From an uncultured Tateyamaria sp. (GTDB lineage: Bacteria > Pseudomonadota > Alphaproteobacteria > Rhodobacterales > Rhodobacteraceae), in assembly GCF_947504105.1 (NCBI RefSeq), contig NZ_CANNGP010000018.1, positions 1 through 64,000 of the forward strand: 64,000 nt of DNA, in the 5' to 3' direction. Position 1 is the stretch's first letter. Every line of letters begins with the position of its first letter. Position numbers and translations under genes: made by a program. Shown here piece by piece: positions 1 to 64,000 of the stretch. Under the pieces are notes generated by a model. That model was not told where the DNA came from. It saw only the letters and a list, made by a program, of their open reading frames with translations, and searched no databases.

Positions 1-57
1 GCGTTTCATAGTCCATCCTTTCTTGGGACGGATTACTAGCACCTCAGTGGCCTGATT

Positions 58-513
58 TCAGGGGGCTGGGTCAGTCCCTTCCGCTCCTACTCTTTTCTTG
101 AAATCCAAAACCTTCTTGTACTGCTCAAGGTCAAGAGAAGATGGATCGACTTTTGAAGTTGAAAAGTAGAACTGAATTTTTAACTCTTGTTGCTCCTTCC
201 AGATAGCTAGTGCATCGTTGTACTCTTCCTCCGTACCGGATGATGCTACACCCGTATCAGAGCCAAAATAGAACCCCATTAAACCTAGATATATTTCGTA
301 CTCGCCTATCTGTTTTGTGATCACCTCTTGCGATCGGCCTGAAATACCCGATGAAGTATGCGTTTCCCAGAAAATCGGATCCAAATAGAATCCAAGCAAG
401 TTGCCTGTATCGACGTTGATCTCTTCACAAACTCGTTTTACAAGGGCGCGTTCTTCTTTCAAATCGCCGGGCGACGAAACAAAAACCCGGATACCTAAAA
501 CACTCTTTACCAT
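58..513 (-). CDS. DUF4062-domain protein, probably C-terminally truncated
   Basis: A 151-residue protein with an N-terminal DUF4062 signature: IRVFVSSPGDLKEER at residues 8-22, a GLMGFYFGS strand near 78-86 and SGTEEEYNDAL near 92-102. DUF4062 domains resemble TIR-like or nucleotide-binding folds and usually form the N-terminus of longer proteins, some linked to defence or signalling. Here the family-like sequence runs to KKRVGAEG and then ends after TDPAP, where relatives usually continue with an aromatic-rich segment; I infer loss of the 3' part. The start codon is 3 bases beyond the thyX stop, so it is probably read from the thyX transcript. The DNA is AT-richer than the neighbours, consistent with transfer. 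Function unknown. Confidence 0.75.
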   Translation of the reverse strand: MVKSVLGIRVFVSSPGDLKEERALVKRVCEEINVDTGNLLGFYLDPIFWETHTSSGISGRSQEVITKQIGEYEIYLGLMGFYFGSDTGVASSGTEEEYNDALAIWKEQQELKIQFYFSTSKVDPSSLDLEQYKKVLDFKKRVGAEGTDPAP

Positions 514-516
514 TCC

Positions 517-1422
517 TCAACCAATTACCCCCATAAACTCCCGCCATTCCCCCTTGGACATGCCGGAATTCTCCTGCGTTACCTCTTCACCTTTCAACAT
601 TCTCTGAATACACGCAAGAGCTGTAGCGCTTAATGTTGCACCACCCATACGGTAGTCCTCGAACGCCTTATACGCCGCAGGCACCCAATCCTTGACCATT
701 TCGCAAATCGCATCTGCATAAACGCGGATTTCGTATTGCGCGTGGGCGTCCGCGCGCAGGCGGAGGAAGTGGAAGAGGTTGTGCAGGTCCACTTTCCAAT
801 ACCATTGGGTGTAGATATTGGCGGGCAGGTTCATGCGCGCCAGCTCTCGCGCGAGGCCCTGTTGGCCGTCCTGGGAAATCATCTCTTCGTAATGGTCATA
901 GGACCGCATGGCGTCGTCGCGCAGGTAGTTGAGGACGCGTTGGGCTTCTTCGCCTGTCAGCGCTTCGCCCCGGCCCTGGTTGTTGACCACCGATTGGGCG
1001 GCAAGCGCGTCGGGTTCGGGGATGTAGAATTCGCGATCGAGGATCGAGTAGCGGGCGGAGTATTCGTTCACGTTGGCCGTGCGGTGGCGGATCCACTGCC
1101 GGGCGACGAAGACGGGCAGTTTGACGTGCAGCTTGATCTCGCACATCTCGAACGGGGTCGAGTGCCAGTGGCGCATGAGGTAGCGGATCAGCCCTTCGTC
1201 GTTCTGGACGGATTTGGTGCCCTTGCCATAGCTGACGCGCGCGGCCTGGCAGATGGCGCTGTCGTCGCCCATGTAGTCGATGACGCGGACAAAGCCGTGG
1301 TCGAGCACGGGTTGGGCTTTGTAGAGATGCGCTTCCATGCCGGGGACGGTGGCACGCAGCGTGGGCTGCGTGTGGCTGCGCAGCTCTTCGATTTCGGCAA
1401 GCTGTTCGGGGCTGAGCGGCAT
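517..1422 (-). CDS. thyX: FAD-dependent thymidylate synthase ThyX
   Basis: Flavin-dependent thymidylate synthase (301 residues) that methylates dUMP to dTMP using methylenetetrahydrofolate and NAD(P)H, in the cytoplasm. The diagnostic RHRx7S motif is visible: RHR at 112-114 and Ser122, inside [16 protein letters not shown]. Other family segments include [13 protein letters not shown] near 81-93 and the C-terminal [27 protein letters not shown] region (only partly quoted here). The length is normal for the alphaproteobacterial form. The ATG at 1420-1422 begins a natural N-terminus [14 protein letters not shown]. The last hundred bases are AT-richer than the body of the gene and lead directly into the DUF4062 gene. 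Confidence 0.96.
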
Positions 1423-1629
1423 GGGGCGCGTCCTTTATCCACAGAATCTATCAGGCCTACACCTTATATTGTGGATTGGCTGATGAGAACCGCTAGATCG
1501 GGGTCGTTTTTTGGCAACGGTTCACGGGCGGTGCGAATCAGTACGATCACGAAACCGTTGACTTTGGGGGGGTTACGGCGCTTTCTTGCCACAAAAGAGG
1601 CAGTACATAGACCGCAAAGGTTTTCAGGC
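1423..1629. promoter_or_regulatory. Divergent intergenic region between thyX and the lipoprotein/Slam pair
   Basis: A 207-base non-coding interval between two divergent transcription units, so it should carry promoters for both. A TTGACT hexamer around 1558-1563, followed by a G-run, could be a -35 element for the plus-strand lipoprotein, but I see no convincing -10 hexamer. No operator could be named. Confidence 0.35.
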
Positions 1630-2619
1630 ATGAAACGGATAGTAGCAGTGTGCGCACTGACCGCGCTGGTCGCGGCGTGTGGCAATGGCCCTCGCACGGA
1701 TGAAGACGAGACGGATGCTGGCGGAACGCCGACGGATCCCGGCGACTCTACAATTACAGTTCCAGCAACAATTGCGAACGATCTTTCGGGTTTTACTTTC
1801 GTTCCGGATCCGTCTGATCCGAGTGGCGGTACGTTGACCGTGGAGGGTGTGTTTCTTGACGACGACCTTCCCGCGTCCACTTACCAACGTCGACCCGGCC
1901 TTGATGTTCCGGGATACGTTGCTTTCACGGCGCAGGATGACGCAATTGACCAACACACTATAGCGTTGGTGCAATCGCTCAACGGCACGCGAGCCGGGGT
2001 CATTGTAACCGGCGGTCAGTTCGGGACCTACAATGGCGGCGCTGCCTTTGCACGGAACGGGGATTTCGACAGACCGCCTCTAACCGAAGAAACTGGACAG
2101 GTCAGCTATGCTGGCACCTATGTCGGCGTCACAAACCTTGAAGGCGACGATACCGATCTGTTGCCATTTCCGGCAGATCGCGATCCCAGCACCCGACCGG
2201 GTCAGGCGGCCGTCGTGACAGGCGAGGTCTTTCTGAACGTCGACTTTTCCGACAATGCTGTAAATGGTGTAATCTTCAACCGTGTACTCGACTTGAATGA
2301 CGACGATGTGTTCGACGTGATGGCGCCTGGCGAGACAACGTCGGACGTGGGCAACCTGCAATTAGACCCCTCGACCATCGACGAAAACGGAGCGTTTGAT
2401 GGTAACATTATCGCCGAAGGTGACACCAGCCGTAGCGACATCGGGGACTATGCCGGAATTTTCGGCGGCGTGGACAGCGAAGCGGTTGCCGGTGCAATCT
2501 TTGTCGCAGACCACTTGCTAGACGGCACAAGTGCCGAGGAAGAATATGGCGTCTTCGTCCTTGGACGCTGCGGTGGTCCCTTAGAGAGTGCAGCGATCTG
2601 CGCCGACGTGGATGGTTAG
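1630..2619 (+). CDS. TbpB-like surface lipoprotein, likely Slam client
   Basis: A 329-residue predicted lipoprotein. The N-terminus MKRIVAVCALTALVAAC is a lipoprotein signal peptide with lipobox VAAC (Cys17), followed by a charged, Pro/Gly/Asp-rich linker. The rest is beta-rich. Near the C-terminus, YAGIFGGVDSEAVAGAIFVA has the G-x-F-x-G-x(n)-A-x-x-x-G-x-F pattern of the barrel found in transferrin-binding-protein-B-like lipoproteins. The gene overlaps the downstream Slam-type gene by 8 bases, the arrangement expected for a surface lipoprotein and its dedicated translocator. The frame extends upstream across thyX, but the signal peptide places the start at ATG 1630. The ligand (metal, haem, host or environmental protein) cannot be told from sequence. 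Confidence 0.8.
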   Translation: MKRIVAVCALTALVAACGNGPRTDEDETDAGGTPTDPGDSTITVPATIANDLSGFTFVPDPSDPSGGTLTVEGVFLDDDLPASTYQRRPGLDVPGYVAFTAQDDAIDQHTIALVQSLNGTRAGVIVTGGQFGTYNGGAAFARNGDFDRPPLTEETGQVSYAGTYVGVTNLEGDDTDLLPFPADRDPSTRPGQAAVVTGEVFLNVDFSDNAVNGVIFNRVLDLNDDDVFDVMAPGETTSDVGNLQLDPSTIDENGAFDGNIIAEGDTSRSDIGDYAGIFGGVDSEAVAGAIFVADHLLDGTSAEEEYGVFVLGRCGGPLESAAICADVDG

Positions 2620-4099
2620 GTCGTTCAAGCGTAGAACGTTGCCAAGCGCCAAAGAAGCCAATTCCCCCGCGTCGGGCACTTGCGCCAAGCAGAAATGGCG
2701 CACTCTTTTGATTGCGTGTCTCACATGGCATCTGAACTCTCCGCCTTCCGGTGCAGCCGCCGACACCCAGCCGACTGAGCAGGAGCAACCTTCGTTACAA
2801 CTGTCATTGGACCATGCACGCGCTCTAGCCCACCAAGCGCTGGAGCGCGGGCGTCCAACCATTGCCATCAAGATTGCACGTGGCCTGCTGCAAGCAAATC
2901 CAAACGATACCAGTGCGCACTTTATACTCGCCTCTGCCATGGCCAGATCAGGTGACATTGCGGCGGCTCGAAAGTCGGCGGCACGCGCCTATCGCATTAG
3001 CGACAATCGGGTTGATCGAGTCGCAGCGGCACAATTTGCGGCCCGCGCATCCCTCGTTGAAAACCGGCCGACCCTTACGCAACTTTGGTTGAGGCGGGCT
3101 GCCGTTCACGCGAAAGATGAGGCAAGCCTGACGCGTATCGCGGCAGACTACAAACGTGTCCGTCAGATCAACCCCTTTTCCTTTCGGGCTAACATAGGCT
3201 TCCGTCCATCCGACAATGTAAACAACGGCGCTGACGGTGCTTTGCAAGTAATTGACGGCGTCCCCGCGGTTGGACTTCTGTCTGGAAGTGCCCAGGCTCT
3301 GGCGGGCAACATTGGAACACTCAGCGTCGACTTGAACTATAAACTGCGACGCACGGCCCAATCGGAACTAAGCCTCGGCTCCCAAATCTACGTGCGCCGT
3401 GTATGGTTGTCGTCGAGTGCCCAACGGCAGGCGCCAGACTTGGAAAACGAGGACCTAGGTAGCACATATTTCGATACTTCATTGACCCACAAATTTGCAC
3501 TGGGTGCCGAGGGCAATTCCGCCTCAATTGGTTTTGGCATCGGGCGGGCGTGGTCAGGAGGTGAAGAACGGTTCGATTTTCTGGCTTTGCGAGGATCCCG
3601 CTCAGTGCGTCTTGGCACACACACGCGGCTGAACCTGACCGCTGCAGTCGAAGATCGTACATCGGCACGCCACACAATACTCGATGAAACGCTCTACAAG
3701 CTTGGTACATCCTTGCACCACAAACGGAGCAACGGGGACTCAATCGGCCTTTCCTTGAGCCTTATTGATACAGAGTCCGACTTCAGTAACATCGATTCAG
3801 TTTCTCAAACAATTCGCGCGAGCTACGGCTTTGCAAAGGCACTGGGACCGGCCAGCATATCGACATCATTGACAATCGCGAACTCAGATTTCGATGATTA
3901 CCGGGTGGGTTTCATCGCTGTACCCGATGGCCGTCAAGATGAATCGATCTATGGCGACGTGACCTTTTTCTTTGCGGATTGGCACTATGCAGGTTTTGCG
4001 CCGTCCGTCAGACTGCGCGCCGGTCGGCGCGACAGCAATGTCAGTCGTTTCCAGAGCCGGGAATTTTCGGTGGATTTCCAGATCCGTTCATCCTTCTGA
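2612..4099 (+). CDS. Slam-type surface lipoprotein assembly modulator (DUF560)
   Basis: A predicted outer-membrane protein of about 495 residues. After a long basic N-region and hydrophobic segment (RTLLIACLTW) comes an alpha-helical TPR-like domain (about residues 60-175: DHARALAHQALERGRPTIAI, FILASAMARSGDIAAARKSA), then a beta-barrel with alternating polar and aromatic strands ending in DFQIRSSF with a terminal Phe. The C-terminal pattern W-Y-A-G-F-A-P...R...SN...F matches the DUF560 barrel of Slam proteins, which move lipoproteins to the cell surface. ATG 2612 overlaps the lipoprotein stop; an earlier start at 2588 is possible. It probably serves the adjacent TbpB-like lipoprotein. Confidence 0.8.
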   Translation: MVRSFKRRTLPSAKEANSPASGTCAKQKWRTLLIACLTWHLNSPPSGAAADTQPTEQEQPSLQLSLDHARALAHQALERGRPTIAIKIARGLLQANPNDTSAHFILASAMARSGDIAAARKSAARAYRISDNRVDRVAAAQFAARASLVENRPTLTQLWLRRAAVHAKDEASLTRIAADYKRVRQINPFSFRANIGFRPSDNVNNGADGALQVIDGVPAVGLLSGSAQALAGNIGTLSVDLNYKLRRTAQSELSLGSQIYVRRVWLSSSAQRQAPDLENEDLGSTYFDTSLTHKFALGAEGNSASIGFGIGRAWSGGEERFDFLALRGSRSVRLGTHTRLNLTAAVEDRTSARHTILDETLYKLGTSLHHKRSNGDSIGLSLSLIDTESDFSNIDSVSQTIRASYGFAKALGPASISTSLTIANSDFDDYRVGFIAVPDGRQDESIYGDVTFFFADWHYAGFAPSVRLRAGRRDSNVSRFQSREFSVDFQIRSSF

Positions 4100-4185
4100 C
4101 ATCAGACTCTCAGCGATCGTGCGTCTCGACACTACAAATACGCGTGCTACGGTTTGCGCATAGCTAACAAACGGAGGCCACCGGC

Positions 4186-4614
4186 ATGGCACTGACCTAT
4201 CTGCACACAATGGTTCGCGTAAAGGACCTGGACGCATCGATGGCATTCTACAAACTGTTGGGCCTTGAGGAGACGCGGCGGCATGACAGCGAAGGCGGAC
4301 GGTTCTCGCTGATCTTTATGGCTCCGCCCGATCAGCCGGACTGCCCGATTGAGCTGACCTATAACTGGGATGGGGATGATGCGCTGCCGGATGACAGTCG
4401 CCACTTCGGGCACCTCGCCTACCGCGTGGATAACATCTACGAGATGTGCCAGCACCTGATGGACAATGGTGTGACGATCAACCGGCCGCCCCGCGACGGA
4501 CACATGGCCTTTGTACGCTCACCCGACATTGTGTCGGTCGAGCTGTTGCAAGCCGGTGACGCCCTGCCCCCGGCCGAACCGTGGGCGAGCATGGAAAACA
4601 CGGGCCATTGGTAA
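4186..4614 (+). CDS. gloA: Lactoylglutathione lyase (glyoxalase I)
   Basis: Glyoxalase I family protein (142 residues), which isomerises the methylglyoxal-glutathione hemithioacetal to S-lactoylglutathione in the cytoplasm. Two VOC beta-alpha-beta-beta-beta modules are visible. The four likely metal ligands are in the usual positions: His in LHTMVRVKDL (residue 6), Glu in IELTYNWDG, His in FGHLAYRVDN and Glu in VELLQ. Preceded by a GGAGG-type ribosome site. Its 3' end overlaps the next gene if that gene starts at GTG 4581. Confidence 0.92.
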   Translation: MALTYLHTMVRVKDLDASMAFYKLLGLEETRRHDSEGGRFSLIFMAPPDQPDCPIELTYNWDGDDALPDDSRHFGHLAYRVDNIYEMCQHLMDNGVTINRPPRDGHMAFVRSPDIVSVELLQAGDALPPAEPWASMENTGHW

Positions 4615-5309
4615 GGACTGCGGCCTGCCTGGTCGCTTGCGTCGCCGCCTCTCCCGCAGCGGCATGTCGGCTGGCCTTGCTTTTGGCTCTTGATGTTTCG
4701 TCGTCCGTTGACGCGACCGAGGATCAATTGCAGCGGGGCGGTCTGGTGGCCGCCCTGACAGCGCCCGAAGTGCGCGCCGCTTTCTTTGCCAATGAGGCGC
4801 CCGTCGCGCTGGCCGTCTATGAGTGGTCGGGTCGATACAACCAGGAGGTTGTGCTGGATTGGACGCTGATCAACAGCCCCGCAGCATTGCTGGACGCCGC
4901 CGAGACTGTGGCGGCAAGCACGCGGTCGCACAACGAGTTCCCGACCGCGATGGGGTATGCATTGGGGTTCGGGGCCGAGATGTTGGGCCGTGCGCCGTCA
5001 TGTCTTTATCGGACGATCGATATGGCTGGCGATGGGCAAAACAACGAAGGGTTTGGCCCGCGACTTGCTTATCGTGAGTTTGCCTTTGATGATGTCACGG
5101 TGAACGGTTTGGTTGTGAATGCAGCCGAGTTTACATCGGAGACCATGTTGATCGATTTCTACAAGCGCGAGGTGCTGCGCGGTCCCGGCGCCTTTCTGGA
5201 GGTGGCGCAGGGGTTTGAAGACTATGAGCGCGCGATGCGTCGCAAGTTGGAGCGGGAGTTGACCCCGCCTGTCATTGGCGCGCTGGACCAGCGCCATCGC
5301 GGCGGATGA
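4581..5309 (+). CDS. DUF1194 (VWA-like) exported protein, copy 1
   Basis: A 242-residue DUF1194 protein with a von Willebrand factor A-like fold. A signal peptide (AACLVACVAASPAAA) precedes LALLLALDVSSSVDATE, which carries the MIDAS-like D-x-S-x-S; a second acidic strand is RTIDMAGDGQNN. The C-terminal LEVAQGFEDYERAMRRKLERE is typical of the family. The start may be GTG 4581, overlapping gloA by 34 bases, or TTG 4608. It overlaps the next gene by 4 bases, so the two paralogues are translationally coupled. Function unknown; probably periplasmic. Confidence 0.85.
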   Translation: MGEHGKHGPLVRTAACLVACVAASPAAACRLALLLALDVSSSVDATEDQLQRGGLVAALTAPEVRAAFFANEAPVALAVYEWSGRYNQEVVLDWTLINSPAALLDAAETVAASTRSHNEFPTAMGYALGFGAEMLGRAPSCLYRTIDMAGDGQNNEGFGPRLAYREFAFDDVTVNGLVVNAAEFTSETMLIDFYKREVLRGPGAFLEVAQGFEDYERAMRRKLERELTPPVIGALDQRHRGG

Positions 5310-6061
5310 GCCGCGCGGCGCTGATCGGGGCGGCGTTGCTGGCCATGGTGAGTGCAGCGGCTGACGCGGCTTGCCGACAGGCGTTGGCCCTGGGACTGGA
5401 TGTATCGGGGTCCGTCGATGTTCGTGAATACCGCCTGCAGATGGACGGGCTGGCCGCCGCGCTGGACAATGGCAAGGTACGACAGGCCTTGTTGCAGACG
5501 CCATCCGCACCGGTGCACCTGCTGGTTTATGAATGGAGCGGGCCGGAAGACCCCGCCGTAATCTTGCCCTGGACAGCCATAGAGAGTGCGGCCGTGCTGA
5601 ATGGCGTGATTGGGCAGTTGCGGGCGACTGAGCGGCGTCAGGCCAGCCCTGGCACCGCGCTGGGTCTGGCCATGCGTGAAGGCGCTGCACATCTGGCGCA
5701 ACGCCCGGACTGTTGGAAGCGCACTCTGGACCTGTCCGGGGATGGCAAGTCGAACCTGGGCATCCGCCCGGTCGACGTGAAAGCTGAGCTTCAGGACACG
5801 GGGATTACAATCAACGCGTTGGTGATCGGGACCGATGCACCCAACATGGGTGATCTGCAACAAACCGAGATGTCCGGGCTTTCAGCGTATTTCCAGAACA
5901 ATGTCATCGTTGGGTCAGACAGTTTCGTGGAAACGGCGCTGGGTTTTGAGGACTATGCTGCCGCCATGGCCCGGAAGCTGGAACGCGAGTTGGAAACACT
6001 GATCTTGGGGAGTGCTCCGACGTCGTCGTCAATCGGCGTCCCAAGCGCTGGTGATCAGTAG
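5306..6061 (+). CDS. DUF1194 (VWA-like) exported protein, copy 2
   Basis: A 251-residue paralogue of the preceding gene. The signal peptide MSRAALIGAALLAMVSAAADA is followed by ALALGLDVSGSVDVREYRLQ with the same MIDAS-like D-x-S-x-S, then LTLDLSGDGKSN-like and ALGFEDYAAAMARKLERELE segments. It begins at an ATGA overlap with copy 1 and its last 7 bases overlap the convergent ldtR stop. The two copies share architecture throughout but are clearly diverged, so the duplication is old. Function unknown. Confidence 0.87.
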   Translation: MSRAALIGAALLAMVSAAADAACRQALALGLDVSGSVDVREYRLQMDGLAAALDNGKVRQALLQTPSAPVHLLVYEWSGPEDPAVILPWTAIESAAVLNGVIGQLRATERRQASPGTALGLAMREGAAHLAQRPDCWKRTLDLSGDGKSNLGIRPVDVKAELQDTGITINALVIGTDAPNMGDLQQTEMSGLSAYFQNNVIVGSDSFVETALGFEDYAAAMARKLERELETLILGSAPTSSSIGVPSAGDQ

Positions 6062-6576
6062 ATATAGCGTATCTGGTCTGTCCAATAGCGTTCCATGCGC
6101 TTGAGCGAGGCGGTGATGTCAATGATCCCTTCAGGGCCCAATACGCCTTTGGATTGCAAGCCATCTGCGTGGCGCAGGAACAGCTCATTCACGACATCGC
6201 GGATCTTGCGCCCTTTTTCCGTCAGGCGAACTCGGACCGAACGGCGATCGATTTCGCAGCGTTGATGGTGCATGTAGCCCATTTCGACCAGCTTCTTGAG
6301 GTTGTAGCTGACATTCGAGCCCTGGTAGTAGCCGCGGCTTTTCAGCTCTCCGGCCGTCACCTCATTGTCGCCGATGTTGAACAGCAACAGCGCTTGAACT
6401 GCATTGATTTCCAGCACGCCCACGCGCTCAAATTCATCCTTGATCACGTCAAGCAACAAGCGGTGCAGCCGTTCGACCAGTGACAAGGCCTCAAGGTAAC
6501 CGACCATGAAACTGGCGTTGGCGGTTGTTTTATCGGCCATGCCTGGGACCTGGCCGATAGGGTCCTGAATGCTCAT
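6055..6576 (-). CDS. ldtR: LdtR-type MarR family transcriptional regulator
   Basis: A 173-residue winged-helix regulator. The central region (EINAVQALLLFNIGD, TAGELKSRGYYQGSNVSYN, LVEMGYMHHQRCEIDRRSVR) matches the LdtR branch of MarR proteins in alphaproteobacteria, named from Liberibacter where it controls an L,D-transpeptidase gene. The recognition helix and the D-R-R wing are intact. No L,D-transpeptidase gene is in this window, so the target here is unknown. A start 12 codons downstream (MADKTT) is also possible. Confidence 0.85.
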   Translation of the reverse strand: MSIQDPIGQVPGMADKTTANASFMVGYLEALSLVERLHRLLLDVIKDEFERVGVLEINAVQALLLFNIGDNEVTAGELKSRGYYQGSNVSYNLKKLVEMGYMHHQRCEIDRRSVRVRLTEKGRKIRDVVNELFLRHADGLQSKGVLGPEGIIDITASLKRMERYWTDQIRYIY

Positions 6577-6654
6577 CCGTTTTCTCCGACATGATCTGCT
6601 CTGGCCAGAAGATGCGGCTGATTCGGAAATATTCAGTTAAATGCGCGGGGGACC

Positions 6655-6921
6655 TTATTTTTCTGGCTGAAACGTGCGCGAGACCGCCCCGATCAGATCG
6701 GCAATATGTGCTGGCGGCGCCTCTTGCCCCGTGACCCATCGATAGAGGTCCTGATCGTTTTCGTTGAGGAGGGCATCATATACGTCCAACTCTGCATCCG
6801 TCATGGTAGACAGATGTCGGTCGGCATAGGTCGACAGGATCAAATCCATTTCCTTGATCCCGCGGCGCATGGATCGCATGTGCAGCCGCTTCAACCGATG
6901 TTCGCGCGGCTCGTCAGACAT
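6655..6921 (-). CDS. sdhE: Succinate dehydrogenase assembly factor SdhE
   Basis: An 88-residue SdhE (DUF339) protein that promotes covalent FAD attachment to the SdhA flavoprotein. The hallmark RGxxE motif appears in MRSMRRGIKEMDLILS, followed by the acidic ELDVYDALLNENDQDLYRWV helix and the family C-terminus. I chose ATG 6919-6921 (MSDEPREHRLKRL) because residues upstream in this frame are not family-like. The start overlaps the end of the XRE regulator gene by 8 bases, so translation is probably coupled. Confidence 0.93.
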   Translation of the reverse strand: MSDEPREHRLKRLHMRSMRRGIKEMDLILSTYADRHLSTMTDAELDVYDALLNENDQDLYRWVTGQEAPPAHIADLIGAVSRTFQPEK

Positions 6922-7312
6922 CTGTCGGGGTCTGCATCGCGATGCGCAGCTTTTTCTCAAGCCGACCCAGCTGTTCGGCGCGCGCCAGCATGTCCGAGCG
7001 CATATCACGCACCTCGGTCAGCAGATCACGCATATCCGGGGTCAGCGGCTCTTCGACCACGGGCGCGTCAAGCCCCTCGCCCTCTCCGTTGATCAACCAC
7101 ATCATCGACACGTTCAGCAGCCCGGCCATCATCGACAGCCGGTTGGCGCGCGGTTCGCTCAGATCGTCTTCCCACCCGCGCAATGTCGCCAGGCGCACGC
7201 CCAAGCGCTTCGCAAGCTGCTTTTGAGTCATACCGGCCTGTTCGCGCGCACCTGCCACACGATCGCCGAATGTTGCCGCTTCCGCGCTGTACCAGTCCTG
7301 CAGATCGTCCAT
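6914..7312 (-). CDS. XRE-family helix-turn-helix regulator
   Basis: A 132-residue cytoplasmic DNA-binding protein. The HTH lies at about residues 17-72: GDRVAGAREQAGMTQKQLAK, then GVRLATLRGWEDDLSEPRAN and MMAGLLNVSMMWLINGEGEG. A C-terminal helix (MRDLLTEVRDMRSDMLARAE) may form a coiled coil for dimerisation. It is transcribed divergently from aspC and sits directly upstream of sdhE. Target unknown. Confidence 0.85.
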   Translation of the reverse strand: MDDLQDWYSAEAATFGDRVAGAREQAGMTQKQLAKRLGVRLATLRGWEDDLSEPRANRLSMMAGLLNVSMMWLINGEGEGLDAPVVEEPLTPDMRDLLTEVRDMRSDMLARAEQLGRLEKKLRIAMQTPTDV

Positions 7313-7389
7313 AGGGTCGTTCTCCTTCTCTGTGCTAGCGCTTGATCGCGCACGGCGCGCCGCCTATGAGGGTCTCGATAACGCTCTAA

Positions 7390-8607
<1,218 letters not shown>

Positions 8608-8620
8608 CGAGGGATGGGGA

Positions 8621-9034
8621 ATGGGCGCGGAGCTTCCTGACTATTATTTCCGTGTACGCGAGAACGGCGCTGCCGTGTTTCGCGTCGATACCGAGAACCG
8701 GCAGCGCCGGATCGAGATGGACCAGATCGCGGTCGTCAACATTCGGAACGGCGAGATCAAGCCGCATGGGGACCGAACGTTGTCCGCTGATGATCTGGCC
8801 CGGATCGAAGCATGGATGGAGGAGCGGGCCGAGATCCTGGCCCGGCGAGACATTGACGACATTCACCGTGCCGTGGACTACCTGAACCTGACAACCCAAT
8901 GGGCGCAAAGCCGGGCAACCGAAGATCAGCTCGAAGACGTCACGGACGCGCTGTTGCTGGCCATGCACGACTTGCGGTCTGTATTGGTCAGAAAAAAGGC
9001 TGACAGGCTGCTGAGCGGCTCCGGCAAGGACTGA
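8621..9034 (+). CDS. Conserved hypothetical protein
   Basis: A 137-residue soluble protein with no recognised motif. The N-terminus is beta-like (YYFRVRENGAAVFRVDTENR), followed by helices (LSADDLARIEAWMEERAEIL, VTDALLLAMHDLRSVL). It starts 13 bases after aspC and is probably co-transcribed with it. A hairpin follows the stop. I do not assign a function. Confidence 0.7.
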   Translation: MGAELPDYYFRVRENGAAVFRVDTENRQRRIEMDQIAVVNIRNGEIKPHGDRTLSADDLARIEAWMEERAEILARRDIDDIHRAVDYLNLTTQWAQSRATEDQLEDVTDALLLAMHDLRSVLVRKKADRLLSGSGKD

Positions 9035-9048
9035 ATCCATCCGCACCC

Positions 9049-9071
9049 GTCTGGTTTCGGCAAAACCAGAC
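9049..9071 (+). terminator. Hairpin downstream of the aspC operon
   Basis: A perfect 9-bp stem (GTCTGGTTT with AAACCAGAC) and a 5-base loop lie 14 bases after the stop of the hypothetical gene. No clear T-run follows, so terminator function is plausible rather than certain. Confidence 0.5.
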
Positions 9072-9204
9072 CGAAGTTATGTGCATTCTGGTGCCCGTTT
9101 TTACCGTTTCTTGCTGATGTGACAGCGATGTTATGTACGTCGTTTCACGGAGGTACACACTGTGGAAGACCGAATTGCATAAGACATGCAACAGGGACAT
9201 CACC

Positions 9205-10905
9205 ATGCCAGCGACGCAGCAAGCCAACAGCCTTGAGACCATTGCCGAGATCGTCGAGACCGAACCCGGTCTGATCGCCAACGTTTATCCCGAAGACATT
9301 GCGGGCGGCGCTGCAGCCGCCCGGCAAATGAACGATGTGATCGAGACAGCGATCAATGCCACAGGCGTAAATGACGACGGTCAATTGTCGCCCGGAGACA
9401 TGTACACCCTGTCTGCCTATATCCGCGCCAATGCCACGCTCTATGCCACGTTTTTGGAAGGGCATGGGGATGACGAGGGAGATATCGAAACCGGGTTTCA
9501 CCTTGTGCAAGGCAATGGGGGTGCTCTCATCTTCCAGGGACGCGATTTCATCGACACCGTTGCGGACGCAATCTATCACGTGGGCTTTGCCATCGTGGAT
9601 GGCCGTTTCGAGAACGAAGATGGCGATGCCAACGAGACGGTCGAAGATATCGCCGGGAGGATGAATTACTACGTCAACGGCCAGAACCGTGTTTACGGGA
9701 CGGACGATGGCGAGACCTTGAATTCCGGGCATTACAGCTTTGCTCTGGCCGAAGCGCATCACGAGATCTTCGAAGCAGGAGACGGGGATGATCGCATATG
9801 GGCCGGCATCGGCAATGATTGGGTCTATGGCGGCTCGGGCGATGATCGCTCCGGCGGCGATGAAGGCAATGACCGCCTGTTCGGAGAGGCGGGCAACGAT
9901 CATCTCAACGGCGAGGAAGGCAATGACACGCTGAACGGTGGCACCGGTGACGACACGCTGGTGGGTGACGTGGGCGCAGATCGCCTGTTCGGGGGGCTGG
10001 GTGCGGACAAGCTTTATGCCGAGGAAGGCAATGACCGGCTTTGGGGCGGCGGCGATGGTGACACGCTGGGCGGCGGCGAAGGGCAGGACACCATCTGGGG
10101 AGAGAAAGGCGACGACCGGATCTGGGGCGATGAAGGCAACGACACGATCTTTGCCGGACAGGGTGAGGATTCGGCAGATGGTGGTGAGGGGGACGACCTT
10201 ATCCGGCTCAACCAGGGTGACGACTACGCCTATGGCGACTTGGGCGCAGACACGATTGACGGTGGCATAGGCAATGACGAGGTCTATGGCGGCGAAGGTG
10301 CGGACAGCCTGTCCGGTCGCGCCGGTGACGACTCGCTGTCCGGACAGGATGGCGCAGACCGCCTGCGTGGCGGCAATGGCAATGACACGCTGCGTGGCGG
10401 TGACGGCAATGACACGCTGTCTGACTCGCAGGGAAATGACAGTTTGCGCGGGGACGACGGCGCCGATCTGATACTTGCCGGGGCCGGCAATGATGATGTC
10501 CATGGCGGCGATGGACGCGATACGCTCTGGGCCGGTGCGGGTGCCGATACCGTGCTTGGCGGCGATGGTGAAGACCGGGTGTCCGGTGGGCGCGGAGCCG
10601 ACGAGATCAATGACTGGGAAGAGATCGAAGCACGCGATGTGTTTGTCTTCCGGCCTGGTGACAGTGGTCTGACGGCACAGAGCATGGATGTCATCCTTGG
10701 TTTCACATCCATCATCGACAAGATCGACCTGACCGGATTTGGCGGGCTGACCTTTGTCGAGGGGGATGCTTTCTCGGGCAATGGGGCCGAAGTGCTGTTT
10801 GATGGCGACTTCGTCCAGATCGACAGCGATGGCGATGGCGATGCGGATGAGATGATTGAACTGCGCCATGTCAACGCGGTCGAGGCGGAGGACTTCATAC
10901 TGTAA
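9205..10905 (+). CDS. RTX calcium-binding protein with about 31 nonapeptide repeats
   Basis: A 566-residue acidic protein. Residues 1-190 form a non-repetitive domain (LSPGDMYTLSAYIRANATLY, LIFQGRDFIDTVADAIYHVG). Residues about 192-470 are an unbroken run of roughly 31 RTX nonapeptides of the GGxGxDxLx type, which fold into a calcium-binding beta-roll. The C-terminal 95 residues (FVFRPGDSGLTAQSMDVILG, IIDKIDLTGFGGL) resemble the type I secretion region of RTX proteins; there is no N-terminal signal peptide. ATG 9205 has a good ribosome site (AGGGA) about 8 bases upstream; an upstream ATG at 9133 is less likely. No type I secretion genes lie nearby. Role unknown: surface, biofilm or enzyme-like. 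Confidence 0.9.
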   Translation: MPATQQANSLETIAEIVETEPGLIANVYPEDIAGGAAAARQMNDVIETAINATGVNDDGQLSPGDMYTLSAYIRANATLYATFLEGHGDDEGDIETGFHLVQGNGGALIFQGRDFIDTVADAIYHVGFAIVDGRFENEDGDANETVEDIAGRMNYYVNGQNRVYGTDDGETLNSGHYSFALAEAHHEIFEAGDGDDRIWAGIGNDWVYGGSGDDRSGGDEGNDRLFGEAGNDHLNGEEGNDTLNGGTGDDTLVGDVGADRLFGGLGADKLYAEEGNDRLWGGGDGDTLGGGEGQDTIWGEKGDDRIWGDEGNDTIFAGQGEDSADGGEGDDLIRLNQGDDYAYGDLGADTIDGGIGNDEVYGGEGADSLSGRAGDDSLSGQDGADRLRGGNGNDTLRGGDGNDTLSDSQGNDSLRGDDGADLILAGAGNDDVHGGDGRDTLWAGAGADTVLGGDGEDRVSGGRGADEINDWEEIEARDVFVFRPGDSGLTAQSMDVILGFTSIIDKIDLTGFGGLTFVEGDAFSGNGAEVLFDGDFVQIDSDGDGDADEMIELRHVNAVEAEDFIL

Positions 10906-10950
10906 GCGCCCGCTCAATGGGCCCGCGGGCCAATAGCACGCCTGCCCCTT

Positions 10951-12339
10951 TCAGGGGGCGGGCACGGCGCCCACGCCTACAGCCCGACCCAACCGCGGCA
11001 CCGAGACGGTCCAGAATCGCAGCATCAACGCCACCCCTGCACAGGCCAGTCCCAGAACCAGTCCAAGCCAGATACCTGGCCCACCCCAGCCCAAAACAAA
11101 GCCCAGTATGTAGGACGCAGGCATCCCCACCAACCAGTAGGACACCCCCGCAAGTACCATGGGGATTGTCGTGTCCTGCACGCCGCGCAACAGACCCAGC
11201 GCGATCACCTGTGCCCCGTCCACGAGTTGGAACAGCGCGGCAAGGGCCAAAAGCAGCACACCGATCCCAAGGATCTGATCCCGGGCTGGTTCGTTCCGAT
11301 CCATGAACAGCGAAATCAGCGGTTCGGGCAATGCGATGAACAGCACAATTGTGGCAAGGGCCATCCCAAGGCTCATCACGGTCACTGTGCGGGCACCGCG
11401 CAGCATATGATCCAGATCGCCCCGACCATAGGCGTTCCCAGCCCGGATCGTCGCGACATTGCTGAGCCCGAGGTGCACCATAAAGGTGATAGACGCCAGT
11501 TGCAGGGCGATGTTGTGGGCCGCCAGCGGGATTGTACCCAGCCAGCCCATCATGAACGCCGAGGCTGCGAACAAACCGACTTCGCTCAGGTTCGTGAGGC
11601 CAATGGGCAGTCCCAGGCGGAATACTTTGCCAAGCATCTCCCAATCCGGGCGCCAAAGCCGTTTAAGCAGTTGGTGTTCCGGCAGGACGAGCAGCGCGTA
11701 GCCTATGACCCCAATCACCATAACCAGTTGGGTCACGAGCGATGCGACCGCCGCACCTGCAATCCCCCATGCCGGAGCGCCCCAATTCCCGAAAATGAAC
11801 GCGTAATTTGCCAATGCATTGGTCAGTGCCGCGGCCAGGGTGATCCAAAGCACGATTTGCGTGCGCTCCAGTGCCGCCAGATAGCTCTTGAATGTCATGA
11901 CCAGCAGCGCCGGAATGATCCCCCAGCCTGCAATGCGCAGATACTCGGACCCAAGTGCCGCCACCTGTTCGGTTTGCCCCAGTGCCAGCAGTACGCTTTC
12001 GGCCATGACCATGACCGGTAATGTCAGCACGGCAAAGCCCATGCTGAGCCACAACCCCATGCGCGTGGCGCGGCGCAGGTTGGTTTCATCCCGCTCGGCA
12101 TGGAACGACGCAACCATGGGCATGACTGCCCAGGCAAAACCCGACCCCATGAGGAACAACACGAAGAACAGGCTGCTCGCGACCCCTTGGGCAGCAAGTT
12201 CCTCGACCCCATACCAGCCCAACATGACCGTATCAGTCACGCCGATTGCAATCTGACCAAGGTGCCCACCGATCAGCGGCAGGCCGAGAACGAGGATTGC
12301 ACGCGCGTGCGCGCCATATGACATCTGTTGGGTGGACAT
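10951..12339 (-). CDS. MATE-family efflux transporter
   Basis: A 462-residue integral membrane protein with about 12 hydrophobic segments in two similar halves, typical of MATE exporters that expel cationic drugs or metabolites using an Na+ or H+ gradient. Family features: GLPLIGGHLGQIAIGVTDTV at the N-terminus, MLGWYGVEELAAQGVASSL, and the repeat-half counterpart LPIGLTNLSEVGLFAASAFM. It is convergent with the RTX gene; GC-rich inverted repeats near 10920-10960 lie between the two stops. Confidence 0.92.
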   Translation of the reverse strand: MSTQQMSYGAHARAILVLGLPLIGGHLGQIAIGVTDTVMLGWYGVEELAAQGVASSLFFVLFLMGSGFAWAVMPMVASFHAERDETNLRRATRMGLWLSMGFAVLTLPVMVMAESVLLALGQTEQVAALGSEYLRIAGWGIIPALLVMTFKSYLAALERTQIVLWITLAAALTNALANYAFIFGNWGAPAWGIAGAAVASLVTQLVMVIGVIGYALLVLPEHQLLKRLWRPDWEMLGKVFRLGLPIGLTNLSEVGLFAASAFMMGWLGTIPLAAHNIALQLASITFMVHLGLSNVATIRAGNAYGRGDLDHMLRGARTVTVMSLGMALATIVLFIALPEPLISLFMDRNEPARDQILGIGVLLLALAALFQLVDGAQVIALGLLRGVQDTTIPMVLAGVSYWLVGMPASYILGFVLGWGGPGIWLGLVLGLACAGVALMLRFWTVSVPRLGRAVGVGAVPAP

Positions 12340-12415
12340 ATCCCACCCTTACGCCTGCTTTTTGTGCAAGAAAAGCCCCAGCGTCACACGGGTGACGGGA
12401 TGCCGCCCTTGCCCG

Positions 12416-13300
12416 CTAGAGCAGCGGCCAAACGAGCGTTGTCGCAACAAGTGCGATCAATGCACCGGCCATGATCTCTATCACCGCCATTGCGCGCAGG
12501 CTGCCCGCGCCGGACCACCCCGCAAAGGCCGATTGCCGCGCGCTCACGGCCACAAGGGCCACAAGCACCGTCACGCTTGCCGTGCCAAGCCCCATTACAA
12601 AAGCCCCGGCGACGCCGGCCCACGGGATGCCCAGTCCGAAACAAAGGATCAACAGGAACACGGCACCGGTGCAGGGGCGTATCGCGATGGACCCAATGAT
12701 CGCCACGGCATCCTGCAACGAAGAAACCGAAGCCGCCTGATCAACGCTGGGTGCATGTGCATGCCCACAACTGCTGCAATGCCCGTGTTCGTCGATCACA
12801 TGCACCGCCATACTGCGCGTCCGGCGCACCCCTCGCGCCATCAGCCATAGCCCAACGAGAGCAATGGCAATGTAATTGGCCGGGGCCAGCACCTTTTCTG
12901 CGGCGTCCGTCAGTTCAGTGCGTCCCCACCCCAGAACCCAGGCCCCCAGCGTCACCAGCAAGACCGCTGCCAGCGCCTGAGCCAGGGAAGAGGCCACGGC
13001 CAGACCAGACAAGCGCCACGCCGTCACGCGCGCTGCCGCACCGTAGCCCCCGATTACCAGCTTGCCATGTCCCGGCCCGGCGGCATGAAAAAATCCATAG
13101 GCGGCACAAACCCCCATAAGGGCAAACCACGCACCCGGCTCCCCTGCCCGCACGGCCCGCAGACCACCGGCAAGTGCGGTCTGAGCCTCGCGTTGTTGGG
13201 CAGCAGCCCATTGTCCGATATCGGTTACGCCGCCAAAACCAAAGAGCCAGAGCAGTGCCAGACCGAAGGCCAGAAGGACGCCAATCCTTAGCCCGCGCAT
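12416..13300 (-). CDS. NicO/ZevB-like metal transporter
   Basis: A 294-residue membrane protein of the NicO (nickel/cobalt) superfamily. Visible features: FFHAAGPGHGKLVIGGYGAA, with the conserved His and G-H-G in a membrane segment; a His/Cys-rich loop HVIDEHGHCSSCGHAHA; and SIAIRPCTGAVFLLILCFG. With the upstream DUF1007 gene it forms the ZevA-ZevB pair described for zinc acquisition in Haemophilus. Start ATG 13298-13300 overlaps the DUF1007 gene by 13 bases. The metal here (Zn, Ni or Co) is inferred only. Confidence 0.85.
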   Translation of the reverse strand: MRGLRIGVLLAFGLALLWLFGFGGVTDIGQWAAAQQREAQTALAGGLRAVRAGEPGAWFALMGVCAAYGFFHAAGPGHGKLVIGGYGAAARVTAWRLSGLAVASSLAQALAAVLLVTLGAWVLGWGRTELTDAAEKVLAPANYIAIALVGLWLMARGVRRTRSMAVHVIDEHGHCSSCGHAHAPSVDQAASVSSLQDAVAIIGSIAIRPCTGAVFLLILCFGLGIPWAGVAGAFVMGLGTASVTVLVALVAVSARQSAFAGWSGAGSLRAMAVIEIMAGALIALVATTLVWPLL

Positions 13301-13923
13301 GACAGGCTGACAGTGTCGGCGAAGGCCTCTCCCACTTCGGGGTAAGCGGCTTCGGCCTGAGCGGCGGGTGTGGCGTACAACATCTCTTCGACCAGCGTGT
13401 ACGCAGCATCGAGGTCGGCAGGCTGGATCGCGGCTGTGCACGGGCCATCTACCGCCACCGGGCCGATCAGATCATACGCCGTATAGAATGTCGGGTCATA
13501 GGCTTTCAGTACAACCCCTGCCGCCGGCCCCCCCGCAGGTCGAAAATGCGCTGATGTAATCCGCCCCTCTTCAACCGAGACGCCCCGCCCATCGGGTTTT
13601 CCAAGAGCAACCGGCGTACCATCACGAGTGGCGTAGCTGTCGCCCTCAAACCCTTCGATCCACTGCAGGTCAAATCCATCAAGCCGGGCCAACTCCGCGT
13701 CGGTCAGGTCGCCGTCACCATCCGGGTCCAGGCCAAGGTCGGCCATCAGAAGAAGGGAATAAAACTCATCATATGTCCAATGCACTTCAACACCCTTGAA
13801 CGCGCCATCGTCACCAACAACGACAATCATCTTGGTGTCCACGAACACATGCGGATGAGCGAACGCCGTCTGAGCACACAAGACCAGCGCCACAGCGGCG
13901 CCAAGAGGACGAAAAAAGGACAT
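13288..13923 (-). CDS. DUF1007 (ZevA-like) periplasmic protein
   Basis: A 211-residue DUF1007 protein. The signal peptide MSFFRPLGAAVALVLCAQTA precedes AHPHVFVDTKM, where the HPH just after the cleavage site is a likely metal ligand. Family segments VHWTYDEFYSLLLMADLGLD and DPDGDGDLTDAELARLDGFD follow, the latter EF-hand-like. DUF1007 proteins usually pair with NicO permeases, as here. No Zur-like palindrome was evident upstream. Confidence 0.85.
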   Translation of the reverse strand: MSFFRPLGAAVALVLCAQTAFAHPHVFVDTKMIVVVGDDGAFKGVEVHWTYDEFYSLLLMADLGLDPDGDGDLTDAELARLDGFDLQWIEGFEGDSYATRDGTPVALGKPDGRGVSVEEGRITSAHFRPAGGPAAGVVLKAYDPTFYTAYDLIGPVAVDGPCTAAIQPADLDAAYTLVEEMLYATPAAQAEAAYPEVGEAFADTVSLSCAG

Positions 13924-14107
13924 GCCCCAGATTTAGGCAAGAGGCGCCAAAGCCTCAACCCCGATTAGTGCATTGCGCGATACCCTGCCCGGATAGAAAC
14001 GCGACCTGACACGGATCATCACTTGCGCCTGCGAATTGCTCTGGCACATTGGGTCAATAAGTGGTTGACATGTTACCATAGGTTGAATCTTGCCAAAGGA
14101 TGCCCTG

Positions 14108-15397
14108 ATGAATGTTTCATGTACGACCGGGCTGGCCCTCGCCGCGACGTTGACCGCCGCGGGCACATGGGCGAACCCGATTGACCAGATCCGCCCCGAC
14201 GCGCCCGCATTGGCGCGATACGGGACTTTTCCAATTGGTGTGCAAACGCTTGAAGTTACAATTCCCGACAGCATCGATGTGCTTAACGTGAAGGGAAAGG
14301 ACATACCCAGCTATGACCGCCCGCTGACACTGGAAGTCTGGTATCCGGCGGCTGAGGGGACCGAAGCAGGTGGCACTTACACAGCCATCCTGCGCGACGG
14401 CACGACCGAGGTATCGCTGACGGGTCGCGCGGCGCGCGATGCCGCACCGGCCAGTGGCGCGCGTTTTCCCCTGGTGATCATCAGCCACGGATACCCCGGC
14501 AACCGGTATCTCATGAGCCATCTGGGCGAAAACCTTGCTTCCAAGGGCTATGTGACCGTGTCGATCGATCACACCGACAGCACCTATTCCGATCAAGCCG
14601 CCTTTGGTTCGACCTTGTACAACCGTCCTTTGGACCAGGCCTTTGTTCTGGATCACGTGGCGGGTTTGCAAGGACCGCTGGGTGACATCATTGATGCGGA
14701 CCAAACCGGTGTTATTGGCTATTCCATGGGCGGCTATGGCGCACTGATCTTTGGCGGTGCAGGCGTCACACAGGCCTCAACCGAGTTCAGTTGGGGTGCG
14801 CCGAATGATCTGCTCGAGGCACATCTGGCCATGTCCGACAGTCACGAGGCCCTGATGGATGACCGCGTCAAAGCAGTCATCGCAATAGGCCCTTGGGGCA
14901 ACAATGCGGGATTCTGGGATGCAAGCGGGGTAGCTGGCTTGCGCGTGCCCACGATGTTCATGGCAGGCGGGGATGACGATGTTTCGGTCTATGACGCCAT
15001 GCGTGAGCTGTTTACCGGCGCGGTGGGCACGGATCGACACTTGCTGACGTTTGATTATGCCAATCACAACGCCGCAGCCCCGATCCCAGCCCCCAAGGAA
15101 AGCTGGGAGCCTGTTGAGGGTCTCGATTTCCTTCCCTTCGAGCACTATGCCGATGCGGTGTGGGACACGACGCGGATGAACAACATCGCCCAGCACTTCG
15201 CCACTGCGTTCTTTGATTTACATCTCAAGGATGACGCGGCCAAGGCCGAGTATCTGGAGCTTGTGCCGGATTCCCGCAACGGGTTGGTTGACCTTGATGA
15301 TGCAGGCAACCCGACCGAGGATCATACCTATTGGCAAGGATTTGCACCGCGCACGGCCAAGGGTTTGCGGTTCGAAACACTGCCGAAGGGTCAGTGA
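14108..15397 (+). CDS. Exported alpha/beta-hydrolase, PAF-acetylhydrolase/dienelactone hydrolase-like
   Basis: A 429-residue secreted alpha/beta-hydrolase. It has a signal peptide (MNVSCTTGLALAATLTAAGT), an oxyanion region IISHGYPGNRYL, and the nucleophile elbow GYSMGGYG with Ser206. An acid in AGGDDDVSVYDAM and His in FDYANHNAA are candidates for the rest of the triad. ATG 14108 is preceded by AAAGGA at 7 bases, favoured over TTG 14090. The stop overlaps the next hydrolase start (TGATG), so the two are coupled. Substrate unknown. Confidence 0.82.
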   Translation: MNVSCTTGLALAATLTAAGTWANPIDQIRPDAPALARYGTFPIGVQTLEVTIPDSIDVLNVKGKDIPSYDRPLTLEVWYPAAEGTEAGGTYTAILRDGTTEVSLTGRAARDAAPASGARFPLVIISHGYPGNRYLMSHLGENLASKGYVTVSIDHTDSTYSDQAAFGSTLYNRPLDQAFVLDHVAGLQGPLGDIIDADQTGVIGYSMGGYGALIFGGAGVTQASTEFSWGAPNDLLEAHLAMSDSHEALMDDRVKAVIAIGPWGNNAGFWDASGVAGLRVPTMFMAGGDDDVSVYDAMRELFTGAVGTDRHLLTFDYANHNAAAPIPAPKESWEPVEGLDFLPFEHYADAVWDTTRMNNIAQHFATAFFDLHLKDDAAKAEYLELVPDSRNGLVDLDDAGNPTEDHTYWQGFAPRTAKGLRFETLPKGQ

Positions 15398-16260
15398 TGG
15401 ACGTCGCCACCCGCGCATTGGGCGGGCATGCATTCACGGTTCGGACGTGGGGGGACCCCAAGCACCCCATGATCCTGATGCTGCACGGTTTTCCCGAGTA
15501 TGGTGGCGCATGGGACGAGATCGCCACGCGCCTGTCCGATCGCTATTATTGCGTCGCCCCCGACCAGCGCGGGTACGGTGCGAGCTATGCGCCCGATGAG
15601 GTTGGCGAATATGCGACGTCGAAACTGGTTGGGGACATGGTGCACCTTATCGCCGATCAAGGCCCCGTGATTGTTATGGGCCATGATTGGGGCGCTTCTG
15701 TCGCCTATGGTCTGGCCATGTTCCGACCCGATTTGGTGTCGCATCTGATCATTGCCAACGGCGTGCACCCGGTCCCCTTTCAGCGCGAGATGGCGGCGGG
15801 TGGAGCACAATCCGAGGCATCCCAGTACATCAACTTCCTGCGCAGCGAGGGGTCCGAAGATACGCTTGCCGCAGATGATTTCGGCAAGCTTCTCAAGCTG
15901 TTCTCGGCCAAGATGGACATGAGCTGGCTCGCCGGTGACAGGTTGGACGCCTACAAGGCCGCGTGGCGGCAATCGGGGCTGCGCGGCATGATCAACTGGT
16001 ACCGCGCCTCGCCCCTGATCGTGGCGGACCCCGGCGTGCCCGTAGAAATGCCCGACCTGCCCCTGGATCGGCTGAAGGTACATTGTCCGCATCTGCTGGT
16101 CTGGGCCGACGGCGACACGGCGCTGTTGCCGGTGTCGACGGAAGGTCTGGAAGACTTCGCACCGTCGCTGACCCGCGCGCATATTTCCGGTGCAGACCAT
16201 TGGGTACTGCACCAACAACCCGACTCTGTCGCGGATATCGTCTCCAACTGGCTCGGCTGA
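15397..16260 (+). CDS. Alpha/beta-hydrolase, epoxide-hydrolase-like
   Basis: A 287-residue cytoplasmic alpha/beta-hydrolase. It carries the oxyanion motif LHGFPEYGGAWDE (His30-Gly31-Phe32-Pro33), an Asp nucleophile in VIVMGHDWGASVAYG (Asp97), as in soluble epoxide hydrolases and haloalkane dehalogenases, and His in ISGADHWVLHQQPD. The start ATG 15397 shares one base with the stop of the previous gene. Family resemblance favours epoxide hydrolase; the substrate is unknown. Confidence 0.82.
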   Translation: MDVATRALGGHAFTVRTWGDPKHPMILMLHGFPEYGGAWDEIATRLSDRYYCVAPDQRGYGASYAPDEVGEYATSKLVGDMVHLIADQGPVIVMGHDWGASVAYGLAMFRPDLVSHLIIANGVHPVPFQREMAAGGAQSEASQYINFLRSEGSEDTLAADDFGKLLKLFSAKMDMSWLAGDRLDAYKAAWRQSGLRGMINWYRASPLIVADPGVPVEMPDLPLDRLKVHCPHLLVWADGDTALLPVSTEGLEDFAPSLTRAHISGADHWVLHQQPDSVADIVSNWLG

Positions 16261-16323
16261 TCTCTTCCCAAGTGGCTTTGATCGCGTCATAGTTGTCGCA
16301 TTTCAAAGCGCGGAGATATTTTC

Positions 16324-16983
16324 ATGAGCCATAGTTACGATATCAAGCTGGCCGCGCAGATGGCCGAAGCGTCCTACAAAGGCAGAAGCAATGCTTCATT
16401 GGCAACAGCCTGGCGGGACGGTCTGGACGAAAACGATGTTCAGGCGATCTTCCTCAAGGGAGACATCCTGCTGATCCCCGGATCGAATTCTGTGATGGAT
16501 TACCTCAAGTACAACCTGCGGGTTCTGAACATCGGCGGCAAACGGTACCGGCTGGCGGATGATGACACGGAACGGGGCGCGTCCGGCACCGTGTGGCACC
16601 AGGGGTTTCTGGCCCATGCCAAAGGGATCTTTGACTGGCTGCAAAAGAAGAACCACCGCCCGAAATACATCATCGGTCATTCGCTTGGGGCGGCTGCGAC
16701 GCAAATCCTTGTGCGTACCTATGGCGTGCCCGGTATCGGGTTCGCCGCCCCGCGCCCGCGCCGCAGCGCCGGCGCCATCAGGCATTCGAACCTGTGCCTG
16801 TGCATCAACCGCGACGATGACGCCGTGTGCGATCTGCCGGGGTCGTTTCACCATATGGGGCACGTGCACAAGGCCCGCGCCCGCCGGTCCGTCTTTGGCC
16901 CGGACCACAGTATGAAGCACTACCGCAAGGTTATCGACGAACAGCAGACGTCGGGACATCTACGGGCACACTGGCCGGGTTGA
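16324..16983 (+). CDS. Class 3 lipase-like alpha/beta-hydrolase
   Basis: A 219-residue protein with the class 3 lipase nucleophile elbow PKYIIGHSLGAAATQIL (Ser120), preceded by VWHQGFLAHAKGIFDWL, the usual G-F region before the elbow. A downstream Asp in CINRDDDAVCDLPGSF and His in HHMGHVHKAR or HSMKHYR could complete the triad. No signal peptide is seen. A lipolytic role is inferred. Confidence 0.78.
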   Translation: MSHSYDIKLAAQMAEASYKGRSNASLATAWRDGLDENDVQAIFLKGDILLIPGSNSVMDYLKYNLRVLNIGGKRYRLADDDTERGASGTVWHQGFLAHAKGIFDWLQKKNHRPKYIIGHSLGAAATQILVRTYGVPGIGFAAPRPRRSAGAIRHSNLCLCINRDDDAVCDLPGSFHHMGHVHKARARRSVFGPDHSMKHYRKVIDEQQTSGHLRAHWPG

Positions 16984-17047
16984 TACGCTCTTCCCCCGTC
17001 TGACCGGCTCTGGCATAGTGCGTTCCAACCAACAAAGAGCAGCAACC

Positions 17048-19003
17048 ATGTCCGATCTTCTTGCCGGGGCCAGTGGGCCTTCTGACTACGATGCCTCCTC
17101 TATCCAGGTATTGGAGGATATGGAGCACGTGCGCCTGCGCCCGGGCATGTATATCGGGGGCAAGGACGACCGCGCACTGCACCACATGGTGGCCGAGATC
17201 ATCGACAACTCCATGGACGAGGCGGTCGCCGGGCACGCCACGTGGATCGAGGTGGAGCTGCACGAGAACGGCCATGTGTCGGTGCGCGACAACGGACGTG
17301 GCATTCCGACCGATCCGCATCCCAAGGACCCGTCCAAAAGCGCGTTGGAGATCATCTTTTGCACGCTGAACGCGGGCGGCAAATTCTCGGGCGACAGTTA
17401 CGAGACTTCGGGTGGTCTGCATGGGGTTGGATCCTCCGTCGTCAACGCCCTGTCCGACCATTTGCGCGTTGAAGTGGCGCGCAATCGCGAGCTGTTTGCC
17501 ATGGAGTTTTCCAGGGGCACCCCACAAGCGCCATTGGCAAAAATCGGTGCCGCCCCCAACCGGCGCGGCACGTCCGTTACCTTCCATCCCGATCCGGAAA
17601 TCTTTGGGTCGCTGAAACTGAAACCCGCCCGCCTGTTCAAGATGGCGCGGTCCAAAGCCTACCTGTTCTCGGGCGTGGAAATCCGCTGGAAGTCGGCCAT
17701 CGCCGATGGCGACACGCCACAAGAGGCGACATTCCACTTTCCCGGCGGTCTGTCGGACTATTTGACCGAAGCGTTGGGTGGGGCCACCACCTATTCCGAC
17801 GCCCCGTTTGCCGGATCGGTGTCCTTCGAGAAGTTCAAGGTGCCGGGCAAGGTCGAATGGGCGATAAATTGGACGCCCAGCCGCGATGGGTTCATCCAAA
17901 GCTACTGTAACACCGTGCCCACGCCCGAGGGCGGCACGCACGAAGCCGGGTTCTGGGCTGCGATCCTGAAAGGGATCAAGGCCTATGGCGAGCTGGTGAA
18001 CAACAAGAAAGCCAGCACAATCACGCGCGAGGACCTGATCACAGGCGCTGGCGCACTGGTGTCCTGCTTTATCCGCGAGCCTGAGTTCGTGGGCCAGACC
18101 AAGGACCGCCTTGCCACGGTCGAGGCACAGCGGATGGTCGAAAACTCGGTCCGCGACCACTTTGACAACTGGCTGGCGGCCGACACGAAATCCGCCGGCG
18201 CCATCCTTGATTTTCTGGTCCTGCGCGCCGAGGAACGGCTGCGCAGGAGGGCCGAGAAAGAAACACAACGCAAATCCGCCACTAAGAAACTTCGGCTTCC
18301 CGGCAAATTGGTGGACTGCTCTTCATCAACACGCGATGGCACGGAATTATTCATTGTTGAGGGCGACAGCGCGGGTGGGTCGGCCAAGATGGCGCGCGAC
18401 CGCAAGACCCAGGCCCTTCTGCCCCTGCGCGGCAAGATCCTGAACGTACTGGGCGCGGCCTCGTCCAAGCTGGGCTCGAATGCCGAGATTTCGGACCTGA
18501 CGCAGGCGCTTGGTGTGAGCCTTGGGGCCAAGTTCAACATCGATGATCTGCGGTACGACAAGGTCATCATCATGACCGACGCGGATGTCGATGGCGCGCA
18601 TATCGCGGCGCTGCTGATGACGTTCTTTTATACCCAGATGCGGCCCATGATCGATGCGGGGCACCTGTACCTGGCTTGCCCGCCCCTGTTCCGTCTGACC
18701 CAAGGCGCCAAGCGGGTCTATTGCCTGGACGAGGTCGAGAAGACCACGCTGATGGAGAGCGGTTTGGGCGGCAAGGGCAAGATCGACGTGTCCCGCTTCA
18801 AAGGGCTGGGCGAGATGGACGCGAAGGACTTGAAGGACACCACCATGAACCCTGCGACACGGAAACTGATCCGTGTGAGCATTGACGAGGATGAGCCGGG
18901 TGAGACCGGGGACCTTGTGGAGCGCCTGATGGGCAAGAAGCCAGAGATGCGGTTTCAGTATATTCAGGAGAACGCGCGGTTTGTGGAGGAGTTGGATGTT
19001 TGA
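17048..19003 (+). CDS. parE: DNA topoisomerase IV subunit B
   Basis: ParE (651 residues), the ATPase subunit of topoisomerase IV, which decatenates daughter chromosomes. N-terminal GHKL ATPase: VRLRPGMYIGGKDDRALHHM, EIIDNSMDEAVAGHA with the Mg-binding Asn, DNGRGIPTDPHP and GGLHGVGSSVVNALS. C-terminal Toprim: VEGDSAGGSAKMARDR, the DADVDGAHIAALLMTFF Asp cluster and FKGLGEMDAKDLKDTTMNP. ATG 17048 matches the family N-terminus. The terminal TGA is itself the first three bases of a heptanucleotide tandem repeat that fills the following 80 bases. Confidence 0.97.
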   Translation: MSDLLAGASGPSDYDASSIQVLEDMEHVRLRPGMYIGGKDDRALHHMVAEIIDNSMDEAVAGHATWIEVELHENGHVSVRDNGRGIPTDPHPKDPSKSALEIIFCTLNAGGKFSGDSYETSGGLHGVGSSVVNALSDHLRVEVARNRELFAMEFSRGTPQAPLAKIGAAPNRRGTSVTFHPDPEIFGSLKLKPARLFKMARSKAYLFSGVEIRWKSAIADGDTPQEATFHFPGGLSDYLTEALGGATTYSDAPFAGSVSFEKFKVPGKVEWAINWTPSRDGFIQSYCNTVPTPEGGTHEAGFWAAILKGIKAYGELVNNKKASTITREDLITGAGALVSCFIREPEFVGQTKDRLATVEAQRMVENSVRDHFDNWLAADTKSAGAILDFLVLRAEERLRRRAEKETQRKSATKKLRLPGKLVDCSSSTRDGTELFIVEGDSAGGSAKMARDRKTQALLPLRGKILNVLGAASSKLGSNAEISDLTQALGVSLGAKFNIDDLRYDKVIIMTDADVDGAHIAALLMTFFYTQMRPMIDAGHLYLACPPLFRLTQGAKRVYCLDEVEKTTLMESGLGGKGKIDVSRFKGLGEMDAKDLKDTTMNPATRKLIRVSIDEDEPGETGDLVERLMGKKPEMRFQYIQENARFVEELDV

Positions 19004-19083
19004 TTGATGATTGATGATTGATGATTGATGATTGATGATTGATGATTGATGATTGATGATTGATGATTGATGATTGATGATTG
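19001..19083. repeat. Heptanucleotide tandem repeat (TTGATGA), about 12 copies
   Basis: Eleven perfect, uninterrupted copies of TTGATGA span 19004-19080, with partial copies at each end (TGA before, TTG after). The parE stop is part of the array. A 7-base unit is not a multiple of three, so each copy shifts frame, and TGA occurs in all frames, ensuring termination. Such perfect arrays tend to vary in copy number by slippage. Confidence 0.97.
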
Positions 19084-19104
19084 TAAAATAGCGCAACAAT
19101 GATA

Positions 19105-19127
19105 TTTTCTCGAAAACTGCGAGAAAA
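19105..19127. terminator. Inverted repeat after the heptamer array
   Basis: An 8-bp stem (TTTTCTCG with CGAGAAAA) and 7-base loop lie just downstream of parE and the repeat. It could end parE transcription, but the bases after the stem are A-rich on the plus strand and there is no clear T-run on either strand. Confidence 0.4.
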
Positions 19128-19130
19128 AAA

Positions 19131-19718
19131 TTGCTTTCTAATCCATTTGGCAGACTAGTCGACATACTGAAGAGTAAACGCTGCAACTACCCAAAGATAT
19201 CAACCTACGTATCTTGTGTACTTCTTTCATTCCTTTGGACATTCAGCTGGATAACTGTTTTCTTCCTTTCAACATGGTTGTTCGACTTAACAACTCAAGC
19301 TGCAGATTTCGTTGTGATTTTCTGGTTGAGTATAGCTGCGGAATCCATAATCAGGTGGGCTGAAAACACAAATTTTATCGCTTCTTTATCAAAGCCGTTT
19401 GATGATAGCCCAAGAGGCGACAACCAAGACTTCAGGCTAAAAAATGCTTCTAGTTTATTGATTTTAGTACTTTGTTTAATGTTTTTCCTTAATGCGTACC
19501 TTGAGCGTTATGGCGTTCGTGCATCTGGATTGCAGTTTATGGGCCAAAATGGAGACCATTCACCCGCAGCGTTTGAAAAAATGGTGCAAGGTTGGCTTGA
19601 GGTAGCCGCTAACTCCAATGTGTATTTTCCAATGTTGTTCGGCACGCTACTTCGTGCTAAAATATACAAGAGGTCTCATAGTGCGCTTGAGGATTTGGGA
19701 GGAGACGCAAGTGATTGA
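19131..19718 (+). CDS. AT-rich multi-pass membrane protein, unknown function
   Basis: A predicted 195-residue membrane protein with three hydrophobic segments: around residues 25-50 (SFLWTFSWITVFFLSTWLF), 57-74 (AADFVVIFWLSIAAESII) and 107-124 (LLILVLCLMFFLNAYLE). A fourth, weaker one lies near 165-175. The start is probably TTG 19131, since no in-frame ATG precedes the first membrane segment and no good ribosome site is visible, so the N-terminus is uncertain. Base composition is much AT-richer than the neighbours, suggesting recent acquisition. It overlaps the next small gene by 8 bases. No family recognised. Confidence 0.6.
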   Translation: MLSNPFGRLVDILKSKRCNYPKISTYVSCVLLSFLWTFSWITVFFLSTWLFDLTTQAADFVVIFWLSIAAESIIRWAENTNFIASLSKPFDDSPRGDNQDFRLKNASSLLILVLCLMFFLNAYLERYGVRASGLQFMGQNGDHSPAAFEKMVQGWLEVAANSNVYFPMLFGTLLRAKIYKRSHSALEDLGGDASD

Positions 19719-19884
19719 GTTCTTGGATAGCATATCTGCAATTATTTTCCTGGTAATGGCAGGTGTACTAGTCTTTCTTACGGCGCTTTACGCGTTGGAC
19801 TTGGCATGGAACGCTATCCGTGCATCGCTCGATGATAAACACGGTTGGTCTTACTACTTCAGTGATGAAGGCCCTGAGAACTAA
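19711..19884 (+). CDS. Small single-pass membrane protein
   Basis: A 57-residue protein starting at GTG 19711, supported by a strong ribosome site (GGAGGAG) about 7 bases upstream inside the 3' end of the preceding gene. One long transmembrane helix (residues about 9-30, SAIIFLVMAGVLVFLTALYA) is followed by a short charged tail ending DEGPEN. It is probably translationally coupled to the upstream membrane protein, and the two may form a complex. Function unknown. Confidence 0.62.
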   Translation: MIEFLDSISAIIFLVMAGVLVFLTALYALDLAWNAIRASLDDKHGWSYYFSDEGPEN

Positions 19885-20376
19885 CTACAAGCTAGATTTT
19901 TTATTCGAGAGATGAGCGGTAACTTTTTACCGCGTAAAAGTAGGCTCGCTTCTGCAACGACATGGGCCAAGGCTCGAAAGCCGCGCGGGGAACCTGTATC
20001 AGAGGACCGCGCCCTCTACCAACCTTATTGCCATGCAACACGCTGCCGGATGGGGCGGCGGCCTTTGGCCTTGAGACCGCCCTTGTAAGTGGAATGGACG
20101 CTGACCCTCTCGGGCGACGCGCCCGCTGCGCGGGCGCTGGGAAAAAGCGGAGGCTTTCGCCTCCGCTGCTACTCGATACGCGAAGCGGGGTGCGTCGCCA
20201 CCCGCTTCGTCCTCGATATGCCCCAGATCAGGTTAACGAGCGCTTACCCAAGCAAGGCACTTTCTGGGCGTTGTAACGGCGACGGAGGGCCGACTTGTTA
20301 AAAGGGGGAACCAAAGGGACCCTCCGCCGCGCTGATCCACCCCCGGGACGTCCAGATCACCGGGGGCAGGAACGTC
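19885..20376. other. Structured intergenic region without a supported protein gene
   Basis: About 490 bases. Short reading frames exist but none shows domain sense, signal peptide or ribosome site. Several perfect inverted repeats are present: 19916-19933 (7 bp), 20119-20137 (8 bp, 3-base loop), 20146-20167 (9 bp, 4-base loop), 20181-20209 (9 bp), 20283-20326 (7 bp) and 20340-20366 (7 bp). One of them is a good minus-strand terminator. The region may be the 3' UTR of the small minus-strand gene at 20457, a structured RNA, or decayed sequence. Confidence 0.5.
20141..20167 (-). terminator. Rho-independent terminator, minus strand
   Basis: Read on the minus strand: a perfect 9-bp stem AGCGGAGGC/GCCTCCGCT with a GAAA tetraloop, followed at once by TTTTT. 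This is a textbook intrinsic terminator and implies a minus-strand transcript entering from higher coordinates, most simply that of the 26-codon gene at 20377-20457. Confidence 0.8.
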
Positions 20377-20457
20377 TCAGACCGTGGCGCCGACGATGAC
20401 CCACAGGCTCATCATGGCAGCAAAGCCAAACACGGTCGGAATGATAACCTTTTCCAT
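20377..20457 (-). CDS. 26-residue single-pass membrane peptide
   Basis: A very short gene: ATG 20455-20457 reads MEKVIIPTVFGFAAMM and continues hydrophobic to a terminal GATV. Nearly all of the peptide is one transmembrane helix with a Glu-Lys start. Support: a strong AAGGAGAG ribosome site 5-6 bases upstream and a canonical intrinsic terminator downstream on the same strand. I do not recognise the family. It could be a regulatory subunit of a membrane complex or a type I toxin-like peptide; both are guesses. Confidence 0.6.
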   Translation of the reverse strand: MEKVIIPTVFGFAAMMSLWVIVGATV

Positions 20458-20785
20458 CACTACTCTCCTTTCCAGGCAGGCCGGGAACACGTGAGTGGTG
20501 GCCTGCGGTGCAATCCGCGGAGAGGATCCCCGCGATGATAGGAAAGAGGTGGGCGTAGAGGCTTGACACAAAAACCCCCTGCCCCATCACCTCTGATCAC
20601 GGAGATGCGACGACCAACGTTATCAAGACGACGCAGGCCCTTGGATGTGGCAGGTGTGTTTGCGACGCCTAATCGGAATACATCGGCCTTACGTCACGAC
20701 CTTTGGTGCAGGGTCGCGATGTAGGCAGAGGTCGAAAATAGGTGGCCATCATCATGAGGGCCACCGATACATTCGAACTGTCAGC
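20458..20785. other. Intergenic region upstream of the 26-residue peptide gene
   Basis: About 330 bases between the peptide gene and the 3' end of the broken lipoprotein gene, both on the minus strand. It should carry the peptide gene's promoter, but no confident -35/-10 pair was found. A GC-rich inverted repeat lies around 20515-20535. No other gene seen. Confidence 0.4.
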
Positions 20786-21112
20786 TTAGAATTTACAGCG
20801 CTTCTTCTTGGCAAGGGCCACAAGCACGTCATTGCGCTTGTTGGCAGCTTCCAACGCCTGTTTGGCGTTCTGATAGTTGCCAATCACTGCAGGCCAAAAC
20901 AGGATCGCTGCGGCCACATTTTCACCCGATGCACGTTATCCCTTGGAGGCTTCTTCCCGAATTTGTTCCAACTGAACCAACTGTACCTTGATCTCTTCAC
21001 AGGTGAGGTCACCGTCTTCGACTGATCGGGTCTGCACAACCTCTGGCGAGACGCAGGCTGACAAAAGGAGGGCAGTGGCGGCGATACACCCCGTGACACG
21101 CAATGACTTCAT
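20786..21112 (-). pseudogene. Small lipoprotein gene interrupted by an in-frame stop
   Basis: The frame starts at ATG 21110-21112 with a clear lipoprotein signal (RVTGCIAATALLLSAC), then VEDGDLTCEEIKVQLVQLEQ and IREEASKG. A TAA at 20936-20938 stops it after 58 residues. Past that stop the same frame continues for 49 codons with protein-like sequence (ENVAAAILFWPAVIGNYQNA, then KQALEAANKRNDVLVALAKK, ending RCKF) to a TAA at 20786. The second half, with its N-VAAAILFWPA hydrophobic motif and terminal Cys, matches the tail I know from small roseobacter lipoproteins of this size. I infer a single nonsense mutation; a sequencing error or readthrough is possible. Confidence 0.7.
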
Positions 21113-21255
21113 CGAAATGGTCTTTCTTGTTCTTCGCATGCGCGCGACGCGCGCTTTCAACTGGGGCGACGTATCAAGCGACGCTACTCGGCGTCAACCC
21201 GATATTGACGACATATTTTCTTGAACTTCATGGCGTTTACGCACCTACTACGGCC

Positions 21256-21936
21256 ATGATCCTGCGCCTGTTTCTGATCCTGAGCCTGCTGGCCGCCTGT
21301 GGCCGTCCGCTGACCGATGCGGAGCGTGCTTTCGCAGACACCATCCACGGCGATCAGCTGAACCATCAGCGGGTGCGCTTGATTGACGGGGCGCCGACCC
21401 GCGCCGTCACCTTCAAGCGCAAAGCCCGGCCACGCACCACCTGCCGTGAGCGCATCCTGCCGCCCCCGACCAGCGACACGATCACCGCCAAACCGGCGGC
21501 AGTTGCCCTGTGGCAGAACGTTCTGTTCGACAAGGACTGGTATCTGGACGATTACGTCCCCGCCTATCCGCAAGAGATCAACCTGATCGCCGCCATGTTG
21601 CTGGCCCATGAGTTGACCCACGTATGGCAATGGCAGAACCGGGAGGTCACCGGATACTCCCCTCTCAAGGCGGCCCGCGAGCATCGGTTCAGTGACGACC
21701 CCTACCTCTTTGACGTGTCGGCGGAACGGAAGTTCCTCGACTTTGGTTTTGAGCAGCAAGGGTCCATTGTCGAGGAATTCGTATGCTGCCGGGCGCTGGA
21801 CCCTCAGGGCGGGCGGACACAGCGCCTGCACACCCTGATCTCGCAGGCAATGCCCGTCTCACCCCTGCCGCAATCCCGGCAACATGACGTGCGCTTGCCA
21901 TGGGATGGCGTGCAGGTGAACGGGATCTGTGCGTAA
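21256..21936 (+). CDS. Putative Zn metallopeptidase-like lipoprotein
   Basis: A 226-residue protein with a lipoprotein signal (MILRLFLILSLLAAC, lipobox LAAC, Cys15) and an HExxH-type zinc motif, HELTHVWQWQ, at residues 118-127 (His118, Glu119, His122). A third ligand could be Glu/His further on (AREHRF or QGSIVEEFVCC). The region before it (AVALWQNVLFDKDWYLDDYV) is typical of similar proteins often annotated as Rhs-element Vgr or DUF4157-like. ATG 21256 was chosen because it begins the signal peptide. Proteolytic activity is unproven. Confidence 0.72.
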   Translation: MILRLFLILSLLAACGRPLTDAERAFADTIHGDQLNHQRVRLIDGAPTRAVTFKRKARPRTTCRERILPPPTSDTITAKPAAVALWQNVLFDKDWYLDDYVPAYPQEINLIAAMLLAHELTHVWQWQNREVTGYSPLKAAREHRFSDDPYLFDVSAERKFLDFGFEQQGSIVEEFVCCRALDPQGGRTQRLHTLISQAMPVSPLPQSRQHDVRLPWDGVQVNGICA

Positions 21937-21964
21937 TCCAAATCAGAAAGATGGAGGTGCCGGA

Positions 21965-22399
21965 ATGGCCCAATATGCCGTGATCATGCTGCTGGCCGGT
22001 ATCGGCATCCCGATCCTGGCCGCGCTGAATGCCGCGCTTGGCACGCGGCTGGGCAGTCCTGCTGCTGCTGCGACCGTGCTGTTTGTCATCGCCTTCGGGA
22101 CGGCAGCCGTTATCTTTTTGCTAACGGGCGCGCAGGGGCTGTCGAAATTATCCGCTGCGCCAAAACACCTTTTGCTGGCTGGCGTTCTGGTCGCGTTTTA
22201 CGTGCTGAGCATCACCTATATCGCCCCACATTTCGGCGTCGGGAACGCGGTGTTCTTTGTGCTGCTGGGCCAGTTGATCTCGGCTGCCGCAATTGATCAT
22301 TTTGGATTGTTCGGGGCGCAGGCCACGTCGCTGGGTCTGACCCGGATCGGTGGCATCGCGCTGATGGCAATGGGCGTGTGGTTGACCCAACTCGCCTGA
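21965..22399 (+). CDS. DMT-superfamily (YdcZ/DUF606-like) membrane protein
   Basis: A 144-residue protein with five hydrophobic helices, starting at ATG 21965 behind GGAGGTG. The pattern GIGIPILAALNAALGTRLGS, followed by TYIAPHFGVGNAVFFVLLGQ, is the YdcZ/DUF606 half-size DMT transporter signature; two copies would assemble into a full transporter. Substrate unknown. It is convergent with the next gene, with one base between the stops. Confidence 0.85.
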   Translation: MAQYAVIMLLAGIGIPILAALNAALGTRLGSPAAAATVLFVIAFGTAAVIFLLTGAQGLSKLSAAPKHLLLAGVLVAFYVLSITYIAPHFGVGNAVFFVLLGQLISAAAIDHFGLFGAQATSLGLTRIGGIALMAMGVWLTQLA

Positions 22400-22400
22400 G

Positions 22401-23387
22401 TTATTCCGCGATGCCAGCCAAGTCCTGCGCTTGCGCCCACGCAGCCGGGTCCACATCAACAGGATCAGCCAGAAGACGGTTTTGTCCCGGCATGCGGCCT
22501 GCACTGTCTTCGGCAAGAAACGTCTCGAACTGCGCCAGGCGATCCGAGAAGACACCAGATGTGCTGGGATCGATGAGGATATAGAACTGCCCCAGGTCAT
22601 GTGGCGGCCCTTCGGCTGCTTTCAGGGGCTTCACGTCCCGGCTGAGCACGCCCCCCGTGAGACCGGCAGTCAAAAGCTCGACCATCACGCCAAAGCCCCA
22701 TCCCTTGTACCCACCCGTTGACACAAGTGACCCCGCAAGTGCCGCTTCCGGGTCGGTCGTGGGAGCGCCATCAGCATCCAAGGCCCAGCCTTCCGGAATT
22801 GCCTCACCTGCTGCCTTGGCCATCGTGATTTTGCCCAAGGCCACCGTTGTTGTCGATTGATCGAACTGCATGGCAAGATCGCCCTGCCCGTCCGGAACGG
22901 AAAAAGCGATCGGATTGGTGCCAATCATACGTGTCTTGCCCCCGGGTGGCGCGACAATAGGAGAGGCATTTGTCATACCCAAACCGATCAGGCCCGCGCG
23001 GGCAATCTGTTCTGTGAAATATCCCAGCGCGGTGCAGGTATGCGCATGGCCGATGGCAAGGCTCGCAATGCCAAACTGCCGTGCCGCATCCAGCGCAGGT
23101 GCCAATCCGTAGGCAAAGGCCGGCTGGGCAAACCCCATCAAAGCATCCACCTGGATAGCCGCAGGGCGCTGTGCCGTGACCACCGGCACCACGTCACCCT
23201 TGACCCGGCCGGTACGCAATTGCTGGCAATAGCTTTCCAGGTAGTACAGCCCGCAGATCCGGTTCCCTGCCGCCTCGGCTTGCGCAACGGCGCGTGCAAC
23301 CTCTGCCGCCGGAAAGGCGGCGGCCCCGTGCGCCATCAGTGCAGCCTGCACGGTGCGCTCAATCTCTGCCCTGGAAATGTCAGGCAT
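22401..23387 (-). CDS. Malate/L-lactate/ureidoglycolate dehydrogenase-family oxidoreductase
   Basis: A 328-residue NAD(P)-dependent Ldh2/YlbC-type oxidoreductase. Signatures: GLYYLESYCQQLRTGRVKG, GIASLAIGHAHTCTALGYFT with the catalytic-type His, TRMIGTNPIAFSVPDG and STGGYKGWGFGVMVELLTAG with the nucleotide-binding Lys/Gly. Members reduce 2-oxo acids or cyclic imines (for example delta1-piperidine-2-carboxylate); the exact substrate is not deducible. ATG 23385-23387 gives the natural start MPDISRAEIERTVQAAL. Confidence 0.85.
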   Translation of the reverse strand: MPDISRAEIERTVQAALMAHGAAAFPAAEVARAVAQAEAAGNRICGLYYLESYCQQLRTGRVKGDVVPVVTAQRPAAIQVDALMGFAQPAFAYGLAPALDAARQFGIASLAIGHAHTCTALGYFTEQIARAGLIGLGMTNASPIVAPPGGKTRMIGTNPIAFSVPDGQGDLAMQFDQSTTTVALGKITMAKAAGEAIPEGWALDADGAPTTDPEAALAGSLVSTGGYKGWGFGVMVELLTAGLTGGVLSRDVKPLKAAEGPPHDLGQFYILIDPSTSGVFSDRLAQFETFLAEDSAGRMPGQNRLLADPVDVDPAAWAQAQDLAGIAE

Positions 23388-23520
23388 CGTTCTTCTATCC
23401 CCCACGGTCTTTGCCGCGAGGTCAAGAAAAAGCAAACCGGAAGGCAGCCGTCAAGCTGCCGATTGCTTGCGGGGCTCTTTCAACGATAGCGGGAGAAGGC
23501 GACTAAGGACCACACCGCAA

Positions 23521-24207
23521 TCATGAAGGACCGGTCAAATGCCCTTCATCAAGTCGAACCGTGCGGTCCATACGCGCCGCGAGGTCCAGATTATGTGTTG
23601 CGATCAGCGCGGACAGGCCCGTATCCCGCACCAGCGCCATCAGCGCATCAAAAACCTGGTCCGATGTTGCCGGATCCAGATTGCCCGTCGGTTCATCCGC
23701 CAGCAGCAAGGCCGGACCATTGGCAAGTGCCCGGCAAAACGCCACGCGCTGTTGCTCGCCTCCGGACAGTTCCGCCGGGCGGTGCGCAGCGCGATGGGCC
23801 ACCCCCACCTTGTCCAATAGCGACAGTGCGCGCGCCTCTGCATCTGCCCGGGCTAGCCCTGACGCCAGCTGCGGCAACGCAATGTTTTCGATGGCTGAAA
23901 ACTCGGGCAGCAGATGGTGAAACTGGTAGATGAACCCGACCTCTGCCCGGCGGGCCAGCGTTCTGCGCCGATCCGATTGCCCGGTCATGTTCTGGCCATT
24001 CAGCGTCACCGTGCCTGCATCGGGTGTATCCAGCAGCCCGGCGATATGCAGCAGCGTCGATTTGCCTGCACCAGAGGGTGCGACCAGCGCCACAACCTCG
24101 CCCCGCTGCACCTCCAGATCGACGCCACGCAACACATCCACCTGATTGGGCAGGCCCGCATTGTAAGACTTGGCGATCCCCGCCAAGGACAGGACGACGT
24201 CACTCAT
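23521..24207 (-). CDS. lolD: Lipoprotein-releasing ABC transporter ATP-binding protein LolD
   Basis: A 228-residue ABC ATPase: Walker [13 protein letters not shown] near 43-54, a Q-loop with the LolD-type [16 protein letters not shown], signature LSGGEQQRV, Walker [15 protein letters not shown] and H-loop ATHNLDL. It powers release of outer-membrane lipoproteins from the inner membrane to LolA. The start overlaps the lolC/E stop by 8 bases. APSGAGKST in place of the commoner G-x-SGSGKST is within normal variation. Confidence 0.93.
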
Positions 24208-25486
24208 AGCGCAGCGCCTCCACCGGGTTCATGCGGGCCGCACGTCGGGCCGGGAAAATGGTCACGATGAAGGACAGGCCCAGCGACAGCGTGACGGCGC
24301 TGAGTACATCGCGCAGATGCAGCTCGGCTGGCAGTGCGTATATGCCCCGGATCGAGGGATCCCATACGCCACCTCCCATCACGTAGTTCACGAATGAAAA
24401 GAGCGGATCGATATAGATGGCAAAGAGGCAGCCCAGGATCACGCCCATGGCTGTGCCGATGATCCCCGTGAATGCGCCGCAGATGAAAAACACGCGCAGC
24501 ACCGATCCTTCGGTCAGGCCCATCGTGCGCAGGATCCCGATGTCGCGCCCCTTGTTCTTGACCAGCATGATCAGGCCCGAGACGATGTTCATCGCCGCAA
24601 TCAGCACAAGGATCGAAAGGATGATAAACATTACATTATCCTCGACCTCGAGCGCACGCAGGAACCCGCCCGACGCGTCCTTCCATGTCCAGACCTGTCC
24701 CCGTTCACCGGCTGTTTGCAAAATGGCCGCCGTGTATCGGTCGACGGCTTCCGGTTCATCCACCATCACCTCGATCTCGTCGACGACACCCTCGCGGTTG
24801 AAGTAGCTTTGCGCTTCGGCAAGTGGCATGTAGATGCGCACGCGGTCGATATCGTAGCGCCCCGCGGAAAAGATGTAAGTCACCTCGTAGGCATTGATGC
24901 GCGGGCTGGTGCCAAAGGCGGTGCGTACCCCGTTCGGTGAAATCAGCTTGATGCGATCCCCCACCTGCGCGCCCAGCTCCTGAGCTACACCCGCCCCGAT
25001 GGCGACGCCCTGATCGTACCGGGCAATGTCGCCTTGGGACGTTGCGGGGTCTGCGATACGCGGCAGACCGGCGAGATCTTCGGCACTCATGCCCAAGACC
25101 TGTACACCCGCATTGCGGCTCCGCAGATTTGCCATGACCTGCCCCCGCACAAGCGGCGCGGTGCGTACAACACCCGGTAGCTCGGCAAGGGCGGCGGCCC
25201 TGGCCTCGTAATCTGCAATGGTCCGGTCGATCCCGCCCGTATCCGTCACTTCGCCGATCTGGTAGACGGTGACATGCGCGTTGGCACCGAGAATGGTATC
25301 CACGAACTCGGCCCGAAATCCTGACCGCACCGCCAATGTTGCGATCAGCGCAAAGACGGCGAGCGTGATGCCGATCAGGCTGATCCAGGTCATGGTGCTC
25401 ACCCCACCTTCGGCGCGGCGGGCACGCAGGTAGCGCCAGGCGATCATCCACTCGAATGGGGCAAAGGGGGCGGTTGGTTTGGCCAT
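24200..25486 (-). CDS. Lipoprotein-releasing system permease LolC/LolE
   Basis: A 428-residue inner-membrane permease with one N-terminal transmembrane segment ([20 protein letters not shown]), a large periplasmic MacB-like domain (about 60-270) and three C-terminal segments ([20 protein letters not shown], an [20 protein letters not shown] helix and [20 protein letters not shown]). The ending [15 protein letters not shown] is typical. Alphaproteobacteria commonly have a single LolC/E-type gene, probably acting as a homodimer with LolD. Confidence 0.92.
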
Positions 25487-25538
25487 TTACGGCTCCTGCT
25501 CGGGTTGGGACGAGATGTGGCGGGGTCCGCCCCCAAGG

Positions 25539-26042
25539 TCAAGTCCCGCGCGCAGGTTGCCGCCGTCCGAAGGGCCACAGCAAGAGCTTGAGCGCGGCCC
25601 AGACGGTCACGAGTCCGGTGAGAAGGCCGGTTGCGGCAAAGATCCCCCCGGCCGCCGTCAACGGCACCGCAGGTTCGAAACTGGACAGGGCCGCCGCGGC
25701 CACTTCGGTATCTCTTGATCGAGCCACGTAATATGTGCGCAGGAGGGGACCCGCGTCATTCAGCGCAATCAGGTCCATGCGCAGTTGGTCATAGCGACCA
25801 AATGTGCGGGTCATGTCCGCCCTCCGGCGATCCAGAAACGCCGTGCCATGCATCTGAGCGAGGGCTGCGGTCCGGGTCAGTCCCTCGGCTAGGGCAGACG
25901 CATCGAAATCTGCCACCACCTCGGCCAGAGCATCAACCGCGCCGCCAAGACGTTGCCGGTATTGCTGGGAAAACTCGGGCAATTGCGACGCGAGCGTACC
26001 GCCCACTACGCCGCCCGCCAGTACAAGCACGCGCAGGATCAT
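25539..26042 (-). CDS. DUF2937 family membrane protein
   Basis: A 167-residue protein with an N-terminal transmembrane segment (MILRVLVLAGGVVGGTLAS), a helical periplasmic stretch (QRLGGAVDALAEVVADFDAS) and a C-terminal membrane hairpin (AAGGIFAATGLLTGLVTVWA). This arrangement matches DUF2937, of unknown function. Its start overlaps the preceding serine hydrolase stop by 4 bases (ATGA). Confidence 0.82.
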   Translation of the reverse strand: MILRVLVLAGGVVGGTLASQLPEFSQQYRQRLGGAVDALAEVVADFDASALAEGLTRTAALAQMHGTAFLDRRRADMTRTFGRYDQLRMDLIALNDAGPLLRTYYVARSRDTEVAAAALSSFEPAVPLTAAGGIFAATGLLTGLVTVWAALKLLLWPFGRRQPARGT

Positions 26043-27049
26043 GGACGCTTGCCATAGACAGCGGCACTGAGCGCCATGTCCAAGCTCCCCATAGCATCCC
26101 CGTCCAAACAGGCGTCGTAGAGAGCGATCACGCTGACCTTGCCCTCCCAGATGACCGCAAAGCTGCCGATGTTGAGACGTCCGGGAAAGCACAATGCCCC
26201 AAAGTGCCAGAAGTTGTGACCATCCTGGAAGGGTCGAAACACCATGCCCATACCGTAATAGGCACCGCCGCCCAGCGCGACATGTGGCAGGGCAAAGGGA
26301 TCGTTGGCAACGCGGCTGCCCGGTCCGAAATGCGTCTGGAGGAATGTCAGGTATCCGTTGGGGTCCGACGCCAGACCGCCCCAAGGCTGGAACACGCCGG
26401 CACGGTCTCCGGGGTGAATGCTTGCGGGCAAGTCCAGCAGGTCGCGACACGCGTCGAAATAGGACATGCCCGTGACGTCTTCGATCACCAGCCCCAGCAG
26501 CGCGTAGTTCTCATTGTTGTATTCGTATGCGCCACGGGTTCCGGTCTGCGTGGGCCGGGCATTCACCAGATCCAAAACTTGCGCGCTGAAATGGCCATTC
26601 CGGGCCGTGGTCTGGCCAAGCCACCCGAGCATGGCCAATTGGGTAACATCCGGAGCAAGGCCCGACGTGTGCGTGACCAGCTCTGCCACCGTCACATCCG
26701 GCGCGGGACTGACGAAATCCCGCAGGGAGTCGGACCATTCAAGACGGCCCTCATCCACCAGATGCATAACGCATATGGCAGTTATGGACTTGGATACGCT
26801 TGCCAAGTCGCCCGAACGGATCACGCCGTCAGCAGTGTCGTTGTACAGATCGACGTTCCAGGTGCCGTCCGCCCCGAACACGCCAGATGCCATAATGCCG
26901 GACGTACCCTGCGCGGTCAGCCAGTCTGCAAAGGCGGACTCAAGTTTGCGGTGAACGGAAGCGGGTGTGGCGTCATCGCTGCTGGCAAGCGTGGGCAGTG
27001 CCAGCAGCGCCGCACATAAGACCAACCTGAAAAGAGCCTGCATTTGCAT
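26039..27049 (-). CDS. Beta-lactamase-class serine hydrolase
   Basis: A 336-residue exported serine hydrolase of the class C beta-lactamase/DD-peptidase fold. The signal peptide (FRLVLCAALLALPTLA) is followed by the SxxK motif SVSK at 84-87 in LASVSKSITAICVMHL, a YxN-type motif in AYEYNNENYALLG and HTSGLAP. The third motif (KTG-like) is not obvious and may be replaced by HFGALCFPG or similar. It may be an esterase or peptidase rather than a true beta-lactamase. Seven bases separate it from the upstream proS gene. Confidence 0.82.
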   Translation of the reverse strand: MQMQALFRLVLCAALLALPTLASSDDATPASVHRKLESAFADWLTAQGTSGIMASGVFGADGTWNVDLYNDTADGVIRSGDLASVSKSITAICVMHLVDEGRLEWSDSLRDFVSPAPDVTVAELVTHTSGLAPDVTQLAMLGWLGQTTARNGHFSAQVLDLVNARPTQTGTRGAYEYNNENYALLGLVIEDVTGMSYFDACRDLLDLPASIHPGDRAGVFQPWGGLASDPNGYLTFLQTHFGPGSRVANDPFALPHVALGGGAYYGMGMVFRPFQDGHNFWHFGALCFPGRLNIGSFAVIWEGKVSVIALYDACLDGDAMGSLDMALSAAVYGKRP

Positions 27050-27056
27050 CAGGTTA

Positions 27057-28394
27057 TCACAACCCCGCGTAAATCTCCGCCACTTTCTTCACTGCCTCTT
27101 CGGGCGGCAACTCTTCGCTTTCGCCGGTCCGGCGCGAGGTCAATTCAACCACGCCGTTCTTGAGGCCGCGCGGCCCGACAGTGATCCGCCAAGGCAGACC
27201 GATCAGGTCCATGGTGGCAAACTTGCCGCCCGCCCGCTCATTCCGGTCGTCATAGAGCGGCTCAAGCCCCAGTGCCGTCAGGCTGGCATATAGCGCATCA
27301 CAGGCGGCGTCCGCTTCGGCGTCGCCCTGTTTCAGGTTCACAATCCCGCAATGATAGGGCGTCACGCCTTCGGGCCAGATGATGCCGTTGTCATCATGGC
27401 TGGCTTCTATGATGGCGCCCATCAAGCGACTGACCCCGATACCGTGGCTGCCCATATGCACCGGCACTTGTTTGCCGTCCGGGCCCTGCACAACCGCGTT
27501 CATTGCTTCCGAGTACTTGGTTCCGAAGTAGAATATCTGCCCAACCTCGATCCCCCGGGCCATGCGTCGGCGCTCTTCTGGAATTTCGTTAAACAACGCC
27601 TCCTCATGGGTTTCATCCGTACGGGCGTATTTCGAGGTGAACTCCTCAAGTACAGCCTGGCATTGTTCGACGCTGTCATAGTCGATTTCGCGATCCCCGA
27701 ATGTTAGGTCGGTGACTGCGCTATCATAGAAAACTTCACTTTCGCCGGTATCTGCCAGCACAAGGAATTCGTGCGTGTAGTCACCGCCAATCGGGCCACC
27801 GTCAGCCCGCATCGGAATCGCTTGCAGCCCCATGCGTTCATAGGTTCGCAAATAGCTGACCAAATGGCGATTGTAGGCGTGAAGCGCGTCTTCCTTGGTC
27901 AGGTCGAAGTTGTAACCGTCTTTCATGAAGAACTCACGCCCGCGCATCACGCCGAAACGTGGGCGGATCTCATCCCGGAATTTCCACTGGATGTGGTAGA
28001 GCGTCAGCGGCAGGTCCTTGTAGCTGCCGATATGGCTGCGGAAGATATCCGTGATCAGCTCTTCGTTCGTGGGACCATAGAGCATGTCGCGGTCATGCCG
28101 GTCCTTGATGCGCAGCATTTCCTGACCGTAATCATCATACCGTCCGCTTTCGCGCCACAGATCCGCCGATTGCAGCGTGGGCATCAGCATGGGGATGTGA
28201 CCCGCGCGCACCTGTTCCTCGTGCACGATGTTTTCAAGCTTGCGCAGCACCTTGAAGCCTAGAGGCAGCCAGGAATAGATACCTGCGCTTGATTGCTTGA
28301 TCATGCCCGCACGCAGCATCAGGCGGTGACTGACAATCTGCGCCTCGCTGGGGTTTTCTTTTAGCACAGGCAGAAAATAACGGCTCAAACGCAT
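27057..28394 (-). CDS. proS: Prolyl-tRNA synthetase
   Basis: Class II prolyl-tRNA synthetase (445 residues) charging tRNA-Pro. Motifs: [20 protein letters not shown] near the N-terminus, [20 protein letters not shown], the motif 2 region [20 protein letters not shown], and motif 3-like [17 protein letters not shown]. The C-terminal anticodon-binding domain begins near [12 protein letters not shown]. At this length it is the compact alphaproteobacterial form without the inserted editing domain of the 570-residue enzymes. Confidence 0.96.
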
Positions 28395-28587
28395 ATGCGC
28401 GCTCCCTCACAAGATTTCGACCTGATTAGGACAAAGGCGGCACACCCGCAACGGCCCCTTCGGCGTTTCGGAAAAAACCCACGGAGTGACGTCAAGGCTC
28501 ACTCGGGATCCCAGCACATCACCACCCCCCTTGAAGAAACAGGCAAAACGCCGCATCTGTTAGCACGACACTAACTACGGAACACAC

Positions 28588-29667
28588 ATGGCACTGCCCG
28601 TCCGCGAACAGTTCAAGTATTGGGGGATCGCGGCGGCGATATTCTTTCTGCTGCTCTATGCACTGGGGGATCAGTTGCTGCCGTTCTTTTTGGGTGCAGC
28701 CATCGCATATTTCCTGGACCCCGTTGCCGACTGGCTAGAGGCACATGGCTTCAGCCGGGCCGTCGCGACTGGCATTATCACAATCAGTGCCATCGTCATC
28801 TTCGTGATTTTGGCATTGCTGGTGATCCCGCAGCTGATCGAACAGGCCATCCAACTGTTCAATGCCGTACCACAACTGGCGCGCGATCTGGGCACATTCC
28901 TGACCGAGCGCTTCCCAAGCCTGTTGGACGAAAGCTCGACCGTGCGGCAGAGCCTCAATTCTCTGGGTCAAACGATCTCGGAGCGAGGGGGGCAACTGCT
29001 TGAAACCGCCCTGACGTCGGCAGCCAGCCTGATCAATATCATCGTCCTGTTTGTCATCGTGCCGGTTGTTGCGGTGTATCTGCTGCTGGACTGGGATCGG
29101 ATGATTGCCCGCGTGGACGAGTTGCTGCCGCGCGATCACGCGCCGGTCATCCGCCGCCTTGCTGGTAACGTGGACAAGACCCTTGCCGGGTTTATCCGGG
29201 GAATGGGAACCGTCTGTCTGATCCTTGGCGCCTATTATGCAATAGCGCTCATGCTGATCGGATTGCAATTCGGGCTGGTGGTTGGGTTCGTCGCTGGTTT
29301 GCTGACCTTCATTCCTTATGTCGGCGCCATTGTTGGGGGCTGTCTTGCCGTGGGCCTTGCCCTGTTCCAGTTCTGGGGCGAATGGTGGTGGATTGTCGCC
29401 GTCGCAGTTGTCTTTCAGATTGGCCAAATTGCCGAAGGAAACTTTCTGACCCCGAAACTCGTGGGTAACAGCGTGGGCCTGCATCCCGTCTGGTTAATAC
29501 TTTCCCTATCTGTTTTCGGGGCACTGTTTGGCTTTGTTGGCATGCTGGTGGCGGTCCCTATGGCAGCAGCACTTGGGGTGCTCGTCCGCTTCCTGATCGA
29601 GCAGTACCGGTACAGCCGCCTCTATACCGGCATCAGCGGTGCCGCCGAGCCGGAAGCCGAGGACTAG
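28588..29667 (+). CDS. AI-2E family transporter (PerM-like)
   Basis: A 359-residue integral membrane protein of the AI-2 exporter/PerM family. It has several N-terminal helices (IAAAIFFLLLYALGDQLLPF, FLGAAIAYFLDPVADWLEAH), a central amphipathic region (QLIEQAIQLFNAVPQLARDL) and C-terminal helices with the family motif GLLTFIPYVGAIVGGCLAVG and NFLTPKLVGNSVGLHPVW. Substrates are poorly defined; some homologues export autoinducer-2 and others exchange ions. It is the first gene of a plus-strand series with hdaA, ppk and ppx. Confidence 0.9.
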   Translation: MALPVREQFKYWGIAAAIFFLLLYALGDQLLPFFLGAAIAYFLDPVADWLEAHGFSRAVATGIITISAIVIFVILALLVIPQLIEQAIQLFNAVPQLARDLGTFLTERFPSLLDESSTVRQSLNSLGQTISERGGQLLETALTSAASLINIIVLFVIVPVVAVYLLLDWDRMIARVDELLPRDHAPVIRRLAGNVDKTLAGFIRGMGTVCLILGAYYAIALMLIGLQFGLVVGFVAGLLTFIPYVGAIVGGCLAVGLALFQFWGEWWWIVAVAVVFQIGQIAEGNFLTPKLVGNSVGLHPVWLILSLSVFGALFGFVGMLVAVPMAAALGVLVRFLIEQYRYSRLYTGISGAAEPEAED

Positions 29668-29671
29668 TCCC

Positions 29672-30355
29672 ATGGCCCAACAGCTTGGGTTTGATCTGCC
29701 GGTGCGTGTCGCGCTGGGGCGCGACGATTTCCTGGTTGCGCCATCCAATGCCGTGGCCCTTTCAATGGTCGATGCCTGGCGCCAATGGCCGCTGAACAAG
29801 CTTGTTCTGACCGGCCCGGAAGGCGCGGGCAAAACCCACCTGACCCACGTGTGGGCCACCGACAGCGGTGCACAGATCGTCGCGGCCACCGCGCTCGACA
29901 ATACAACGATCGACACTTTGTTTGACGGCCCCATAGCCGTCGAGGATGTCGACCAGATCGCGCAAGACGACAATCGGCAAACCGCCTTGTTTCATCTGCA
30001 CAACGCGCTCCAAGCGGCTGGCCACCCATTGTTGATGACTGGGCAGACTGCGCCCAATCTGTGGCGATTGTCCCTGCCCGACCTGCAAAGCCGTGTAGAT
30101 GCGGCAGGGCACGCAGCACTCGATGCCCCGGATGACAGCCTTCTTGCTGCTGTTCTTGCAAAGCTCTTTTCCGATCGTCAGCTCACACCGCGTCCCGACG
30201 TGATCCCGTATCTCGTGACGCATATGGAGCGCAGTTTTGCCGCCGCGCGGAGGATTGCAGCCGACCTTGACGCTGCCAGTCTTGCCCAAAAAAAGCCCAT
30301 TACGCGGAACCTTGCCGCTGCCTGTCTGGACAATCAGGGGGGATCCGGCGGATAA
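29672..30355 (+). CDS. hdaA: HdaA-type DnaA regulatory inactivator
   Basis: A 227-residue DnaA-like AAA+ protein. Residues 4-10 (QLGFDLP) form a beta-clamp-binding motif, as in Hda/HdaA proteins that bring DnaA-ATP to the clamp to trigger hydrolysis and stop re-initiation. Walker A is [12 protein letters not shown], the Walker B-like strand is [13 protein letters not shown], and a C-terminal helical lid ends in [18 protein letters not shown]. It lacks the DnaA DNA-binding domain, as expected. ATG 29672 gives the clamp motif the usual position. Confidence 0.88.
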
Positions 30356-30395
30356 GTGTCATTCAACGTTTACACCCCGTCGACATAAGCCGCGC

Positions 30396-32564
30396 ATGAC
30401 CAACGCTGATTTCCTCGGCTCGGATTTTCCCGAGCCAATTTCGCTGCCAGATCTTGATACAACCGGCCCAGGCCGGTTCTTTAACCGTGAACTCAGCTGG
30501 CTTGGGTTTAACTGGCGCGTGTTGGAAGAAGCCGAGAACCCACGCGTGCCGCTTCTGGAACGCTTGCGTTTCGTATCAATCAGTGCCGGTAACCTAGACG
30601 AATTCTATACCGTGAGGGTGGCCGGTCTGCGAGAATTGGCCATTGCGGGCAATTCCACGCCGGCGGCCGACGGGCTGACACCGGCAGAGCAATTGGTGCT
30701 CATCAACGAAAACGCCCGCCAACTCATCCTGCGGCAAACCAAGGTTCTGGCCAGCCTCAAGGCCGAAATGGAAGAGCGCGGTATTTCAATTCTCACGCGC
30801 GATGATCTGACCGAAGATGACACTGAATACCTGTCAGAGGTTTTTCTGAACCGGGTCTTTGCTGTTCTGTCCCCGCTGGCGATTGACCCTGCGCACCCGT
30901 TTCCGTTCATTCCCAATACCGGATACGCGCTGGCGCTGCAGCTTGAGCGCGCCAAGGACAAGCGCGCCTTGCAGGCTCTGCTTCCAATCCCTGGGCAAAT
31001 CGACCGTTTTATTGCCCTGCCCGGTTCAGGCCATCGGTTTCTGCCGCTTGAAGAACTGCTTGTCCTTAACATCCCAAGCCTGTTCCCCGGCTACAAATTG
31101 AAATCCCATTTCGGGTTCCGGGTGCTGCGCGACAGCGATCTAGAGGTCGAGGAGGAAGCCGAAGACCTTGTCCGTGAATTCGAAGTCGCGCTCAAACGCC
31201 GCCGCCGGGGCGAGGTTGTCCGCCTGACCCATTCCGCAGGCGCACCCAAAGCCCTCAAGGCGGTCATCATGGGAGAACTGGGCGTCAGCGATGCCGAGGT
31301 GATTGAGGTCGAGGGTATGCTGGGCATGTCCGACCTCAGCGAACTGGTACTTGATGATCGCCCCGATCTGCTTTGGCCGTCGTTTACCCCTCGGGTGCCT
31401 GAACGGGTCACGGACTTCGAAGGTGATATGCTGACGGCGATCCGGCAAAAGGACATGCTGCTGCATCACCCATACGAAACCTTCGACATGGTGGTGCGTT
31501 TCCTGCAGCAAGCAGCGCGTGACCCGAATGTGGTGGCGATCAAGCAGACGCTCTACCGTACATCCAAGAATTCGCCCATCGTCGAAGCACTTTGCGAGGC
31601 GGCCGAAGACGGTAAATCCGTTACCGCACTGGTGGAACTGAAAGCCCGGTTCGACGAAGCCGCCAATATCCGTCAATCCCGCCGCTTGGAGCGCGCAGGC
31701 GCCCACGTGGTTTACGGATTTCTCGACCTCAAAACCCATGCCAAGATCAGCACAGTCGTCCGGCGCGAAGGCAAGGAACTGGTTACCTATACCCACTACG
31801 GCACCGGCAACTATCACCCGATCACGGCGCGTATCTACACTGACCTGTCACTGTTTACGTGCGATGCCAAGCTGGGGCGCGATGCGACAAAGGTATTCAA
31901 CTATCTCAGCGGTTATGCCCCGCCAGAAGGCCTGGACAACCTCGCCATTTCGCCCACTACCTTGAAGCCGCGCCTACTGGACATGATCGCCGCCGAAGCC
32001 GATTACGCACGGGCGGGCAAACCTGCAGAAATCTGGGCCAAGATGAATTCGTTGATCGACAGCGAGGTGATCGACGCGCTTTACGCCGCCAGCCAGGCCG
32101 GTGTGAAGATCAGCCTCGTCATCCGCGGTATCTGCGGACTGCGGCCCGGCATCCAGGGGTTCTCCGAAAACATCCGGGTCAAGTCGATCGTGGGTCGCTT
32201 CCTCGAACACAGTCGCATCGTCTGTTTTGGCAACGGTCACGGCCTGCCGTCAAAAAAGGCACGGGTTTTCATCTCGTCTGCGGACTGGATGGGGCGCAAC
32301 CTGAACCGGCGCGTCGAAACCCTCGTCGAGATCGAAAACAATACGGTCAAGGCACAGATCGTGAGCCAGGTCATGGCGGCGAACCTTGCGGACGTGGCGC
32401 AAAGCTGGGTCATGGCACCCGATGGTACATGTACACGACCGGAATTGCCCGCAGGCACGTTCGCGTTCAACTGCCACAGGTTCTTTATGGAAAACCCGTC
32501 CCTTTCGGGTCGTGGATCAGCAGGTGCTGCAGACGTGCCCAAACTGACCCACACCGAAGACTGA
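30396..32564 (+). CDS. ppk: Polyphosphate kinase 1
   Basis: Ppk1 (722 residues), which polymerises ATP gamma-phosphate into polyphosphate reversibly. The N-terminal domain begins with [20 protein letters not shown]. The catalytic phospholipase-D-like core contains the phosphorylated-His region [20 protein letters not shown] and [16 protein letters not shown]; the second core has [19 protein letters not shown] and [23 protein letters not shown] 30396 is supported by the downstream family N-terminus; upstream sequence in this frame overlaps hdaA and is not family-like. Confidence 0.95.
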
Positions 32565-32575
32565 AGCAGCGTAGG

Positions 32576-32630
32576 GGTCGGTGGGTGGGCGCCTTTCGGC
32601 ATATGCCGAAACAGAGCCACCCAGCCGACC
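32576..32630. repeat. Large inverted repeat between ppk and ppx
   Basis: An outer stem of GGTCGG plus TGGGTGG pairs with CCACCC(A)GCCGACC with one bulged base, enclosing a perfect 18-base palindrome (TTTCGGCATATGCCGAAA, 32594-32611). No T-run follows. It could be an mRNA processing or attenuation element in a ppk-ppx transcript, or a mobile repeat: part of it (GGTGGGTGGGCG...GCCGAAA) recurs at 53938-53965. Confidence 0.75.
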
Positions 32631-32695
32631 ACATCATTGACCCACGCGACAGGCTGGTCCATCAACAAGCATAAACAGGTACCACGGGGGGGGCC

Positions 32696-34246
32696 ATGAA
32701 CGTTTCTGTATCGCCAGAGTCAGGCGACGGCGGCCTGTTTGGGCGCCCTCTGTTTGATGACCCGTCAGCGCGCGCGCTGTCGCGCGTGGGTGTGGTCGAT
32801 GTGGGATCAAACTCTGTCCGACTTGTGGTTTTTGATGGGGCTGCCCGCTCGCCCGCTTACTTCTACAATGAAAAAATCATGTGCGCCTTGGGCGCTGGCA
32901 TGTCCGACACCGGGCACCTGAATCCGCAAGGCAGGGTGCGCGCGCTCGAAGCTCTCAGACGCTTCCAACGCCTTGCCGAAGGCATGGGGCTGTCCGATCT
33001 GTCCGTCGTCGCAACAGCGGCAGTTCGGGACGCCACCGACGGACCCGATTTCTGCGCGGACGTTCTGCGCGAAACCGGGCTTTATGTAAGCGTCATTGAC
33101 GGGCGCGAGGAAGCGCGGCTCTCGGCGCAGGGTGTGCTGCTGGGATGGCCGGGTTCCTATGGTCTTGTCTGTGACATTGGCGGCTCTTCCATGGAATTGG
33201 CCGAAATCTCGGACGGTATCGTGGGCAGGCGCGTCACCTCTGACCTTGGACCATTGAAACTGCAAACGGTCAAAGGCGGCAAGAAAGGGCGGCGTAACCA
33301 TATCAAGGCCGTCATTGAACGCCTGCAATCAGAAATGGGTCCGCAACGGGATCGCCTGTTTCTGGTGGGAGGCTCATGGCGCGCGATTGCGCGGGTGGAT
33401 ATGCATCGGCGCGGCTATCCGTTGAACGTCCTTCACGAATACCGGATGTCACCGCAATCGGTGCAGCGCACCGCGAAGTACATCAAGGAACACGACGACC
33501 ACGACGCGTTGCGGGGTGAATGTGGCATCTCTTCCGCACGGATGACGCTTGTGCCGCTGGCCGTCGAGGTCCTTGCCCGGTTGGTCAAGACTTTCCGCCC
33601 GAAGGATATCGCCGTTTCTAGCTACGGCATCCGCGAGGGGATGCTGTATGAACAGATGCCTCAACGCCTGCGCGACCGTGACCCTTTGATCGAAGCGTGC
33701 CGCTTTGCCGAGGCCAAGGACGCGCGCATGCCCGGTTTTGGCAAGCTGCTCAACCAGTTCATCGAACCCATTTTCAAATCCGCGCCGCTGGCCCGCAAGC
33801 GGCTGATCAAGGCGGCCTGCCTTTTGCACGACGTCAGTTGGCGGGCGCACCCGGACTACCGAGCCGAGGTTTGCTTTGACAATGCCACACGCGCCAATCT
33901 TGGCGGGCTCAAACATTCCGAACGCATCTTTCTAGGTCTCGCCCTGCTCCACCGCTACACCAACAAACGCGAAGGCACCCATTTCGAAGAGCTTTATGAT
34001 CTGATCGACGAAAAGATGCAGCGTGACGCAGAAATTCTGGGCAAGGCGATGCGCTTCGGCGCGATGCTGTGGATGGAAAAAGACGCCGAGCGGGGCGAGT
34101 TTCGGTGGTTTCCCAAGAAACGCGAGTTGGAACTGCACCTGTCTCCTGACGCCATGCCCCTGTTTGGTGAGGTAGCCGAGGCGCGGTTGAATTCACTTGC
34201 CTCGTCTTTGAATGCCAGTGTTACCGTAAAGAAGCGGCGGCACTAG
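32696..34246 (+). CDS. ppx: Exopolyphosphatase / GppA-family phosphatase
   Basis: Ppx/GppA protein (516 residues) that releases phosphate from polyphosphate or pppGpp. The actin-like ATPase phosphate-1 motif is VVDVGSNSVRLVVFDG near 33-48 and phosphate-2 is LVCDIGGSSMELAEISDG. ATAAVRDATDGPDFC, IDGREEARLSAQGV and LVGGSWRAIARVDM are also typical. The C-terminal HD-like helical region includes CLLHDVSWRAHPDYRAE. It lies downstream of ppk, as is usual in this order. The stop shares bases with the opposing stop of the next gene (CTAG). Confidence 0.93.
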   Translation: MNVSVSPESGDGGLFGRPLFDDPSARALSRVGVVDVGSNSVRLVVFDGAARSPAYFYNEKIMCALGAGMSDTGHLNPQGRVRALEALRRFQRLAEGMGLSDLSVVATAAVRDATDGPDFCADVLRETGLYVSVIDGREEARLSAQGVLLGWPGSYGLVCDIGGSSMELAEISDGIVGRRVTSDLGPLKLQTVKGGKKGRRNHIKAVIERLQSEMGPQRDRLFLVGGSWRAIARVDMHRRGYPLNVLHEYRMSPQSVQRTAKYIKEHDDHDALRGECGISSARMTLVPLAVEVLARLVKTFRPKDIAVSSYGIREGMLYEQMPQRLRDRDPLIEACRFAEAKDARMPGFGKLLNQFIEPIFKSAPLARKRLIKAACLLHDVSWRAHPDYRAEVCFDNATRANLGGLKHSERIFLGLALLHRYTNKREGTHFEELYDLIDEKMQRDAEILGKAMRFGAMLWMEKDAERGEFRWFPKKRELELHLSPDAMPLFGEVAEARLNSLASSLNASVTVKKRRH

Positions 34247-34617
34247 ATATCGATCTGGGCATCGGGGTCCGTTTCAATCTCTGGTCCCTGCGGCGCTTTA
34301 CGACGGATGATAATATCCCCGTTTTCAAGCATCTCGGGCGGGTGATAAACGCTCCAATCCTCGACCTCTTCAAGAAGATCGCGCAAAGCGGGTCCCATCT
34401 GGGCCGTGAAGTCACGCAAGGCAGGACCAAACTCCTCCGCCATATCCTGCAGCCCGTCCATCGCAGGCTCCATCTCGCGCATCAGCCCTTCCATCAGCAT
34501 CTGTGCGCCGCGTTCCATCAAGGATAGACTGCGATCTTCATCTGTTTGCTGTGCAGCGACGGGGGCCGCCAACGCAATCAGGCAAAGGGCAACAGCAATC
34601 TGTTTCATGAGCCTCAT
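34243..34617 (-). CDS. Small exported protein, unknown function
   Basis: A 124-residue protein with a signal peptide (MKQIAVALCLIALAAPVAAQ) and an amphipathic, Met-rich helical middle (MERGAQMLMEGLMREMEPAM, ALRDFTAQMGPALRDLLEEV). An acidic tail ends DPDAQIDI. Similar roseobacter proteins are sometimes labelled AAA+ ATPase, but no nucleotide motif is visible. The start could be ATG 34615-34617 or 34606-34608. It lies 7 bases after the endonuclease-like gene. Confidence 0.75.
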   Translation of the reverse strand: MRLMKQIAVALCLIALAAPVAAQQTDEDRSLSLMERGAQMLMEGLMREMEPAMDGLQDMAEEFGPALRDFTAQMGPALRDLLEEVEDWSVYHPPEMLENGDIIIRRKAPQGPEIETDPDAQIDI

Positions 34618-34624
34618 ATGGGGA

Positions 34625-35626
34625 TTATAGCACGATATCCAAGCTGACGGGGAAATGGTCAGACGCGATGACAAGGGCATCGCGCAGCGCAGGCTGCGCC
34701 CAACAGGCCGGGTCGTCAAGTGGGTGCCAGATGCGCCAAACCGGTGTCCGCGCGGCAAGATCAGGCGATACCATGATATAGTCCAGCAGCGCCTGCAAAA
34801 ATCGCTTTTCGGGCCTGATCCAGAAGCGCGCCGTTGTTGGCGTGGCGCCTAAACGACGCTGCAAAGCCTGGCGAGCATGCGGATCAAATAGAGCTGTTTC
34901 GCCCTCGCCCATGATGATTTCGACCGATGAGCGGCCAAACAGGTTCTCGTACTCATCCAAGCCCGGACCGTCGTTCAGATCACCCATCAAGACCACCTGA
35001 TGTCCGTCCTCCAACAACCCATCAATTCGCGCGCGCAACCAGATTGCTTGCGCCAGCTGTTTGCGCCTGTTGGCAATCGAGATGCGCATGACCTCATCCC
35101 GGTTGTTTGCACCGTGCGGGGCTTTGGATTTCAGGTGCGCACCGATCATGCGCAGCGACAAACCTTGCGCCGTTTCGACCTCAAGTTCGAGCGGGGGTTT
35201 GGAGAACACCACCTCATCCTGTGTCGCATCGATATCCAGATCGATCTTGAAACGCCCGTCGAACCGCGGCGCATCCTGATGGATCAAGGGGTCATGAAGA
35301 ACTGTGAGTTTGTCAGGGTCATACAGCAACGCAATCTCTTGCTGCGTGTCGTTCGAAAAGCCGATGACAGCGCGGCGCGCGCGCAAGTCGGCAAAGCGGG
35401 CAAATGCTTCGAGTGCTTTGACCGTGTCCCTGTTTCGGCTGTTGTCCGGCGCCTCAATGACCATGACCGCATCCGCATCAAGGGTCTGGAACACAGTGCG
35501 TAGAGCGTTCGTCTGGGCCGCCCGGGTCACGTCATAGCGCGACGACCAACCGTTGTCGTTCAGAAGCTCGCCATCCTCGTCGAACAGGCTGTTCATCCAC
35601 TCGATATTGTAAGTAACAAAGCGCAT
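34625..35626 (-). CDS. Endonuclease/exonuclease/phosphatase-family protein
   Basis: A 333-residue protein of the EEP (DNase I/AP endonuclease-like) fold. Landmarks: MRFVTYNIEWMNSLFD with the conserved Asn and Glu, MVIEAPDNSRN in the E position, RMIGAHLKSKAP, VVLMGDLNDGPGLDEYENLF with the catalytic Asp/Asn, and the terminal SDHFPVSLDI containing the catalytic Asp-His pair. The substrate may be DNA or a phosphoester. The start shares a base with the stop of the upstream TerB/J-domain gene (TGATG). Confidence 0.85.
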   Translation of the reverse strand: MRFVTYNIEWMNSLFDEDGELLNDNGWSSRYDVTRAAQTNALRTVFQTLDADAVMVIEAPDNSRNRDTVKALEAFARFADLRARRAVIGFSNDTQQEIALLYDPDKLTVLHDPLIHQDAPRFDGRFKIDLDIDATQDEVVFSKPPLELEVETAQGLSLRMIGAHLKSKAPHGANNRDEVMRISIANRRKQLAQAIWLRARIDGLLEDGHQVVLMGDLNDGPGLDEYENLFGRSSVEIIMGEGETALFDPHARQALQRRLGATPTTARFWIRPEKRFLQALLDYIMVSPDLAARTPVWRIWHPLDDPACWAQPALRDALVIASDHFPVSLDIVL

Positions 35627-36306
35627 CAATCGCGGCTGCCCAGGATCTCTTCCCACGCGCGGTTGATGTCCATCATGCGCTTTTCGGCCAGACGCACCGC
35701 CTCTTCGGGGACCCCGCGGGCCATCATGGCGTCTGGGTGGTTTTCGCGGACCAACTTGCGCCATGCCTTGCGGATATCATCAATTGACCAAGCAGGATCG
35801 ACCCCAAGGACAGAATAGGGATCAGGCGTTGCATCCGGTACAAACCGCGCCCGCAGCGCGCGAAAGTCAGAGTCCGAAATGTTAAAGATGTGCGCCACTT
35901 CTTCCAGAAACGCATCTTCGTTCGGATGATAGAACCCGTCGGCCATGGCGATGTGAAACAGACCTTCGATCAGGTCAGTCAGCGTTTCCGGCTGGCTTGA
36001 GAACATCGCATGGATGCGCGTGGCATAGTCTTCGAACCCGGCCACGTCCTGCCGGGCAAGGTTGAACACCTTGGCAGCCCCCGCTTCGTCCTTGTCAGCG
36101 ATGTGGAACACTTCGCGAAAGGCAGTGACCTCGTCCCGCGTCACCTGACCGTCCGCCTTGGCCATCTTTGCACCAAGCGCAATCACGGCAATGGCAAAGG
36201 CCACGCTGCGTTCGGGTGGCGCGCGCAGCTTGTCAAAAACCTCCGCCAGACCTTCGCCTGCGGTCAGCGCTGCCAGCGCGTCTGATATGCGAGCCCATAG
36301 AGACAT
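35626..36306 (-). CDS. TerB plus J-domain co-chaperone (DjlA-like)
   Basis: A 226-residue protein with an N-terminal TerB-like helical domain (about residues 30-150: FAIAVIALGAKMAKADGQVT, EGLFHIAMADGFYHPNEDAF) and a C-terminal J domain (about 160-226) containing the Hsp70-stimulating HPD motif in LVRENHPDAMMARGVPEEAV. This resembles DjlA without its membrane anchor. It probably works with DnaK. It overlaps the next gene by one base. Confidence 0.9.
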   Translation of the reverse strand: MSLWARISDALAALTAGEGLAEVFDKLRAPPERSVAFAIAVIALGAKMAKADGQVTRDEVTAFREVFHIADKDEAGAAKVFNLARQDVAGFEDYATRIHAMFSSQPETLTDLIEGLFHIAMADGFYHPNEDAFLEEVAHIFNISDSDFRALRARFVPDATPDPYSVLGVDPAWSIDDIRKAWRKLVRENHPDAMMARGVPEEAVRLAEKRMMDINRAWEEILGSRD

Positions 36307-36315
36307 TGGGCGAGC

Positions 36316-36819
36316 CTATACCCTATCCTGCGGCTTGGCGCTGGCACTCACGGTCGCACCCAGTTGCTTTTGCATCAGGATCAAATCCAGCCAGATACCG
36401 CCCTTGCGGCCGACCTCGGGCATTCTGGCAACCGTGTCGTATCCCATGGCTTTGTGGAATGCGACGGCCGCCGGGTTTACGCTGCTGATCGCAGCCACCG
36501 TCACATGATGACCAGCATCGCGCGCGCGGCCTTCCAAGGCCGACAGCAATGCCCTGCCCCATCCCTTGCCACGTGTGTGCTTTGCCAAAAAGACGGTATG
36601 TTCAACCGTTGCTGCGTATCCGGGACCACCGCGAAACTCACCATAGGTGGCAAATCCGTCCTTCTCCGGCAGCACCAGCACCACGCGATCTCGGATCATG
36701 GCTTCGATCTCGGCCACGGTTTTCAGTGTGGTGGTGAACGTGATGTGCGTGTGCGCAATCACGTCATTCCAGATGTCCGTGATCCAGCGTGCATCGTCTG
36801 GTGTTGCATCTCGGATCAC
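36316..36819 (-). CDS. GNAT-family N-acetyltransferase
   Basis: A 167-residue GNAT acetyltransferase close to the phosphinothricin/methionine-sulfoximine type. It opens with MIRDATPDDARWITDIWNDV and has the acetyl-CoA pyrophosphate loop in HTRGKGWGRALLSALEGRAR (R-G-K-G-W-G), followed by ISSVNPAAVAFHKAMGY. The acceptor is likely a small amine or amino-acid analogue. The start overlaps the VOC gene stop by 4 bases. Confidence 0.88.
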   Translation of the reverse strand: MIRDATPDDARWITDIWNDVIAHTHITFTTTLKTVAEIEAMIRDRVVLVLPEKDGFATYGEFRGGPGYAATVEHTVFLAKHTRGKGWGRALLSALEGRARDAGHHVTVAAISSVNPAAVAFHKAMGYDTVARMPEVGRKGGIWLDLILMQKQLGATVSASAKPQDRV

Positions 36820-37424
36820 AGCGAACGTGGCCCATTCGGCGTATCAAAGGCTGCATGCAAAGCAACCGGTCCAACCTCTACCGCAACCCGATCATCGCTC
36901 AGGTGCCGGGCAAGCGCAGCTGCCAAAGCTTCACCATTAGGATGCACCAATGTGAACCGGCGCAGACGCACACCCGTTGGTTTCAGGTTGGCGGCGGGAT
37001 GTACGCCCTCGGGCCATTCGATCAGGGCAGGCCACAGATTGTCGAATGGGGTTGTGCCATCCGCCGACACCGCCATGCGCCACGAGAGTGCGTCGCGGCT
37101 GACCGACACCGGCGCCCCTGCCCCGTCCGGCATGTCGGCAAGGGCCGCGTCCATATCCGGAACGGCGCAGGCCCAATTGGACAGGCCGGCATCACCCGCA
37201 TACCGGTCCAGATCATACCACCGTGGACGGGTGGGTGCAGGCACCGCCGGGTTCGGCGCGATGGCTTCAAGATAGAGCCCATCTTCCAGCCCCATCAGCG
37301 CGTTGTGCGTCTGAAACACCGCATGCGCACCGCCGGGCTGCATGAAAACACCCAGCGCATCCTGCACATGGGCGCGCGCGGCGCACAGATCGGTTGATCC
37401 GACAACAAGATGGTCAAACAGCAT
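36816..37424 (-). CDS. VOC-family glyoxalase-like protein
   Basis: A 202-residue protein with a glyoxalase-like VOC domain: MLFDHLVVGSTDLCAARAHV with a possible metal-binding His, ALMGLEDGLYLEAIAPNP with a Glu position, and the second half RLRRFTLVHPNGEALAAALA. It is longer than, and different from, methylmalonyl-CoA epimerase, so its nearness to the mutase gene is not evidence for that role. ATG 37422-37424 begins the domain. Confidence 0.8.
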   Translation of the reverse strand: MLFDHLVVGSTDLCAARAHVQDALGVFMQPGGAHAVFQTHNALMGLEDGLYLEAIAPNPAVPAPTRPRWYDLDRYAGDAGLSNWACAVPDMDAALADMPDGAGAPVSVSRDALSWRMAVSADGTTPFDNLWPALIEWPEGVHPAANLKPTGVRLRRFTLVHPNGEALAAALARHLSDDRVAVEVGPVALHAAFDTPNGPRSL

Positions 37425-37601
37425 CCGGGCCTCCTGCTCCGCATTGGCGGACCGCATATCGGGTTCCAAGAGTCGATGTATCGCAGCCCTGGAAACGGAA
37501 ATGAAGAGGCTTCGCTGTTCGGTGGTGGACGGCATACATATGCCTCGAACAATCCGCCCGGTGCCGAGGTTATCAGCGCCCGCTCAGAAAACAGAAGCAA
37601 T

Positions 37602-37623
37602 GGCCGCCTCGTGCGAGGCGGCC
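37602..37623 (-). terminator. Perfect hairpin after the methylmalonyl-CoA mutase gene
   Basis: GGCCGCCTCG and CGAGGCGGCC form a perfect 10-bp stem with a 2-base gap, 9 bases past the mutase stop on the minus strand. The T-run is displaced (ATTGCTTCTGTTTT), so it is a probable but imperfect terminator. Confidence 0.6.
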
Positions 37624-37631
37624 CTCATAGA

Positions 37632-39767
37632 TCAAGCGGCAGCCTCACCACCCTGCAGGATGTTCAGGATATGTTGCGCGGCATCCGGGATGTTGGTGCC
37701 CGGACCAAAGATCGCCTTGACGCCTGCGTCATAGAGATACTGGTAGTCCTGCTGTGGGATCACACCGCCGCAGATCACGATGATATCCTCGGCGCCCGCG
37801 TCCTTCAGCGCCTGCACCAGTTGCGGGGCCAGCGTTTTGTGCCCGGCGGCCTGCGAGGAAATCCCAACAACGTGCACGTCGTTGTCGACGGCGTCCTGCG
37901 CCGCTTCGGCCGGGGTCTGGAACAGCGGGCCGACATCCACGTCAAAGCCGATATCGGCAAAGGCCGTCGCGATCACCTTGGCGCCACGGTCATGCCCGTC
38001 CTGCCCCATCTTGACTACCAGCATGCGTGGGCGGCGGCCCTCAACCTCGGCAAAGTCTTCCACCGATTTCTGAATGGCAGCGAACCCTTCGTCGCCCTCG
38101 TAGGCGGCACCATATACACCAGCGAGTGTTTTCACCTCGGCCCGGTGGCGCCCGAATTCCTTCTCCATCGCCATGCTGATCTCTCCCACCGTTGCACGTG
38201 CCCGCGCCGCTTCAACCGCGGCCTCCAAAAGGTTGCCGTCCGCTGCGGCAACGGCGCTCAGCGCATCAAGCGCGGCTTGGCACGCCTCTTCGTCCCGTTC
38301 CGCCCGGATACGCGTCAGACGCGCGATTTGACTGTCGCGCACGGCTGCATTGTCGATATCGAGGATGTCGATTTCGTCCTCTTTCTCGAGGCGGAACTTA
38401 TTGACGCCCACAATCACCTCGTCACCGCGATCGATCATTGCCTGACGCTTGGCCGCGGCTTCTTCGATCCGCAGCTTGGGCATGCCGGAGCCCACGGCCT
38501 TGGTCATGCCGCCCATCTCCTCGACCTCTTCGATCAGCTTCCAGGCTTCTTCGGCCAGGTCGTGGGTCAGCTTTTCGACATAGTAGGATCCGGCCAGCGG
38601 ATCGACCACGTTGGTTACGCCCGTCTCGTTCTGAAGGATCAGCTGCGTGTTCCGGGCGACCCGGCTGGAAAACTGTGTGGGCAACGCGATGGCTTCGTCA
38701 AAGCTGTTGGTGTGCAGCGACTGTGTGCCGCCCAACACCGCGCTCATCGCCTCGAACGCGGTACGAACCAAGTTGTTGTATGGGTCCTGTTCCTGCAGGC
38801 TGACACCGCTGGTCTGACAATGGGTGCGCAGCATGGAGGACTTGGGGTTTTTCGGTTCAAACTCGGACATGATGCGGTGCCACAGCAGTCGCGCAGCGCG
38901 CAGCTTGGCCGCTTCCATGAAGAAGTTCATGCCGATGGCAAAAAAGAACGACAGACGGCCTGCGAACTTGTCAACGTCCATGCCACGAGCGATGGCGGCG
39001 CGCACGTATTCACGCCCGTCCGCAAGGGTAAAGGCAAGCTCCTGCACAAGGTTCGCGCCAGCCTCTTGCATGTGGTAGCCCGAGATGCTGATCGAGTTGA
39101 ACTTGGGCATGTCGTTCGAGGTGTATTCGATGATATCCGCGATGATCCGCATGCTTGGTTCGGGCGGATAGATATAGGTGTTGCGAACCATGAACTCTTT
39201 CAGAATATCGTTCTGGATGGTCCCGGACAGGGCCGCGCGGTCCACGCCCTGCTCTTCTCCCGCGACGATGAAGTTGGCGAGGATCGGGATAACCGCGCCG
39301 TTCATGGTCATCGACACCGACACCTTGTCGAGCGGGATACCGTCAAACAGAATCTTCATATCCTCGACACTGTCGATGGCCACGCCTGCCTTGCCGACAT
39401 CGCCGACAACCCGTTCGTGGTCGCTGTCATAGCCGCGGTGCGTTGCCAGATCGAAGGCGACCGACACCCCCTGCTGCCCCGCATCCAAGGCTCGGCGGTA
39501 AAAGGCATTTGATTCTTCAGCCGTGGAAAAACCGGCATATTGCCGGATGGTCCATGGACGGCCTGCATACATCGTCGCCTTCACCCCACGGGTGAAAGGG
39601 GCCTGACCGGGAATGGTGCCAAGGTGATCAACATCAGCCAGATCATCTTGGGTATAGATCGGGGCGACATTGATGCCTTCGAGCGTCTCCCACGTCAGAT
39701 CATCGACCGGACGGCCGCGCAGCTCGCCCTCAGCCAGGTTCTGCCATTCGTCTTTCTTGGTCGTCAT
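37632..39767 (-). CDS. Methylmalonyl-CoA mutase
   Basis: Adenosylcobalamin-dependent mutase (711 residues) converting methylmalonyl-CoA to succinyl-CoA. The TIM-barrel domain includes [20 protein letters not shown] and the active-site Y-A-G-F region, then [20 protein letters not shown]. The C-terminal B12-binding domain has [20 protein letters not shown] (D-x-H-x-x-G, His ligand to Co), [13 protein letters not shown] and [15 protein letters not shown]. Both domains are fused in one chain, as in scpA/mcmA-type enzymes. The 5' 38 bases overlap the preceding sulfotransferase-like gene. Confidence 0.96.
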
Positions 39768-40665
39768 GTCCTTGTCCTCTTGTCAGCGGACCATGCGGCA
39801 GGGTTTGCGCCGCTCCTCTGTGGCCCAAATCCTCTGTCAGTGTTGCTAGTCCGTCGGCACCGGCGGTGAGCCAGTGGATGTCGTCCATATACGCCTCGCG
39901 CATGGCGGCAGTCGCCGCTGGGTCGAACGGGGCCCATCGCGAAGCGAGCCCACTGATCAGCCCTGGATTGTCGCCCCGATCGGCGAGCACATTACGCAAT
40001 TCAGACGCTGTCGGCGATCGGTTCAACCAAGTCTCGGCCGCGTTGCGTGGGCCATGCAAGCCCGTCACGCCTTGGAACATTGCATCAGGCCGACCTGCGG
40101 TGCGTTCAAAGGGGACGATGACGATCTTTGCCCCCGGTACGGCGCAGGCGACATCGGCAATAACATCACGCCAGCTGCGTGGACCAAAGGCCACACGCAG
40201 CAGTTGATCCGGCTCGAGTATCGTATGCCCGCGCGCCACGCAATATGACGTGGCCGAGCTCCAGTAGTGGTTCAGCGCCCGTACCGACATCACGACCGTG
40301 TCGATATGCCCATCGAAGGCAGTAGCATAGCGCGCCATCCGTTCGCCGACGTCACCGTACAACGACCGGCTGCGCATATTGCGGCGCATCGTGCCCAGCA
40401 TGTTTTCATCCGATACAAGGAGGGTCTTGATTCCGTTGCGTTCGGCCTTGTTCAATTGCAGCAGGACCCGCCCGCGCGCTCGACGTGCTGACCGATGCCC
40501 GCCCCCCACGCCTGGCTGGATGCCGGCAAACAGCCCTTTTCGGGTGCGCAGCGGCCCCCAAAACCCGATGCGACGTGTGCGCATGAAATCAGAATCCCGG
40601 CGGATGTAAGCCTGGAAAGAAGTCGTTCCGGTGCGATGTGCACCAATATGCAAGATGACCTTCAT
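39730..40665 (-). CDS. Sulfotransferase-like P-loop protein
   Basis: A protein of about 311 residues beginning [20 protein letters not shown], where HRTGTTSFQ is a 5'-phosphosulfate-type P-loop as in PAPS-dependent sulfotransferases. A later strand [20 protein letters not shown] could be the 3'-phosphate side. The overall similarity to characterised sulfotransferases looks weak. The frame is open upstream; ATG 40663-40665 or the ATG seven codons earlier are the only starts close to the P-loop. It sits between pccA and the mutase gene and overlaps the latter. Confidence 0.7.
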
Positions 40666-40831
40666 GCCGTTTGTGTCCTTTACCATGGCCGCACGTCGCC
40701 CGGCAAAACCCCGGCGATCATGGTTAAGGCGTCGCACGCAAAGGCTTGCCGAGCGATTAAAGCTAAAATTGACGCGAGCAGCCGTCGTAATTGCCGAAAA
40801 AGCCGCTACATTGGAGAAGGCAGGAGGGCAG

Positions 40832-41281
40832 ATGAAACACGTATTACCCATTGTTCTGGTTGGTCTTTTCGGCGGCTCGGCTGTCATTGCGGAAAGCGGA
40901 GATACGGCCGCATCTTCCATCTTCATCACAACCGATGTGCAGGATTTGAACGAATTCGTCTGGGAAAACCGGCCTATCGTCGTGTTCGCTGACAGTCCGA
41001 ATGACCCGAACTTCCGACAACAGATAGAGTTTCTGGAAGAGCGCGCCGACGAGTTGGCTGAGCGCGATGTGGTTGTACTCACGGACACCGATCCGTTGAA
41101 AGATAGCGCCTTGCGCCAGAAATTGCGCCCGCGTGGTTTCATGATGGTGCTTGTCAGCAAGGATGGCAGCGTATTGCTACGCAAACCTTTCCCCTGGAGT
41201 GTACGCGAACTGATGCGCAGCATTGATCGACTACCGAGTCGGCAACGCGAAATCCGCGAAAGACGGGAGTCTGACGGTTGA
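40832..41281 (+). CDS. DUF4174 exported protein
   Basis: A 149-residue protein with a signal peptide (MKHVLPIVLVGLFGGSAVIA) and a DUF4174 domain: FVWENRPIVVFADSPNDPNF, QQIEFLEERADELAERDVVV, LRPRGFMMVLVSKDGSVLLR. The fold is thioredoxin-like without a CxxC. A good ribosome site (AGGAGGG) precedes ATG 40832. It is the only plus-strand gene within the propionate region, divergent from the sulfotransferase-like gene. Confidence 0.85.
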   Translation: MKHVLPIVLVGLFGGSAVIAESGDTAASSIFITTDVQDLNEFVWENRPIVVFADSPNDPNFRQQIEFLEERADELAERDVVVLTDTDPLKDSALRQKLRPRGFMMVLVSKDGSVLLRKPFPWSVRELMRSIDRLPSRQREIRERRESDG

Positions 41282-41393
41282 GCGATTGGGGCCGCTGCTG
41301 TGAGGTTTTGAATGTCACAATCAACGGGCCTGCGGAAAGCACATGCACCCCACGGCTTGGCTGAAGACCAGCCAGTTATGTGGGACGCAAAAC

Positions 41394-43415
41394 TCACTCG
41401 AATTCCATGATCACATCATCAACGGCCAGACTGTCGCCAGCGCCCGCATTGATCTTGGACACGATGCCCTTCTTCTCGGCGCGCAGGATATTCTCCATCT
41501 TCATCGCCTCGATCGTGCATAGGGCCTGACCCTCTTGCACTTCGTCGCCTTCGGCCACATCGACCTTCACAACAAGGCCGGGCATGGGGCATAGCAGCAT
41601 CTTCGATGTGTCTGGCGGCGTCTTTTCCGGCATCAGGCGGGCAAGCTCTGCCTGACGTGGCGAACGGACATGCACCTTGAGATCCGCGCCACGGGTGCGG
41701 ATGCGGAAACCGCCCGACACCTTGCCGACTTTCAAAACCAAAGGCGCGCCATCTACCGTCATCTCGGCCAATTGATCGCCTGGTGTCCAATCACCGGACA
41801 CGCGCAGGGCCGACCCACCATCGAAGGCCACGGTGGCGCCCTCGTGGTCTGCGTCGATTACGACGTCATAGGACAGACCTTGGAGGCTGACATTCCAGTC
41901 CGTGCCAACCTTACGCTCGTGATTGTCCATGCGGCCCGACACGCGTGCGCGCCGGATTTCGGCCACGCGGTGCATGGCAGCACAGGCCGCCGCGATACGG
42001 CGCAAGTCTGTTTCCGACAGTTCGACCCCTTCGAAACCATCGGGATATTCTTCGGCAATGAAGGCGGTTGTCATATCGCCCGAAACAAACTTCGGATGGT
42101 CCATGACAGCGCTCAGGAATGGTAGGTTGTGACCAATGCCCTCAACCTCGAAGCTATCAAGCGCAACGCGCATTGCTTCAATCGCTGTGGCCCGGTCAGG
42201 ACCCCAAGTGCACAGCTTGGCGATCATCGGATCGTAATACATGCTGATCTCGCCACCCTCATAAACACCGGTGTCGTTGCGCACCACGATGCTGTCCGGC
42301 GTCACACCGGGGGTGTAGCTTTCGGTCTCGGCGGGCGGACGATAGCGCGTTAAACGGCCAATCGAGGGCAGGAACCCGCGATAGGGATCCTCTGCATACA
42401 GCCGGTTTTCGATGGCCCAACCATGCAGCTTGACGTCATCCTGCGTGATCGACAGCTTTTCGCCAGCCGCGACGCGGATCATCTGTTCCACAAGGTCAAC
42501 GCCGGTGATCAACTCGGTCACCGGATGTTCCACCTGAAGGCGCGTGTTCATCTCGAGGAAATAGAAGTTCTTGCTGCCGTCCACGATGAACTCGACAGTG
42601 CCCGCGCTGGCATAGCCCACGGCCTTGGCCAGTGCCACGGACTGTTCGCCCATGGCCTTGCGTGTGGCTTCATCCAGGAAGGGCGACGGGGCCTCTTCGA
42701 CCACCTTCTGGTTCCGGCGTTGGATCGAACATTCGCGCTCTCCCAGGTAGATGCCGTTCCCATGGCTGTCGCACAGCACCTGGATTTCAATGTGACGTGG
42801 CTGGGTCACGAACTTTTCGATAAAGATACGGTCGTCACCAAAACTGTTGGCCGCCTCGTTCTTGGACGACTGGAACCCTTCGCGGGCTTCCTCATCATTC
42901 CATGCGATCCGCATCCCCTTGCCGCCGCCGCCAGCCGAGGCCTTGAGCATCACGGGATAGCCAATCTCGTTCGAGATTTTCACAGCTTCGTCTGCGTCCT
43001 CGATCAGGCCCATGTAGCCCGGCACCGTGCTGACGTCTGCCTCCTGAGCGATCTTTTTCGAGGTGATCTTGTCGCCCATGCTCTCAATCGCACCTTTGGG
43101 CGGGCCGACAAAGGCGACACCAGCAGCATCCAAGGCCTCGGCGAACTTGGCATTCTCGGACAGGAAGCCATAGCCAGGGTGCACCGCCTCGGCCCCTGAT
43201 TGTCTGATCGCATCCATCACCTTGTCGATGACGATGTAGGACTGGTTCGCTGGGGGCGGTCCGATATGGATCGTCTCGTCCGCCATCTTGACGTGCAACG
43301 CCTGCGCATCCGCGTCAGAATAGATCGCAACAGTGGGAATCCCCATCTTGCGCGCTGTCTTGATCACACGACAGGCAATCTCGCCCCGGTTGGCAATCAG
43401 TAGTTTCTTGAACAT
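41394..43415 (-). CDS. pccA: Propionyl-CoA carboxylase alpha subunit
   Basis: Biotin carboxylase/carrier subunit (673 residues). The N-terminus MFKKLLIANRGEIACRVIKT is standard. The ATP-grasp domain has MLKASAGGGGKGMRIAWNDE, followed by REFSIQRRNQK-type and LEMNTRLQVEHPVTELITGV segments. The C-terminal biotinyl domain carries EAMKMEN (about 636-642), whose Lys is biotinylated. With PccB it forms methylmalonyl-CoA from propionyl-CoA. A run of small genes separates it from pccB, as often seen in this clade. Confidence 0.96.
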   Translation of the reverse strand: MFKKLLIANRGEIACRVIKTARKMGIPTVAIYSDADAQALHVKMADETIHIGPPPANQSYIVIDKVMDAIRQSGAEAVHPGYGFLSENAKFAEALDAAGVAFVGPPKGAIESMGDKITSKKIAQEADVSTVPGYMGLIEDADEAVKISNEIGYPVMLKASAGGGGKGMRIAWNDEEAREGFQSSKNEAANSFGDDRIFIEKFVTQPRHIEIQVLCDSHGNGIYLGERECSIQRRNQKVVEEAPSPFLDEATRKAMGEQSVALAKAVGYASAGTVEFIVDGSKNFYFLEMNTRLQVEHPVTELITGVDLVEQMIRVAAGEKLSITQDDVKLHGWAIENRLYAEDPYRGFLPSIGRLTRYRPPAETESYTPGVTPDSIVVRNDTGVYEGGEISMYYDPMIAKLCTWGPDRATAIEAMRVALDSFEVEGIGHNLPFLSAVMDHPKFVSGDMTTAFIAEEYPDGFEGVELSETDLRRIAAACAAMHRVAEIRRARVSGRMDNHERKVGTDWNVSLQGLSYDVVIDADHEGATVAFDGGSALRVSGDWTPGDQLAEMTVDGAPLVLKVGKVSGGFRIRTRGADLKVHVRSPRQAELARLMPEKTPPDTSKMLLCPMPGLVVKVDVAEGDEVQEGQALCTIEAMKMENILRAEKKGIVSKINAGAGDSLAVDDVIMEFE

Positions 43416-43445
43416 GGGGCCTCACTTCTTTGGGTCCTGGAACGC

Positions 43446-43479
43446 AAAACACCGCCCTGCCCGAAGACAGGACGGCGTT
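43446..43479 (-). terminator. Minus-strand intrinsic terminator
   Basis: On the minus strand a 14-bp stem (a few G-T pairs) with a TTCG tetraloop is followed by TTTTGC. It lies 42 bases after the small lipoprotein gene at 43521-43724 and before pccA, so it probably separates the two transcripts. Confidence 0.75.
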
Positions 43480-43520
43480 CCGCGTGTGATCTGAAATTGC
43501 GCGCGTGGCGCGGGAGTGCC

Positions 43521-43724
43521 TTAGCAGCGGCTTGGGTATTGGTCGCAGTAAAGCACGTTGGCGCCGGCACCAACGGCTGCGCCTGCAACCGCGTTACCTC
43601 CGAGCACCGCGCTTCCGACACCACCGGCGGCACCGCCGAAAACAGCCTGCTCACCGACAGTGTCACCACATGCCGCCAGTCCGAAGGCTGCGGTCGTGAC
43701 AAGAACAAGGGATTTAATACGCAT
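43521..43724 (-). CDS. Small glycine-rich lipoprotein, copy 1
   Basis: A 67-residue lipoprotein: MRIKSLVLVTTAAFGLAAC (lipobox LAAC, Cys19), then GDTVGEQAVFGGAAGGVGSA and a C-terminal YCDQYPSRC with two Cys. The Gly/Ala-rich hydrophobic middle resembles glycine-zipper outer-membrane proteins. It is a paralogue of the next upstream gene. Function unknown; probably outer-membrane attached. Confidence 0.78.
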   Translation of the reverse strand: MRIKSLVLVTTAAFGLAACGDTVGEQAVFGGAAGGVGSAVLGGNAVAGAAVGAGANVLYCDQYPSRC

Positions 43725-43856
43725 GTGGGTCTTCCTTTATTTGACACCTTTGTGATGTGACAAACGCGATCCCGGATCAACGACCCACGATTAGAAGGAG
43801 AAGAATGCGCATCCCGCCGCCGAAACAGGCGTCCATTGGCACGTGACTGCCGATAA

Positions 43857-44066
43857 TCAGTTGCAGCGCGCCGTGTCGTAGATCTGACAATAGGCAATTC
43901 CGCCGACGGCGCCGACAACAGCACCCGTGCCAACGTCACCGTTAAAGAGGGCTGTACCTGCGGCGCCGACGACAGCACCCGATAGCGCCTGTTCACCAAT
44001 GGTATCGCCGCAAGCGGCCAACCCAAGCGTTGCGACAAGGGCAACAGAGGCAAATTTAAATGACAT
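43857..44066 (-). CDS. Small glycine-rich lipoprotein, copy 2
   Basis: A 69-residue paralogue of copy 1: MSFKFASVALVATLGLAAC (Cys19), then GDTIGEQALSGAVVGAAGTA and a C-terminal YCQIYDTARCN. The shared pattern C-G-D-T-[VI]-G-E-Q-A after the lipidated Cys and the final two-Cys tail show a tandem duplication. Own ribosome site AAGGAAC upstream. Function unknown. Confidence 0.78.
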   Translation of the reverse strand: MSFKFASVALVATLGLAACGDTIGEQALSGAVVGAAGTALFNGDVGTGAVVGAVGGIAYCQIYDTARCN

Positions 44067-44433
44067 GGTATCGGTTCCTTCTCAATCTCTGGATTGGAGT
44101 TAGGAACTGATCGATCCAGAATAAAGCGATCGGGTCTGACACAATCAAACGCTATTGCGTGACACGCTGTAACATCATCCCGCATCTTTTTGCGCTGACA
44201 CAAAAAAAAGGTGGGCAGCATAACATCTTGCGATATTCGCTGCCCACCAGGGGAAGGGGTACGGAAATGGTACACGGCGCCGCAGATAACCTGGGGAAGC
44301 GGCTCCGTAAGATCACGCTCGCATGCTTTTTCCCTGCACACAAAGGGCATACCTCCAGCTAGGCGGGAATGAGCCGGGATTCGCCAATAACGGGAATTCG
44401 GTGGCGGAAAAGCGCCGAGAATTACACGGTTAC
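44067..44433. other. Intergenic region with a minus-strand terminator
   Basis: About 367 bases. It should include the promoter of the glycine-rich lipoprotein copy 2. It also contains a strong minus-strand terminator at 44202-44248, lying 186 bases beyond the stop of the gene at 44434. The DNA between that stop and the terminator shows no convincing gene. Confidence 0.45.
44202..44248 (-). terminator. Intrinsic terminator, minus strand
   Basis: GGTGGGCAGC and GCTGCCCACC form a perfect 10-bp stem around a 19-base loop, followed on the minus strand by eight T residues. Very strong terminator character. It ends either the transcript of the gene at 44434-44790 or a small RNA made between the two. 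Confidence 0.85.
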
Positions 44434-44790
44434 TCATCCCAAATCCTCATCGAACGCATCGGGAAAGGAGGTACGGGCCAAGCTCTCATCAATTCGCAAA
44501 AGTGCTTCGTAATCAGCGGGATCGAACGGATCGGTGGCCGGAATCACTTCCCGGCCAAACAGCCAGGACAGGCGGCCCGCATCCAAATTTCCACGTTCAA
44601 AGGGCTCAGACCCGAAATGCACCCAAAGCGCAGCCAAAAAGGCTGCATCGGCGCGCCTGTCAGCCGACTTACGATCACCAAAACGTTCGCGCCGCTGAAG
44701 CGGTGTCACCCCTTTGGGATTTGGACGACGAATGGTGAATTGGAAATCTGTACCGGTCAAACGACCGGGAAAACCGCGATGTTTCAGCAT
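44434..44790 (-). CDS. Conserved hypothetical protein in the pcc region
   Basis: A 118-residue soluble protein. The N-terminus is basic and beta-like (GTDFQFTIRRPNPKGVTPLQ), followed by an alpha-helical region (ADAAFLAALWVHFGSEPFER) and an acidic tail. No motif recognised. It lies in the series of small genes between pccB and pccA. Confidence 0.65.
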   Translation of the reverse strand: MLKHRGFPGRLTGTDFQFTIRRPNPKGVTPLQRRERFGDRKSADRRADAAFLAALWVHFGSEPFERGNLDAGRLSWLFGREVIPATDPFDPADYEALLRIDESLARTSFPDAFDEDLG

Positions 44791-44819
44791 GTGCTACCCC
44801 CCACGGCAAAGGGGGATGT

Positions 44820-44845
44820 CAGGGCGGGCTGAAACGCCCGCCCTG
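44820..44845 (-). terminator. Hairpin between two small pcc-region genes
   Basis: CAGGGCGGGC and GCCCGCCCTG make a perfect 10-bp stem with a 6-base loop, 5 bases past the stop of the small lipoprotein at 44851. No T-run follows, so it may stabilise the upstream mRNA or act as a partial terminator. Confidence 0.55.
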
Positions 44846-44850
44846 TAGAA

Positions 44851-44997
44851 TTATTTGAACTTGCCGGTGTGGACAGGCTCTTGGCTGATGGGCTCAGGCT
44901 CGACAACCACGAAATCGTCGTCGTTGTTGTTGCGGCCGCAGGCTGCAACCAGAACCATGAGGCTAACCATGCCCAAAACTTTGATGCTCTTCGACAT
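44851..44997 (-). CDS. Very small lipoprotein (48 residues)
   Basis: A short gene starting ATG 44995-44997: MSKSIKVLGMVSLMVLVAAC is a lipoprotein signal (lipobox VAAC, Cys20), followed by an Asn/Asp-rich and Val/Pro-rich tail (GRNNNDDDFVVVEPEP) ending TGKFK. A GGAGAGA ribosome site is just upstream. Such mini-lipoproteins are common in this pcc neighbourhood in roseobacters. Function unknown. Confidence 0.75.
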   Translation of the reverse strand: MSKSIKVLGMVSLMVLVAACGRNNNDDDFVVVEPEPISQEPVHTGKFK

Positions 44998-45175
44998 CCG
45001 TCTCTCCTGTAGTCAACTTCCGAACATGCAAAATCGCATGCCCTATGCGAGGTAACGCGGTCTTGGGGACCGCTCTTTCGGGCTATACGTGATTTTCCGG
45101 GGGAATGATATGGGGCCACACAGGCTTGCGCGGGTTGTGGCCTCAATGCCGCATATGCAAAAATCCGCTTGCGCA

Positions 45176-45664
45176 TCAAAACGCCTCCCAAACACAACCG
45201 TCCGTCTCTGGACGGAAGGCTTCAAAAAACTGGGTTGCCTCTGGATCAGACGTGCCAAACGGCACCGGGCGGTCCATCAGCGAAATGACCACCACATCCG
45301 CCGTCAACTCAAAGTCGGTCAGATAGGTCATCGCAAAGTCGTCACACAGCGCTTGGAAATCACCTTCGGCTTGACCGTAACTTACCGTGCCAGTGTCCTT
45401 GGCAATCTCGGGCGCAATGAACCGGAACCGCACCCAATTTTCCGCCCCAACCGCATCAAGCAGAACCTCGGACAACGATACGGGCTGGCCCGACGGGACC
45501 TCTTGCGCAAGTGCAGTTGAGGCAGCGAGGCAAAGTGCGGATACGCAGCCCCGGACCCAAGACCGTTTCCGGCTTCGGGCTCCTCCCTCCGGGGCTGCTG
45601 TGCGTGCGGTGATAACCCGTCGCACTATTCCATTCGGCTCTGTATGTTGCCGATCACCACTCAT
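45176..45664 (-). CDS. DUF6497-type exported protein
   Basis: A 162-residue protein. A long basic N-region leads into a signal-like segment (VRGCVSALCLAASTALAQEV), then a soluble domain (LLDAVGAENWVRFRFIAPEI, FQALCDDFAMTYLTDFELTA) ending in two conserved-looking parts, VISLMDRPVPFG and DGCVWEAF. This matches the DUF6497 family commonly near pccB in Rhodobacteraceae. The ATG overlaps the cupin gene stop (ATGA); a later in-frame GTG near the signal sequence may be the true start. Confidence 0.72.
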   Translation of the reverse strand: MSGDRQHTEPNGIVRRVITARTAAPEGGARSRKRSWVRGCVSALCLAASTALAQEVPSGQPVSLSEVLLDAVGAENWVRFRFIAPEIAKDTGTVSYGQAEGDFQALCDDFAMTYLTDFELTADVVVISLMDRPVPFGTSDPEATQFFEAFRPETDGCVWEAF

Positions 45665-46056
45665 CGTGCATCTTCTTCTTGCGTTGTAAAGTCTGCAGGC
45701 GCAGTGATTTCGATCAATTCGAGATCATCAGAATGCTTGACTTCGCGGTGTATGATCCCGGGGGGCTGCAAAACGCACGAGCCTGCACGCAGCACATGCT
45801 CGCCCTGCCCCTCATATTCAAAGACGACCCACCCGTGCGTGACATAGACCATCTGGAAATCCAGATCATGGCTGTGCCACGTGCCCGGGCTTTCCATGCC
45901 AGGCACGGCACGGATGACATGTGCGCCGTACGCACCGTTTGTCGCCTCGACGATGCCGAGTTGACGGTACTCAAAGAACGGGCGCAGCCCAGCACCTTCG
46001 AACGCACTGTTATCTGCATGACTGATAGCAAACGCCTGATTCTTCCAAAGGCTCAT
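45661..46056 (-). CDS. Cupin-domain protein
   Basis: A 131-residue single-domain cupin. Motif 1 is seen in GTWHSHDLDFQMVYVTHGWV (His-x-His and a later Gln/His in the metal site) and motif 2 in SCVLQPPGIIHREVKHSDDL. Role unknown; similar small cupins are isomerases, dioxygenases or sensors. Its start overlaps the preceding gene stop and its stop overlaps the next start, so three genes are translationally coupled. Confidence 0.85.
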   Translation of the reverse strand: MSLWKNQAFAISHADNSAFEGAGLRPFFEYRQLGIVEATNGAYGAHVIRAVPGMESPGTWHSHDLDFQMVYVTHGWVVFEYEGQGEHVLRAGSCVLQPPGIIHREVKHSDDLELIEITAPADFTTQEEDAR

Positions 46057-46397
46057 GGCGCGCCCCCTGCAGATCGCACCCAACGCGCACGGTTCTTCGG
46101 GTCATCCAGAACCGCCTGCGCCCGCGATGTTACGGCTGCCGGTACCGGACCGGTAACACGCCCGCCCGCCAGCACCCGCCAACCATTCGCAACCCGCTCC
46201 AAACGTACGACGGGTGAAAACCCCCGCAACCTTTGCAGCGCCCGCCACAGATCTTGGCGTATCTGATGCGCCAGACGCACGGCCCTGCCATCAGGCAAGT
46301 CCGTGCGCACCACGAAATCAAAGCGCGGCGGCAGATGGCGGCACAGTGTGACGCTGGCACCGTCGCGTTGGATATGCCAGCGCTTACCCATGGACAC
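46053..46397 (-). CDS. Conserved hypothetical protein
   Basis: A basic 114-residue protein (MSMGKRWHIQRDGASVTLCR; LAHQIRQDLWRALQRLRGFS; WRVLAGGRVTGPVPA) with no recognised domain. The Trp/Arg-rich character suggests nucleic-acid or membrane contact, but this is speculation. Coupled with the cupin gene by an ATGA overlap. Confidence 0.65.
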   Translation of the reverse strand: MSMGKRWHIQRDGASVTLCRHLPPRFDFVVRTDLPDGRAVRLAHQIRQDLWRALQRLRGFSPVVRLERVANGWRVLAGGRVTGPVPAAVTSRAQAVLDDPKNRARWVRSAGGAP

Positions 46398-46451
46398 AGC
46401 ACCACGCGGTTTTGCCGGCGCTGAGCGGCGATGTTTTGCAGGGCCTTATAA

Positions 46452-46928
46452 TCACCGTCCAAAGAACCTGATGCCGCGGCAGTTGGCATTCGTGAATGCG
46501 GGCTGGACCTCGATCTCGGATCGCGATTTCGGCACGAAATCTCCGGAATTGGCAACACGCGGCCAGAACAGACGAATGACAATCCGATTGTAACGTTGCC
46601 CCGCAAGCTCTTGCTTGATCGTTGGCAAGAAGGTCTGGCAGATGCCACGCATCCGCTTACCGACGACCTGCCGTGACCCTGAAAACGTCCCGAACATTGC
46701 CACGTCGATCTGACCTGCTGCATTCCTCGAAGACTTCGAACTTGCCCCATCATCACGGGTGAGTGTGGTCGTGATGGACGTTGAACCGATATCCAGCAAG
46801 CAACCGTAGGCCCCGTCACCCAAATCAAACGCTTGCTTACCACGACAATCCCGTTCCTGTTGCGCCAGGGCAGGAACCGCAAAACATACGAACACAACTG
46901 TTAAAATGAACCGCACATACTTCTCCAT
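46452..46928 (-). CDS. Exported hypothetical protein
   Basis: A 158-residue protein with a signal peptide (FILTVVFVCFAVPALAQQ) and four cysteines in the mature part (RDCRGK, YGCLLD, GICQTF, NANCRG), suggesting two disulfides in the periplasm. No family recognised. It is 33 bases downstream of pccB and probably co-transcribed with it. Confidence 0.68.
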   Translation of the reverse strand: MEKYVRFILTVVFVCFAVPALAQQERDCRGKQAFDLGDGAYGCLLDIGSTSITTTLTRDDGASSKSSRNAAGQIDVAMFGTFSGSRQVVGKRMRGICQTFLPTIKQELAGQRYNRIVIRLFWPRVANSGDFVPKSRSEIEVQPAFTNANCRGIRFFGR

Positions 46929-46961
46929 ATTTGTTTTCGAGGACCGCCCTTTGCGATTCCC

Positions 46962-48494
<1,533 letters not shown>

Positions 48495-48564
48495 GCTGTC
48501 CCCGCTGGTGGTTTCGGGCCTTATACAAGTGCAATAGCCGTCGGTTGAAGTGTCAATCAGAATA

Positions 48565-48605
48565 TTTGCAAACTTTTCGCAATAGTCTTGCTGCAAATTG
48601 CAAAC
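48565..48605. promoter_or_regulatory. Putative PccR/ScfR binding sites upstream of pccB
   Basis: A perfect TTTGCAAA palindrome at 48565-48572 is followed 3 bases later by the related TTCGCAAT (48576-48583). A second cluster, CTGCAAATTGCAAA, is at 48591-48604. PccR of Rhodobacter sphaeroides binds paired TTTGCAAA sites near propionyl-CoA genes. The position between divergent pccB and the MFS gene suits an operator. Spacing differs by a base from the published pattern as I recall it. Confidence 0.6.
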
Positions 48606-48674
48606 CAGCAAATCACACCACCCTGTGCGCAACTGCACTGGACAGTTCACTTTCCCACGCATACCTCAACCAAC

Positions 48675-49892
48675 ATGCAAGCGCCGCACAAGGTCCGCTT
48701 TCTGGACCGCACAACCCCGCCTCATATCGCAACGCTGATCCTGCTGGCCGGGGTCTCGGCCATGGTCATGAACATGTTCCTGCCCAGCTTGCCAAATATG
48801 ACAGCGTATTTCGATACCGAATATCGGCTGATGCAACTGTCTGTCGCGCTGTATCTTGCCGTGTCTGCCATCATGCAAACCATCATCGGGCCCATCTCGG
48901 ACAACCTTGGGCGACGCAAGGTGCTGATGTGGGGCATCGGACTGTTCATGTTGGCGACATTGGGCTGCATCTTTGCCCCCAGCGCGGAGGTTTTCCTGTT
49001 CTTCCGCATGTGTCAGGCGGTTATTGCCGTCGCCATGGTGCTCAGCCGCGCCATCATTCGCGATCTCTATGACCAGGACCACTCCGCCTCGATGATCGGA
49101 TATGTCACCATGGGTATGGCAGTTGTGCCAATGATTTCGCCGGGAATAGGTGGCGTTCTGGACGAGGTGTTCGGTTGGAAATCCGTCTTCTGGTTCTTCT
49201 TCCTGACCGGTGGCCTGCTGTTATGGCTGGTGCACTCTGATGTGGGCGAAACGGCTCAACCCTCGTCCAAGTCCCTTGTCGGGCAGTTCAAAGAATACCC
49301 CGAGCTTCTACGCTCACCCCGCTTCTGGGGCTACTCGCTCGCGGCCGCTTTCTGCTCGGGATCGTTCTTTGCATATCTGGGCGGCGCTCCCTTTGTCGGA
49401 ACCGAAGTGTTCGGGATGTCCCCTGCACAGCTTGGCTTCTTCTTTGGCGCACCTGCCATCGGTTACTTCATCGGCAACGGGCTGAGCGGTCGCTTCGCCA
49501 CACAGTTCGGTGTGAATCGCCTCGTTCTTTGGGGAACGCTGGCCAATGCCATTGGTACATTCCTTTCGCTAGCTATTTTTCTCGCGGGTGTCGGCACGCC
49601 CGTATCCTTTTTCGGAATGATGACCTTTGTGGGTCTCGGCAACGGCTTGGTGATCCCGAATGCGACGGCAGGCATGCTGTCGGTCCGCCCGCATCTTGCC
49701 GGGACAGCATCGGGTCTCGGCGGGGCGATCATGATCGGCGGCGGGGCCGCGCTCTCCACGCTCGCCGGCTTCCTTCTGACACCTGAAACCGGCGCATACC
49801 CATTGCTTTACATCATGTGCATCACCGGCATCTGCGCCCTGCTCGCCATCGGCGCGGTCTATCGTCGCGAACGGCGGCTCGCTACCGCGTAA
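48675..49892 (+). CDS. Bcr/CflA-type MFS drug-efflux transporter
   Basis: A 405-residue MFS transporter with 12 hydrophobic helices. The inter-helix 2-3 motif GPISDNLGRRKVLMWGIGLF is the MFS signature and SRAIIRDLYDQDHSASMIGY fits the Bcr/CflA branch, exporters of bicyclomycin, chloramphenicol or small metabolites such as cysteine. It diverges from pccB across the GCAA-rich region and precedes pccR. ATG 48675 begins the likely N-terminus. Confidence 0.9.
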   Translation: MQAPHKVRFLDRTTPPHIATLILLAGVSAMVMNMFLPSLPNMTAYFDTEYRLMQLSVALYLAVSAIMQTIIGPISDNLGRRKVLMWGIGLFMLATLGCIFAPSAEVFLFFRMCQAVIAVAMVLSRAIIRDLYDQDHSASMIGYVTMGMAVVPMISPGIGGVLDEVFGWKSVFWFFFLTGGLLLWLVHSDVGETAQPSSKSLVGQFKEYPELLRSPRFWGYSLAAAFCSGSFFAYLGGAPFVGTEVFGMSPAQLGFFFGAPAIGYFIGNGLSGRFATQFGVNRLVLWGTLANAIGTFLSLAIFLAGVGTPVSFFGMMTFVGLGNGLVIPNATAGMLSVRPHLAGTASGLGGAIMIGGGAALSTLAGFLLTPETGAYPLLYIMCITGICALLAIGAVYRRERRLATA

Positions 49893-49908
49893 AGCTTGCA
49901 CCAACGGC

Positions 49909-49947
49909 TTTGCAAACCTAGCATACGTTAACTGCAAAGCTGCAAAA
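49909..49947. promoter_or_regulatory. Putative PccR binding sites upstream of pccR
   Basis: TTTGCAAA at 49909-49916 and a double CTGCAAAGCTGCAAAA at 49932-49947 lie within 50 bases of the pccR start. They resemble the sites in front of pccB, which suggests autoregulation. Inferred only from repeat similarity and position. Confidence 0.55.
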
Positions 49948-49958
49948 ACGGACGCATC

Positions 49959-51359
49959 ATGGCCGCCCCCAAACTCTATGCCGGAGCAAAACTGCGCGAG
50001 GTACGCACGCGCGTTGGCCTCACGCAAAAGGACTTTGCAGCCAAGCTGGGCGTGTCCCTGCCCTATCTCAACCAGATGGAAAACAACAACCGGCCCGTCA
50101 GCACAACGGTTCTGCTGAACCTCGCGCAGGAATTCGGGCTTGATGTGACGGAACTCAGCTCGGGCGACGGCGAACGTCTGGTGTCGGACATGCGTGAGGC
50201 ATTGGCGGATCCTGTATTCTCCGGCGACATGCCGCCCCTGGCCGACCTGCGGCTTGCGGCGTCCAACGCCCCGGCCCTGGCCCACGCCTTCCTCGATCTG
50301 CACCGCGCCTACCGACAAACCCACGAACGGCTTGCGTCACTGGACGAAGCACTTGGCCGCGAGGACGCCCGCGCCCGCCCATCGCCATGGGAAGAGGTGC
50401 GCGACTTCTTCCACTATTGCGACAACTACATCGACGCTGTGGACCGGGCCGCGGAACACTTCGCCAATGCCGAGGGCACGGATCACAGCATTCGACAAGT
50501 TGCCGTGACCGCACTGGCCCATATCGGGGCCGACGTCACCTTTGACGACACGGACACCCTGCGCCACTACGACACCGACAGCAAAACGCTGACCATCTCG
50601 AACCGCGCCAACCAGGAAAGCCAGACCTTCCAGATGCTGCTGCAGGTCGCCCTGCTGCAACAGGACAAGCTGCTCGAAGCAACGCTCGACTTCGCCCGCT
50701 TCCAAACGGACGAGGCGCGCTCCATCGCCAAGATCGGCCTTGCCAACTACTTCGCGGGGGCCGCGCTCATGCCATACACCCGCTTCCTGCAAGCGGCACA
50801 GGACACGCGGCATGACCTGGAACAACTTGCAACCCGGTTCGGAGCCTCCATCGAACAAGTCTGCCACCGGCTGTCGACCCTGCAACGGCCCGGAGCCAAG
50901 GGCGTGCCCTTCTTCTTCGTACGGGTCGATCAGGCAGGTACGATCACGAAACGCCACTCCGCCACGCGCCTGCAATTTGCACGTTTTGGCGGCGCCTGCC
51001 CGCTCTGGAACGTGCACCGCGCCTTTGAACAGCCGGGTCACTTCCTGCGCCAATTGGCCGAAACACCGGATGGGGTGCGCTACATTAGCCTCGCGCGCGA
51101 CGTATCCAAGACCGGAGGACGGTTTGGAGCGCCCACACGCCGTTATGCGATTGCACTTGGCTGCGAGGTCAAGCACGCAGGGCAACTGGTCTATGCGGAC
51201 GGGATGGACATCACCCGCACCGAGGCCTTCGAACCCATCGGCATCTCGTGCCGGATCTGCGAACGCAAGACCTGCCACCAGCGCTCCGTCCCCCCTCTGG
51301 AACGGCAATTGTCCGTCGATCCCGATACCCGCGGTCTGCTGCCCTATACAGTGAACTAG
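49959..51359 (+). CDS. pccR: Short-chain fatty acyl-CoA regulator PccR/ScfR family
   Basis: A 466-residue regulator. N-terminal XRE HTH (residues about 7-65: GAKLREVRTRVGLTQKDFAA, SLPYLNQMENNNRPVS). The centre resembles an ImmA/IrrE-like domain, and the C-terminal DUF2083 region contains a Cys-rich motif GISCRICERKTCHQRSVPPL, the latter thought to sense acyl-CoA in ScfR proteins. This architecture is that of PccR of Rhodobacter sphaeroides, an activator of propionyl-CoA assimilation. Its location near pccB and GCAA boxes supports the same role. Confidence 0.9.
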   Translation: MAAPKLYAGAKLREVRTRVGLTQKDFAAKLGVSLPYLNQMENNNRPVSTTVLLNLAQEFGLDVTELSSGDGERLVSDMREALADPVFSGDMPPLADLRLAASNAPALAHAFLDLHRAYRQTHERLASLDEALGREDARARPSPWEEVRDFFHYCDNYIDAVDRAAEHFANAEGTDHSIRQVAVTALAHIGADVTFDDTDTLRHYDTDSKTLTISNRANQESQTFQMLLQVALLQQDKLLEATLDFARFQTDEARSIAKIGLANYFAGAALMPYTRFLQAAQDTRHDLEQLATRFGASIEQVCHRLSTLQRPGAKGVPFFFVRVDQAGTITKRHSATRLQFARFGGACPLWNVHRAFEQPGHFLRQLAETPDGVRYISLARDVSKTGGRFGAPTRRYAIALGCEVKHAGQLVYADGMDITRTEAFEPIGISCRICERKTCHQRSVPPLERQLSVDPDTRGLLPYTVN

Positions 51360-51378
51360 GGGCGATGGGCGTCAGCCG

Positions 51379-52029
51379 TCAGTACGACGCTGCGCGCCAC
51401 CCGGCCCGCAATGCCGCCGCCTCGGAACAGAACCACCGCTCCCCGCTGGCTTCGTGGATCTCTGTCTGCTGATAAAACCTCTGGCCCGGCATATGGAAAA
51501 CACGCCCATTGTCGGAAATGTTGCCCTTGATCGCACAGGACGGGTGCGGCGGCACACGCCCTTTCGCCTGTGCCTGCCGAAACTGCGTGGGCGATTGCAA
51601 CTGGAACGCATGCAATCCCCGGCCCGCGACATACGCGACCTTTTCGTCCAAATCGTAGTCCAGACCGTAGGCACGCGCGGCAAAGGCCCATCCCTCGCGT
51701 ACGATATGCCGGCCCATATCGATGCCCAGCATCGAACACCTGGCCACCACCCGTCCGTAGCGATCCCTGTCCACATGATCACACGTGGCGCGCCGCCCTT
51801 CAAAGGCTTCCACAACCCGCGCCGTGGCCCAAGCACCGCAGGCAAAATCGGCACCTTGATCGGTCTGGCAAAGCTGGTCCTGCTCAGGCGCATCAATGGC
51901 GTGCAACCGCACCCGCGTCTCACCCACATCCACGGTGTCTGCATCAATGACGCGGATCACACCGTGTAGATCAGCCCACGCCATCGCGGGCAACACCAAT
52001 AGAACAAGCACCGAACAAAGTCTTAACAT
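51379..52029 (-). CDS. Exported thermonuclease-family protein with sunset-type C-terminus
   Basis: A 216-residue protein with a signal peptide (MLRLCSVLVLLVLPAMAWAD), an SNase-like domain (GVIRVIDADTVDVGETRVRL, HAIDAPEQDQLC, DRDRYGRVVARC) carrying the catalytic-type Asp and Arg positions, and a C-terminal GNISDNGRVFHMPGQRFYQQ ... GERWFCSEAAALRAGWR segment of the sunset-domain type found in ExoI-like nucleases. Probably a secreted or periplasmic nuclease. Confidence 0.85.
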   Translation of the reverse strand: MLRLCSVLVLLVLPAMAWADLHGVIRVIDADTVDVGETRVRLHAIDAPEQDQLCQTDQGADFACGAWATARVVEAFEGRRATCDHVDRDRYGRVVARCSMLGIDMGRHIVREGWAFAARAYGLDYDLDEKVAYVAGRGLHAFQLQSPTQFRQAQAKGRVPPHPSCAIKGNISDNGRVFHMPGQRFYQQTEIHEASGERWFCSEAAALRAGWRAASY

Positions 52030-52083
52030 TCTCTTTACTTGGAGACGTCGCGACCGGACTTCAAACGGTTTGTTCTGCAATAC

Positions 52084-53730
52084 TTAACGCTGCGCAGTCT
52101 CCCACTCGGGATGCACCCACGGCACGTCATTGCTGCGCGGCAAATGACGCCCCAGAATGTGATCGCTCATCTTCTCGCCAGTCACGATGGACGGCCCATT
52201 TAGATTGCCATTGGTGATGCGCGGAAAGACAGAGCTGTCGACAACTCTCAGCGCATCAACACCTATGACACGCCCCTCTGGATCAACCACGCTCATCGGA
52301 TCATCGGCGCGCCCCATCCGGCATGTCCCGCAAGGGTGATAGGCGCTCTCGGCATGTTCCCGGATCGCGTCGTCCAGCTCGTCATCACTCTGATACGCAG
52401 CACCCGGCTGGATCTCGTGTTTCACGAACGGCGCAAAAGCGTCCTGGGCAAAGATTTCGCGCGTCAGACGGATGCAGGTGCGGAAGTCGTCCCAATCCTG
52501 CTCCGTGCTCATGTAATTGAACCGGATCACCGGATCGTCGGCAGGGTTGGCTGACCGCAAGGTCACAGCCCCGCGCGATGGCGACCGCATCGGGCCAACA
52601 TGGGCCTGAAACCCGTGCCCCTCAGCAGCTGTTTGTCCATCATAGCGCACTGCAATGGGCAGGAAGTGGTACTGGATGTCCGGATATGGCACACCGGCCT
52701 TGCTGCGAATAAAGGCGGCACTTTCAAACTGGTTCGACGCGCCCAGCCCCGTGCCGGTGAATAGCCACTGCGCGCCAATGAACGCTTTGGAAAACAGGTT
52801 CCAGTGCTTGTAGAGCGTGATCGGCTGTTTGGAGGCGTACTGGATATACATCTCCAGATGGTCCTGCAGGTTGGCCCCCACACCGGGGCGGTCCGCCACC
52901 ACATCAATCCCATGCTCGGCCAGATGTGCAGCCGGACCAATCCCCGACAGCATCAGGATCTTGGGAGAGTTGATGGATGACGCAGCCAGGATCACCTCGC
53001 GCCGGGCCCGTACCACCTTGCCACCGGCAAGGGCAACGCCCACAGCCCGCCCGTCTTCCATGACCACACGTTCGACCAGCCCACGCACCAGATCGCAGTT
53101 GGGCCGCTTCAGCGCGGGCTTCAGATACGCATTCGCCGCCGACCAGCGACGCCCCTTGTGCACCGTCTGCTCCATCGGGCCAAAGCCTTCCTGCTTCTGC
53201 CCGTTATAGTCGTTGGTGACTTCGTACCCGGCTTGGCGCCCGGCTTCGACAAAGGCGTGAAACAGCGGGTTCTTGCGTGGCCCCCGCGTGACATGCATCG
53301 GCCCGTCGGTGCCGCGCCATCCCGGATCACCGCCATGACCGTTGCCATCCCAGCTTTCCATGCGCTTGAAATACGGCAGCACGTCGGCATAGCCCCAGCC
53401 ATCGGCCCCGCTGTCAGCCCAATGATCGTAGTCCATGGCGTGACCCCGCACATAGACCATGCCGTTGATGGACGACGATCCACCCACAACCTTACCCCGC
53501 GGACAGACCAACTGGCGTCCCCCCAAATGCGGCTCCGGTTCGGATTTGTAGCCCCAATCGTACCGCTTCATGTTCATCGGATAAGACAGCGCCGCAGGCA
53601 TCTGGATAAACGGCCCGGCATCTGTACCACCATGCTCGATCACAAGCACCGATTTTCCGGCCTCCGCCAGCCGATAGGCCACAGCGCAGCCGGCCGACCC
53701 CGCACCTACAATGACATAATCTGCTTCCAT
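52084..53730 (-). CDS. betA: Choline dehydrogenase
   Basis: GMC-family FAD enzyme (548 residues) oxidising choline to betaine aldehyde at the membrane. The N-terminal dinucleotide fold is [23 protein letters not shown] signatures are [20 protein letters not shown] and [17 protein letters not shown]; the C-terminal active site includes [13 protein letters not shown], with the usual His, and [20 protein letters not shown], with the catalytic Asn. Last gene of the bet series. The 244 bases before it hold two large hairpins. Confidence 0.95.
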
Positions 53731-53758
53731 ATCTCACCTTCCGTGATTCCGCGGTGGG

Positions 53759-53801
53759 TCAAGGATGCGCAGCGCCGCGCATGCGCGCGGCTTGTCCTTG
53801 A
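53759..53801. repeat. Nested inverted repeat in the betB-betA interval
   Basis: GCCGCGC/GCGCGGC (7 bp, 4-base loop, 53774-53791) is enclosed by TCAAGGA/TCCTTGA (53759-53765 and 53795-53801). It would fold in the mRNA about 30 bases upstream of the betA start and could affect its expression or processing. Confidence 0.65.
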
Positions 53802-53923
53802 GGCATCGGAGAATCGCATCTCATCATCGAACAGGTGTCTTGCGGCGCAGATTGCGCCCTCAAGCACCTCTCAGCAAAAGTCCTTCACATAAACACGCAC
53901 GCCCAGATCATCCCACTATCCGT

Positions 53924-53968
53924 CCTTTTTCGGCGAGACGGGGTGGGTGGGCGGCTTGCCGAAAAAGG
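53924..53968. repeat. Second long inverted repeat in the betB-betA interval
   Basis: CCTTTTTCGGC and GCCGAAAAAGG form a perfect 11-bp stem around a 23-base, G-rich loop. It starts 7 bases after the betB stop on the minus strand. A T-run occurs only inside the stem on that strand. The loop and right arm resemble part of the inverted repeat at 32576-32630 (shared GGTGGGTGGGCG and GCCGAAA). Confidence 0.7.
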
Positions 53969-53974
53969 GCGTTC

Positions 53975-55426
53975 TCAAAACGGAGCCTCCAGATCACCCA
54001 TGCGCACATAGACGGATTTCACCTGGCTATAATGCTCAATCGCCGCTTTCGAATTCTCACGCCCCACACCCGAAGCCTTCACCCCGCCAAAGGGGGCCTC
54101 GACCGGCGCGTCATTATACGTGTTGATGTAACAGGTGCCCGCCTCGAACCCGGCAGCCACACGGTGCGCGCGCGCCAGATCACGGGTAAAGACGCCTGCC
54201 GCCAGACCAAACTCGGTGTCATTGGCGCGCACCATCACATCGGCCTCGTCCTCGAAATCCAGAACCGCCATCACGGGGCCGAAAATCTCTTCGCGGGCGA
54301 TGGTCATGCCATCGGTCACATCGGCAAAGACCGTGGGTTCCAGAAAGAAGCCATCACGCTGCAGCCGATTGCCTCCGCAGACCAGCCGTGCGCCTTCATC
54401 CTGCCCCTTTGAGATATAGCCCTGCACGATCTCCATCTGGCGTGCGCTGACCATCGGACCAAAACTGGTGTCCGGGTCCTGCGGATCGCCAATCACCGCC
54501 TGCCCCAACCGTTCGGCCAGTCGGGTCAGAAACGCCTCCTTGATGCCTTTCTGCACAAACACCCGCGTCCCGTTGGAACAAACCTGCCCCGAGGAATAGA
54601 AGTTGCCAAGGATCGCCCCCGATACCGCATTCTCAATATCGGCATCGTCAAAGACGATCATCGGGGACTTGCCCCCCAACTCCATGGTGACATGCTTCAT
54701 CTCGGCCGCCGCAGCAGCATAGACCTTACGCCCGGTCGGCACCGAACCGGTCAGCGACACCTTGTCGACACGGGCGTCAGATACCAGCGCCGCGCCCACA
54801 TCGCCCAGGCCCTGCACCACATTGTACACACCCGCAGGTGCACCCGCTTCATACAGGATCTCGGCCACCTTCAAGGCACAGAGCGGCGTCGTTTCCGAAG
54901 GCTTGAACACCATCGTGTTGCCGCAAGCCAGCGCAGGCGCGCCCTTCCAGCTCGCAATCTGGGTCGGATAGTTCCACGCCCCAATGCCAACACACACGCC
55001 CAAAGGTTCGCGACGGGTATAGACCCAGTCCTCACCCAACTGGATATGCTCACCGGTCAGGGTCGCGGCCATGCCGCCAAAATATTCCAGCGCATCCGCA
55101 CCAGAGGTCGCATCTGCAACGCTCGTCTCCTGATACGGCTTGCCGGTGTCATAGGTCTCCAGCACCGACAGCTCATGGTTGCGTTCGCGCATGATGTCGG
55201 CGGCACGGCGCAGAATGCGGCCCCGCTCGGTCCCGGTCATGGCCGCCCACTCTGCCTGCGCGCCGCGTGCAGCCTCCAACGCCCGATCGACAATGGCCAA
55301 GGTCGCGGAATGCACCCGGCCAATCACCTCGCCAGTCGCCGGATAGATCACATCAATCGGTGTGCCAGCCGTGTCTTCAACATATTCGCCGCCAATGAAA
55401 TGGCTCGCTGTCGGTTGGGTTTGCAT
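53975..55426 (-). CDS. betB: Betaine-aldehyde dehydrogenase
   Basis: NAD-dependent aldehyde dehydrogenase (483 residues) that oxidises betaine aldehyde to glycine betaine. Catalytic Glu249 is in [20 protein letters not shown] and catalytic Cys283 in [12 protein letters not shown]; the NAD-binding G-S-x-x-x-G is [18 protein letters not shown]-type segment is present as [20 protein letters not shown], typical of BetB. ATG 55424-55426 begins [18 protein letters not shown]. Confidence 0.96.
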
Positions 55427-55482
55427 TCAAATCCTCATGTGTTGAATGGGGCGGCAGGACAGGCCCGCCGCCCAAACGATGT

Positions 55483-56664
55483 CTATTCTGCCGGTGCCGC
55501 GTGCACGCTGCTCAGGTCATCCAGAGTGTTACGACGCATCAACACCCATGCAAGGCACGCCACATAGATGCCAATAACGGCGGTGCCGACCCACTGGATC
55601 TGCAGCCACTGGCTTTGGAACAGCAGTGTCAGCACGAACAGCAGGGCGGCATTGCCCAGCACGTATTGCACCTTGCCAAAGCGGTCGGCGGTGACGTTCA
55701 GGTTGTCGGTGTAGAGCCGGATCAGCGAGTCAAACGAGTTGATCACGAACAGGATGCCCACAACAGTCATCGACCAGTTGACCAGACCGGTCATGTCGAT
55801 ACCGTTCAGGTGATACCAGTAAGCCACCGTGAACCAGACGCCCAGCGGGATCGATGGGAAGATCAGCAGAGCGGCCAGCAGCTGCCACGTCATCAGACCG
55901 CCCACGAAACGCGAGGTGAACTGCCCGATCATGATCGACCACGCGAACCACCAGAACAGGTAGAACTCGTGATAATCTGTCAGCGGGATGATGAACTTGT
56001 GGATGTTGGCAAAGTAGCCGCCGATATTGCTGCTGGTGGACAAGAACTCACCAAAACCCATGCCCGCATTGATCCACATGCCAAGGATCAGGGCAAAGAA
56101 GACAAAGGTCGAAGCGACAGACAGGATCTTAACGTACTTGATGTCCGTAGACGAATAGGACGCCGCCAGGATCACCAGGAAACAGATGATGTAGAAGGCC
56201 GGGATCACCGTTTCACCATCGCCCACCTCGGGGATGTAATAGGGCATATAGATCAGGAACAGCGCGCCAGTGAACGCACAGGTCGTGATGATGACCAGGT
56301 TGTTGATCAACTTGACGAGGCCATTCTCGAAGAACTTCACCCGTGGCTCGATCGCACAGAAGTAAAAGGCTGTCAGGAAATAGAATGCCCAGATCAGGAA
56401 GCCCCAAAACCCGAACTCCAGCGCAAGCGGGTTCGTGAACGCATAGGCGGGCTCGGTCGCCGTATCGGCATAAAGAGGGAAGTCAAAGGCAATCGGGAAC
56501 ATGATAAGGCCCACATCAAGGCCAGAGGTAAACAGGATCGCGATGAAGACGAAAATGCCTACGGGTTGCGGGCCTGTCAGGCGCACATTCCAGTATTTGA
56601 TGGTAATGAATGCCACCAGCACAAAGGCCAGCAACACACCGAATGAGATAATCGTAGTTAACAT
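55483..56664 (-). CDS. BCCT-like choline/betaine transporter, short form
   Basis: A 393-residue membrane protein with about ten hydrophobic helices. The helix FYLFWWFAWSIMIGQFTSRF followed by VGG resembles the Trp-rich betaine-binding helix of BCCT carriers, and the position inside the bet series supports choline uptake. It is about 100 residues shorter than typical BCCT proteins, so it may be a distinct reduced branch. The start ATG 56662-56664 is preceded by an AGGAGGGA ribosome site. It is 87 bases from betC and 56 from betB. Confidence 0.72.
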   Translation of the reverse strand: MLTTIISFGVLLAFVLVAFITIKYWNVRLTGPQPVGIFVFIAILFTSGLDVGLIMFPIAFDFPLYADTATEPAYAFTNPLALEFGFWGFLIWAFYFLTAFYFCAIEPRVKFFENGLVKLINNLVIITTCAFTGALFLIYMPYYIPEVGDGETVIPAFYIICFLVILAASYSSTDIKYVKILSVASTFVFFALILGMWINAGMGFGEFLSTSSNIGGYFANIHKFIIPLTDYHEFYLFWWFAWSIMIGQFTSRFVGGLMTWQLLAALLIFPSIPLGVWFTVAYWYHLNGIDMTGLVNWSMTVVGILFVINSFDSLIRLYTDNLNVTADRFGKVQYVLGNAALLFVLTLLFQSQWLQIQWVGTAVIGIYVACLAWVLMRRNTLDDLSSVHAAPAE

Positions 56665-56751
56665 AGGTAAGGTCCCTCCTTGTTGACCCGTTGGCTTTGG
56701 TGCTCTTATTGATCCATCGCCGCTCCGCACCAGGAAACATGATGCGATGGT

Positions 56752-58260
56752 TTATTCTCCGCGCGGAAAGTGCTGATTTTCTTCCAAAATATTCAAGTCC
56801 ATGTGGTTGCGCATGTAGCGCTCAGACGCCCTTTGCAGCGGCTGGTAATCCCATGGGAAGTAGCCGCCTTCGCGCAGCGCTTCGTAGACCACCCAGCGTC
56901 GAGCCTGGCTTGCGCGCACATCTGCGTCGAAACGGTCCAGATCCCAACGCGCATCCGCCTTGGCCTGCAACTGGGTCAGCGTGCCTTGATGGGCCGGCAC
57001 ATCCACAAGGTTGGTCAGCTCATGCGGGTCAGCGTCGAGGTCAAAAAGCTGGTCAGGGTCCAGCACACAGCGGTTGTACTTCCACTTGCCATAGCGCAGC
57101 GACACCATCGGAGCATAGGACGCCTCGGCCGCATACTCCATGGCCACTGGTTCGGTGCGCTCAATACCCTGCCCCTGCGGCACAAGGCTTTGCCCTGCGG
57201 TCCACGGCATAACCTCGGACATGTCGACGCTCGCCAGATCGCATAGCGTCGGACACACATCGATGTTCGACACGGGATCAGTCACCAGCCCCGGTGCCAT
57301 CGACGGGGCCGAGATCATCAAAGGCACCCGCGACGACCCTTCATAGAAGGACATCTTGAACCACAGCCCACGCGCGCCCAGCATGTCACCATGATCGGAC
57401 ACAAACAGGATGATCGCCTCCTGCCGTGTCCCTTCCAGCGCCTCCAGCACCTCACCGATCTTGTCATCGAGATACGAGATATTGGCGAAATAGGCGCGGC
57501 GCGACCGACGGATATCTTCGTCCGAGATGGTGAAGTTGTCGCGATCATTGGCATCCAGAATGCGCTGCGAATGCGCGTCCTGATCCTCGTAAGGAATCGG
57601 ACCAACCTCGGGCATCAGATGCGCGCAGTCTTCATAGAGATCCCAGTACTTCTTGCGCGTCACATAAGGGTGGTGGGGATGGGTGAAGCTGACAGTCAGG
57701 CACCAGGGCCGCGCGTCGTGGCCGCGCCCCAGATCATAAATCTTGCGCGTAGCATGATAGGCAACCTCGTCATCATATTCGAGTTGGTTGGTGATCTCGG
57801 CCACACCCGCACCGGTAACCGATCCCATATTGTGATACCACCAGTCGATCCGCTCGCCCGGCTTTCGATAGTCCGGCGTCCAGCCAAAGTCAGGCGGATA
57901 GACATCGGTGGTCAGACGTTCTTCGAAGCCATGAAGTTGGTCGGGACCGACAAAGTGCATCTTGCCAGACAGGCATGTCTGGTAGCCTGCGCGGCGCAGA
58001 TGGTGGGCATAGGTCGGAGTGGACGATGGAAATTCGGCTGCGTTGTCATAGACGCCCGTGGCACTTGGCAACTGACCAGACATGAACGCGGCCCGCCCCG
58101 GCGCACACAAGGGCGACGCGGTGTAGGCATTGCGGAACCGGGTCGATCGCGCCGCAAGTTTCTTGAGGTTGGGCGCGTGCAACCATTCGGCAGGTCCGTC
58201 GGGAAACAGCGTACCGTTCAGTTGGTCTACCATGAATATCAGGATGTTGGGCTTGGTCAT
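56752..58260 (-). CDS. betC: Choline-sulfatase
   Basis: A 502-residue sulfatase hydrolysing choline-O-sulfate to choline. Metal-binding Asp is in ILIFMVDQLNGTL; the active-site sulfatase motif C-A-P-G-R at Cys52 (SPLCAPGRAAFMSG) requires conversion of the Cys to formylglycine by a separate enzyme. FVSDHGDMLGARGLWFKMSF holds the Asp-His pair. The C-terminus MRNHMDLNILEENQHFPRGE is like that of BetC proteins. Overlaps betI by 4 bases. Confidence 0.94.
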   Translation of the reverse strand: MTKPNILIFMVDQLNGTLFPDGPAEWLHAPNLKKLAARSTRFRNAYTASPLCAPGRAAFMSGQLPSATGVYDNAAEFPSSTPTYAHHLRRAGYQTCLSGKMHFVGPDQLHGFEERLTTDVYPPDFGWTPDYRKPGERIDWWYHNMGSVTGAGVAEITNQLEYDDEVAYHATRKIYDLGRGHDARPWCLTVSFTHPHHPYVTRKKYWDLYEDCAHLMPEVGPIPYEDQDAHSQRILDANDRDNFTISDEDIRRSRRAYFANISYLDDKIGEVLEALEGTRQEAIILFVSDHGDMLGARGLWFKMSFYEGSSRVPLMISAPSMAPGLVTDPVSNIDVCPTLCDLASVDMSEVMPWTAGQSLVPQGQGIERTEPVAMEYAAEASYAPMVSLRYGKWKYNRCVLDPDQLFDLDADPHELTNLVDVPAHQGTLTQLQAKADARWDLDRFDADVRASQARRWVVYEALREGGYFPWDYQPLQRASERYMRNHMDLNILEENQHFPRGE

Positions 58261-58832
58261 TGATGTCGTCCCGTCACGGTATCAAGTGCCCGAAGCGCGA
58301 TCGCCTTGGCAGTGTCCCGCGAGGCATCCTTGGCCAGCGCCGCCCGCAGGTACAGACCGTCGATCAACGCTCCCAACATCTCTGCATCATTTCGTGGATC
58401 CGTGCTGATCCCTTGCAACGCATGGGTCAGGTTGGTTCGCAGACGTCGTTGATACAGCACCAGCAAACGGTTGGTTTCCGGATGGGTCGTGGCATGGGCA
58501 TAGAGAGTCATCCACGCCCCTACCGTCGCCGGCGCAAAGCAGGACGGCGCAAAACTGGCGGCAATCAGCGCTTCTGCGCGCGCACGCGGGGTGTTGGCCT
58601 GCTGCAATTCTGCCACCACCTCGCCTCTGAAATCACGAAGGATCTGGCCCATGGCTGCAAGGAATATCTGGTGCTTGCCGCCAAAATAGTGATGCGCCAG
58701 CGCCGTTGACATGCCCGCCCGCTTGGCGATCTGGCCCACGGTCACATCCAGCGACCCGGCCGCCCCGATCTCTGCGATCGTCGCCTCAACCAGTGCAGCC
58801 CGACGGATCGGCTCCATCCCCACTTTCGGCAC
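58257..58832 (-). CDS. betI: Choline-responsive TetR repressor
   Basis: A 191-residue TetR-family regulator. The N-terminal HTH is IGAAGSLDVTVGQIAKRAGM and STALAHHYFGGKHQIFLAAM, close to BetI, which represses bet genes until choline is present. The C-terminal domain (PSCFAPATVGAWMTLYAHAT, MLGALIDGLYLRAALAKDAS) is a typical BetI ligand pocket. It opens the minus-strand bet series and a matching operator lies just upstream. Confidence 0.94.
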   Translation of the reverse strand: MPKVGMEPIRRAALVEATIAEIGAAGSLDVTVGQIAKRAGMSTALAHHYFGGKHQIFLAAMGQILRDFRGEVVAELQQANTPRARAEALIAASFAPSCFAPATVGAWMTLYAHATTHPETNRLLVLYQRRLRTNLTHALQGISTDPRNDAEMLGALIDGLYLRAALAKDASRDTAKAIALRALDTVTGRHQ

Positions 58833-58871
58833 AAGTACCCCCTCATCAAAAGATGGGCCGCAGACTGGGGG

Positions 58872-58901
58872 TTTTTTATTGATCCGTCAATCAATAAAAA
58901 A
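58872..58901. promoter_or_regulatory. BetI-type operator upstream of betI
   Basis: A perfect 11-bp inverted repeat TTTTTTATTGA / TCAATAAAAAA with an 8-base centre (TCCGTCAA). The core 58876-58897 (TTATTGATccGTCAATCAATAA) resembles the BetI box of other proteobacteria (ATTGAttggacgTTCAAT-type). It is 40 bases from the betI start, and one base from the stop of the next gene upstream, so it could also serve as that gene's terminator. Confidence 0.75.
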
Positions 58902-59804
58902 TCAAAGCTTGGTGGCAGGGCTCGGCGGGGTAATCGGACGGCGCTTCAACACCGCCTCGCGCCACGTGATGAACGACACCGCGGCGAGGATCAGCGCACC
59001 GCCCAAAATCACCCAGACATCCACCGGCTCGGCAAAGACCACAGCGCCCAGAAGCACCGCCCACACCAGCTGAAGGAACGTCACCGGCTGGGTCACTGTC
59101 ACAGGCGCGGCGGCAAAGGCCATGGTCATTGTGTAGTGCCCGGCGGTTGCAAAACACGCGACCAGGAACAGCAGCCCCAACTCCGCTCCCGTCGGCATCA
59201 CCCAGTTCGTCAGTGCAAACGGCGCGAGACAGATCGTCACCACGATGGACAGCATCGCCACGACGACGGCAGGTTTCGCCTCGTCCGCCATGATCTTGGC
59301 CAGCAGGTACGAACCGGCAAAGCTCACCGCGCAAAACAGCATGGCGATGTGACCCGGCGCGACCTCGCGAAATCCGGGGCGCAGGATTACCGCCGTCCCG
59401 ATCAGGGCTACGACGATGGCCGCGATCCGGCGCAGGGCGAGGCGTTCGCCCAGAAACAGCGCCGCACCGATGCTGACATAGACAGGGGCCAGATAGTTCA
59501 TAGCCGTCACTTCGGCGATGGGAATGCGCGTCATGGCAAAGAACCACAGGATCACGCCGCCGGTGTGAAAAACACCCCGCAAGGAAAATAGCCGCCACTG
59601 CCGGGCCGTCAACCGCGCCTCTCGCAAGGCGGGCAGCATGGGCAGCAGAAACACAAGGCCCAGTAAATAACGCAGAAACGCCGCCTCGGCCGGGGGAATG
59701 CGATCCCCCATGTATTTGACCAGCGCCGTCACAGCGACAAAGCAAAGCCCCGTCACCAGCATCCAGAAGATTCCAACAAGCGGGCGAGAACGGGCTGCGA
59801 TCAT
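58902..59804 (-). CDS. DMT/EamA-family transporter
   Basis: A 300-residue membrane protein with two EamA repeats and ten hydrophobic helices: IFWMLVTGLCFVAVTALVKY, GVFHTGGVILWFFAMTRIPI, VTAMNYLAPVYVSIGAALFL in the first half and its counterpart HIAMLFCAVSFAGSYLLAKI, VTQPVTFLQLVWAVLLGAVV in the second. Such carriers export amino acids or metabolites. ATG 59802-59804 (MIAARSRPLVG) is the most natural start; the upstream frame is not membrane-like. Confidence 0.88.
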   Translation of the reverse strand: MIAARSRPLVGIFWMLVTGLCFVAVTALVKYMGDRIPPAEAAFLRYLLGLVFLLPMLPALREARLTARQWRLFSLRGVFHTGGVILWFFAMTRIPIAEVTAMNYLAPVYVSIGAALFLGERLALRRIAAIVVALIGTAVILRPGFREVAPGHIAMLFCAVSFAGSYLLAKIMADEAKPAVVVAMLSIVVTICLAPFALTNWVMPTGAELGLLFLVACFATAGHYTMTMAFAAAPVTVTQPVTFLQLVWAVLLGAVVFAEPVDVWVILGGALILAAVSFITWREAVLKRRPITPPSPATKL

Positions 59805-60232
59805 ACCCGCATCAATGCCAAAAGCAGGGGCAAGCGCAAGCAACCAAAACACCGGCGCGGTGATCCGGTCCGGGATGCGCCACCTGCACCAGCTCGAAAA
59901 AAGCACTCCCACCGCCGCACAACTGAAAAACTCAGGCGAGAAAGGCGCATGATGATTGTCCGCTCCGCAGGGCACACACCGGCGATTATCTTAGGAACGC
60001 AAGACAAGCCTGCGCGAGCTATACGTTTTTTGCACAGCTGCTTTGCGCATTTTGCTAGAGCATTCCGGGCGCACACTCCCTATATCCGTCCGACTGGCGT
60101 GCAATGACGCGCCGCACACTACTGCCAGCATATGTCATCTGACGCAGGTATCACGTTGATCTGATCTTTGATGATTGGCGTATGACTTAAAGACCCCCAT
60201 ATGCTGGTCAACGATAACAAGGATGAAATCCG
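59805..60232. other. Intergenic region between the EamA gene and a small protein gene
   Basis: About 428 bases between divergent genes. Open frames occur on both strands but none has a signal, domain or ribosome site that convinced me. Promoters for both neighbours must lie here; I could not place them. Confidence 0.4.
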
Positions 60233-60469
60233 ATGCTTGACGACACACATACCGTCGATCTGACCAAGCAGGACCTCGAATTGATTGAGGCCGCGCTGCA
60301 GACACAGGAAAAGATCCTGTCGGTGCAAAGCCGCGCCGGCGGTGCTGCCGCGCGCACACGCTTGAATGATCTCAAGGGCCTGATGCGACGCTTGCGCCGC
60401 CAAACCCCGGCCCCCCACGCCGATGGCACCCAAAGCTGGAGCCAGGTTGCCCGGCACCTGTTTTTCTGA
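60233..60469 (+). CDS. Small conserved protein, unknown function
   Basis: A 78-residue, mainly helical protein (DLTKQDLELIEAALQTQEKI; ARTRLNDLKGLMRRLRRQTP) with a basic C-terminal half. It has no membrane segment or signal. A strong terminator 31 bases after the stop supports an independent transcription unit. Function unknown. Confidence 0.72.
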   Translation: MLDDTHTVDLTKQDLELIEAALQTQEKILSVQSRAGGAAARTRLNDLKGLMRRLRRQTPAPHADGTQSWSQVARHLFF

Positions 60470-60499
60470 TCCGCGGGTAAACAGCCCCAAGGCACATGA

Positions 60500-60531
60500 A
60501 AAACGCCGCTCTGATAACAGGGCGGCGTTTT
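60500..60531 (+). terminator. Rho-independent terminator
   Basis: AAAACGCCGC and GCGGCGTTTT form a 10-bp stem around a 12-base loop, with TTTT at the stem end and another TTTT three bases later. Good plus-strand intrinsic terminator for the small gene upstream; partially symmetric. Confidence 0.85.
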
Positions 60532-60658
60532 GCGTTTTCAGAAGGCTCCGGTCACACAACACGCGCAAGGGCACAGGTGAAGTTCCGATATCGATCTTGT
60601 CCGCTGCGCCCCATACTCCATACTACGGGCGAGCCACCGGATCTGAGAAAGGCGCCTT

Positions 60659-61297
60659 ATGCTGACAATCTATGCCCTGACTTGGATCGGTGTTCTCGCC
60701 GCGCAAATCTCACCTGGCCCGAACCTTGCCGCGGTCGCCTCCGTAGGTCTGGCACAAGGTCGACACCCAGCCCTGTTCGTTGTCGCAGGCATTTCTTCAG
60801 GTATGCTGGTCTGGTCCGCAGCGACGGCCTTGGGTCTCGGCGCACTGATCGAGGCGGTCCCTCTCTCCCTTCTCGTGCTGAAAATCGCGGGTGGCAGCTA
60901 CCTGCTTTACCTTGGGATCAAGGCCGCCCGCACCACCTTGCGGGGCAATGGACCCACAACGATCACACCCGACGCGCAAATGCTCGATAGCCGATCCGCT
61001 TGGCGGCGTGGTCTGCTTGTCGTGCTGACAAACCCCAAGGCGGCCCTGATGTGGGCCGCTGTCGCGTCCTTCTTGTTCGGTCAGGGTCTGAGTGCGCTGC
61101 ATGTGCTGGGCTTTGGCCCGCTCGGCGCATTTTCAGGCCTTGTGATCTACGGAACTTACGCACTGCTATTTTCCACCGGTGTAGCAATGCGCGGCTACGT
61201 CCGGTTCTCCATATGGGTCGAAGGCGTCTTTGCCGCCGCCTTCAGCGCGATGGGGGTAAGCCTCCTGTGGTCGGGCCTGCGCGAGGCGCAAAAATAA
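60659..61297 (+). CDS. LysE/RhtB-family amino-acid exporter
   Basis: A 212-residue protein with six hydrophobic helices. The N-terminus MLTIYALTWIGVLAAQISPG and PNLAAVASVGLAQGRHPALF is the RhtB signature (P-G-P at the end of helix 1), then KIAGGSYLLYLGIKAARTTL and LLVVLTNPKAALMWAAVASF with the conserved N-P-K. Exports homoserine, threonine, lysine or related compounds; the exact substrate is unknown. Confidence 0.92.
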   Translation: MLTIYALTWIGVLAAQISPGPNLAAVASVGLAQGRHPALFVVAGISSGMLVWSAATALGLGALIEAVPLSLLVLKIAGGSYLLYLGIKAARTTLRGNGPTTITPDAQMLDSRSAWRRGLLVVLTNPKAALMWAAVASFLFGQGLSALHVLGFGPLGAFSGLVIYGTYALLFSTGVAMRGYVRFSIWVEGVFAAAFSAMGVSLLWSGLREAQK

Positions 61298-61371
61298 CGG
61301 GCACAACCAAACACCCTGTTACCAAAAATTATCCTTTAAAAACAAACCTTAGGGCTACCCACGGTTAACCC

Positions 61372-62118
61372 TCAATCCTCCAACTGTGTCATAATCTCGT
61401 CGCTGGCTTCAAAGTTGGTCGTGACGTTCTGCACGTCATCATCATCTTCCAGCGCATCGATCAGCCTCATCAGCTTCTGCATGCCGTCGAGGTCCATCTC
61501 AGTCGTGGTTGTCGGGCGCCAGATCAGCTTGGTGGACTCGCTCTCGCCCAAATCACCTTCCAACGCGTTGGACACTTCGTTCAGGTCGGTATCCGCACAC
61601 CAGATCACGTGCCCGTCCTCGGTGCTTTCCACATCCTCAGCCCCGGCTTCGATGGCGGCCATCATGACGGTGTCGGCATCGCCCGCCTCAACCGGATAGC
61701 TCACAGCGCCCTTGCGCTCGAACATGAAGCCAACGCTGCCGGTCTCACCCAGGTTCCCGCCATTCTTGGTAAAGGTCGAGCGCACGGTCGACGCCGTCCG
61801 GTTGCGGTTGTCGGTCATCGCTTCGACAATGACAGCCACGCCGTTCGGACCATACCCCTCATAGCGGATTTCTTCGTAATCCTCGCCCTCGCCCGCAACC
61901 GACTTCTTGATGGCGCGGTCAATATTGTCCTTGGGCATCGACTGCCCCTTGGCCTCTTTCACGGCCAGACGCAGGCGCGGGTTCTTGTCGGGGTCGGGGT
62001 CGCCCATCTTGGCGGCGATGGTAATCTCTTTCGACAGTTTCGAAAACAGCTTGGCGCGCAGTTTGTCCTGACGCCCCTTGCGGTGCTGGATGTTTGCCCA
62101 TTTTGAGTGGCCGGCCAT
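61372..62118 (-). CDS. YebC/PmpR-family protein
   Basis: A 248-residue YebC/PmpR/TACO1-family protein, linked to transcriptional regulation and, more recently, to relieving ribosome stalling at proline runs. N-terminal signature [20 protein letters not shown]; then [40 protein letters not shown] and [19 protein letters not shown] 62116-62118 has an AGGAGG ribosome site. Confidence 0.94.
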
Positions 62119-62273
62119 GCGCGCCTCCTGTCTCGTAAATTCGGTGGTCCGGGCGTCTATAGGACATCGGCGATGGGCGGGGCAAGGCCACCTTGTGCGC
62201 GCACGCAGCCTGCCCGTGCGTGGCACGCCGTCCCCACTCTGCTAGCTTATCTTCAAACAAGGCGGAGACGACA

Positions 62274-63230
62274 ATGGGCGTGATGATCGAAGGCGTGTAC
62301 GAAGCCGAAGACCCCGACCCCGGCACCACGAAAAACGGGGCTTATGAACGGGCCAAAAGCACGCTTCGCGACTGGATTACACCAGAAGGCCCCTTCACGC
62401 CGGACGCGGGCCGCTACCACCTCTTTGTCGCGTGGAATTGCCCATGGGCGCACCGCACGCTTCTGGTACGGGCTGTACTGGGCCTGCAGGACGCAGTCAG
62501 CATCAGCATCGCAAAACCGCGCCGCACCGATCAGGGTTGGGTGTTTGATAGTGAAGGAGAATACGCCGACACCGAACTAGACGCACAAGCGGTGCATCAG
62601 GTCTACGCCCGCCAGCGTCCGACCTACACGGGCCGCATAACGGTGCCAGTGCTCTGGGACAGAGACACGCAACAGATCGTCTCGAACGAAAGCGCCGACA
62701 TCGTGCGGATGCTGGCCACGGCCTTCGACCCCGGCCGCCACCTCTGCCCGCCAACACACGAGGCCGACATCGACCGCTGGAACTCCCTAATCCACGCAAA
62801 GGTCAACAATGGCGTCTACCGCGCTGGTTTCGCCCGCACGCAAGAGGCGTATGACGCGGCTGTCACGGACCTCTTTGAAACACTGGACGATCTGGAGCAG
62901 CACCTCTCAGCGCACCCTACGCTCGTGGGCAACAAACTGACCGAGGCCGACCTCCGCCTCTTCCCCACACTCGCGCGCTTCGACGTGGCCTACCACTACG
63001 CGTTCAAATGCAACCTCGCCAAACTCAGCGACTATCCCGCACTCTGGGACTACGCCCGCGCGCTCCACGCCCTGCCCAGCGTTGCCGAGACAGTCAAACC
63101 GGACATCTACAGAGCCGGCTACTTCTCTCCATCCGAGCTGAGAAACCCGCTCGGCATCGTCCCCGCAGGCCCAAAGGTCGACTGGTCAAAGCCCGCAAAA
63201 CGCACCATCAAAATCAACAAACCGATATAG
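62274..63230 (+). CDS. Glutathionyl-hydroquinone reductase-type GST
   Basis: A 318-residue Xi-class glutathione transferase (YqjG/ECM4 family). The thioredoxin-fold active site is FVAWNCPWAHRTLLVRAVLG, with Cys56 as catalytic residue, and QIVSNESADIVRMLATAF binds glutathione (N-E-S). The C-terminal helical domain includes NNGVYRAGFARTQEAYDAAV. These enzymes reduce glutathionyl-hydroquinones. ATG 62274 follows a GGCGGAG ribosome site. Confidence 0.92.
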   Translation: MGVMIEGVYEAEDPDPGTTKNGAYERAKSTLRDWITPEGPFTPDAGRYHLFVAWNCPWAHRTLLVRAVLGLQDAVSISIAKPRRTDQGWVFDSEGEYADTELDAQAVHQVYARQRPTYTGRITVPVLWDRDTQQIVSNESADIVRMLATAFDPGRHLCPPTHEADIDRWNSLIHAKVNNGVYRAGFARTQEAYDAAVTDLFETLDDLEQHLSAHPTLVGNKLTEADLRLFPTLARFDVAYHYAFKCNLAKLSDYPALWDYARALHALPSVAETVKPDIYRAGYFSPSELRNPLGIVPAGPKVDWSKPAKRTIKINKPI

Positions 63231-63282
63231 TTACGACACATAATCACCCTGCTTCCCTGTTTCTAAAAAATCCCGGGGGTTT

Positions 63283-63299
63283 TGGGGGCAGAGCCCCCA
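63283..63299 (+). terminator. Hairpin downstream of the GST gene
   Basis: TGGGGGC and GCCCCCA form a perfect 7-bp stem with a 3-base loop, 52 bases after the GST stop. Only weak T content follows. The C/G-block sequence around it resembles a stem-loop often seen after roseobacter genes. Confidence 0.55.
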
Positions 63300-63514
63300 T
63301 TCACACATGAATCGCGTCGCGCAGCGGCCTTTGAGTCACCGCACGTTGCGTTAACCTGAGCCCCACCGCCCGATGGGGGTGTACGGATGCTGCACGCAGG
63401 GTGACACCCAATTTCCGGCGTCAATCTCCATGAAAACAAAGTAAATGCACGCGCCGAATCGCACCCCTCAGAAACAACTGGCACCCCTGCCCCCGCATCC
63501 CTAACGTGCGCGAT

Positions 63515-64000
63515 ATGACCACAGACCAGATTATCCTCTTCTCCCTGTTCGGCGCCGTCTTCGGCCTGCTGCTCTGGGGCCGCTTCCGCTATGACATCGT
63601 CGCTTTCTCGGCCCTCATGATGGGCGTCGTGCTGGGGGTGGTCCCCAGCGATGATGCCTTCTCGGGCTTCGGCCATCCCGCCACGCTCGTGGTCGCTCTG
63701 GTCCTCGTTGTCTCCGCTGGCCTGGTCCGCTCCGGAGCGGTCTTCCTGATCACCCGCACCCTCGTCGATGCCAGCCGCTCGCTCGGGGCGCATATCACCC
63801 TCATGGGCGCCATCGGCGGCGTGCTCTCGGCCTTCATGAACAACGTCGCAGCACTCGCCCTGCTCATGCCTGTCGACATCCAGACCGCCCGAAAAGCCGG
63901 GCGTTCCCCCGGCCTTAGCCTCATGCCTCTCAGCTTTGCCACAATCCTCGGCGGCATGGTCACACTTATCGGAACACCGCCCAACATCATCATCGCCTCC
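63515..64000 (+). CDS. SLC13-family permease (partial, runs off the window)
   Basis: The first 162 codons of a membrane carrier: MTTDQIILFSLFGAVFGLLL, ALMMGVVLGVVPSDDAFSGF, PATLVVALVLVVSAGLVRSG, then the first SLC13/ArsB-like motif GVLSAFMNNVAALALLMPVD and SFATILGGMVTLIGTPPNII at the edge. The N-N-V and G-T-P-P-N motifs are typical of the DASS/SLC13 superfamily of sodium-dependent dicarboxylate or sulfate carriers. The 3' end lies outside the window. Confidence 0.85.
   Translation, partial: MTTDQIILFSLFGAVFGLLLWGRFRYDIVAFSALMMGVVLGVVPSDDAFSGFGHPATLVVALVLVVSAGLVRSGAVFLITRTLVDASRSLGAHITLMGAIGGVLSAFMNNVAALALLMPVDIQTARKAGRSPGLSLMPLSFATILGGMVTLIGTPPNIIIAS

Follow-up and report, generated by a model that had tools for sequence, protein, structure and literature searches.

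The analysed window, a 64,000-nucleotide stretch of DNA from an uncultured Tateyamaria sp., carries close to its left end a pair of overlapping genes, one for a lipoprotein and the other for an outer-membrane protein. On the left the pair is bordered by thyX, encoding a flavin-dependent thymidylate synthase (PF02511; 520..1422, minus strand, stop codon at 517-519), followed by an intergenic region of 207 nt (1423..1629, given for the plus strand), and on the right by a gene of a glyoxalase/VOC protein (PF00903; 4186..4614, plus strand); the space between these two edges is referred to below as the slot. Two copies of DUF1194 (PF06707) follow on the plus strand at 4581..5309 and 5306..6061. Six neighbours of the pair were assigned with Pfam between 61 and 6576 (DUF4062, ThyX, glyoxalase, two DUF1194 and MarR), with no TonB-dependent receptor among them; the left side lies near the contig end. 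GC3 of the pair is 0.57-0.59 versus 0.70-0.78 in six neighbouring genes, and its overall GC of 0.56-0.57 is within the range of the neighbours, one of which has 0.55. A scan for promoters and terminators gave 2 and 2 sites, versus 1.5 and 3.1 in shuffled sequences.

The first gene of the pair (1630..2619, plus strand; ATG at 1630, TAG stop at 2617-2619) encodes a protein of 329 aa, a predicted Slam-dependent surface lipoprotein, i.e. the cargo of a type 11 secretion system (T11SS). Its N-terminus reads MKRIVAVCALTALVAAC-GNGPR, with a lipobox VAAC recognised by eye at residues 14-17, and the signal peptide with the lipobox Cys17 is followed by the tag GNGPR, a linker and two beta domains: an N-terminal one at approximately 47-156 and a C-terminal barrel with eight main strands within 157-314. 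Cys314 and Cys324 are located close to the C-terminal end. The columns of Cys17 and Gly18 were invariant in all 20 aligned sequences. The predicted model is of low confidence (mean pLDDT 47, pTM 0.52); in a Foldseek search against PDB the best 40 of the 50 matches listed were all fHbp, NHBA (2lfu, which we take to be NHBA), TbpB, hemophilin, HphA or HpuA, with a best E of 1.5e-5, low TM-scores and 11-21% identity across these 40 alignments. The window protein alone gave no Pfam match at E<=0.1 and scored 12.8 bits with NCBIfam slam_lipo (cut-off 80); a sequence search of PDB returned no match, and its profile version a single chance row (E 1.9). Among 20 orthologues, at E<=0.1, TbpB_B_D was matched in four (best 8e-6), FHBP_C in three and slam_lipo in four (best 4.4e-6); in the only orthologous cargo whose TbpB_B_D bit score was examined (L036), it was 20.5 against a cut-off of 26. 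The preliminary description had called the protein TbpB-barrel-like, of which the barrel type finds support in fold and orthologues; the modelled cargo is, however, one-lobed, like fHbp or hemophilin and unlike the two-lobed TbpB.

The second gene (2612..4099, plus strand) encodes a protein of 495 aa, with the likeliest start at ATG 2612 and the TGA stop at 4097-4099; an alternative start is the in-frame GTG at 2588. With the ATG start the pore gene overlaps the cargo gene by 8 bases, and the coordinates given for this overlap earlier were right. The AlphaFold2 model (mean pLDDT 77.5; pLDDT at least 70 at 381 of 495 residues) contains, after an N-terminal region, seven TPR-type helices at 66-186 and a predicted barrel of 14 strands at 189-494. 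A single C-terminal transmembrane barrel with 14 strands is characteristic of Slam. TPR_16 was matched at residues 71-131 (1.4e-6; 29.1 bits, cut-off 32.7). For DUF560, expected earlier at 190-495, the predicted barrel fits, but the sequence match of SlipAM/DUF560 (PF04575) to the window protein is partial (311-484) and below threshold (19.4 bits, cut-off 22). In the own genome the window pore was the single SlipAM match at E<=10. SlipAM was matched at E<=0.1 in 14 of 20 aligned pore orthologues (best 1.4e-11), and when four relatives were checked singly, the pores of L036 (44.9 bits, residues 152-450) and L102 (35.2 bits) passed the cut-off of 22 bits and those of L108 and L034 remained under it. 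Sequence matches in PDB covered the TPR part only (O-GlcNAc transferase, designed repeat proteins etc.), apart from one chance row, and were rejected. The leading Foldseek matches were BcsC (1.6e-10), OmpG and PelB, with PelBC in fifth position and no Slam structure among the best 50 PDB matches listed. This order could indicate that the protein exports polysaccharides in the manner of BcsC and PelB, which also combine TPR with a barrel, and that the lipoprotein is its accessory. BcsC, however, has 16 strands and far more repeats, whereas the pore is predicted with 14 strands and seven long helices; SlipAM in most orthologues, the lack of synthases among the assigned neighbours and the TbpB/fHbp-type barrels in the best 40 listed fold matches of the lipoprotein also speak against an exporter, and we regard it as very improbable.

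None of the Slam or TbpB cut-offs was passed by the window proteins alone. Nevertheless, since SlipAM is found in 14 of 20 orthologues and the best 40 listed matches of the low-confidence cargo model are all TbpB/fHbp-type barrels, the genes very likely encode a Slam / type 11 secretion pair, with translocation as a prediction. The earlier proposal, in which a Slam pore is paired with a lipoprotein of the TbpB-barrel type, is thus partly supported, by fold and orthologues: the DUF560 match, although partial and under its cut-off, does fall within the barrel, and the modelled lipoprotein fold resembles the barrel of TbpB. In all 16 genomes of the genus group with the pore, own genome included, a lipoprotein gene is located just 5' of it (in 15 by the lipobox pattern, in G009 by reading the frame), so this arrangement is not due to chance; the junctions range from -8 to +20 nt when the pore start is assigned automatically to the closest start codon, preferably ATG, at most 60 nt from the cargo stop. 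Even where the pore lies outside the slot (G056) a cargo adjoins it. It could be argued that the lipoprotein is oriented towards the periplasm, where it would aid barrel assembly instead of being cargo. Proteins of the TbpB/fHbp barrel type, which its fold resembles, are known surface or secreted proteins. Moreover, in three of the 40 filled slots discussed below (G079, G080, G086) 317-417 bp separate ThyX from the pore match, and no cargo could be identified, which is weak evidence because the pore matches of G080 and G086 are incomplete. A periplasmic helper seems to us hardly credible.

By analogy with the family, the lipoprotein would be exported by Sec and lipidated at Cys17, and Lol would bring it to the outer membrane, with Skp keeping it unfolded; one OmpH/Skp-family gene is present in the genome (43.6 bits, cut-off 32.4). 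The pore, with TPR helices in the periplasm and the 14-strand barrel in the membrane, would recognise the C-terminal barrel of the lipoprotein and deliver the protein to the outside of the cell, with its N-terminal domain available to a putative ligand.

Slam systems had been noted earlier to be best studied in Neisseria and other gammas/betas, but Rhodobacteraceae loci of the same layout have been published (PMC12282271), so the setting is not new. A possible partnership of the neighbouring genes with the secretion pair was raised there from co-occurrence, with DUF1194 as a potential cargo or sensor partner; DUF1194 proteins were predicted to be Sec-secreted in 76 of 102 cases and lipoproteins in 7 (PMC12282271). 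ThyX, glyoxalase and DUF1194 indeed adjoin the pair in most loci, both here and in that study. On the other hand, the slot was empty in four of 20 genomes of the genus group, and ThyX with the orthologue of the first DUF1194 was present in 20/20, including four without the pair; both DUF1194 copies were kept in 4/4 cassette-free genomes. Among 100 genera the slot was filled in 40 and empty, with ThyX and glyoxalase together but without the pair, in 37; DUF1194 was present in the stretch at seven of nine examined pore-free slots. In the 2.5-kb ThyX-glyoxalase gap of G034 cargo and pore were both looked for and neither was found. Such empty slots argue against reading the co-occurrence by itself as function, and as the flanking genes also evolve independently of the pair, functional partnership is improbable. 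Since the pair behaves as an exchangeable unit inside a fixed slot, the neighbours are probably the address of the cassette and not its partners.

Evidence for the exchange comes from the 16 genomes of the genus group. Cargo and pore distances were strongly correlated (r=0.972, Mantel p=0.0001), in contrast to cargo and flank (r=-0.18, p=0.85) or pore and flank (r=-0.16, p=0.79), which were uncorrelated. The flank tree was rejected by the cargo data (lnL difference 1205, AU p 1.8e-53) and by the pore data (lnL difference 1227, AU p 1.1e-50). The cargo tree was also rejected by the pore data (lnL difference 56, AU p=0.002), which points either to imperfect joint exchange or to low resolution in the cargo tree. 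According to cassette type labels assigned in the present analysis, one type is common to nine genomes (G002, G003, G007, G008, G010, G012, G015, G016 and G019), and three types are carried by the window, G012 and G001 behind near-identical upstream regions and signal peptides. In the flank tree a support of just 45 places the window with the group of G012 and G001; in the LptD control G012 and G001 are 93% and 88% identical to the own protein, with pore identities to the window of 39% and 29%. Compared per 60 nt, the three are 90-100% identical as far as the signal peptide, then mostly 20-60%, and again 80-100% where glyoxalase begins, with sharp edges at the base level. Pair identities, falling to 22-24% inside the genus group, might also reflect very fast divergence in place under diversifying selection, without any exchange. 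The very large margins by which the flank tree was rejected, the sharp edges, and the distribution of types, one in nine genomes and three in genomes with close LptD, already disfavour this explanation, which we consider unlikely. Judging from sequence comparison, most of the genomes examined have cargo and pore either both present, both missing or both replaced in the slot, and the flanks stay. Adjacency alone lets two genes travel together, so co-divergence is no proof of molecular matching. Most likely, as we infer, cargo and pore are exchanged jointly because they form a matched pair. With a probability of about 0.8, the locus is a marine 'cluster 3' Slam/T11SS pair carried as one exchangeable cassette.

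The 207-nt upstream region followed the flanks (r=0.54, p=0.007) and not the cassette (r=0.20) in the 16 genomes. With r=0.51 in both cases, DNA of the signal peptide and tag tracked the cargo body (p=0.0006) and the upstream region (p=0.006), and it showed no such relation to the flanks (r=-0.07, p=0.62), with the tag segment of G009 slightly displaced by a cysteine placed by the script two residues early; that the signal peptide always stays with the flank is therefore not general. Of 20 genomes, 13 contained the degenerate pattern CGDGNPF/CGNGNPF, each a single time: 12 times at the cassette cargo and once, in G012 (contig C9), in a frame not reading as a lipoprotein; the reversed control occurred once across the 20 genomes. 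The idea that CGDGNPF serves lipoprotein sorting in general was rejected. A hypervariable N-terminal domain of the cargo, looked for by domain conservation within cassette types, was not found: in type 2 this domain was more conserved than the barrel (0.80 versus 0.69), and in type 3 about equally (0.41 and 0.39).

Most likely, the surface protein is under selection for change, through recognition by phages or grazers or through a change of ligand. More tentatively, and at somewhat less than even odds, the slot may be a serotype-like locus of marine Rhodobacteraceae, where a matched lipoprotein and its dedicated pore are exchanged, lost and acquired again as a single cassette. The upstream region, at times together with signal peptide and CGxG tag, would then serve as 5' homology arm, and the glyoxalase gene as its 3' counterpart. 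As arms would be kept on both sides, a single recombination event could alter the surface, probably in escape from phages or grazers. If so, the association of T11SS with one-carbon metabolism and DUF1194 across the family would reflect the address, as a bystander effect. Close relatives that differ by natural swaps of pore and cargo behind near-identical upstream regions offer a ready system for testing pore-cargo matching, and could show what region of the cargo is decisive for it.

Among known systems, Neisseria Slam1/TbpB and Slam2/HpuA resemble the window pair in having a pore with an N-terminal domain and DUF560 near the gene of a barrel lipoprotein, and Skp, whose family is represented in the window genome, is their holdase (PMC9090332, PMC5449769). 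Unlike them, the window pair has a one-lobed cargo and sequence scores below cut-offs, and, as also distinguishes it from the iron-piracy (cluster 1) type, its six assigned neighbours (61 to 6576) include no TonB-dependent receptor. Solved structures of fHbp, hemophilin and HphA are among the best 40 listed fold matches of the cargo, at 11-21% identity, a likeness which does not imply their ligands for it. All experimentally verified T11SS belong to cluster 1, marine cluster 3 being listed only, and unlipidated cargo, e.g. haemophilin homologues, is also carried by T11SS (PMC12282271). The closest counterpart is the marine 'cluster 3' locus of Rhodobacteraceae/Roseobacteraceae (Grossman et al. 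2025, PMC12282271, Fig. 8 legend), with the same genes as in the window: flavin-dependent thymidylate synthase, cargo, T11SS protein, lactoylglutathione lyase and DUF1194, the cargo being a lipoprotein (282-375 aa) whose C-terminal part forms an eight-stranded barrel. Horizontal acquisition is discussed there for cluster 1, and neighbours are treated as possible functional associates; exchange as a unit, empty slots and neighbours persisting without the pair, as found here, do not figure in those parts of its cluster 3 account on which we draw. Among the titles listed in a survey covering part of the literature, none reports exchange of Slam/T11SS cassettes. What the present analysis adds to the known locus is that cargo and pore behave as one exchangeable unit between the fixed neighbours ThyX and glyoxalase.

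The preliminary description placed both genes of the pair correctly: the cargo, a predicted surface lipoprotein of 329 aa, occupies 1630-2619 on the forward strand (ATG at 1630, TAG ending at 2619), and the pore, a Slam/T11SS-type outer-membrane protein of 495 aa, occupies 2612-4099 on the same strand, with ATG 2612 as the likeliest start and an 8-base overlap between the two. The lipoprotein begins with MKRIVAVCALTALVAAC, in which the lipobox was judged by eye, and the columns of Cys17 and Gly18 are without variation in 20 of 20 aligned orthologues. Two C-terminal cysteines, Cys314 and Cys324, are present in the cassettes that we labelled types 1 and 2 and missing from type 3; they may form a disulfide.

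No Pfam family matched the window lipoprotein at E<=0.1, and the NCBIfam model slam_lipo gave a weak match (12.8 bits vs a cut-off of 80). At E<=0.1, TbpB_B_D was found in 4 of 20 orthologues (best 8e-6), FHBP_C in 3 (best 1.4e-4) and slam_lipo in 4 (best 4.4e-6). AlphaFold2 gave a low-quality model (pLDDT 47, pTM 0.52) that is nevertheless largely beta; its C-terminal part has eight main strands (157-169, 194-205, 210-221, 243-250, 255-262, 272-278, 285-293, 304-314) and an additional short one at 237-240. When it was compared with the PDB by Foldseek, the best 40 of 50 matches were all TbpB/fHbp-type barrel proteins, namely fHbp (top, 1.5e-5), NHBA (entry 2lfu), TbpB, hemophilin, HphA and HpuA; some of these are Slam-dependent. 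Query-normalised TM-scores were low (0.26-0.37), so the fold assignment leans on how uniform the matches are rather than on superposition.

The window pore matched Pfam TPR_16 (1.4e-6, 29.1 bits) below the cut-off of 32.7, and SlipAM (DUF560, PF04575) at residues 311-484 with 19.4 bits, below the cut-off of 22. This sub-cut-off match was the single SlipAM match in its own genome at E<=10, and the same search matched nothing in any of the 14 named genomes used as controls. SlipAM was detected at E<=0.1 in 14 of 20 aligned pore orthologues (best 1.4e-11). Besides the window protein, this alignment took in 15 genus-group genomes and the named loci L003-L006; L002 was omitted because its contig is that of G017. 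The five named relatives presumably belong to the Rhodobacteraceae group. When four relatives were checked one by one, two exceeded the SlipAM cut-off, L036 (44.9 bits, over the whole domain) and L102 (35.2 bits), and two missed it, L108 (21.3) and L034 (19.3). In the AlphaFold2 model of the pore, built from six sequences (mean pLDDT 77.5, pTM 0.62), residues 66-186 form seven long helices and residues 189-494 form 14 strands. BcsC, OmpG, the barrel of which has 14 strands, and PelB led the Foldseek matches of this model, and no Slam structure was among the best 50.

Cargo and pore are probably exchanged as one unit. The pore occurs in 16 of the 20 genus-group genomes, own included, with a lipoprotein gene directly upstream in all 16. 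Over the 120 genome pairs, mean identity was 0.43 for both cargo (0.22-0.91) and pore (0.24-0.90), and 0.91, 0.90 and 0.87 for the flanking ThyX, glyoxalase and first DUF1194 genes. Cargo and pore distances were strongly correlated (r=0.972, Mantel p=0.0001), and neither correlated with flank distances (cargo r=-0.18, p=0.85; pore r=-0.16, p=0.79). The cargo data accepted the pore tree (AU 0.12) and rejected the flank tree (lnL difference 1205); the pore data rejected the flank tree (1227) and, more weakly, the cargo tree (56, AU 0.002); the flank data rejected both cargo and pore trees (469 and 377). As a control served LptD, an outer-membrane barrel encoded on another contig, the identity of which to our genome tracked that of ThyX across 15 genomes (Spearman 0.76, p=0.001) and did not track that of the pore (0.05, p=0.87). 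Such co-divergence is compatible with a matched pair; adjacency by itself might suffice. In cassette type 2 the N-terminal cargo domain (0.80) was more conserved than the barrel (0.69), which suggests a ligand retained within this type and, between types, an altered ligand or exposed surface.

By LptD the nearest genomes to our own are G012 (93%) and G001 (88%, equalled by G017); in the flank tree G012 and G001 pair as sister genomes (support 86), with the window placed weakly in their group (45). The window, G012 and G001 carry three different cassette types. Compared per 60 nt, their DNA is 90-100% identical from the ThyX start across the 207 nt upstream of the cargo and on through the signal peptide, drops immediately 3' of the CGNGPR tag, mostly to 20-60%, and climbs to 80-100% from the glyoxalase start codon onward. 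Across the 16 genomes the upstream region tracks the flanks and the signal and tag are mixed, hence the 5' edge shifts around the signal peptide. GC3 of the pair is 0.587 and 0.572 vs 0.698-0.780 in six neighbouring genes; its overall GC is unexceptional among neighbours. The tag following the lipidated Cys reads CGDGNPF in 12 of the 16 genus-group cargos, spanning all three types, CGSGNPF in G009, and CGNGPR in the window (1678-1695), G012 and G001; in the 12 genomes carrying it, the CGDGNPF DNA pattern is confined to the cargo gene.

The slot also occurs empty. In the pore-less genus-group genomes G004, G006, G011 and G013 the ThyX-glyoxalase gap measures 428, 501, 326 and 316 bp, respectively; all four retain both DUF1194 genes. 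Among 100 family genomes, each of a different genus (thresholds: pore E<=1e-8, ThyX 1e-60, glyoxalase 1e-40), the pore was detected in 53. By our own adjacency rules it lay between ThyX and glyoxalase in 40 (one, G106, assembled from two contigs), adjoined glyoxalase in 9 whose ThyX was elsewhere or undetected, adjoined ThyX in 2 whose glyoxalase was elsewhere, and lay elsewhere in 2 (G056, and G034 with a weak match); 37 slots were empty (a gap of 65-1028 bp and no detected pore), one had a 1.6-kb gap without a pore, and 9 genomes fell into none of these classes. Eighteen regions, picked to cover odd cases, were read by profile. Nine had a pore, with an adjacent cargo in six, including G056 (L102), where the pair sits off the usual slot and ThyX and glyoxalase are absent from the 6-kb stretch fetched. 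Profile reading found a pore without cargo in the slots of G079, G080 and G086 (L099, L100, L101), chosen since room was short (317-417 bp); in G080 and G086 the match to the pore is incomplete. In the nine regions without a pore, including four ~1-kb empty slots and G034 (L093) with its 2.5 kb between ThyX and glyoxalase, cargo was not found either. DUF1194 was present in the stretch of seven of these nine and not seen in those of G022 and G077. Because the neighbours mostly persist without the pair and evolve independently of it, a fixed chromosomal address probably accounts for these T11SS genes occurring beside ThyX, glyoxalase and DUF1194. Directly next to ThyX on its other side, close to the contig end, a 151-aa DUF4062 protein (PF13271, 1.2e-9; 61-513, reverse strand) may be a fragment of a larger protein.

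In the family mechanism, as outlined in the portions of PMC9090332 and PMC5449769 considered here, Skp holds the lipoprotein and Slam passes it to the surface. By analogy, the window lipoprotein would be held by Skp and then moved to the surface by the Slam-type pore; an OmpH/Skp-family gene was found in our genome. No TonB-dependent receptor was found among the assigned neighbours (window examined to about 8.6 kb), and classical nutrient piracy is therefore not favoured.

The closest published counterpart is the syntenic marine cluster 3 T11SS locus of 11 Rhodobacteraceae/Roseobacteraceae strains (Grossman et al. 2025, PMC12282271), which, in the part of that paper considered, comprises a flavin-dependent thymidylate synthase, a cargo lipoprotein (10/11), the T11SS protein, a lactoylglutathione lyase and DUF1194. 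The window carries these genes, its neighbours matching Thy1 (2e-57), Glyoxalase (8.4e-17) and DUF1194 (3.6e-70 and 1.8e-65) in Pfam, and on this shared gene set it is a further member of a kind already described. The same part of the paper discusses a functional association of the neighbours, whereas we read the arrangement as a fixed address, which still allows a functional tie.
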